A DNA stretch of 41,904 nt, from the NCBI GenBank assembly GCA_001600415.1, contig BCJX01000003.1, forward strand, positions 940,573-982,476, written 5' to 3'. The DNA comes from Pascua guehoae (lineage: Eukaryota; Basidiomycota; Tremellomycetes; Trichosporonales; Trichosporonaceae). This document shows, piece after piece, positions 1 to 41,904 of this stretch. The notes under the pieces were generated by a model. The model did not search any database, was not told the origin of the DNA, and worked only from the letters and a program-made list of their open reading frames with translations. Position numbers and translations under genes: made by a program. The stretch's first letter is position 1. The number at the start of each line of letters is the position of its first letter.

Positions 1-14
1 GAGAAAGGGAAAGA

Positions 15-146
15 GGGCAAAAGGGGGGAAGAAAGGGGGAGTACTCTCGGGTGGGGGGACGAGGCGGTGGTGAGAAGGGGGGGCAAAAGGGGGGAAGAAA
101 GGGGGAGTACTCTCGGGTGGGGGGACGAGGCGGTGGTGAGAAGGGG
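15..146. repeat. 66-bp tandem duplication, purine-rich
   Basis: Two adjacent copies of a 66-bp G/A-rich unit (15-80 and 81-146) are essentially identical and contain GTACTCTCGGG and ACGAGGCGG. The G-runs make the + strand strongly purine-skewed. No open frame of interest crosses it. It lies about 560 bp upstream of the first gene and could be part of a longer array cut off by the window edge. Confidence 0.9.
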
Positions 147-464
147 GGGATAAGGTTTGTCAATGGGCGGGCGGGCGGCCGTGGGTAGGCAGGCGACTTT
201 GGGGGGACAAACCATGCAGGCCATGCAGCCAGGGCAGAGGGCAGAGGGCACAAATTCATTCAACAACCTGTTGGGTGGCGGAATGGGTGCGGGCGGGCGT
301 GCGCAGTGTGCGCCTGTGTGCGCCTGTGTGCGTGCTCTTTGTGCATGTGCACACCCTTCCTTTGCTTTGCTTTCCTTTGGTGGCAAAAAGGCAAGGAATG
401 CACCAGATTCGACTCGCACAATAAAGCCTACAATTGGGCCGAAAGACCGATAGAGACTGATATT
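147..464. other. intergenic, TG-rich stretch
   Basis: No gene is seen here. Positions about 296-353 hold a degenerate TGTGCGCC/TGTGTGCG microsatellite. The rest is ordinary upstream sequence of the PPR-like gene. Confidence 0.6.
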
Positions 465-493
465 CCACGTGGACATATTAGCATTCCACGTGG
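465..493. promoter_or_regulatory. paired CACGTG palindromes (E-box type)
   Basis: The 11-mer ATTCCACGTGG occurs twice, with the CACGTG cores at 466-471 and 487-492. They are 21 bp apart, about two helical turns. CACGTG is the site of bHLH factors such as Cbf1/Pho4 in fungi (family knowledge). The pair lies about 215 bp upstream of the PPR-like gene start, a normal place for an upstream activating site. Factor identity is inference. Confidence 0.55.
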
Positions 494-694
494 TATGAGC
501 CTGATAATTCCGAAACGGACCTGGCCCTTCCTTTGGTCGGTTGACTTTTGATCCTTTGGCGGTTGGCGACCCGCCGGCGACACTGTACGGCCTCTACGCC
601 GGGCTGCTCCGCGTCGTGCACTCACTCACTCACTTTCAGCAACAAGCATCCTTGCTCAACTCGCTCAACTCGATTGCACCCCGCAACACCTGGC

Positions 695-703
695 ATGTTC
701 TAA
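695..703 (+). promoter_or_regulatory. two-codon uORF (Met-Phe-stop)
   Basis: ATG TTC TAA ends two bases before the ATG of the PPR-like gene at 706. A scanning ribosome would meet this start first. Initiation there would stop at once and need reinitiation or leaky scanning to reach the main ATG. Whether it is in the mRNA depends on the transcription start, which cannot be seen. Confidence 0.5.
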
Positions 704-705
704 AC

Positions 706-3468
706 ATGCTCCGCTCACGCTGGCGCGTCACGCCGCCCCCACGCACACTCTATGCGCGTGCAGCAGCGTACTCTGCCAATGCCGCAGCCGAGCAACTCGC
801 TCCTCGTCCGGCACCATCGACACAGACCCAACCAACGTTGGGCCCTCGAGTCGACGCGCGCGAACCGGAGCCGTTTGGAGAAGCCTATGGTGCGGGGCCA
901 TCGCGCCTGCCATACTCTCCTCGTCCGCAACCGTCGGCGGCCGCCTTTGAGCAGGCAGGAGCATCGACATGGCCGCGGATTGACGCTGAATTGCGGAGGG
1001 AGGCGACATGGCGCCTTCGAGAACGGCTCAGACTATGCCCACGGAGTCGATACCAGGACCACCTGGATTTTGTCGACTACCTCCAAATCGACCTCGGCAC
1101 GCTATCGCGTCTCGACAAGCACGTGATTCTGCATCACCTGCTGCGCAAGCAAAAGGGGCGCACGGCCGTGCAAATATGCCATCTCCTTCTCGACAGTTTG
1201 CAACCTGGGCAGCCCGGGTTTGCGCTGAGATCACTCAAAGCGCTAAGCCAGTGGGAGGTGCACCGCATACGGCCACGGGATCGGCGTGAGTACCACCCAG
1301 AGCCTCTTGCTGCCGGGGAGAAACATCCGCAGCCAAGCATTGAGGAGCAAGCTCCGCGCCGCCTGAACCGCGCACTGCGCGCCCAGCTCGATCTCCTCGA
1401 GCGCCTTGCCAGTATGCGTCACCCGCGACCGGTCGAGCTGTACCACCTTTTAATCACGCTTTGCGTTCACGACCAACGGCCCGACGAGGCCGCCAAGGTC
1501 TATGTCCGCCTGGTTGAAGACTGGATCCTCGAGGGCCGCATTGCCGAGGGCGCCGAGCACCACGACTTTCATCGCGGCGGCGCACCCGCACAGTTCCGCT
1601 CCCAGCGTGTCAAAACATCGACAATGCACGACATGTGGTTTGCAGGCGTCCGCACCATCCGGCTGCCTGGAGAAGCGTTGTCACTACACGAGCGCCTCGA
1701 CCTGTGGCATCCACAAAACGACGCGGCCGATGAGCGCCTCCGTGGCTTTCCCATGCCTATTCCCACTTCGCCTCCGAGCCTCGTGCCGCCACCGTCAATC
1801 AAGCTGCTCGTTCCCATCCTCGAAGGCATTGTCAATGACCCCAACACGGCCAGCCCCGCCGAGTACGCCGCTGGCATGCGTGCCCTAGCCATGCTCGCAA
1901 ACCCGGTGCTTTCTCGTACACTTCCCATCCCGGCCATCCCACGTCTTCTCAAGACGTTTTCAGACTCGCATACCATCCCGACCGTGTATCCTGAAAACAT
2001 CACGCAAGAGGTCCTCGCGAGCATTCCTCCCGACAGGCGCTGGGCTTACACGGCAAACACGCAGGTGCACGTCGCTCTCGTGTCACTCATGTTCTACCCA
2101 CCCGACTATTCGCACATTGCCGAGCTCGAACGCAAGTATGGTACCGACGAGACGCTCCCCCTGCCGCAGAGTGGCCCACAGATTTATACTCTGCCACCCC
2201 TCGGCTGGAGATCGTGCTACCTGCTCGTCGTGTACGCCACGCGCAAACTTGTCCGTCCCACATTCGTTGTGAGCCTCCTCAAGTACATGAGCGACACGTT
2301 CCGCGACATTCAGCCCAGCGTGATGAACATGGTCTTTCGCAGCGCGACAAAAGTCCGCGCCAAGCCCTTGGCCGAGGCCGCCGACAATGCCCTCTTCGGC
2401 AACTCGCCTCTTGCGCGTGACCCCACGGTCCAGCCCGCTCGAACTCCCCGCGGCGGCAACGCGACGACGCCTGTAAAGCTCGAGTTCGACCCGGTTGCGC
2501 CCAACGAGTTTTCGCTCACAGCGCTAATTGCTCACCTGGCTGCCACGTCGCAGTTTGAGCGCCTCAGGCAGCTGACGTACAAGATCATCCCCTTTCTGAG
2601 TGTGTCTCGCAGCACTCCCGAAGAGGAGGTGTACCACATCGCAGAGCAGACGGGGTCCGAGATGGGCGCATCCCTACGCCCCGCCGACCTGAACCCGGTC
2701 GTCTTTGGTGCCCTCATCAATGCCCTCGCCAAGGCAGGCGACACGGGACTCGCGCAGCGAGTCTTTTGGCTCGCCGAGACGTGTGCGCGGGATCCACGCA
2801 AGCCAACCGCGGGTCTAGATGACCACGTTCGCCTTCCGATCCACATCTTTACGTCCATGATCCGTGCGTACGGTGCAGAGGCGCGTCATATGCCTAAACC
2901 CACAATGGAGCGCGCAGGCTGGCAGGTCCCCGAGCGCTTTGAGCACCTGTCCCGCCGAGAGGCCGGCGAGGTAATGGCGTGGGCAACGTACCGTCAGGGG
3001 CGTGACCAGTGGCACAAATGGGCGTCTGACATTACCGACGTCGACGTAGAGTATCGCCCCGACGAGCGGTTTTTCAACGCGACGACGCGCGCACTGCGCC
3101 ATCGCTGGCAACTGCTCAAGCGTGGCAGCGCGGGAGGCGATGCGGCTCTCGCCCCCTTGGGCTACGAAGAAAATGCAGAGCTCATGACGTTTATCCACGA
3201 CATTCATGATGCCGGCCTCACACCGCCTCCGGGACTCGTCGCCCGCGCCCGTGGCCAGTCTGCCCCAACAAAGGACCTGTACTTTGAGGTGCAGCACTGG
3301 TCCGTCGCCCAGCGGCCCGTCACGGCCAAGGCTGTTCGGCCGGCACAACGTGCGCTCGCCCGCGGGGCCGGGACCCAGTGGCCACACCAGCGCGAAAGCG
3401 AGGACGCCGAGCGGGACCAGAGTGGAGAGTGGACGGGGCGCGAGGTTGGGCGGGATACTGGAGCATGA
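706..3468 (+). CDS. pentatricopeptide-repeat-like mitochondrial protein
   Basis: A single-exon gene of 920 aa. The frame stays open upstream to 541, but only from a TTG; the first ATG is at 706 and begins an Arg-rich, acid-free leader (MLRSRWRVTPPP, then LYARAAAYSANAAA) typical of a mitochondrial presequence, so I chose 706. Helical-hairpin PPR-like segments are visible around residues 243-275 (VELYHLLITLC...AAKVYVRLVED) and 662-690 (VVFGALINALAKAGDTGLAQ). Such proteins bind organellar RNA and act in mitochondrial mRNA maturation or translation (family knowledge). The specific target is unknown. The last 50 residues are charged and low-complexity. A purely alpha-helical non-PPR repeat protein is the main alternative. 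It is convergent with the NMNAT gene downstream. Confidence 0.7.
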   Translation: MLRSRWRVTPPPRTLYARAAAYSANAAAEQLAPRPAPSTQTQPTLGPRVDAREPEPFGEAYGAGPSRLPYSPRPQPSAAAFEQAGASTWPRIDAELRREATWRLRERLRLCPRSRYQDHLDFVDYLQIDLGTLSRLDKHVILHHLLRKQKGRTAVQICHLLLDSLQPGQPGFALRSLKALSQWEVHRIRPRDRREYHPEPLAAGEKHPQPSIEEQAPRRLNRALRAQLDLLERLASMRHPRPVELYHLLITLCVHDQRPDEAAKVYVRLVEDWILEGRIAEGAEHHDFHRGGAPAQFRSQRVKTSTMHDMWFAGVRTIRLPGEALSLHERLDLWHPQNDAADERLRGFPMPIPTSPPSLVPPPSIKLLVPILEGIVNDPNTASPAEYAAGMRALAMLANPVLSRTLPIPAIPRLLKTFSDSHTIPTVYPENITQEVLASIPPDRRWAYTANTQVHVALVSLMFYPPDYSHIAELERKYGTDETLPLPQSGPQIYTLPPLGWRSCYLLVVYATRKLVRPTFVVSLLKYMSDTFRDIQPSVMNMVFRSATKVRAKPLAEAADNALFGNSPLARDPTVQPARTPRGGNATTPVKLEFDPVAPNEFSLTALIAHLAATSQFERLRQLTYKIIPFLSVSRSTPEEEVYHIAEQTGSEMGASLRPADLNPVVFGALINALAKAGDTGLAQRVFWLAETCARDPRKPTAGLDDHVRLPIHIFTSMIRAYGAEARHMPKPTMERAGWQVPERFEHLSRREAGEVMAWATYRQGRDQWHKWASDITDVDVEYRPDERFFNATTRALRHRWQLLKRGSAGGDAALAPLGYEENAELMTFIHDIHDAGLTPPPGLVARARGQSAPTKDLYFEVQHWSVAQRPVTAKAVRPAQRALARGAGTQWPHQRESEDAERDQSGEWTGREVGRDTGA

Positions 3469-4427
3469 GGGAGCGAGCGGCGGACGCGGGACGGGGGACA
3501 CGGAACACGACAAACGAGGGGAAGGGCAAACAAGCACAAGACACACTTTTGCATTGCATACGCATCGCTTCATAGTTCTGCATCGCATCCATGCATCTGG
3601 TACCATTCCACCGCGCCGTGGTCTGTACGTGGGCTTGCAGCGCATTCACTCATACCGTCATCACGTCTGCACGGATAACGTTGGTCACACGCAGGCAAAT
3701 GACCAGGTTGCGACCAAGGTGATGCCATCCCCGCTTGGTCAGACTCGATGTCGACTAGCAGAGGCATTCCAACTGCCATATGGGAATCTTCCTCAACACG
3801 CCGTATCCTCCTCTCCCTGAACAGAAGTAACTCACTCCAGGTAAGAACAGCATGACGGGCAAACAGGCCCACTCGGACAGAGAAAAGACATCCAACTCTG
3901 TCGAAGTCGGACTTTGGGTGGCCCAAGATGGGTGCCAGACCTTTTGCCGCGCGTGATACATGTCCCCTCACGCCCGCACACCCGCCTGCCCGCCTGTCCG
4001 AACCAAACACACCTCTTGGGATGCGCAAATCGCTCGCCCCACGGCTGTGAACTCGTCTGGTCGCTAACTTGTACCAATATTCGGACACGCCGGGGTGAAC
4101 TGCTACGCAACTGAGTAGGACGTTGGAAGCCAAAAAGTAGCACTGAGCGAGTGAGTATTTCATGGCCATTGTATCAGTTGCAGTTGGCAAGCCAGGCCGA
4201 GTATACCCCTGCCATCTATCGGCCCTCACGTCCACCAGAGCTCTGGCCAGCTTATGGCTCTTACTCCGGCCTATTCCAACCTATTCCAACCCTCTCCAAC
4301 CCACCCAACCCACTCCAACTCCACCCCACTCCAACTCGCTTCCCCACCCGTCCAAACCCATACATCCAATCCCGATCCAACCTTCATCTCTACAATTCTA
4401 TACCCTCCCCCCGCCCCCTCCCACCCC

Positions 4428-4429
<2 letters not shown>
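3469..4429. other. convergent intergenic region, CT-rich end
   Basis: Lies between two convergent genes. No open frame with coding character is seen. From about 4254 to 4429 the + strand becomes C/T-rich with repeated TCCAACC-like words, leading into the poly(C) tract. Confidence 0.6.
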
Positions 4430-4479
<50 letters not shown>

Positions 4480-4483
4480 GGGG
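4430..4483. repeat. poly(C) tract of 48 followed by six G
   Basis: There are 48 consecutive C (4430-4477), then GGGGGG (4478-4483), abutting the TAG of the NMNAT gene at 4484. On the transcribed strand this puts C6 and then a G48 run directly after the stop codon. It could form a G-quadruplex or i-motif, but homopolymer length is unreliable in most assemblies. Confidence 0.85.
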
Positions 4484-5572
4484 CTACCGATACAGCCCCC
4501 TTCGTAACACATACTCCGCCACCCCCGGCGGACACCTGTCCCTCACGCCCCGCCCGTCCCCCGCGTGGGCGGCAGCACGCACGGCCGTACTGCTCACGGC
4601 CCCCAGGTCGCCGATATCCACCACCCTCACGCGCCCGCGCGCGACCCACGGCGCGGCAGGGCCCGTGAGGAGGGTGTCGAGCTGCGTGTCGAGGTCGGCG
4701 GGGGCGGGGGCGGGGTTCGGAGCTGGGCCGCTGGGGTCTGGGTTGGGGTTGGCTGCGTTGGATGCGTCCTCGGCCTTGTCCTTGTCCTCAAACTTGCCCT
4801 CGGCCTTGTCCTTGGCCTTGTCCTTCGGCTGGGTCTCGTTCGCCCCCGCAGACCCAGGTCCGCCCACGCCCACGCCCACGCCCAGACTGCGCCGGCGCGC
4901 ACACACAAGCCACGCATGCGTGAACAGGCGCGTGAGCGCGGCGTCCATGTCGGCATAGTACTTTGGGTCGAAGATGCGCACGAGCGTGTCGGCCCCGACG
5001 AGGAATGTGAGTGCCGGTGGGGCCGGGTGGGCGTTGTCGGCGTCGGCGGGTGGGGCAGATCCAGCCTGTACAGCTCCGACAGGGGCGTCGTTTGCACCCG
5101 CCCTACTTGCCAACTCCCCCGCCCCGGCCGCCCCGCCCACCCCACCGGCACAAGCACCCCCCAGAGCCCTCGCGAGCACGTCGGCCTTGCCCACAAACGT
5201 CGGCTGGTGGATGAGCCCCACGCCCGCATTCGCAACATACTCTGCCGTCGCGAGCATCATGTCTGCGCGCTCGCGCGTGCCGGCGTCGGACGGGCGGGGC
5301 GTCTTGTCTGCGTTCCGGCACGAGTAGAGCAGCAGGCGCGCAGTGTAGGGTCCCGGGTCGGGGTCAGGCGCGGTCGCGGTCGCGGCCGTCGCTGGGGTCA
5401 CGGATGGGGTCGCGGGTGGGGTCTCGGGGCGGGGGCGGAGCGGGGGCGGAAACTCGCTCGCGGCGAGGGCGAGGTGCGCGATGGTGGGCGGGTTGAAGCT
5501 TGCGTCCAGGACGGCAATGTGCGCCCTGCGGCCATGGGGGCGGGGTCTGGATGAGGCAGTCTGGCCCACGTC

Positions 5573-5606
<34 letters not shown>

Positions 5607-5791
5607 CTCTGGTTCTGGTTTTGGTTTTGGTTCTGGTTTTGGTTCTGGCTCTGGTTCGGATCGTCTGAACTAGTTGCACATGGCCATCCAGGGGGCGCGA
5701 GCAGCTCGACCCCGGCATAGTCGTCGGCGGACGCGCGGGCGACGGCCGCCGCGATCGCGGCTGGGGTGGGTACGTAGGCCGCCGGGGACAT
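4484..5791 (-). CDS. POF1: POF1-type nicotinamide-nucleotide adenylyltransferase
   Basis: 435 aa, single exon. The nucleotidyltransferase signature SFNPPTIAHLAL (residues 98-109, an HxGH-type motif) and the C-terminal VSSTAVR (an ISSTxxR-type motif, about residues 399-405) mark the NMN/nicotinate-mononucleotide adenylyltransferase superfamily. FLVGADTLVRIFDPKYY is also typical of the fungal POF1 group. The reaction joins NMN and ATP to give NAD+ and pyrophosphate (family knowledge). The open frame extends five codons further to a TTG, but the first ATG is at 5791. Residues 46-73 are almost pure Gln/Asn/Ser, and Ala/Gly/Asp-rich insertions lie between the motifs, making it longer than yeast Pof1. 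It is divergent from the 6369 gene. The fine choice between POF1 and another NMNAT is by motif only. Confidence 0.8.
5573..5656 (-). repeat. hexanucleotide repeat encoding Gln-Asn/Gln-Ser tract
   Basis: Runs of CTGGTT/CTGGCT on + (AACCAG/AGCCAG on -) encode about 28 residues of alternating Q with N or S within the NMNAT gene. Codons are uniform (CAG, AAC, AGC), so the tract can slip at the DNA level. Confidence 0.85.
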
Positions 5792-6368
5792 GCGGCGCAG
5801 GTGCAAGAGGCGGGAGAGCAGCTTGGAGCGATCCGTGGGGGGATGGCAAGCGTTGTGAGATTGGTGTCGAGTGGGTGTGAGGTTGGTTTGGTGTCGCTAG
5901 CCCTGGGGTTGGGTGTGGAAGACGATGAGGGCTGGTTGGATGGTTTAGACTTTGTCTTGGTTGACATGGAACAGAGGCAGCAATGACGACAGACACGGCC
6001 GGACATTACCGAATGGGCGGAAGCAAATCCAACCTCACTCGCAGGCTGGCGACAACTGAGGATGACAGGTGAGGTCGATGCAGCATGGCGAACAGCACAA
6101 CAGTAGTCGAGCGCCCAGTCTTCTAGACATGCGAGACCTTTGTCTTGTCGGGAGCTTGTTCTCGTTATGAAACTAGACTCTGTTAGCCGTTGTCGGTGGA
6201 CGAGGTGCAAAGAACGGTTGAGCAAGGTTGGCCGTGGGTGCCACATTGGGAGCTGGGGGGGTGGGGCACCGCGGTCCACTCAACTTTGGCCACCAACAAC
6301 AGCCCTGCCACATTTCCTGCCCAACTTCTTCAACCAACTCTTCCCTCTGCTCCGTCCTCATCCCTACC
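5792..6368. other. divergent promoter region
   Basis: 577 bp between two diverging start codons, which must hold both promoters. No convincing TATA box or additional gene was seen. The minus-strand open frame across it (to 6279) is continuous with the NMNAT gene only in another frame and looks random. Confidence 0.6.
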
Positions 6369-8568
6369 ATGGGCCCAAAGACCACGCCCTCCCCCGCCGA
6401 CGCCGCCGACGACGCCGTCATCCCGCTCCAAGACTGGCTCAAGCTCCTCGCAAGCCACGGCGTGCCCATGCGCGCCGGGATGGCCCTCGCGGCAAAGGCG
6501 TGAGTCGGCGTGAGCCGGCGGGCTGGGGTGTCCGTGCGCTGTGTTTGTCTCTGGTGCACTCTCCCTGTCTTGTTCATCTCCCTGGGCCCAAGTCCAACTC
6601 CCCCAGCGGCCAGCGGCCTACTTCCCAGTGACTAACCCCAGGTACACGGCATACAACACCAAGGCCAAGCTGCGCGCCATCAAACCGGCCGTGTTGGCGA
6701 CGCTCGTGCCCGATCGGGAGACGCGCAAGTATGTCAACAATGCCATCAAGGGGCTGAATGCGGGCGGTCAGCCGGTGCGTGTCGTAGAGTGTGTGTTCCG
6801 GTGTTAGATGGGTGGGGCCTCAGTTTGGTCGGCCTGAGTTTGAGTCCCACCGTGTGTCGCGCCGTATGAGGGGCAGCACTGATACCAGACGAGGAAGCGG
6901 TCGCGGGACGACGACCTCCTGCATCCATTAGAGGAGAAGAAGCAGGAGGTTCCTACGTCGTTTGACTTTAACGAGATTCTTGATCCCGAGGTGAGTGTCG
7001 AGTCGAGGTCGGGACATCGTGGATGGGTTTGAGGTGTATGGTAGGGTATGGCGCGTTGAGACGGTGTGGAACGATGATGCGGTGGTGGGACATGGTGGCC
7101 GAGGGCATGTGGACGACACAGTGGCAGCCGAGAGCATGCTGCCTCTTGAGACAAGGCCATTTCTCCAGCCCCGATAGCCAACGCCCAACACCCAACCCCC
7201 AACCTAAAACCCAGGCCCTCCTCCCCGTGACGGTCACGGTCAACCGGGCGCCGATCAAGACGGCCTGGGCATACGCCGTCGCGCGCCGCCTGGGCTTTGA
7301 CGCGCAGGAGGCGCTCTCGCTCGCCCACGTCTACGTGCACATTTCGAGCATGAAGCACGCGCTCGCGCTCGGCAACATTCTCGACGCGCAGCAGACGCGC
7401 GAGGCCGAAGAGGAGATCCGCGAGTTGCCGGGCGAACACGACTTTCGGCGCCCAGACGTCAAGAAGACTGGGCGCCGGTGGGGGGAGAAGACGGTCGATA
7501 AGGCCGTGGGGAGCAGTCAGCCGTGGGTCGGGCTGTTGCGGGCAAAGTGAGTCGGGTCGGTGGTGTGGTCCGGCGAGGTCAAGGCGGTTGGATATGTTGC
7601 TGACCAGCCCAGGATGTGCGTACTGTACCCGCCTCTTCAACCATCTGCCACATTTCCATCCTCACCCTTCTCCTCACACTCTACTCAACCCGTCCCTCCT
7701 CTACCCATTCTGACCTCCAGACCCGTCATCGAGCGACCAGATGGCACGTGGCGCGCGATCCAGAAGGGCGTCGCCGTCGAGCCCAGCGTCGGGTACCTGT
7801 ACATCACTCGCGCACTCAAGACGTTTACCCCACATGTAATGGGCGCGATGCAGCTCGTCGCCGAGTCGTATACCCCAGACGAGCTGGAGCGGTTCGGCCT
7901 GGGCCTCTATGTGAGTCGGGCGGCGCGACGGGGTTGGCCGTGTGGGAGAGTGGCGAGCACTGCAATGCCAGACCAGAGGTGCTCGACAACCCTGGGACGT
8001 CGATTGTGCTGTGTCACGCGACCCCACCGAGTAGACGGTAATAGGGGAGATGGGAGCAGTCGCGAGGGTTTCGAGGGGAAGAGCACGGGGAAGGAAACGA
8101 AAAGAGAAGAGTACTACGCACCCTGCCAGCCTGTATCACCACGCCAGACTGCGCTGACGGCAGAACGAATTTAAACCCGACGTCGTCGAGTGGGGCCAGC
8201 GCGGGAGTGTGTCCGTCGCCGCGATCCTGGAACAGATCAAGGGTCCCGTCGAGGCCGGAGGCGGGGCCGATGGAGATGGCACTGGGGCGGATGATGGGGT
8301 GCCGGCGGCAGGGGGTGGGAGCGGGACGGACAAACCCGTCGAGAAGCCTGTCCAGACTGGTGTGGAGGGAGACGGTGCCTCACTCGATGTCGGTGAGAGT
8401 GGGCACAATGCGGACCCGAAGGATGAGACGGAGACGACGGACCAGACCGACAAAGTAGACGAGACGGGCCACGAACCGCCCAGCAAGAAGGCGCGCACCA
8501 GCATGAGTGTCGAGGAGTACGAGGCCATGCTCGACGCCGAGGAGCTCGACTGGGATCAGATTCCATAA
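6369..8568 (+). CDS. conserved basidiomycete protein of unknown function, six exons
   Basis: Exons 6369-6499, 6642-6774, 6889-6990, 7215-7546, 7721-7910, 8164-8568 give 430 aa; all junctions are GT-AG and keep frame. Exon 1 starts at ATGGGCCC in a good context. The N-terminal part is helical (PLQDWLKLLASHGVP...YTAYNTKAKLRAIKP). Exon 3 carries a basic RKRSR nuclear-signal-like motif. Exons 4-5 hold the most conserved-looking block (VTVNRAPIKTAWAYAVARRL, QPWVGLLRAKPVIERPDGTW, PHVMGAMQLVAESYTP). The tail is Gly/Asp-rich, ending in KKAR and an acidic segment. It resembles uncharacterised basidiomycete proteins I cannot name; no catalytic motif is seen. The fourth intron (7547-7720) is the least certain: an acceptor at 7614 would also stay open and add about 36 residues. 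Confidence 0.75.
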
Positions 8569-8675
8569 ACGCGGGGCTGTGGTGTATTTTTTTCTGTAAC
8601 TCTAGGTCTTATACTGTATGATCTTCCATGTAACTGGTTAGGTGGTTGTGAGGAAGGGCGGAAGGGCCAGGGGCA
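8569..8675. other. 3' flank of the 6369 gene
   Basis: Short T-rich stretch (TTTTTTTC at about 8587) after the stop codon. Nothing else is recognised. Confidence 0.5.
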
Positions 8676-8713
8676 ATGCTAATGACGCGCTCTACCAACT
8701 GAGCTACACGCCC
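8676..8713 (-). pseudogene. tRNA-Ala(AGC) 5' half
   Basis: Reading the minus strand from 8713: acceptor strand GGGCGTG, TA, a D-arm with paired GCTC/GAGC around AGTTGGTA (a good A box), G26, anticodon strand CGTCA and loop TTAGCAT with anticodon AGC. The 3' half (TGACG, T-arm, CACGCCC) does not follow within 150 bases, and no T-run terminator is present. It is a truncated tRNA, a tRNA-derived repeat head, or less likely part of a rearranged tRNA gene. Confidence 0.6.
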
Positions 8714-8750
8714 CACTACGATGATGAAGACGGCAGACGCGGGCTGGCAC

Positions 8751-8822
8751 GCTTGAACCGCTAGGCAAGCTTGAACCGCTAGGCAAGCTTGAACCGCTAG
8801 GCAAGCTTGAACCGCTAGGCAA
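8751..8822. repeat. four perfect 18-bp tandem repeats
   Basis: GCTTGAACCGCTAGGCAA is repeated four times (8751-8768, 8769-8786, 8787-8804, 8805-8822). On the minus strand each copy reads GCGGTTCAAGC, close to the first half of a Pol III B box (GGTTCRANNCC). The array sits 38 bp upstream, on the minus strand, of the tRNA-Ala 5' half. Confidence 0.9.
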
Positions 8823-9291
8823 AACGTCACAACTTGCGAGTTGTCATGGCTGGCGCCAAGTCAGTCGCTGGGGCAGCTCGGGTGTCTCTGGTATCCTATT
8901 ATTGTCACATGATTCCTGTCTCTGCGGTGATGCGCATCTTCACCCTGGGTCCAAACATATCACATCCTCAGACTGGCTACAAGAAGACTAAACGAACGGG
9001 TGTCTGTACACGGCGGAACGAGCCTGCTCCCTGCACATGGTCCGTCCCGGAATCGGCCGGGACAGAGGAGGGTAGGTCAGAATGCCGCTCTCGATCTTCC
9101 GAGCATGCTTGACCACGCGCCGGGAATGTGCCGTGAGGCGTGGCGCGCAGTTCTAAACACTCGAAACAAGTGTCGTAGCGCTCGGAGTGGGAATAGGGGG
9201 GGATCTGGAGAGAGAAAGGAAAAGGAGGGAAGTGGTCAGAGGTCAGTCCCGGCCACGGCCGCTAGAAATACATGGTGCATCTTTACCTCTA
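8823..9291. other. convergent intergenic region
   Basis: Lies between the tandem repeats and the stop codon of the GCFC gene. No gene-like frame or RNA signature was seen. Confidence 0.55.
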
Positions 9292-11868
9292 TTACCTCAA
9301 CTGGGGGCCTGTCTGGAGGAACGAGACGAGGTTTGGCGGGAGGCCGCTCGCCGACTGGAGCACCTCCTTGGCCATATCGTCGCCTCCACCCTCCCATGTG
9401 CGAACGAGGACGGGGCGGAGGACGACGCTAACAATGCGTGCGGTCAGGTCGGCGACCTCGGCACGTGCGATTCGACGCCACTGAGACAGATTTCGGAGGA
9501 GCTTGATGCGGCGGCGGACGTAGCGCTGCATCGCACTGCGGGCCGTGGGGTTGTACGGTGGCGCACGCTGGGCAGTCGGACCCGCGCATGCTGCCACCTC
9601 GGTGGTGAGCTTGAAGATGTGCGTCTGGTACACGCCCATTGCCGCTTTGACCAGGGACTGGCGTGTCAGCTACTAGACTGCAGAGGCGAATGCTAGCTCA
9701 CAGTGTACTTCTTGCTGTCCTTGCCAATCAGCTCGCCGATAAAGTCTACGAGGTCGACAGCGCGCCGCGTCTGCGGGCCAGAGTATGGATCCAACGCCCC
9801 CGCTTCAAACGCGCCGATGAGCAACGGGACCACCGCCTTGGAAACCATTTCTGTCGCAAGATCGCCGTCTGGGCCGAGCTCGGGCTCGAGATCCATGTCG
9901 TCGTCGTCGAGGTTCTCCACTGGTGGGCGCGAGTAGTTGTACAGCGCAGTGAACCATGTGAATGAATCGATCGTGCTGTCACTCTGTGGTGTGAGTTGAG
10001 TTTCTTCGAGAAGCCGACAACTCACTCTCAATGGGTCCCACCCGATCATCTCCCCACGAGCCCAAAACTCCCATGCCTGCACGAGCGCCAGCCCGCCAAA
10101 CGCTCCCGAGTATTCCTCGGGGTAGCGCGTACGCCAGTCTGCAAAATGGACTGCAATACCCTTTTCAGGATCCCGAAAGTCCTCCGCCTTGACATCCTCG
10201 AGCAGCGCATGCGCTCGTCTTTCGAGGTCATGCTGACCAGCCGTGTAGTCATCCGCGAGAGCATCTTCGAGTTCGGAATCACTCGAGAGGCCCTCGTGGG
10301 CTGCGGGAGCACCGCCAAATCCTCGTCGTCTAGAGCGGCGGTCGTCACGTGCGATACGCCGTATCCGTCGCGAGTCAGAGTTGGACTTGGACTCGTCCAC
10401 CTCGGCACCCTCTGGCGAGCCAGTAGGGACTCCAAGGAAGAGCGCGAGGTCGTCGCCGTCGTCCAACTTTCGTCGCTTGCGGATAATGTCGGCGCGCTCC
10501 TTGCCGAATTTGGTCTGGTCCTTTTCAATGTCCTCTAGTTTGGGCATCTGCGAGGTCAGCAAGTTCAAGCTCCCAAGCACCTCACCTTCTCTTCAAGGAA
10601 GGACCCAAGCATCTCGACCCATTGCTGGAAGCCCTCGACCCATTCGCGCTTGCCCTCGACCTCTTCCACCTGCTTGCGAATGTCGCGCTCCTGCTCCTCG
10701 AGGAGCACGAGGTCACGCGTCGCAGTCTCAAGAGTCGTCTCATTTTCAATCTTGAGTGCCTTGAGCTTGGCCATGTGTTGTGCTATTCTTCCCTCGGCCG
10801 ACGAGATGGTAGGCACAGGACGCGCCACAGGAACTGATGTTAGCTAGATCCCAAAGGCACACAACTAGCTCACTTGGCTTGGACCTGTACACGGAGCGCT
10901 TCTTCTCTGTCTTCTTGACCTCGGGGACATATGTCCCCGCGCGACCAATGACCGTCTCCTCCCACGCCTTGGTCTCTTCGTCCGACTCGCTCTCAGCTTC
11001 CCTGCCTGTCAGCCAAAGTCTTCGCGCGGTTCACATACCTATCCGCAATGAGCTCCCCCATCTCGCCCTTTAGTCTCAACGCTGCGGCCTTGTTGGCCTT
11101 CTTGCCGAGATACATCCGGTCGTTTGCCCCAGTGTAGTCGGCAAGGTCTTCGTCGCCTTCGTCTCCCTCGTCTTCCTCGCGCATGAGGCGGCTCTCGGGG
11201 TGTGGTCCGTCCTTGTCGCCGCCCAGGGAGATGTAGTCTTCGTCAGGCTCGAGTCCCATTCGACGCTTGTCAACCGCCGTCTTGCGCTTCTGTTTTGCAG
11301 CCGCAATCGCCGCTGCATCAGGGATGCTGGCGGTCGCATCGTCGTTGAGCGTGGACGCATATTTTTCTTGAGCGAGGAGGGATAGTCCTTCCCCGCTCTC
11401 GTCGTCGTCCACGTCGGATCGTGGTGGTCGGCTCGAGGTCGTCGCCTTGAGTTCTGAGAGGTACTCTTTGGAATACGACGGAGACGACGTCGAGACTGGG
11501 GTGGAACTTTGCACAAGGGGCGAGGCATGCGCAAGCTTGCTCGCTTGTGACAAGCGCGACTTGCGTTGTTGGAATGGCGCCGTATCCGAGCCCTGGTGGT
11601 CATTATAGGAAGACCCTCTACCAGAAGGACCCACCTCATCGTCGCCACCAAAACTCAGGCGGCTTCCCTTGCCTAGCATCTTGTTCTTGCGCTGCGCCTT
11701 CTTCTTCTCCATGACACTCATGGCCCCCGAACCTTCCTCGGACATTGTCGCGTCAACATCGCCAGCGACGATGCTGCTTTTCGCCAGTGGCGATCCTGGT
11801 GCCGGCTCGTCATCGTCCACCACTCGTGATCGAACGGAAGGACGTGGCCGGGCACGTTTGTTGAACAT
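9292..11868 (-). CDS. GCFC-domain splicing factor (PAXBP1/GCFC2 family)
   Basis: Six exons: 11868-11039, 11001-10874, 10833-10586, 10547-10026, 9983-9702, 9657-9292, giving 791 aa. All five introns are GT-AG and 37-44 nt. The 9984-10025 intron is 42 nt and stop-free, so its retention would add 14 residues in frame. The start MFNKRARPRP and the acidic/basic disordered N-terminus, the conserved WEETVIGRAGTY segment (about residues 290-300), a coiled coil (about 340-395) and the C-terminal GCFC-type domain (HFADWRTRYPEEYSGAFGGL, about 480-500, onwards) match the GC-rich sequence DNA-binding-factor-like family. These nuclear proteins act in late spliceosome/intron-lariat steps (family knowledge). 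The older transcription-factor name is historical. No key segment looks missing. Confidence 0.85.
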
Positions 11869-12158
11869 GGTGGAGTGGGGAAACTCGAGTGGACGGTGAC
11901 AAGCGGTGGCTAGGTTTGTTCGTTTTGGCTGCGGCTGGCGGCGACGGAAGCAAATTCGGCAATCAAGGCACAGCTTCCTTCCTTCTTTTGTGACCTTTAG
12001 CACTGTGAAGATATGCCAAGTCCCGAGCAATACGAAAGCAGACGAGCAACGCAACACGGGCAACAAGCAGTTGGACTTCTTGCATCATAGCTGAAGAGTC
12101 CAGAGACAATGCTAATAGTACAAAGGACATCGACATGATTCACCCTCCCCCGCCCATT
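11869..12158. other. spacer between U1-C and GCFC genes
   Basis: 290 bp, tandem (both genes on the minus strand). It must hold the 3' end of U1-C and the promoter of the GCFC gene. No distinct element was recognised. Confidence 0.5.
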
Positions 12159-13156
12159 CTAGTGGTTCATGTGCCGCATGCGATCGGGGTGCACGCCCGG
12201 ATTACCCGCAGGAGGAGGGCCCTGCTGCTGGGTAAAGTGGGGCGGTGGGGCGCGGCCTTGCTGGGGAGGAGGTCCGCCACGGGGAGGGAATGGTGGCATC
12301 GCTCCGCCGGGAGGGGGGAAGGGCGGCGCACCACCGGGCGGAGGGAAGGGCGGAGCGCCGCCCTGGGGCGGGAACGGCGGACGCCCTTGGAACGAGGGAC
12401 CACCGGGGGGTCCGCCGGGACCGCCGCCGCGCTGGGGAGGTCCAGGACCGCCTTGGAATGGAGGGTATCCTGGTGTGTTAGTGTGTTGCAAGGATGAGGA
12501 GCATGTGGGAACAGTTGGACAGAGCGCACAGGAGTCGCGAAGAGAGCACAACGCATCATGACTCTCTGGGCCGCAGCGCCCCCAGAAAAGGTGGGAGCCC
12601 CATCCAAGCATCGTACTCACCACCTGGAGCCGTCGCCAGAGGGTTCATGAAACCGGCACCGAGACGCATGCTGGGCGCGGCAAACATCTGCGCGCGGCCG
12701 CCACCCTCGTGCGTGTTGGCAATGTGGTCAATCATGTGCTGCGTGCGGTCGGTGCCGAGGTTGGCAAAGTAGTCGCGCACGTTTGCGACATGATTACGAC
12801 CCGAGTTGTGCGCTTTACGCGCGTTCATCGAGTCGTGGGTCCTAGATGGGTTAGCACACGCCAACTGTCATGTTGTGGGCGACTTACAGGTAGCTGTGTC
12901 GGGTCAGCATGCGCTACAAGAATCATGACCCAACTTACATGTCACAATAAGTGTCATGCCAATCCACCGCCGCCAGGAAGGATGAGGTCGTTGTCAACCG
13001 AGGAGGGGAACAGTCACAACAAGACAGGCAAAGGCATGTCACGAATCGGGAGGGCGATCGGATCGAGGGAGGAAGCGCAGACAGGGCGGCAAAGGGCAAT
13101 GTCAGCATTCAGCTAGTGCAACCACACGATACTTATTCGCAGTAGTACTTGCCCAT
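12159..13156 (-). CDS. YHC1: U1 snRNP protein C
   Basis: Exons 13156-13137, 12950-12939, 12893-12888, 12841-12621, 12469-12159 give 189 aa. The matrin-type zinc finger is complete: MGKYYCDYCDIYLTHDS, with C6, C9, H24 and H30, followed by [19 protein letters not shown]. The rest is a Pro/Gly-rich tail (PPFPPPGG repeats) as in other U1-C proteins. U1-C stabilises pairing of U1 snRNA with the 5' splice site (family knowledge). Introns 2-4 are GT-AG (45, 46 and 151 nt). Intron 1 (12951-13136, 186 nt) has no GT-AG solution: it reads ATAAGT...GACAC, an AT-AC intron, and only this join restores the DYCD of the finger. Exons 2 and 3 are micro-exons of 12 and 6 nt. Identity is certain; the intron 1 boundary is strongly argued but unverified. 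Confidence 0.93.
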
Positions 13157-13840
13157 CTTGACGGATCGCGAGGTTGTGGGGTATCAGCCGAGCTCGAGAA
13201 CGAAGGATGTCGCGAAATGGCGGTGGATATGGAGATTCGAGTTGTTAAGTTGGTGGTGGCGGCCAGGGTGGTCAAGCTCAATGTCCACAATCGCGACAAT
13301 TTGCTTCCGTCATTCGGTGTGGCATTTCAGTGAAGTCTGTGGTGGCAATGCACAATGGCGAGGACGATGTCACCAACGTCCAGGAGCAGTCGACAGCTCG
13401 AAGTAATGCAATCCTTTGTGATATATAGCTTGGTACGCGGTTCCCGTGCTCTATTGTATAACAAGAATAGAATTCGCTGCCAACGTTGACGGCGGAGATT
13501 TCCTTCCAGATGATGTTGCATTCCTCCACTCGGAGCCGGCTCCAATGCCGGCTCCGCGATTGCGAGAACGCGAAGAGGGCCGAACTCGTCGTAAGGGCGG
13601 TGACAACGAGTGGTCACAACTGGGACTAGTGGGACTCGGAGGGTATGTAAGACAACGGCTCTTTGCAAGAGAAAACTGTTTGCATTGGAGGTGATCGAAT
13701 ATATGCTAACTACTCATACGTATCTGCCGTGAACAGCGAGTTCAGTGAACAAGTGCGTGCTCTGTTGTGTAGAGCTAGTAGGAGAATACCAGGGGCAACA
13801 AGCGCCTCACTGTAATAGCCGCAGCGGCAGCCACGTCCAG
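13157..13840. other. intergenic region upstream of U1-C
   Basis: 684 bp between the MFS transporter 3' end and the U1-C start. Apart from the perfect palindrome at 13531-13556, nothing gene-like is seen; minus-strand open frames here are short and lack coding character. Confidence 0.55.
13531..13556. repeat. perfect 10-bp inverted repeat
   Basis: CGGAGCCGGC, TCCAAT, GCCGGCTCCG: a 10-bp GC-rich stem with a 6-nt loop. It also contains CGG and CCG triplets at its ends, the half-sites of fungal Zn2Cys6 factors. It lies in the 3' flank of the MFS gene and upstream of U1-C. Confidence 0.75.
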
Positions 13841-15799
13841 TCAAGAGGCGGCAACAGGGTCGGCTTCATTATCGGCAGCCGGCGCCTTGGGCTGGCGGTA
13901 CCACGCCAGAAACCCGATGAGCCAAACGGCGGCCCAGCCGAGCTGGAAGTAAAAGCTGGCCTTCATGTTGTCCGCATTGGTGATTCCACCGGGGTTGATG
14001 GTCATGAGACCGGCTTGAATGGAGAAGCCGATGACGGTTCCGACCTGGAAGGCGACCTGGAGGGCCGCACCCGCCACACCTGCCATGTTGGGTGGCACGG
14101 TGGACATGACGGTGACATTAGCACCGTGGAAAGCGACGACGTTTCCGCCAGATCCGATCAGCATGGCGGGGAACACAAAGCGCCAGTAGTCTTTGCCGAC
14201 ATAGTGGTCTGTCGTGGCTGGGCGCGTAAAGAGGATGTAGCCCACGATACCCCCAAGGCAGCCGAGGGCAATGGGCCAGCGGGGGCGTGCGAGGATCCAT
14301 TGGTTGGACATGACCACGATGGTGAGGACGAATGCAATGATGCCCTCCGGAAGGACACGGGCAGCGGCCAGGATTGGCTTTTCCCCATGGACATTGACAA
14401 ATGTTTCGACAAGGGCGAGAAAGTTGATAGCCCACCACGGGTAGATTTGAAGCACAAAGACGATGAAGAGGGTAAAGTTGGGAATGTGCCAGGTCTTTGT
14501 AGGGATGAGAGCGTGTGTTTGCGGAAGGCGCGCTTCCCAGATGAAAAAGAGGGGGAAGATGACAAAGGAGAGCAGGAATGGTACGAGGAACTTTGCCTTG
14601 CGCCAGCCGTAAGACGCGCCGAGGGTGAGGCCCAGGATTAGGAGAACAGTCGCGCTCAGGATGAGGAGGGACCCGACGAGGTCGAGGCGGTGCCACTTGG
14701 GTGTTTCCGGCTTGCCCGCCTGTGCACCATTGTTGGCCTCGTCCTCGTCACCACTGGCGTCCTTGGTGTCATTGTCAACCTCGCTCGAGATCGGATCCTC
14801 GCCATGCTGGTATGGCACGACAAAGAACGAAATGGCAGCAACGGGTAAAATTAGGATTCCGAGGATACGGAAGAACCATCGCCACGGTGCCATTTGCCCG
14901 CCATCTGGGATCAAGCAAACGACACCGGCGATAAGTGTGCCTGTCACATTCGCAATGGCGCCCGTCATGCCGTACAGGGTAAACGCCATGGTGAGCTCGT
15001 GGGGCTCAAACACATATGCGATGAGGCGGTACGAGGCAGGAATCAATGTCGATCCAGCAATCCCAGAGAGCGCTCGCAGGATGAAGAACGAGTACTTTTC
15101 GGGGAGGAATGACGTGGAGATGCTGAGGATGCCGAGGGCCGTGAATCCGAACTGAAAGACGGGGGTTGCGCTGTAGAGGTCCGAGAGACGGCCCCAAAAG
15201 AGCAGGAACGACGCGAATGTGACAGCGTACGATGTGATGACCCATGATTGCTGCTCGAATAAGATCGAAAGGTCTTTGGTGATCGGGGCCGTGAAGATGA
15301 AGAAGGCAGAGTAGCACCAGACTGGGGTCAGCAGTCGTGGGGGTCAGGAAAGCTGAAGGTTGTGGTGTGGAAATGGTGGTGGGTCGGTTGGAGCTGTTAA
15401 AAACTCACCGTCGATAAAGAACCCCAGGGAGAACATTGCAAGCAGACTCCATTTGTGCCTCTGCGACAGCTTGGGCTTGCCGCTGGGCGCTCTGTTCGCC
15501 TCGTTATCCTCGGCAGGCGTCAATGGCGGCGTTGCTCCCCTTTCGGCACCCTCCTTTTCGTCTAGCCCAACAAGGGTGGGGGAAGACGCGGGCCGTGGGG
15601 TGGGGTTTAGGCCATTGTCCTTCTCAGATGCGCGAGACGGGGCGAGGGAACCGGTAAGCGCTGATGAATTGTTTGGGGTGGGGGAAGGTGCGTGACCGAG
15701 ATTAGGAGCAGAGGCATTGGGGTTGGGCAGGGAAGACAAGTGGGCCGCAGAGGGGGAGAGGAGAGCATCGGCAACGTGATCGTTGGCGGTGGCTGCCAT
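13841..15799 (-). CDS. MFS transporter, DHA2-like (14-TM type)
   Basis: Exons 15799-15409 and 15321-13841 (intron 87 nt, GT-AG) give 623 aa. After about 115 residues of Ser/Pro/Asn-rich cytosolic tail comes HKWSLLAMFSLGFFID, joined to VWCYSAFFIFTAPI (first helix), WVITSYAVTFASFLLFWGRL with SDLY (motif A-like), the second-half GSLLILSATVLLILGL and further helices. An acidic loop (EVDNDTKDASGDEDE) follows TM6. The pattern fits fungal drug:H+ antiporter-2-like carriers of the plasma membrane or vacuole; the substrate is unknown. An in-frame ATG at 15919 would add 40 residues, but a TATA box ends only 16 bp upstream of it. The ATG at 15799 in context CATCATGGC is therefore preferred. Confidence 0.85.
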
Positions 15800-15934
15800 G
15801 ATGTTGGCGTTGGTAGCAGAGGTGTTGTCACTCGAGCCAGGAAAAGTGTGTGTCGGGACGGAGTGAGTGGGTGCGAATGAGCTCAATAGGCATGGGCTGG
15901 CTGCGTCACATAGTAACATCTAGCATCTGAAGAG

Positions 15935-15942
15935 TTTATATA
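15935..15942 (-). promoter_or_regulatory. TATA box of the MFS transporter gene
   Basis: On the minus strand GTATATAAAC is 136 bp upstream of the chosen start at 15799. Its position makes the earlier in-frame ATG at 15919 likely to fall outside or at the very edge of the mRNA. A TATA box suits a regulated transporter. Confidence 0.55.
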
Positions 15943-15996
15943 CATATCTTGCTCGTCGGTCGGCTCGGTACGGTACGGATCAGGCGGTCGCTCGAG

Positions 15997-16320
15997 TTAT
16001 ACGCCCTTGCGGTCGGCAACGGTGTCGGCAGAGGTGAAGCGGTGGACAAAGAAGTCACGGACGCGAGTGCGTAACTGCCCATGAGCCTTGTGCGCCTCGT
16101 CCGACTGGTCCGACTTGCACGACGACTTGCGACGCGAAACGGTCGCAGTCACCGGGTCGTACTGGAGGGGCAGGCGAGACGCCAGCGAGTCATGGCGGGG
16201 ACGCGAGTCGGGTGACGAGCACGCGGAGTCGGCACGCGGTGATGAGCGGGACTGGGCATGCGGCGAGTTGTTGCTAGAGAGGAGAGGGAGGGGAGGCATG
16301 AACTCGAGTTCCATAGGCAT
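15997..16320 (-). CDS. small Ser/Arg-rich protein, unknown function
   Basis: 107 aa from ATG 16320, in the context CCACCATGCC. The sequence begins MPMELEFMPPLPLLSS, has a Ser/Pro-rich middle (SSPRADSACSSPDSRP), then a basic stretch VSRRKSSCK and a helix-like end RTRVRDFFVHRF. No family is recognised. Support for a real gene: TATAAA on the same strand at 16643-16650, no other ATG in the roughly 290 nt between the expected transcription start and 16320, and a strong start context. An upstream non-AUG extension to 16371 is open but unneeded. It could be a lineage-specific regulator; confidence is moderate. Confidence 0.5.
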   Translation of the reverse strand: MPMELEFMPPLPLLSSNNSPHAQSRSSPRADSACSSPDSRPRHDSLASRLPLQYDPVTATVSRRKSSCKSDQSDEAHKAHGQLRTRVRDFFVHRFTSADTVADRKGV

Positions 16321-16642
16321 GGTGGGCGGGTTGTGTGGGGGCTTAGGGTGATCGACGGAGTATGGGATCAATGGATCAGGGGGATCGACAGGGCCGTGAG
16401 GTGCGGCAACGGGGATCTCGTGCGGGTTGGTGGAGAGTGGAAGCGTGCGGATGCGAAGACGCTAGCGGACGCGGTAGCGGTATGTGTGGTGGAGTTGGGT
16501 GTGGTGTGTAGTCGAAGCGGCGTGAGGCTCGCTTTGGAGAGGGAGAGGTAATGGGTAGTAAAGGAGGGGTCTTGGTGGACACAGTAGATGCGTTTGCGGT
16601 TCCGTTGTTGAGTTGGGAAGCATTAGTGCGTCAGTCGGGTGG

Positions 16643-16650
16643 TTTATATA
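16643..16650 (-). promoter_or_regulatory. TATA box for the small Ser-rich gene
   Basis: On the minus strand GTATATAAACC is the same octamer (TATATAAA) as in front of the MFS gene. It is about 320 bp upstream of the ATG at 16320, implying a 5' leader of nearly 300 nt without an ATG. Confidence 0.45.
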
Positions 16651-16805
16651 CACGAGCCGAGGTCATTGCCAGCCGTGGTTCTGACACCACTGTGAGGATG
16701 ACTGATGCATGCAATGCACTGGTGCTGTTTGTCGACTCGTTTGCAACATGGATGCATCAGTTGACGCCAGATGCTGACTGGATCCGAAGGCGGGGCTGAC
16801 TAAAC

Positions 16806-16884
16806 GGGGCGTCATTGCTTTCTAACTGATGGCGAGGGGCGTCATTGCTTTCAACCTCCAGGTGGGTGAGGGGGTCATTGCTTT
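16806..16884. repeat. three spaced copies of GGGG(CG)TCATTGCTTT
   Basis: Copies at 16806-16822 and 16836-16852 are identical over 17 bp; a third (16871-16884) lacks CG. Spacing is 30-35 bp. Function is unknown. Confidence 0.7.
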
Positions 16885-18065
16885 TGAAACTGGTTCAGCT
16901 GTGGAGGTATGTACGACTCGTTTACTCGTTACGACTCTGTTCCACTCGCGTAGCCCGTCTTGCCCATGTTCATCCTTGTCTTGCAATCAGAATGCAGTCT
17001 TTGCGGATGGGAAATGGCGTGCGTCCGGTTTTGGTGGTGTCATGGGTGTTTCGCTTCCCAAATGCTGAGTAATACTACCAGGCAACCAGTCCAGTCAACC
17101 ACCTAAACATTCCTCAACAGGCACGCCACCGCCACACGCGCGCGCAACACAACCACACGCGCGCCACACCACCACACGAAATGGCGGCCGATCGGCGGTC
17201 ATGTGGCACACGTGTGGCGCACTGCATGCTTGGTCAGTCAACATCGTATGGGCATCCATGCTCACTACCACCGCATACCACCGCCACCACCACCATGGAG
17301 ATCAAATATGTGACCAGGCGCCAAAATACGACTCGGACGTCTGAGCAAAAAGGTGTCGAAAGAAGCAAGGTGCTCAACCTGTATTCTGGCAGAGGTTGGG
17401 TTGGATTGGATTGGACAGGCCTCATACCCGCACAGAATGCGTTTCTGGAGGAGATCACGACAGCCTAGGAACCCATGTTGCCATTCACCCGACACGATGA
17501 GGAGCGGAAATTATCCTTTGGGGAACCATCTATTTGCAGTTCAGGTGACTAAGGCAAGCGCTGCTCGACGCCTTTAGACTTTACTACCAATACACTGCTG
17601 GGTGCAAGTGTTGTGACTGGGGTATGGAGTCGATGGCGAACAGGTTTGGAAACGACCGTGGTTTCTGCTGGGTTTGACGGGCGATGAATTGCCAACAGGA
17701 ACTACGAGAGAACCGTCCCGACAGGATAGTAAGCCATATTCGGAAATGACACCAACCTTTCCTCATTGCACCACCGGGTTCCCGTGGTACACGGAAAGGA
17801 TCGGATGCATCGTCTGAGATGGGCCAAGTATTCAAAGACGAGGCGGGGTCACGCATGGGCATTGTTTGGCCTGAAGGGAGTGAAGGTGCTTGTCCTCTCT
17901 TCTCGAATTCATTTCCAAAAGATGGGAACAACCATGAAGCTTTCCTGGGTTTCTGCCTTCTGCCGGTCATTGTCGTTCTCACGAAGAAGGGGGGGGGGGT
18001 CAGCTTCCCCGGCAGGTCAGCAATAGGAACGCACATTCCCTTGGCCCCTCCGGGGGTTGCGCGCC

Positions 18066-18085
18066 GGGGGGGGGGGGGGGGGGGG
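18066..18085. repeat. poly(G) run of 20
   Basis: Uninterrupted G20 preceded by GCGCC, in non-coding DNA. Confidence 0.85.
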
Positions 18086-18510
18086 CTGACTGAGGACTCA
18101 TGGGTGTGCTCATTGCCGCCGAAAGGTCCGAAATGAGTCCCCTCGAGCCAGGGGAGTTATTGTTTGCGCGTCTCAGTTTGGATATAGCGCCTTGGTCGTC
18201 ACGCCTGTTTCGTGGGCATCACAAACCAATGTGAAGCAGCTTGCTCGCCCGACAGTTCTACACTTTGCCAAAGTTTGTGTGGGGCAGAGGTGTGCACGTT
18301 TCGACGGCAGAATCCTACCGTCCTAAACCCGCTGGCAGACGAGCGGAGCGCCATGCCCATGACAACACTTGTATCGCTTTTCCATGTTCTCTCGCGTTAG
18401 TCAATCAGTTTATGGATACCTCTTGTATATCCATTAGTCTTCCTATTCCAGACACCTACCAAGGGAGGATTAATTTACACTACAAGCGCCCGCCCTTGGC
18501 CTATTAAACA

Positions 18511-20237
18511 CTATACCACAACCACCTCGACCGCGTCGCCGCCGTGGAACGGGTGGCGCCACCCGCACCGCCACTTGTCCGAGTTGAGCCGTTTTCCCTC
18601 AGTGGTGGTGGCCATGCCGCCAATGTGGTCGAGGACCAACCGGCTCGAGATGATGAGCTTGCCGTGGGGGCGTTCACAGAGCGAATGGGGGCGGCCCAGG
18701 AGGCAGTCCTGGACCACGAGGTCGGGTGCGCGGACCTGAACGCCCGAGGCGTGCGATGGGGCGCTGTCGCGTGACGAGTAGGCGCGGAGAGCGAGGATCA
18801 TGAGGGGCAGGTAAGTGTGGTGGATAATGAGGCCGCTGAGGGTGTTAGAATTTGCTTGACGAGGCAAGGGTGCAGAGTGTTGGAAGGCGATGGGGCACGC
18901 GATCCGTGACTTATGACTCACCTGCCTCCTGTGCCTATGAAACCGCCACGCACAAGGCCTGATTGGCGATCGCGTTCCAGCATATTGACAACGGTGGTAA
19001 CCACGTCCCAACCCCCGGGACACAGGGGAAAGTCGTCCTCGACGAGCATGACCCACTCGGCGGGGCGTTCGGTCATGGCCCACCGAAACGCCTCGGCGAG
19101 GTGGAGGTAGTGTCCGTCAGTGTCGTTTGCATGCGTGTCGGTATCGGCGTGGAAGACTGTGAAGGGTGACTCTTGATAGTCGTCCTGAACTTGGGCGAAG
19201 GCGTGGTGTGTAGTTGAGTGTGTGAATACTGAGAGAGTCGTGGTAGGAGAGAGGTGGGGGGTGAACGACTCGATCGTGGTGGAGAGGAGGCGTTTGTTGA
19301 GGTCCATGCCCGCGGGTCGCGGGAACGTGAGCATGAGTATGTTGAGGAGTGGCATAGGGGTGGTCTCTTCGAGAGAAAGAAGGCGAAACGGGCGGGGGAA
19401 CACGGTGAATGGGACGAGAACAAGGAAGGACCAGAGTATCGGCGCGAGTGTGGGCTTGGAGAAACGTGTCGGGCGTGGAGACGAGGTGCGATAGGGGGCA
19501 GCACTGTCGTAGAGGCCTTTTTCGAGTCGGTCCGCGTCGTCATTGTCGCTCGGAAGGAGCGGGCTCGTGGATGGAGATGGACTACTCTGGGGTGATGTGA
19601 GGTGAAGAGCAGATGTAAGGCGACATGCGCTACGTGGAAGGCTGATGGCGGATCCAAGACGTATCATGAGAGTAACGACGAGGGTGACACCGTAAGTCCA
19701 TGGCCGGTATTCGAGCCAGCACAGTGCTGCGGCGAGTGCCGATATCCCCGAGACTGGCCACTGGCGTTCCACGTCAAGTGCCAGCAACGCTAGCAGCGAT
19801 GGCCCCCATCCTGCCAAAGTCTCGTACAGGACATGGTGGCTGAACAGTGCCGGACATGCCCAGCCGACAGATCGTGTCAAGACAAATGCCAATGGTGTGC
19901 GGATGGCGCCGATGACGACCGAGAAGGTCCACAGATTCAAGAAAGATGCATCGGGAACCGCGACAGTGAACAGGGTAGCCTGTATCAGGCGTGATGCAGC
20001 TTCTGCGAGGGTTTTCGGGTACGCCCAAGGCGCCACCAAGAGGGGAATGGTGTTGCCATGTTGGAGGAGGCGTCTGGGGGTGAATGCCAAGTCGAGGTTG
20101 GTGGCGTAAAGCAAGATTGTGGGGGAAAAGGCGATGGCGATAGTGACAACGCGTCTTGAAAGGGGAACATATCGATTGCTCCGTCGCCTTGTCAATCGCG
20201 AGGCCGGCGCCCAGTCATCGGAGGGGTCGAGGGCCAT
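18511..20237 (-). CDS. multi-pass membrane glycosyltransferase-like protein
   Basis: Exons 20237-18922 and 18835-18511 (intron 86 nt, GT-AG) give 546 aa. After a short basic N-terminus (RLTRRRSNRY) come several hydrophobic helices in the first half (VVTIAIAFSPTILLYA; LWTFSVVIGAI; GVTLVVTLMIRL), a Ser/Pro-rich loop, another helix (ILWSFLVLVPFTVF), then a soluble domain with WVMLVEDDFPLC (about residues 395-406) and, across the splice site, GGFIGTGGSGLIIH. The acidic EDD resembles the DxD metal/sugar-nucleotide site of glycosyltransferases, and the layout recalls PGAP4-like GPI-glycan transferases. This is similarity of pattern only, so substrate and linkage are unknown. ER/Golgi location is inferred. 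The start at 20237 has context TTATGGCC; the frame extends upstream without good support. Confidence 0.65.
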
Positions 20238-21071
20238 AATTGTTTTCTTTTTCAATGACAGTGGGAAGATAGGAGTCGCCAGTGCGCGACAATGCATTGC
20301 TTTCCCAAAGGCGTGGTATCGCCACTCCAGGCCACCAGGTGAGCGCTTGAGCGCCAAGACGCAGCCGCCATACCGACCTCCAGTGGGCAAGGAATGGCCA
20401 GAACACAACAGACTATCAGCAGCGGGTGGTTGTTCTCTTGGCGTGCCACAGGCCCCCGCCAGGGAGCATTTCAGGAACCCGTCGTGGAGGGGCAAAGCAA
20501 GACACCTCTTCGTTAGCCATCCAGCAGGTCCACAGCAGTGAAGAAGGCGTGGGGAACCCGGGGGAAGTGGAAAGGCGGGGAAGGCGGTGCCACATGCCCG
20601 CGTTCCGAACTTTCAATGAACTGTTCTGCTGCGGAAACTGAACCTTCCTTGGGGATGCCGGCATCACGTGCAAGCACATGTCCATACTTTCTCCACTCAC
20701 GTTGGAGGCTAGGCTTGGCATTAATAGGCTGATATCGCGTTTGCTTCCGATGATTGGTAGCATCGCCATTCAGTTACTCTTGCAAACGACTAGGGGACTA
20801 AGACGCTCTTCTCACTGGAGTAGCAGTACCGCTGACCCGCAGTGCTGCATTTGTTGCGCCCGACCAACTCGAGAACGTCTTACCCATACTGTCGCGGCTG
20901 ATTCCATTTGCTGCAGGATCATCCTCACCGGGTGAACGTCAATGACAACAGGCGCGAATGTTTACCACTTCGTTCCCTCGCCGCCCACAGCGGAACAGTA
21001 GTTGGTTCAAATGTGAGACAGGCACGATATGATGAACGCTTATATTAATCCAAAATGTGATACTTTCAGAA
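20238..21071. other. intergenic region upstream of the glycosyltransferase-like gene
   Basis: About 830 bp with no convincing gene; the short frames on both strands have no recognisable domains. It contains AT-rich words near 21030-21060 just before the tRNA-like element. Confidence 0.55.
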
Positions 21072-21109
21072 GGGCATGTAGCTCAATTGGTAGAGCGCGA
21101 CATTCGCAA
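21072..21109 (+). pseudogene. tRNA-Ala(CGC) 5' half
   Basis: Acceptor strand GGGCATG, TA, D-arm GCTC-AATTGGTA-GAGC (A box), anticodon strand CGACA and loop TTCGCAA with anticodon CGC (21105-21107). The complementary TGTCG does not follow. Instead comes GATGG-GGTT-CCATC, a small hairpin containing a B-box-like GGTTCCATCC, and no CATGCCC closes the acceptor stem. It is a degenerate or truncated tRNA gene, closely related to the one at 8676-8713. Confidence 0.6.
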
Positions 21110-21314
21110 GATGGGGTTCCATCCTGAGCTCATACGGAGGGGGCATGCATTGGTTGGCAATCATCGGCAGGCGCTGTGCCAGGATGGGGAGGGGCCGCAT
21201 GGGGCAACATGTCATGTAAGTACCGATAAGTGATGTGGGACCCCGTCGCTCCAAAGTGTCGCCCTGCTCTGCTGCCGTCCATCGAGGCTGTAGATGGCCC
21301 AGGGACATGTACAT

Positions 21315-22454
21315 TTACCACAGTGGAGCCTGTGCGAGGTCCTTGACTTCGTCGGGGTAGAACAGCCTCATAGAGTTGTCCCAAGCGGCCCTGGCGACGT
21401 CCTCAACCTTTTGCCCACGGATGCTTGCAACGATGTGTGCAATTGTCACGATCTGGCGTCAGCTGCCCGCTGGATATGTACGGCTCACATCTACCGGCTC
21501 TTGACGTCCTTTAACGCCCTTTCCCTCGACAAACTTCTCGGCCTTGACCCGTTCAACGACAACGACGTTCTTGGGTGCGTGGGCGAACGACGCGTGAGAG
21601 CTCGTGACGGAGCACCAGGGCGCGTCTGTCTCGAGCATGATGCGGTCAAGGGGAATGTTCTTGACAACCTCGACATTCTCGGCAGTCTTCAGCGAGCACC
21701 CGTTGACGCCAATGTAGAATCCCAGGTCGAGCAGCTGCTGCATCTCGGCGACGGTTCCTGTGAACGAGTGGGCGACACCTCCTGGCCAGTCGGGCCCGTA
21801 CGAGACCTCCTTGCATATGCGAATGAGGTCGGCGTGAGCTTCGGGATGACGGTCGTGGAGGAAGAGAGGGAGGCCAAACTTCTTGGACAGAAGGAGAAGC
21901 CGAGGGAGGTGCTTCAGTTGGGTCTCCTTGGGGGTGAAGCGCAGGCGATCGTAGTCTGTAGACGTGTTAGTTGTATACACGCATGCTTGGTTTCGCAACT
22001 AACCAAGCCCCACCTCTCCCACAGAGATGATACGCTTTGAACCACCCTCGCCACGGTCCTTGGCGATGAGGTCCTCGAGATCGCGGAAGTAGGCATCTTC
22101 TCCACCAGGATACTTGTCAATCTCGCTTGTGGAAGTGGGGTGACAACCCGCAGTAGAGTGGAAGTCTGACGTGAGCTGGGATGCCAGTCAGAACAACAGC
22201 TTACCATACTTCTTCGCGAGGTCAAGGACGATACGAGACTCCTCCAGGTTTGTGCCAGTCAGGAGCTGTCGCGTGACACCTGCATCGCGGGCACGCTGGA
22301 CAACAGCGGGAAGATCTGCCTGGTGTCGCTGTTTGCCGTGGTACTTTCCCTGGAACATGCCATCTCCGAGGTTGACGGCAATGTCTGATAGTTAGAGGCT
22401 GTAGTCAGGAGATCAGAGAAAAGGTGACGCACCCATGAACTGCATTTTGGACAT
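21315..22454 (-). CDS. TatD-family metal-dependent DNase
   Basis: Exons 22454-22433, 22384-22205, 22165-22004, 21955-21489, 21452-21315; introns are 36-48 nt and GT-AG; 322 aa. Family signatures are complete: MDIAVNLGDGMFQGKYHGK at the N-terminus, AGCHPTS, VGEVGLDYDRLRF (split by intron 3), LPLFLHDRHPEAH, GGVAHSFTG, YIGVNGCSLKT and LETDAPWC. These supply the His/Asp/Glu metal ligands of the TIM-barrel hydrolase. TatD enzymes are 3'-5' exonucleases implicated in DNA repair and apoptotic DNA degradation in yeast (family knowledge). The start at 22454 gives MSKMQFMDIAV; the second ATG (22445) is equally possible. It is divergent from SYF1. Confidence 0.9.
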
Positions 22455-22889
22455 TGGGGTGGAGGACAGGGCCAGGCGCCGGATTTGAGTGCGGAACAGT
22501 TTGGAGAAAGGAAACTTTGACCTCAAGAGACGTCGATGTGTCTATATGCTCAATGTGAGCGTCTATGCGAAATGAGACTGCGTGTCGGAGCCGACGACGG
22601 GGTAGCAAGAGTTGCAAGGTGGTTGAAGTGTTGTCGAGTCAACAAGCTCGAAACGCTTTGGACGTCATCAATCCGGGTGGACGTCAAAGGTGGAGGTTGA
22701 GGGGCACGGTATCACTCCAATGGATATCGCCGAAAATGCCACCACGTGGCAATGTGTGGCAGTCTGGACATTTCAGGCGGCAACATGTCACCTCTGCCGC
22801 TTTGTTAGTGTCCACCAACAGAACTCGGTAGTCGCGACTTGTTGTCATCTACCCAAGCCTGCGGGGCATTCACCGCATTCATATCCACC
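22455..22889. promoter_or_regulatory. divergent TatD/SYF1 promoter with a CACGTG box
   Basis: 435 bp between the two start codons. CACGTG lies at 22743-22748 (ACCACGTGGC), nearer to SYF1. The rest shows no clear element. The same palindrome is paired in front of the PPR-like gene. Confidence 0.5.
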
Positions 22890-25800
22890 ATGACCGACGC
22901 TTCGCCCTCACTCATTGCCGACCTGGCGTCACGGTTCCCCATCACCGTGCCCATCCCGACGCCGGTGACGCACCCCGAGCTCATCCGGACTGCCGACCTC
23001 GCGACCGAGGAGGACTTGTTGCACAACCCGGACAACCTGCGATCATGGCTCACGCACATCGGACACATCAAGGCGCGGATATCCAAGACGCTCCCGCCCA
23101 AAAACCACAACCCGTCCCCAGAGGAACAGCTCCTCGGTCCACTCGCGTCGCCCGCCGCGCGCGATGGACTGCAGGAGCTTGTGATGGTGTACGAGCGCGC
23201 GCTGGGCATCTTCCCGACCTCGTACAAGCTCTGGAAGTCGTACTTTCTCACGCGCCAGAGCTATGTACTCGGCGAGCTCACCGAGGATGCCAAGCAGGCG
23301 CGGGCCCACCAGGCCAAGCGCGGCGCGGCGTACAAGACCAACGTCAAGGAGATCCTGGAGGACTCGGAGGAGGGCAACGAGTGGGAGGGGGGTCTGGACG
23401 GTGTGGTCGGCTACGAGGAGTGGCGGGCGCTCTTTGCCACAGGAGAACGCATGCTTGCATGGCTGTCTCACCTTCCTGTCCCATGGTTCCTTCACCTCTC
23501 GATGGTCCTTCACCCCAACTGCCCACCAACATTCAAGCGGACGTACGCTCGCCGCACCTTTGACCGCGCACTGCGCACCCTGCCACCGAGCTTGCATGGG
23601 CGTATCTGGGGCCTCTACCTGCGATGGGCCGAAGTTATTGGCGGCGAGGCCGGCGAGCGTGTGTGGCGCCGATATCTCAAGGTGGGTGGGTTACGCCCAT
23701 AACGAAACTGACCCAGCAGATCGATTCGTCGCTCACCGAGCGTCATATTGCGCACCTCCTCGAGTCTGAGCCACCTCGCCCGCTTGCGGCTGCAAAGTAC
23801 CTTCTCTCGCTTGCAAGGAGAGCACAGAAGAACCTGTACTCTTCTCTCGAGGGAAAATCGCCCTACCAGCTGTTTGTTGATTTCCTTGAGCTTGTGGAAA
23901 AGTATGCGGATGACGTTGGTATGGACGAGGAGCAGACACTGGAGCTGCAGGCGACGAAGAAGGCTGTGGAAGGGGCAGTCGAGGGAGAGGAAGGCGACGG
24001 GGAGGGAGCGCCGAGCGAGGAGCCAGCGAGCGTCGAGGGACGATTGATGCGCATTGCAGGACCACCCGTGCCTGCCACTGCACAGGGAAAGCTCCACAAG
24101 CCGCCATCCAAGATTGGCGGTGGTGGAAGCAAGACGGAGGATCTGCCATACGACGAAGATAGCGATCCATCCAATCCTCGGCCACTGGACGTTGAAGGGA
24201 TTGTCGAGCGCGATGGTCTTGAGGTGTACAAGGACCAGGCTGGACGACTATGGACTGGCTTGGCGACATACTGGATCAAGCGCGGCGAGCTGGACCGCGC
24301 GACTGCGACATTCGAGCGTGGTCTTGCTGCGGTTGTCACCATTCGTGACTTTACGCAAATCTTTGACGCGTACGCTGAATTCTCCGAAACGATGGTGTCG
24401 ACGCTCATGGACGCGTTGGCGGATGAGGACAACCTCGAGGACGAGGACTTTGATGTCGAGGAAACCGAGGCTGAGCTCGACGAGCGCATGAAGGCGTTTG
24501 AACAGCTCATGGACCGCCGGCCATTCCTCGTCAACGACGTGCTCCTGCGACGCAACCCGAACGAGGTCGTCGAGTGGGAGAAGCGCATCGCTCTGCACGG
24601 CGATGACGACCAGTCTGTCGTGGAGACATACCTCCGCGCCCTCGACACCATCAACCCGCGCAAAGCGACTGGCCCGCTTTACCCGCTCTACGTCGCGTTT
24701 GCAAAGTTTTACGAGGAGGGAGGATCTGTCGACGAAGAGACGGGCGAGCCGCGCAACGAGCCTGATCTCGAGCAGGCGCGCAAAATCTTTGAAAAGGCGT
24801 CCAAGGTCCCGTTCAAGGCCGTCGACGAGTTGGCAGAGGTCTGGTGCGAGTGGGCAGAGATGGAGATTCGGAATGAGTGAGTTAGATGAATCGCATTGGC
24901 GCTAACTCTGCAGAAACTATGACGAGGCTGTGAGGCTACTGCAGCGGGCGACCACGGTGCCCAAGAACACCAAGGTCGACTACTACAACGACAACCTCCC
25001 GCCACAGACGCGTCTGTTCAAGTCGCTCAAGCTGTGGTCGTTCTACTCAGACCTCGAAGAGTCTATTGGTTCCGTCGAGTCGACCAAGGCGGTGTACGAC
25101 AAGATTATGGAGCTCAAGATTGCAAACGCCCAAACGATTGTCAACTATGCGGCCTTCCTCGAGGAGAACAAGTACTTTGAGGAGAGCTTCAAGGTGTACG
25201 AGCGTGGTATCGAGCTGTTCCACTTCCCGATCGCCTTTGAGCTCTGGAACATTTACCTGTCCAAGTTTGTCAAGCGTCACGGTGGCCGGAAGCTCGAGCG
25301 CACGCGCGACCTGTTTGAGCAGGCTCTCGAAAACTGCCCGTCCAAGTTTTGCAAGCCGCTCTACCTCATGTACGGCAAGCTCGAGGAGGAGCACGGACTC
25401 GCCAAGCGCGCCATGGGCATCTACGACCGTGCGGCGTCGACTGTGCAGGACTCGGACAAGTTTGAAATGTACACCATCTACATTGCCAAGGCGACTGCCA
25501 ACTTTGGTCTTCCTGCTACTCGCCCCATCTACGAGCGGGCGATCGAGTCGCTTCCCGACCGCGAGACGGCCATCATGTGCCGCCGCTTTGCGCAGATGGA
25601 GCGCAAGCTGGGCGAAATCGACCGTGCGCGCGCCATCTACGGCCACGCGTCCCAGTTCTGCGACCCACGAATCAGCCCCGACTTTTGGAAGGAATGGAAC
25701 GAGTTCGAGGTCAGCCACGGCTCCGAGGACACGTTCCGCGACATGCTTCGTATCAAGCGCGCCGTGCAGGCCAGCTACAACACGGACCTCGCGTTTGTGG

Positions 25801-26042
25801 CTGCGCAGAAGGCTGCCGCGCAGCAGGGTACAGAAAAGCCCACCGACACGGCCGCCGCCGATGCGCACGATGCTGCCGATCCCATGGCCGCGATGGAGCG
25901 CGAGACGGATGCGGCCGCCGGAAGAGGAGGTGCACCGGCGTTTGTGGCGTCGACCCTCAAGCCAGCGGCACAGCACGAGCAGGCTGTGGAGGTCGAGGTG
26001 GCCAACCCCGACGCCATCGACATTGCAGACGACGAGTTTTAG
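22890..26042 (+). CDS. SYF1: pre-mRNA-splicing factor SYF1 (XAB2 homologue)
   Basis: Exons 22890-23681, 23720-24876, 24914-26042 give 1025 aa, the usual length for fungal SYF1. It is built of HAT (half-a-TPR) repeats throughout, for example LWKSYFLTRQSYVLG (about residues 112-126), VWRRYLKIDSSLTERH across the first junction, AVRLLQRATTVPKN, and WNIYLSKFVKRHGGRKLERT. The central ETEAELDERMKAFEQLMDRR and the C-terminal AFVASTLKPAA segment fit the family. SYF1 is a scaffold of the NineTeen complex/Prp19-associated core in the activated spliceosome (family knowledge). The first acceptor is a CAGCAG tandem; I took the second AG because YLK-IDSSL matches the family, while the first would insert one Gln. 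The start ATG has context CACCATGACC. Introns are 37-38 nt. Confidence 0.93.
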
Positions 26043-26363
26043 ATATGCATCTGTTGTTATGCGGGGTAGCTGTGAGCCATTGGTGCTTTTAAATGCGTCG
26101 CAGTCGCTGGGTCTGACATCCTGCCTACCGTGCCGACAGGCGTTGGCTTGCGCTGGGAAGAAGCATTGCATCGGGGTAGAAGACTGGCAAACTTGCACGG
26201 CTCGAGGTCAGACTTTGCCTGACGTCATGTAGCGTGGCATGCATGCTTCCCCGTGGGGGAGACTGGAAGGCCCGAGATGAATTTCTGTCGGCAGTGACAG
26301 CCCACTCGGCCAAAGTTGTTTACAGTTGTCCATTCACCACTCCCACCATTGCCATTGACCACC
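26043..26363. other. SYF1-NAF1 intergenic spacer
   Basis: 321 bp between two tandem genes. It carries the SYF1 3' end and the NAF1 promoter; no distinct element is recognised. Confidence 0.5.
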
Positions 26364-28736
26364 ATGGCGTCCGACTCGACAGATATCGATATGGGGGGAA
26401 ATCACGCTGGCGTGGATGTTGCGACTGCTGCGGCGTCGGATGGGGTCACTGCGGCTCCTGCGGCGTCGGCCGCTACGCCCTCTGCTTCCGCCTCGACTGG
26501 CCCCTCCGGTTCATCTGGGTTCGTGGCGCCCCCTGTGCCCGAGCTCGTCAGCGACCTGGCCATGATCCAGGCCATGGTCGAGTCGGGCGACGTGGTGGGC
26601 TCGCTCCCGCCCGTGGCGATGAGTGCGGCCGAGCGGCGTGCCGAGATTGAAGCGGGGCGCGGCGCGGGGTCGGATGGTGCTGCGGCCACTGGGGCGACGA
26701 CGACCACGGACAATGCCATGCGTGGGGACGGGGACGGAGCGTCGTCGTCCGAGTTTGACAGCGAGAGCTCGTCCGAATTCGAGTCGGACAGCGACGACGA
26801 TGCCCCGGCCGCCAAGAAACCCATGACGGCCGACGAGCATGCGCGGATGAAGGCCGAGCTGTCTGCGTTCATGGGCGAGGCGGCAGGCGAGGCCGAAGTG
26901 GACTCTGATCCCCTCGACGACGATTCAGACGAGGACGCGTACGAGTACGACGATGACGAGGATGACGACGAAGACGGGTCGGGCATGCTTGACAAGCTCG
27001 GCCTCGACTACATGGTCGACGACGAGGAGCCGTCGTCCTCGGGCGCGATTCTCAGCACGCACGAAAAGCCCCTGCCGCCCGTCCCGCAGCCGCCTGTCGC
27101 GCGCCTCGAGGGCGTGCCTGTCATTCCTGCGGGTGTGGTGGTTAGCTGGATGAAGGATAAGGCGCTCGAGGCGTGGCGCGCCAAGCAGGAGAGCGCGGCG
27201 GGTGGCGACGCGCACAAGGATGTCAAGGTCGAGGATGCCGTCATGGCAGACGAGGCGGGCAAGGGTGCCGACAACGCGATGAAGGCGGCCGAGGAGGTCA
27301 AGGATGTCAAGCCTGACATTGGCGACGACGCCGGCAAGGACGCTAGCGACGCGCAGGCTGCGACCGCTGCTGCCGAGCCCGCCAGCACGGATGCTGAGGG
27401 TGATGCCACGCACACCGAGAGCGATGCTGTCGCCACTGCCGGCGCCGAGGCCCCCAGCACTGCTACCACTCACCCCGCTGCCGAATCCAGCTCTGCGCAC
27501 CCGGCACCCACCCCCAAGGCGCCCGCTGCGCCGCCCACGTTTACGTCTGCAGGCACGGCCATTATCCGCGCAACCCCGCTCCCCGGGTGGCTGGAAGAAG
27601 GCTCGATCCTGGCGTACGCCGACGGGCGCGTGCTGGGATGTATTTCCGACACGTTTGGCCCGCTCACGTCTCCGTTCTACGCGATCCGCCTCCCGCCCCC
27701 GCCCTTTGCGTACCCCTCGATCAGCGCGGGGGACACAGTCTATGTCCCGCAGGCCGAGACGTACCGGCGGTTCGTGGACATGGCGGCCGTGCGCGACCCG
27801 CGCTTTGCCTCCGACGCGTCCAACGTGTACGACGAAGAGGTCGACGACGACGAGCGCGAGTGGTCCGACGACGAAAAGGAGGCCGAGGCCCGGCGGCGCC
27901 GCAAGGCAAAGTCCAAGGGCAAGGGCAACGCGAACGCGAACGCCAGCGCGCCCCGCCGCGACACCCAACACGGCAGGCACTTTGACTACGCCGACGACGA
28001 CATGGCCGGCCTCCATGGCGAGCCGGAAGATTGGGAAACGGCCAGCGTTGCCAGTACCGCCAGCCAGCGCGCGCTTGTATCCTACGACGACGATCCGAGA
28101 CCACCCCGCCGCGACAGGGGACGCGGACGCGGTCGTGGCCGCGGCCGGCCCCAGCCACACGGACAGTCGCACGGAGGATACGCCCAGCCAGGACAGGGAC
28201 GCCACACTGGCCCAGGACGCCAGGTCCACCCCCTGCCCCCGCGCCCGGGCGCGTACGCGCCGTACACGCCTGCGGGGTACAATCCCGCCCAGCCCCAGAT
28301 GGGCATGGGTGCGCCGATGGGTATGGGCATGGGCATGGGCATGCCGATGGGTATGGGCATGGGCATGGGGATGGGGATGCCGATGGGCATGGCCGGTATG
28401 GGCGGTATGGGCGGTATGGGCATGGGTGGTATGGGCGGCATGGGCATGGGTATGGGCATGGGCATGCCCCACATGCAGATGCAGCAGCCTCAGATGCCCG
28501 GCATGCCTGCCATGCCCCAAATGCAAGGTATGCCCCAGATGCCCCAGCCCCAGCCCGGCGCCGGCATGCCCGGCAACGCGCCCGCGATCAACCCCCGCTT
28601 TGCCGCGCAGTTCCAGCAGAGCGGGTTCTGGCCCCAGCAGGGCGGGCAGGGTGGACAAGGTGCAGGTGGACAAGGTGCAGGTGGCCAAGGTGCAGGCGGA
28701 CAGGGCGGACAGGGTCAGGGGGGGCAGGGCGCGTGA
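26364..28736 (+). CDS. NAF1: NAF1, H/ACA ribonucleoprotein assembly factor
   Basis: 790 aa, single exon, ATG in context CCACCATGGCG. The Gar1-like core is at about residues 398-485: PLPGWLEEGSILAYADGRVL, GCISDTFGPLTSPFYAIRL, and YVPQAETYRRFVDMAAVR. It is flanked by acidic/Ser tracts (SSEFDSESSSEFESDSDDD, about 130-150; DEDAYEYDDDEDDDEDG, about 190-206) and a basic segment RRRRKAKSKGKG. The C-terminus is RGRGRGRGR, then a Met-Gly repeat (about 644-706) and GGQGA repeats. Naf1 chaperones assembly of H/ACA snoRNPs and telomerase RNP and is replaced by Gar1 (family knowledge). The final GCG TGA overlaps a GTGAGT donor-like word, so a further 3' exon cannot be wholly excluded. Simple repeats generate long antisense frames that are not genes. 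Confidence 0.88.
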   Translation: MASDSTDIDMGGNHAGVDVATAAASDGVTAAPAASAATPSASASTGPSGSSGFVAPPVPELVSDLAMIQAMVESGDVVGSLPPVAMSAAERRAEIEAGRGAGSDGAAATGATTTTDNAMRGDGDGASSSEFDSESSSEFESDSDDDAPAAKKPMTADEHARMKAELSAFMGEAAGEAEVDSDPLDDDSDEDAYEYDDDEDDDEDGSGMLDKLGLDYMVDDEEPSSSGAILSTHEKPLPPVPQPPVARLEGVPVIPAGVVVSWMKDKALEAWRAKQESAAGGDAHKDVKVEDAVMADEAGKGADNAMKAAEEVKDVKPDIGDDAGKDASDAQAATAAAEPASTDAEGDATHTESDAVATAGAEAPSTATTHPAAESSSAHPAPTPKAPAAPPTFTSAGTAIIRATPLPGWLEEGSILAYADGRVLGCISDTFGPLTSPFYAIRLPPPPFAYPSISAGDTVYVPQAETYRRFVDMAAVRDPRFASDASNVYDEEVDDDEREWSDDEKEAEARRRRKAKSKGKGNANANASAPRRDTQHGRHFDYADDDMAGLHGEPEDWETASVASTASQRALVSYDDDPRPPRRDRGRGRGRGRGRPQPHGQSHGGYAQPGQGRHTGPGRQVHPLPPRPGAYAPYTPAGYNPAQPQMGMGAPMGMGMGMGMPMGMGMGMGMGMPMGMAGMGGMGGMGMGGMGGMGMGMGMGMPHMQMQQPQMPGMPAMPQMQGMPQMPQPQPGAGMPGNAPAINPRFAAQFQQSGFWPQQGGQGGQGAGGQGAGGQGAGGQGGQGQGGQGA
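28297..28480 (+). repeat. Met-Gly-coding repeat in NAF1
   Basis: ATGGGC/ATGGGT repeats, with occasional CCGATGG, encode alternating M and G with P and A interruptions over about 60 residues. It is followed by Met/Pro/Gln-rich and GGQGA-rich repeats to the C-terminus. Confidence 0.85.
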
Positions 28737-28800
28737 GTGTGTACTTGGTAGGGATGCATTCTATTCTGTATTCGTGGTACATGTTGTCGGTGGGTCGTGG

Positions 28801-28882
28801 TGAGTCGGTGAGTCGGTGGGCCGGTGGGTCGGTGGGTCGTGATGGTCGTGGTGGTCGTGGTGGTCGTGGTGGTCGTGATGAC
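28801..28882. repeat. GGTGGGTC / GGTCGTGGT microsatellite
   Basis: Degenerate GAGTCGGTGGG units followed by GGTCGTGGT units (about three to four), ending GATGACC. It begins about 65 bp after NAF1. Confidence 0.8.
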
Positions 28883-29280
28883 CGGGTCGACAACCCCTCC
28901 TCCATTGCCAGCCTCGTTTGCTGTGGCAGGAAGCGTAGTCCGCTCGAGGGGACACGCCCGCCAAGCGCAGGGTACCCGGGAGTGGGACAAGCTTGGCCGT
29001 GGCTGCGCAACCAGTGGGCAGGCTTGGAGATGCAACTGTTCCTGTGACGGTCGAGAGCCTCGAGTGTGCGCTGAATATGCGGCGGACGCTAGGAGCTGGG
29101 CGGAGCGAGGTGGTGTATTCCCCGCTCGAGGGTTCACGAGACAAGAGTTTTTGTTGTTGGGTGTATTGTGGTATGCGCGGGGTTGCCATTGTTGGAGATG
29201 GGATGGCCAGGATGGGTGGTGGGTGAGTGCAAGTGTGTCGAGGAGGGGGTGTACAGAGCCTTAGGTGGTTGGTAAAGGCT

Positions 29281-29309
29281 GGGNNGGGGGGGGGGGGGGG
29301 GGGGGGGGG
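29281..29309. repeat. poly(G) run with two undetermined bases
   Basis: GGG, NN, then 24 G. The undetermined bases show that the assembly is uncertain here; the true length may be larger. Confidence 0.9.
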
Positions 29310-29519
29310 TGCAGCAGTTTGGTACATTACGCGGTGGGCTTCACTTGGGATACAGGAATATAAAGGTTATTCAGCGTTTCCAAGAAGCGGGCCACCGACA
29401 TTTCGCCCGTGACTACTCCGTATCAGGACATGCGAAGGAGTGAGAGCTGCAGCGGGCTGTCTACGAGGTGGGGTGTCGCGTTTTTATACCCAGGTTTGGT
29501 TTAATTTATCGTTCCGTGG

Positions 29520-29546
29520 TAGGTTTTGTAGGTTTTGTAGGTTTTG
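29520..29546. repeat. three TAGGTTTTG tandem repeats
   Basis: A perfect 9-bp unit three times in a row, in non-coding DNA. Confidence 0.85.
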
Positions 29547-30713
29547 TTCGGCTGGAAGGATCGACCATGTTGACCCAGGGGTTGGTTTCTCACCGTTAAT
29601 GGGTTGGACCTGAGCTGCCTGCACCCATGTAGAGGAGAGAGGCGAGTGCCACTAGAGACGACGTTGGTGGCCCGACTTGTTTGCCTGATTTACTTATTTA
29701 TCAGCCCGCGACGACAGCGGACCTGGAAACGATAACCCGAGCCCTGTCGATACCAGACCTTGGCCACTGCCAGCAAACTTTGGCTTCTAGTTTACCAGAG
29801 GTGCTGAGCTGGCGCTCGTCTGCGAACAGCCCAGGAGGAAGTGAGTGCACAACGAACCCCTATTGTGATGCAAACCATTGTGCAGAGTCAGCTGGTGGTA
29901 AAATCACCTCAGCGGTGTCAAGAAACGTCACCTCCGCTGGGCGACACATTCTTTCTCAGAAAACACAGACAATCAGAGCCGTGGGGCCAGACCAGTTGGG
30001 ATCTACAAAGTGCCCAATCTTGGGCTATGGCAGGAATGGCGGTGGGAAAGTCCTACAGCCTGGACTCTGCCACAATCGCCCCTGTGCCACAAGGTACCTG
30101 CTATCCATGTCGCCCAAACACCCAAATGCGTATAGTACAGTCGAGGAGGCATACTCGGCGGGTTCTCGCTCCGTGAACCTGTCAGCAAGAATGGGTATTA
30201 TTACACGAGATGCCACAAACAGGGATACGTCGCGGGAAAACTATAGCACCCGACGACCCAACACTTGTCCTCACGCAAATCACGGGAAAGAGGGACCGAG
30301 CGGACCTAGGGGATCAAGACTCACAAACCCACAGAGAAAAAGGACCGTGGGCGCAGGGAGAGGTTTGTCTCGCGCCGAATACTCATCTCAGTACCAGCTC
30401 AGAGCTACATACCACGTCTGCCACGGTATCCCACGGTATCCCTCCCTCCCAGTCCTTTCCACACCTCTGTACAACGGGACGAACTACACATTGACCGCGA
30501 GCCGAGCCGCCGAGTCCTCCGCGCCCGGTACACGCCCATACCTCTTGAAAATACGCCCCGCCACCACTGGCTTCTGCCACAAACGCAAAGCCGCTCGTGA
30601 CTAGCCTGCACCTGGCACTGTTATCTGCCGCGGCTGTGACAGTGATAAGGAGCGAGCTGGGCCCCGTGGAGCCGCGGAGAGTTCTGGGGTGCGGGGGTGG
30701 GGGGAGTGGAACC

Positions 30714-30732
30714 GGGGGGGGGGGGGGGGGGG
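30714..30732. repeat. poly(G) run of 19
   Basis: G19 between ACC and AGGTG, in non-coding DNA. Confidence 0.85.
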
Positions 30733-32554
30733 AGGTGATACCGTGCTGGGTGCCAGTGGAACCGGCATGCACGAGTGGTGGGGAAGAGGGGCGGTTGGGC
30801 GACTGGGGCGACTTGACTTGGGCGACTGGGCGACTGGGCGACTTGGGAAGGCATGGCCAGCCAAGAGGGGAGCGGACCCATCGTCCGCTCGCCAGCACCG
30901 GCAACCCAGAGGCCGTCTTGGCACACGGACCTGTTCTAGATTCCATTTCCAGCCCCAGCCCCGTTCCGGCGCCACACGCCACGAGTCGCACGCCACGGCA
31001 CGCAACGTCTGCTGGCAGGCCGCCAAATCCGTTGCGTGCCCGGTGTACCGGTGTCTGGTGCGGGTTGGCTTGAGGGGGCCGAGTTGGCTGGCCAGCTGGC
31101 CAGCTGGGTGCGCTCGGGTATATCTGGTACGCCGTCGTGTTGAGTTCGCGAGGGGGCAGCATTCAGACCATTCAGCCGGCGGACACTGCCAAGAGCGGGG
31201 CAGACGAGTGGGCACCGCCGCCATTCCTCGTCTCGGGCCAGGATCGCGGCGTACCGTACAGGTCTGTACAAGCCTACAACCGACGCGGCGTATAGGATGT
31301 AGACGCCCGCCCGGCCGCCCGATTGCTTGAATCAGATGCAACTGCTCACTGCACTGCACTGTGAGAAACCCCGCTCGCCTCGTCTGAACCGGCGCAGCCG
31401 ACCGCCGAGCGCGGCAGGTCTGCCCAAGAGTGACGTCACGCGCGGGCGATAATATCCAAGCAACCAAGCAACCGCCGAGGCTGAGCCACATGTCATGCAC
31501 ATCGGACGTGGCCGGCAGGCAGACATGCCATTATGCCAATGCCCGACGCGCCGCGCATGCGGCAACTCTGTCATTTGTGCGTGCGCGGGGGATCGGAAAC
31601 TGGATCACTAGATCACTGGATCAGCTAGGCAACGAACGTGGGAACGTGGGTTGGACGTGTCGCATGTCGCGAGCATACGAGTCGCGTCGCCTGCGTCGCA
31701 GGCATCAATCTCGATATTCGGCCCCGATCTCCTCCATCCCCCCCCCCCCCAACTTGCCGCCCTGCACCGGCCGCCCCGATTTCGATCCTGGACCTGCCCT
31801 CCCTCGATCTCACGCGCCACGCGCCATGGCCGCAAGCCCAGTGTGTCTCGTATCGTGCCCCATGCAGTGTGCCTCGGCCTGCCCCATGGGGCCTTATCGG
31901 TGCCATGGGGAAAGGTGGGGATGACGTGGCGTGCTGAGGGAGTGATTGGATTGACACGCGCAACGAGCAGAAGGCAGCCTACAGCCTGTGGCAGCATGCG
32001 GCTGCGCGGCTGTGCGGCGGTGCGGCGGTGCACTTTCACTTGCAGCTGCGTGCAAGATAGCCACACGCATGCCCGTCCGCTGGGCGTTGACATCTGTGCC
32101 CGATCGGGTTAATGTCCATGTGCGCACTGCCGCCGGCGGTGCTGGCGACAAGCAACTTGGGCGAGTACCTTGTGGTAATGTAGCACAGGACGAATCAGGG
32201 GGTTCTGTACATGAGCCTGTGATGCTTCAGGACGTTTGTGCAGCCTGGGAAAGGGGCGGCCGTATGAAACTATTCCTGCTGCTTTGCACGTTGGGAGGCT
32301 GGCATAAATTCGTATGGAGCAGTCGTCTATCACTAGGCTGCAAATGTACACGGCTGTACACGTGCGCGATTTTACAACCTCGGCCCGCAGCACTGGACAA
32401 GGCGACAACCTACGACACACCACGTCGTGCACGGTCCGGAGCGGGTCGCGCTGCGAACCTGCGAGCCGTGGCGACACCGTGTCGAGAACGCGTGCGTATC
32501 CTCCGAAAAAAAAAAAAGTCGAAAGTCACAAAAGTCACGCAACGAGAACGGGAC

Positions 32555-32896
32555 ATGGCGTCGTCGTCGGGACGCCGCGTTGCAAAAGGGGTGCCGGGGG
32601 GTGTGCAAAGGTGTGTAAAGTGTGGGAACTACATTCCGCCCAAAGGGTGCGTTGAGGCGTGCGCTGATGGTCCTGGTATGAGGTCGGCACGGCCGGGTAG
32701 GGGGTTGACTCTGGGTGCTTTGGGCGCTGGACCTTTGGCGGCTGGGTCTGTCTATGTCTGTGTCTCATTACTCATCACTTGGAGTACCGCTTGCGTCTTG
32801 TACATTGCGTCAACTGTGTTGTCTGCATTTTATCACACCATTTTGCCTGCCTCTTGCAAGATTATCATCATGGTCGACTTTATAGACTTGATTTAG
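32555..32896 (+). CDS. possible small Cys-containing membrane protein
   Basis: A candidate only: ATG 32555 opens 113 aa with RCVKCGNYIPPKGCVEAC (C20, C23, C32, C36, a zinc-knuckle-like spacing) and one hydrophobic segment (VYVCVSLLITWSTACVLYIA, about residues 71-90). An A-rich stretch precedes the start. No family is recognised, a GTATGA donor-like word occurs inside the frame (so the true 3' half could be spliced differently), and a frame of this length could occur by chance. Confidence 0.22.
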   Translation: MASSSGRRVAKGVPGGVQRCVKCGNYIPPKGCVEACADGPGMRSARPGRGLTLGALGAGPLAAGSVYVCVSLLITWSTACVLYIASTVLSAFYHTILPASCKIIIMVDFIDLI

Positions 32897-34420
32897 GATT
32901 TTTGCAAACGTAAGTGGCGTCAGGGCACGTGGGGAATGCAATGCATCCAGAATCCGAGGTTTCAGGGACGTGTCGAGCACAGACGCACCCCGGCATCTAT
33001 ACAGGCAAGGCACGACCCCACGACTTTATAATAATAGTATCGGGTCAATGCGCGCAGCCAGACTTAATCTCTTGCTTGTACTGTAATCCATCCAAAGGTC
33101 ACCCGTTATCAGTCTGGCGACCATCACGGCTGAGCAACGTGCATGGCCTGGTGCTAAATCTGACCGCCAGCCATCTCGTGTCAGACACTCTCGATCCCAT
33201 CGAGACCAGCCAGAGTCTAGCTGGGCCAGACGAGTGCTGGCTGCCGGCGGGACTGCTAGCACGTTGCTAGCATGCTAGCTTGCTAGCTTGAGAAACGAAA
33301 TGAGCACGCATGCGGCTCGTCCTGGTATTGCCATGTTGCACATGAGGTGAAAAGTGTGGCATGTCCTTGATCTCTCATGAGGTGTGCACTGTGCGCCCTC
33401 CTAATGTGATTGTAGCTCGAGGCATGAGGACGACGGAAACCCAAGTAGAAGTTCAATGTCGTGGACACGTTGCGGGGTAAATGACGATAGGATATCGTCC
33501 CGTGAGTGGGGACGCGTCTTGCACCCGCGGATCGACGACAGGGTTCACATCCATTGTGGCAGTGGCACTTCCATTTTCGGCAATCGACCCCGCGTACGAG
33601 CGCGTCCTCGTGCCTGGCCGCCTGGGACTGCCGCCCCAGAGGCCATGTGGTGCAACAGACTAGACCTCGTAGTTATCGTGTATGCCGATTGTTCGCTTTC
33701 CGACAGGCGGGGTTAGCTTGTTGAATTGGGCTGTTGCATCCATACGACGTGCAGAGGCGTTTCAACGCTGAATGGGGCGTGAGAACTTGGACAGACGGTA
33801 GTCTGAAGCAGACGCTAGCGGGGGCCCCTCGACTCTTGTTGGGTGCTCAAAGTGGCCTCCTCTGCAGCGTGTCAGGCGGAACATTCAACTTGTGAGCCCT
33901 GAGCCCCGTGGCCCCAGAGGATGGCTCTTGCTTCGGAATTTGGCTGCCGTCGTCATGAACGCCGGCCAGCAAGAGACAGATTGCTGCCAACAACTGATGC
34001 AGGCGTTTTGCATCCAGGTGCGTGCCACGTAATCCTACCTGTGGCCTCTTTTGCTTGGCCCGGACAATGAATCATGCTTGCACATGCCAATCCTTCCCGC
34101 CCCTGCAGCAAGAAAAAAAGTCGAGCCTCTGTTAATCTGCCCCTAGCCCCTCTCCGATGAGGCTGTTTCTTTGCTCTGGGTCCACTCGACATCCTGTGGC
34201 CGCCTACGGGCCCTGGGTGCCGCCACGACGAGACCCTGTGCATTCTCTCTCTCCCAGGGTGCGTCGACTAAAACGCCCCGACATCGGGCTGTGCCAGCTG
34301 ATGCCAGTAGCCAGCAGCCAGCAGCCACTCATGCCTGCCTGCCAAGCAAGGAAACTCGGGACAGTCCAAGTCTGGCCAGGTACGTGGCCCCGCATCGGGC
34401 CCAGCCGCAGCCGCAGCGCT
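32897..34420. other. gene-poor region, part 2
   Basis: 1.5 kb without a convincing gene. GCTAGC occurs four times in 33 bp (33255, 33266, 33274, 33282). No RNA gene signature was found. Confidence 0.5.
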
Positions 34421-36172
34421 AGTGTTTCTCTCTCTCTGCCTGTACCCCCCTTGTCCCTGGTCCCTGGCGCACGAATGGCGGCGCAGAGACGGGCCTGGCA
34501 CGAAATCTGGCTCGTTTTCGCAGACATGCCGGCGGCTGGCGCCTCTGTCGCACTTTGTTCCCACATTAATTTCCACCTCTCTTCCCCCACCCCCATCCAC
34601 CCATCCTCCGTACAGTGCTGCTGCACTGCTGTCCATACTGGTGCATGCTACACTTACAAACTGGGGAAGAACGCGCTCGCGCGTCCATACCGTGTGTGTC
34701 GCATTTCCACATTGCTCAACTCGATCCGAAACCACATCCCACCATCTGCTCATCCATCGTCCTCGTCCGAGCCACGAGTGCACAACGTCGGCCGCCGCTC
34801 GCCGTTTTCCAGGGCAAACTTGTCCGACAGAAAAAAAAAACAGCCAACTCTCCGACCCCCGCCGAGCGCCGCCATCCATCAACCTCGACACTCCGACAGG
34901 ACCGCGCACGCCCCCCCTTGCACACACAACCCCCGACGACCACCTCACCTTTGCCCGTGCGCTGCTGCAGTGCTCTAGTTGCCTGTTCCACATCAGACAA
35001 GAGCCAGCCAGCCATCTGCCCCATCTTCCCCCCCACCACTGCTCCTTGTGGTATCCACGCCCAACGCCCGAGTCCCATCCAACACGTACGCGCTTTGGGC
35101 CATCGAGATTCACAATCACGCCCGTGCGCCGCCACGTTTTGTACTGTTGGCCAGCCAGCACAAGTTGGAGGATAGCTTGCATCCGCAGTCGTCTGTCCGC
35201 CCGTCTGCGAGTTCTGCGACGCCTCGTCTTCGGGCCATCGGATTGTTGGCGTTTGTCCTCACACAGGGCCCGATCCACACATCCAGTATTCCCCAATCCG
35301 CAGTTGAGCAACGCACGCCCGCTCGCACGCACGCCCTCCCCCCCCCCTCCCCTGCCGTCGCTGCCAAGGTACAAACGCGTTGCGCCTCCGCCTCTGTCCC
35401 TCCCCCCCCCCCCCGACCCTAATCTTTTGTCGGCCGCGCCCGTCGTGTGCGTTGTGGTTTGACCCAAAGTTGGGTATTCCTTCCCTGGGGGCTTGACATT
35501 TGTCGAGATTATCAGACAGACCGACGCCCCGCGCCCAGCTTTGCCCAGCCTGGCGCGCATCTTGGCTCAGCCTCGTGATCCTGCGTCGGCCTCGCCCACG
35601 TTCCCTGTCCCTCTACAACGCCTCTCGACGTAACGACCACTCGACCACCTGACCTGCACGTTCTCTGCACCCGGGCACACCTCGGCTCTGCGCAGACGTC
35701 AGCCGGCGCCCGCACGCATCAAGCGTCTGTCAATCAATCAATCCTGCCTTTGTACTACGAGGACGACAACTTGGCATAGAACTCTATCAACGTCTCCATC
35801 CTCGTCGCTTTTGTTGCACAGCACACCAAACGACACCACTATCGGCGGTCATTTACAACCTGGCCGCTCCGATCTCATTGCCCCGCCTCGAAACCCTTGC
35901 CTGCCTTGTACACCCCCCGCATCCGGCGGTGCACGGTCCGCTCGTTCATTTAGCGTCGTCTCGCCCTCGCCCTCGGCTGTCTGTCCCTCCCTTCCTCCCC
36001 CACGACGCCGCTGCACGTCCCCCCGGTCGTAGTCCAGGTCCCAGGGCGCAGCACACAGGTTTGAAAGATCGGCGACACGGATCCATCTCCATTTGTCGAC
36101 AGGCGCGCCCAAAAGTTGCTGCTCCACAAACGGGCTCGACTTTGAATACACACCCACCCACATCCGCATCCG

Positions 36173-36209
<37 letters not shown>

Positions 36210-37256
36210 ACCCCCCCCCCCCCCCCCCCCCCCCCCACATCAGACGACAAAAGCCGCACCGCGTGCAGCCGCAAAGAACGACTACCGTCGTGCCCGAGTC
36301 CGAACCCCCGGTCACCGCATGGTAAGTGCTTACGGAATCCTTGCGGCCATGGAAAACATTGTTGATCACCGCTTTTCAGCGTCGAGATTAAATATCCCCG
36401 AAGACCGACCCCGGCATCTCGCCCAGCATCGCTGCAAGCTTGGCAACACGCTACGAGCAAAGTAGTCGACAACGGGGCTGAGACGTCATTTATCTGTCTG
36501 GTCACGACACACGTTTCCACTCCCTGCGTGCGTCTTGCGGAATACGGGATAAACACACCACTGTGAGTTGATTGCTGCGGAGTGCAATGAGCTAGCGCGC
36601 TCGAGCACACGGATGTGAGACACGACTTGTGGGCTTTTTCACCCTGCCGATGTCCGTTCACGTTGTGCAAAAAAGTCTTGTCCTGCAGGTGGATTTGCTT
36701 GTCCTATCGTCCTCTTCCCACGCATCCCAAGCCACAAAATCGACATTCTACACTGCATTTCTCTTCCATTCCCCCCCTCCCCTGCACGCTGCATGCTCTC
36801 CCTCATCGTCCCCCTTGCCCCTGGCACGCCGCCAGATTTGTTGCTGACCACAACCCCTCGCTTTGCACCGTCACACATCTCTGCTATCCACTCGCTGCTA
36901 CTCTGCCCCATCCTTTTGTCATTACGCCCGCCCGCATCACTGCGTCACCGCCGCATGCCGCTCGTGCGCAAATCTCGTTGATATCGCCCCACTGCGGCGC
37001 CCACATCCCATCACACAACAACGTTCGTCAACCCTTCCCCTGGCAAACACGCTTCGGCCGCGCCCGTCTGCTCCACAGTCGTTGAACAAAACACGTCCTC
37101 ACGCCCCCCAAGGCCCGCTGGCGGTTCTCTTAAACGCATCTTGACTCTGACGGGGTCTCGAGCCCTCGTTTTTTTCATCACTTTGACCCATTTCCCGTCT
37201 TCTCAGACTCCCCCCCACCCCCGCATTTTCTTATCAACCCCACGGCATCGCCACTG
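34421..37256 (+). other. pyrimidine-rich stretch, probable promoter and long 5' leader of the CBM21 gene
   Basis: From about 34420 to 37490 the + strand is strongly C/T-rich, as in long 5' leaders of regulated genes in this fungal group (inference). It contains C37-A-C26 (36173-36236), an ATG directly followed by GTAAGT (36319-36327) and many short upstream ATG frames. No coding exon was recognised. Where transcription begins cannot be seen. Confidence 0.4.
36173..36236. repeat. poly(C) tract, C37-A-C26
   Basis: A 64-bp tract interrupted by a single A at 36210. It lies on the coding strand of the downstream gene, within the likely leader or promoter. Confidence 0.9.
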
Positions 37257-37480
37257 GTGAGTCTTATCGGCCTACCCACCCACCTTCCCTTCCCACGTCA
37301 CTATGCCGACCATCCCCATGGGGGCTTGAGTCCCCCCTTCTTGTGTCTTTGCATCCCACGCGAGGACAAGACCCACTTGCAGCACCGCATCGGGCTTTTT
37401 GCATTGTTCACATCCCCAAAACACCCCACCCGACTAGCTTCCACCTCCCCGGCGCGGCTGCCCCAACTAACAACGGCTAG
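37257..37480 (+). other. probable 5' UTR intron of the CBM21 gene
   Basis: Donor CTG/GTGAGTC at 37257, branch-like CCAACTAACAAC, acceptor GGCTAG ending at 37480. Splicing would bring the leader to within 9 nt of the start codon at 37490. The signals are good; use is not proven. Confidence 0.5.
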
Positions 37481-37489
37481 CTTTGCACC

Positions 37490-40269
37490 ATGCCGTACGC
37501 CGAGCCAACATCTCCCATCAACTCGCCGCTCGCTCCTCTCTCCCCCACTCTCACTCCTGTGAGGAGCGCAAGATCTCCACGCCGCACGTCACAGAACTTG
37601 CAAAGTGACCCGTCTCCGCGCCTGGCGCAGCCGACGCTGCCGCGGCGAGCATCGACCTCACCCACACCGCCGCGCAAGGCAACACTTCCTGGCGCGCGAT
37701 CAAACGCTGCTGCTGTGGGGGCGCTCGAGGCGATGCGCCAAGTCGAGAGCTTGCGACGCCCACCAGCCCATTCTTCGACTGGTTCGCCCAGTTTCTTGGG
37801 TCTCAAGATCCATGCGAGCCCAATTGACTCGCCCACTGTCAACGCGGATAACCGCTTTCCATCGTTCACCTCGTTTTCCCGTTGGAAGCACCCCGCTCAC
37901 TCGCCGCCGCCCAAGGTCTCCCTTCTCCAGCGCCAGCGCCAGACCCGAGACAGGGCCGTGTCGTCTGCATCGCTCCCTTCGCCCGAGGAGACACCCATTT
38001 CGCCCACACCACTCAGTCCACGAGACGCCATGGTGCGCAAAAAGTCGGGCGAGGTGGTAAAGTCTTCACTCAAGCGTCGTGCCTTATCGACCCCCGACCT
38101 TGGTCGTGACTCGGGTGAAGAGCAACGGACCCTGAACAAGAATGGCTCCCGCTCCACCCGCGACCTCCCAGCAGACCACAGCAAGAGCGTGCGCTTCCCG
38201 GATGTGGGTATCGAGAAGGTTGTCCTGTTCCTTCGCGGACAGAAGCCCATTGCAGTCTCCAAGACGGCCGACACAAACGAGATTCCCACAGAGACCGAGG
38301 ACGAGCACGACACGGATCTGTCCGACTATGTCCACTTTCGTACACGCCGAAATGGCTCGCCATCGTTGGGTCCAGAGCCCAAGGAGGTTCAGATCGACGT
38401 CGGCAGCACGGTCCCCCGGATCCGTGTCGACTTTGGCCCAGGCACTCAGGGCTTGTTGAAGAATGAGTTTGTGTTGCTCGAGCGTGTCGAAATGGTCAAC
38501 ACCACGACCACCTTGGCCATGCGTGGCACGGTGATTGTGCGCAATGTATCATTCCAGAAATGGGTCGCGGTTCGGTTCACGCTCGACAACTGGCAGTGAG
38601 TCTGGAGTTGTCACAACCATGTACTGCAGGCACTAATTCTTCTACAGGACTGTCTCCGAGGTCTCTGCCCAGCACGTGTCGCACATTCCCGCTGCCACGA
38701 CTGGTGACGAGGGCTGGGACCGCTTCAGCTTTACTGTCAAGCTCGACGACCACCGTCGCAAGATTGAGGAGCGCACGCTCTTCCTGTGTGTGCGATATTC
38801 CATCGAGGGGACAGAGTGGTGGGACTCGAACCGCGGCGACAACTACCGCTTCACGTTCAAGCACGTGCCCGTCCGCCGTCGCCACATGGCGTCACCCATG
38901 CGCCCTGCCTCGCCGCACCGTCCCCACTCGCCGCATCTCGGCAACAATTTCCCCATTCTCCCCCTTTTGGAAAGGTCCACCGAGAGGAAGAGTCCTCTCA
39001 ATTGGGTCTTTCCGCGCACGGCCCCAGCCACTCAGCAGGTCGAGCGCGAGCCGTCTCCCGTACAGGCGCCTCCTCCTGCCGTCGCCTTCAAGCCTCCTCC
39101 TTCGCCCGACGTGCACTCTATCCTTGGGCTCAAGAAGTGGTGCGCACCGTCGCCGCCACAATCGCCACCAAAGCACCTGGCTGCGTCCCACTCGCCGTTT
39201 GTTCTGCCCTTGGCGCCCGTGCGCGTCCATGCGACGCCGCCTCCGATGATCGTCCACGGTCACCCGGCCAACACATGGCAGCCTCCGCCGCACGAGCGCA
39301 ACCACAGCTGGGCCGGCAAGCCGTCACCCAGGGAGCCACTTGACGTTGTGTCTGCTAGCGATACCGAAGAACCCAAGGCTGGTGAGACAACCCCTACGGC
39401 AGCACGTGCGCGTTCGCCCGTTGGCCACGACCGGTCCCCGGTTCCTCGGGACACGTCTCCCTTCTGCGTTCCGACACAGCAGCCGCCTACCACTGCTGCT
39501 GCCGCGACGTCGGAGCCGCCGGTGACTCTGAGTGCCGCAAGCCCAACCGCGAGCCCAGTGTCGACTCCGAGCACAAGCGAGGACGAGAAGCCGTCCCTTC
39601 CTCTCACCCGTAGCACCAACGACCTTCGCTCTCTGGTCGAGAACAGTGCCGCAGGACTCATGACGCCGCCGAGCAGCAACCTCTCGTCGCCGCCTACTCC
39701 GAGTGCCGTGCTCGCACCCGAGTCGCCGACGACGTCCATGTCGACGGGCGACTCGTCTCCGGTCAATGTGCTTCTCCCCGACTCGCGAGACGACGACGAC
39801 TCGACTGAACTTGACCGCCGCCGCACGCTGAATGCTGCGACGTACCAGGAGTTTGTGAGCGCGCCCCAATCGCTCGCATCGTTCTAAGCCGGCTGACCCA
39901 GTGTGTGTATAGCTCGACAAGTTTTGTTTCTACCAGTCGCCATCCATGAACGCACCCACAGAGTTCCCCCACCCGTCGTATATTCCCCTCTCGTCGTCGG
40001 GTTATTCATCCCCGCTTGACATTGGTGGTTTCTATGGACGCGGTACGCCGACGCCGACTCCCCAGACGTACGACGGCTATTTTGCAGGCGCGCCAAACCC
40101 GGAACCCACTGTGCCAGTCTCGGATGCAAGCGCCGCCAGCAGCACCCCGCGCGCCACTACACCCACCCCGTCGACACCCGCCAATGAAAAGGCCACCAAT
40201 GGTCCACTCAAGACGGGAGCCGGTGTCGATGACCTCGCTGGGCAAATGTCCTCGCTCACGACCGCGTAA
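37490..40269 (+). CDS. CBM21-domain protein phosphatase 1 targeting subunit (Gac1/PPP1R3-like)
   Basis: Exons 37490-38595, 38648-39854, 39913-40269 (introns 52 and 58 nt, GT-AG) give 889 aa. The N-terminal 230 residues are Ser/Pro-rich with many SP sites. SKSVRFPD (about 231-238) is a PP1-docking RVxF motif. The CBM21 glycogen-binding domain spans about 300-455: IRVDFGPGT, ERVEMVNTTTTLAMRGTVIV, NVSFQKWVAVRFTLDNWQ, WDRFSFTVKLD, then EWWDSNRGDNYRFTF. Such subunits bring PP1 to glycogen to activate glycogen synthase (family knowledge). If intron 2 were not removed, the protein would stop at 39887; splicing gives TYQEFLDKFCFYQSP and continues into an in-frame Pro/Thr-rich tail, so the three-exon model is preferred. 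The long C-terminal disordered half is typical of fungal members. Confidence 0.87.
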
Positions 40270-40802
40270 GCGTAACGTGAGGGCATGATTGCCTTTGTCG
40301 TCGACACGACCACCACACCCACACGCAGCAGCCCTAGAACTTGACCCGACTCGAATCCCATGCCACCGACCCCACGCCTCGCGTTTGGGCCCTCTACAAA
40401 ACGACTCGCCCGGCGCGAGCCCGGATTGATTACTTTGTTCCTCCACTCACTCGCCGCGACGCCGCTACCCACCGGGTCCCCTAGATGACCAGACCACTCC
40501 CCGTCCCATCCCACTCACGCTTGTATCCACCCCATCCCATCTACGGACTGTTCAAAATCACACGTATCCATATCCATACCCCGAATGGTGTAGCAAAAGG
40601 CGCGCGCACGCCATGTTTAGTACGATGCATGCATACTGCGACTCGGCGGGGCAAGGGGAGTGTGGAGTCTGTCTACTGATACGGCCAGGTGTGCTGATGT
40701 GGCCTGGCCGCATAGAGTGCCGAGTGCGCGCCCCGTGGCTAGCTGCTGTTGGCATTGAGAAGGCGAATGACTGCAACAGGGACGCTCGGGAGGTTCTCCG
40801 CC
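40270..40802. other. convergent intergenic region
   Basis: 3' flank of the CBM21 gene; no gene or RNA signature was found. Confidence 0.5.
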
Positions 40803-40895
40803 CTCGGGAGTCGTCCGCGCTCGGGAGTCGTCCGCGCTCGGGAGTCGTCCGCGCTCGGGAGTCGTCCGCGCTCGGGAGTCGTCCGCGCTCGGGAG
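40803..40895. repeat. 17-bp tandem repeat, 5.5 copies
   Basis: CTCGGGAGTCGTCCGCG is perfectly repeated at 40803, 40820, 40837, 40854 and 40871, with a partial copy at 40888-40895. A diverged copy precedes it (CTCGGGAGGTTCTCCGCC). Confidence 0.92.
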
Positions 40896-41169
40896 GTCGT
40901 CTATGTTGGAGAGGGTCTGGCTGTGGATGAGAGTCTGGACCGGGCCGAGGCATGTCTTACTGACGAAGCAGAGGCCAGCACCTGATCAGCATCATGAGCA
41001 GTTACAGAGAAGTAAGAGCTAGTCAGTCACATGGATCAGCAGAGATGCCCACGATGTGTGGCGGATCGCACTTGCAGACCCAATTCCAGACCCAATGCCA
41101 GACCCGTGCCAACGCCCCAGCTATGCCCCAGCACCCACACGAACCACCCCAAGTGCATATCTCCTAGCG
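40896..41169. other. 3' flank of the terminal membrane-protein gene
   Basis: Nothing recognised; contains a short repeated CAGACCCAAT-like word (about 41078-41104). Confidence 0.45.
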
Positions 41170-41886
41170 CTACTGGCGCTTGCTGAGCCTGGTGACGGTC
41201 GCGATCCGCTCCTGCTCGTCGATGATGCGCGCGAGAATGTGTGCGGGAACGACAAACGCGACAATGATGAGGACGGCGTGGACCATGTAGTCTGCGGGGG
41301 CGCCGAGGGTCGCGACGTACTTCATGGGGCTCGTCCACGGCGAGTTGAGGAGGAAGGCGGCCGTGAGGAGCATGACGGCAGACTTGATATTGACGCCGCG
41401 GCGCTTGAAGGGCGTATTGGCGACGGCGACGAGCGCGGCACAAAACGCCCCCTCGAGGACCCACGCCCACACGCCGAGCGACCCCCAGAGCCCGAGCCCG
41501 AAGTGCCGCTCCGAGTGGGGATGCAGCGCGAGGTCGTGGTTGTGCACGAGCACGTCGCAGAGCCAGTGCGAGAAACACGCGGCAATGGCCACGAGGCAGA
41601 TGGTCTCGCCGTGCTCGGGGCTCGTGCCAGAGTTGAGGTGGAGCCAGCCCCAGATGAGCGACAGGAGGACGGCCATGACGAGCGAGTGGTCCCAGTCGAC
41701 GTTGACCAGGTCGAAGAACAGGTAGGGCCCCGAGGAGGGGTTGGGCGCGATCGTGTCCACGCCCACGAGGACGAGGAGGCCGTAGATCATGTCGAGGAAG
41801 CCGACGCCGTACATGATGGGCGCAGAGGGGACGGAGGGCGCGAGGGCCTTGATGAGGACGCCCGTGGCGAAGTGGCCGACGTACAT
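41170..41886 (-). CDS. polytopic membrane protein with DUF457/YdjM-like metal motifs
   Basis: 238 aa, single exon. The start at 41886 is in the context CCCACCATGTAC, only 18 bases from the window edge, so an upstream exon cannot be excluded. There are about six hydrophobic helices (MIYGLLVLVGV, SLVMAVLLSLIWGWL, ICLVAIAACFSHWLCDVL, VWAWVLEGAFCAALVAVA, SAVMLLTAAFLL, HAVLIIVAFVVPAHIL). Conserved-looking polar residues lie in DWDHS (about residue 66) and HWLCDVLVHNHDL (about 107-119), an H/D pattern like the predicted membrane-bound metal-dependent hydrolase (DUF457/YdjM) group. The MYVGHFATGVLIK start (H5, G9) also fits that pattern. Function is inferred only at that level. Confidence 0.6.
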   Translation of the reverse strand: MYVGHFATGVLIKALAPSVPSAPIMYGVGFLDMIYGLLVLVGVDTIAPNPSSGPYLFFDLVNVDWDHSLVMAVLLSLIWGWLHLNSGTSPEHGETICLVAIAACFSHWLCDVLVHNHDLALHPHSERHFGLGLWGSLGVWAWVLEGAFCAALVAVANTPFKRRGVNIKSAVMLLTAAFLLNSPWTSPMKYVATLGAPADYMVHAVLIIVAFVVPAHILARIIDEQERIATVTRLSKRQ

Positions 41887-41904
41887 GGTGGGCGCGGGGG
41901 GGGG

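Follow-up and report, generated by a model that had tools for sequence, protein, structure and literature searches.

The first intron of the U1-C gene of Pascua guehoae appears to begin with AT and end with AC. Our best explanation is that it is a type II AT-AC intron, U2-type in character and removed by the major spliceosome, and we put the probability of this reading, which is drawn from sequence, at about 0.76. U2-type AT-AC introns are very rare, with examples in sodium-channel genes (PMC2831892) and suspected cases in C. elegans (PMC3033335).

The window, that is, the whole stretch of DNA analyzed, comprises 41,904 nt of assembly GCA_001600415.1 (contig BCJX01000003.1, positions 940,573-982,476 of the forward strand). 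The gene lies on the minus strand with five exons and four introns (Table 1), and its product, U1-C, is the protein that helps in the recognition of intron starts and steadies U1 at the exon-intron junction. Once the AT-AC intron 1 and the GT-AG introns 2-4 are removed, the frame is open throughout the 189 aa of the product. The assignment of the gene to U1-C, made in the original prediction, is borne out by a full-length match to Pfam zf-U1 (residues 1-38 to profile positions 1-38 of 38; 70 bits, cutoff 22) and by matches of the predicted product to U1-C chains in the PDB (best E 3.4e-16). Besides the N-terminal zf-U1 finger, the product shares the THDS and GR.H stretches with human U1-C, and it starts with MGKYYCD where the human protein has MPKFYCD. 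This is the only U1-C locus found in the 33.6-Mb assembly, and it is otherwise intact.

Table 1 Features of the U1-C gene and of its first intron (positions in the window)
Feature	Positions	Strand	Description
Exon 1	13137..13156	minus	ATG...TACTGCGA; MGKYYC and first two bases of codon 7
Intron 1, AT-AC, 186 nt	12951..13136	minus	ATAAGTATCG...GGCATGACAC; ATAAGT...GACAC
Donor ATAAGTAT	13129..13136	minus	Contiguous match to usual U1 5' end at +2..+8
AG-free tract, 162 nt	12951..13112	minus	From last AG of intron 1 to AC end
CTGAC, candidate branch site	13101..13105	minus	A at +35 (13102), 152 nt from end
TTGAC, rival branch site	12993..12997	minus	A at +143, 44 nt from end inclusive
Exon 2, 12 nt	12939..12950	minus	TTATTGTGACAT (T TAT TGT GAC AT)
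Intron 2, GT-AG, 45 nt	12894..12938	minus	GTAAGT...CACAG; CTGAC close to 3' end
Exon 3, 6-nt microexon CTACCT	12888..12893	minus	
Intron 3, GT-AG, 46 nt	12842..12887	minus	GTAAGT...CTAG; CTAAC close to 3' end
Exon 4	12621..12841	minus	Remaining finger and region after finger
Intron 4, GT-AG, 151 nt	12470..12620	minus	GTGAGT...CCAG; CTAAC close to 3' end
Exon 5	12159..12469	minus	Pro/Gly-rich tail up to stop TAG

Two features of the surroundings are of interest in their own right. Tiny exons of 12 nt and 6 nt follow one another (12950-12888, minus strand) amid introns of 186, 45 and 46 nt, and may well be overlooked by gene predictors. Furthermore, the open frame that comes next downstream, likewise on the minus strand (11889-10996), matches NTR2, Nineteen complex-related protein 2 (PF15458, 109.5 bits, cutoff 27), a spliceosome disassembly factor. 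U1-C and NTR2 seem to be two splicing genes in tandem.

The AT-AC junction of intron 1 is well supported by the DNA. Joins from exon 1 to exon 2 were enumerated for single introns of at least 30 nt, with the donor within 119 bases of the ATG and exon 2 kept in frame. This gave 1,081 open joins, among which GT-AG and GC-AG ends were both absent (0/1,081 each), in agreement with the earlier statement that no GT-AG solution exists, while AT-AC and GT-AC ends occurred six times each. The finger motif M....C-x2-C-D was kept in 13 of the open joins; six of these add 24 residues, and the remaining seven are sliding registers of the 186-nt join. Just one of the 13 has a recognized terminal pair, which is AT-AC, and its product starts with MGKYYCDYCD, carrying D7 and Y8 as in human U1-C. 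The boundaries and the ATAAGT...GACAC termini put forward for the intron were recovered, as was the claimed restoration of the finger residues C6-D7-Y8-C9 by joining 13137 to 12950.

AG occurs in intron 1 only at +4 and +23, and an exon that starts past either of these, read in the exon 2 frame, meets a TGA. Retention of the intron, in turn, closes the frame after seven residues (GAA TAA). In a 242-kb genome sample (466,700 non-N bases with both strands counted), ATAAGT was present 21 times on the two strands; rough arithmetic, taking 1/16 for AC and allowing for seven sliding registers, gives a chance of about 2 in 100,000 for a coincident ATAAGT-AC.

Several other arrangements were considered and rejected. 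Nested (twin) introns or an extra microexon within intron 1 fail on reasoning, as C6 would be lost with any GT or GC donor and the intron has no AG past +24. Editing of the A at +1 to I could create a GT, but the AC end would remain. On the minus strand from 16000 to 12500, a search for further copies of exon 1 or of TAYTGY returned just the two known ones, and the AG-free tract scored negative as coding sequence in all frames. An Rfam scan of the window gave no match.

The donor, CGA/ATAAGTAT with the slash at the junction, matches the usual U1 5' end at -3 and from +2 to +8, with mismatches at -2, -1 and +1. For comparison we used 92 introns predicted under a looser setting, a stricter first setting having given one; these are unverified predictions (GTRNG donors, YAG ends, <250 nt) with visible false ones among them, and all fractions derived from them are rough. 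A near branch site, defined as YTRAY 6-17 nt from the 3' end, was found in 45/92. AT at +7 and +8 is present in three of the 92 and in one of the 45 with a near branch site, and two of these 45 have the contiguous 7-base match to U1. The computed U1 duplex of intron 1 has an energy of -4.4 kcal/mol, compared with -5.5, -5.4 and -10.6 kcal/mol for introns 2, 3 and 4, and a G at +1 would bring intron 1 to -7.5 kcal/mol. Donors weaker than that of intron 1 occur in 8/45 predicted introns with a near branch site. By duplex energy, the intron 1 donor is weak, yet not far under those of introns 2 and 3, because the intronic pairing partly offsets the loss at the junction.

The U1 snRNA gene was not found in the whole genome with the Rfam model or with three sequence patterns, and the U1 of Pascua guehoae may be divergent. 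A variant U1 able to pair with the A at +1 was also sought: three 11-nt matches, including ATACTTATCTG, were recovered while U1 itself stayed unlocated, and none of them coincided with an Rfam U1 at E values up to 5; five looser matches gave no Rfam hit at E values up to 1. The ATACTTATCTG match (L027, 1501-1511) is a U1-like 5' end that could pair with A at +1, has no Rfam U1 around it, and is probably due to chance.

Intron 1 also differs from its neighbors in the position of its branch-site motifs. It contains a single CTRAC, the CTGAC with its A at +35, and two YTRAY sites altogether, the second being TTGAC. Measured from the 5' end, the candidate branch A lies where those of introns 2 and 3 do (+35 and +37, respectively). 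Measured from the 3' end, the A of the CTRAC motif in introns 2-4 is 11, 10 and 9 nt away (inclusive), and each of the three has a YTRAY in the interval of 6-17 nt from the end, where intron 1 has none. The absent near branch site counts against an ordinary intron, and the branch-to-end distance of the CTGAC candidate would be far outside the usual range.

What intron 1 does have is an extended run free of AG, at whose 5' edge a branch-site motif is placed. The gap from AG to AG across the acceptor is 179 nt, the next AG being at the donor of intron 2, and gaps of at least 179 nt account for 30 of 26,816 in the genome sample (its own gap included) and for 1.4% of bases. With 58 C, 48 T, 37 G and 19 A, the tract lacked AG in 96 of 20,000 mononucleotide shuffles, and its lack of AG is in part due to base composition. 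Among the 92 predicted introns, none is free of AG over at least 160 nt before its terminal AG, although just 21 reach a length of 150 nt. The tract folds no better than shuffled sequence (z -0.85, 40/200), and neither does the whole region (z -0.48, 58/200). Downstream of +35, and within the AG-free tract as a whole, the CAC at 12953-12951 is the only YAC. Between this terminal CAC and the AC of the CTGAC motif itself there are six further ACs (five GAC, one AAC), and the choice of CAC would rest on an inferred preference for YAC.

Given the rest of the best explanation, branching at CTGAC (+35) is moderately favored. A U2-type AT-AC intron that branches instead at TTGAC (+143), or at a poor nearer site such as TGGAT (A 13 nt from the end), is possible though clearly less likely, and it overlaps our best explanation in everything except the branch site. 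Distances of 44 or 13 nt would come nearer to the 7-12 nt range that holds 39 of the 63 predicted introns with YTRAY. However, TTGAC sits inside a weak predicted hairpin, TGGAT lacks the T of YTRAY, and neither site explains why AG is absent all the way back to +23. The hairpin, selected after inspection of the fold, has z -2.23 (5/200) over 39 nt and z -1.56 (13/200) over 47 nt, and is refolded in a 77-nt stretch.

The assignment of intron 1 to the major spliceosome draws on its donor, which was originally described as U2-like and not U12-like. ATAAGT carries +4A, +5G and +6T and matches the U12 5' consensus RTATCCTTT at four of nine positions; in the sodium-channel AT-AC introns of the U2 type, +5G is reported in all, and +4A or +6T has been proposed to improve U2 recognition (PMC2831892). 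The original description of the donor is upheld by these features. The U12 branch consensus TTCCTTRACY is matched at no more than seven of ten positions, the best copies being those at +67, +101 and +106; the U12 motifs are given as ATATCC and CCTTAAC in PMC3033335. A degenerate U12-type AT-AC intron removed by the minor spliceosome is very unlikely on this evidence, even though AT-AC ends are common among U12 introns. One survey reports RNA genes of the minor spliceosome in just one fungus, Cutaneotrichosporon oleaginosum (PMC7072748), which is why we keep this alternative at low weight; in another, the number of minor introns in some fungi is described as surprisingly high (PMC10639083).

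Searches for the minor-spliceosome components themselves gave weak negatives. Of the minor snRNAs, they covered U6atac, U12 and U4atac, none of which gave a match in the genome, with silent controls and with U1 missed too. PF18036, which covers the U11/U12-25K protein, gave no match either, again with silent controls. U6 was found twice, with its ACAGAGA box, by the same kind of search as for the minor snRNAs. The two U6 genes (at L024 and at L025, 1619-1501, minus) lie on different contigs with equal scores and identical aligned letters, and their 119 bases exceed the 105 model positions mostly near the 3' end.

Two further explanations would do away with the AT-AC intron altogether. Only two base differences separate its ends from GT...AG, and a sequencing or assembly error, or a strain-specific mutation, could hide a true gene that is GT-AG here. 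We consider this unlikely: two substitutions would have had to arise independently, 185 bases apart, and jointly yield AT-AC at one locus in an otherwise intact gene, and the AG-free tract and the match at +7 and +8 fit a weak, real site. The lack of a near branch site would also be odd for a GT-AG intron and would persist if GT-AG were restored, so it does not favor an error, which leaves it unexplained. Alternatively, exon 2 may not be used as drawn, with intron-retained or alternatively started transcripts giving U1-C another N terminus. An ATG at 13108, inside intron 1, does open a frame into exon 2 with 57 aa to the stop. This frame scores as non-coding, however, and lacks C6 of the finger; 13108-12939 (minus) has scores of -14.6, -14.3 and -13.3 in the three frames versus +6.8 for exon 4. 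Under this explanation, which is extremely unlikely, the U1-C-like start in exon 1 would have nothing to preserve it.

A wider search for similar introns was also carried out. None of the 21 ATAAGT in the 242-kb sample qualified as a further AT-AC candidate, with a near CTRAC and 75-nt coding flanks as criteria; intron 1 itself would fail this screen, and among GT-AG candidates it passed only 7 of 45 GTAAGT. No confirmed relatives were found in two contig collections, one of genomes and one of viruses, neither of them fungal.

If intron 1 is removed by the major spliceosome, U1 would pair with the donor through +2 to +8, and U2 would mark the A of CTGAC (+35) or, less probably, that of TTGAC (+143). 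The A at the first position and the C at the last would stand in for the usual terminal G-G contact. The 3' end would be the first YAC past the AG-free tract, with no AG to compete. Retention would lead to a 7-residue dead-end peptide, and intron 1 would in this manner gate U1-C expression.

Human U1-C touches only the pre-mRNA backbone, from -2 to +3, and improves the competition by some mismatched donors, +1C and -1C among them (PMC4383343). The mismatches of the intron 1 donor at -2, -1 and +1 fall within this human footprint, and a dependence of its splicing on U1-C is plausible for that reason. A +1A donor is absent from the oligonucleotides of Table 2 of that paper as shown, and is reported to have severely affected the melting of the duplex in work that it cites (PMC4383343). 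It is possible that removal of intron 1 depends on U1-C itself. If U1-C aids this removal, low U1-C would lower U1-C further, which is positive feedback and not a homeostat. The sensor role proposed in the original prediction would be self-reinforcing in sign rather than homeostatic. In its full form, the idea would be a self-gate: with the mismatches at -2, -1 and +1 lying directly beneath the U1-C zinc finger, intron 1 could be spliced only by U1 particles that have U1-C bound beforehand. U1-C expression would then be a self-reinforcing switch, and the AC acceptor, cleared of AG and far from its branch site, would add a second slow step. We regard this as tentative and rather unlikely.

Individual elements of intron 1 have counterparts in known systems. 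With the U2-type AT-AC introns of SCN4A and related sodium-channel genes it shares the AT-AC ends and +5G (PMC2831892); unlike them, it lies in a fungal U1-C gene, has no near branch site, contains a 162-nt AG-free tract and is followed by two tiny exons. In C. elegans, whose genome is thought to be without U12 machinery, at least 42 AT-AC introns are suspected to be real (PMC3033335). The likeness to these suspected U2-type introns is one of AT-AC termini. Annotated fungal genomes contain fewer AT-AC than CT-AC introns (PMC7072748). The branch motif in the 5' part of a long AG-free stretch resembles the distant branch point exons with an AG exclusion zone described by Gooding et al. 2006, where the branch lies 100-400 nt from the 3' site, in the 5' part of the stretch that lacks AG, and AG is normal farther upstream (PMC1431707). 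Those exons, however, are human, have AG acceptors and are known mostly from alternative splicing, whereas intron 1 ends in AC and its branch site is a candidate.

Splicing factors that read their own supply offer a further parallel. In HeLa cells, the U1-C level is sensed by the gene of another U1 snRNP protein, whose transcript is spliced to an unproductive form (PMC3798272). There, however, the target is U1-70K, the event is an alternative 3' site and the feedback is restoring; U1C mRNA was reported as unchanged after U1-70K knockdown (PMC3798272). The USSE of U11-48K and U11/U12-65K likewise lets the splicing machinery sense itself via odd splice sites in its own genes, but it belongs to the minor spliceosome, uses tandem U12-type 5' sites as an enhancer and is conserved in plants and animals (PMC3584512). 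Among the titles and abstract starts that we searched on AT-AC, U2-type, fungal and SNRPC, a collection that mostly excludes subscription journals, there was no report of an AT-AC intron in a U1-C gene.

As a whole, intron 1 places a +1A donor in the very gene that encodes U1-C, and it would be a natural test of whether U1-C tolerates such a donor or is needed for it. An annotation restricted to GT-AG introns would misread the start of the U1-C gene. If the distant branch site and the AG-free tract are right, intron 1 would furthermore show, in a fungus, a 3' site chosen by scanning that stops at an AC.
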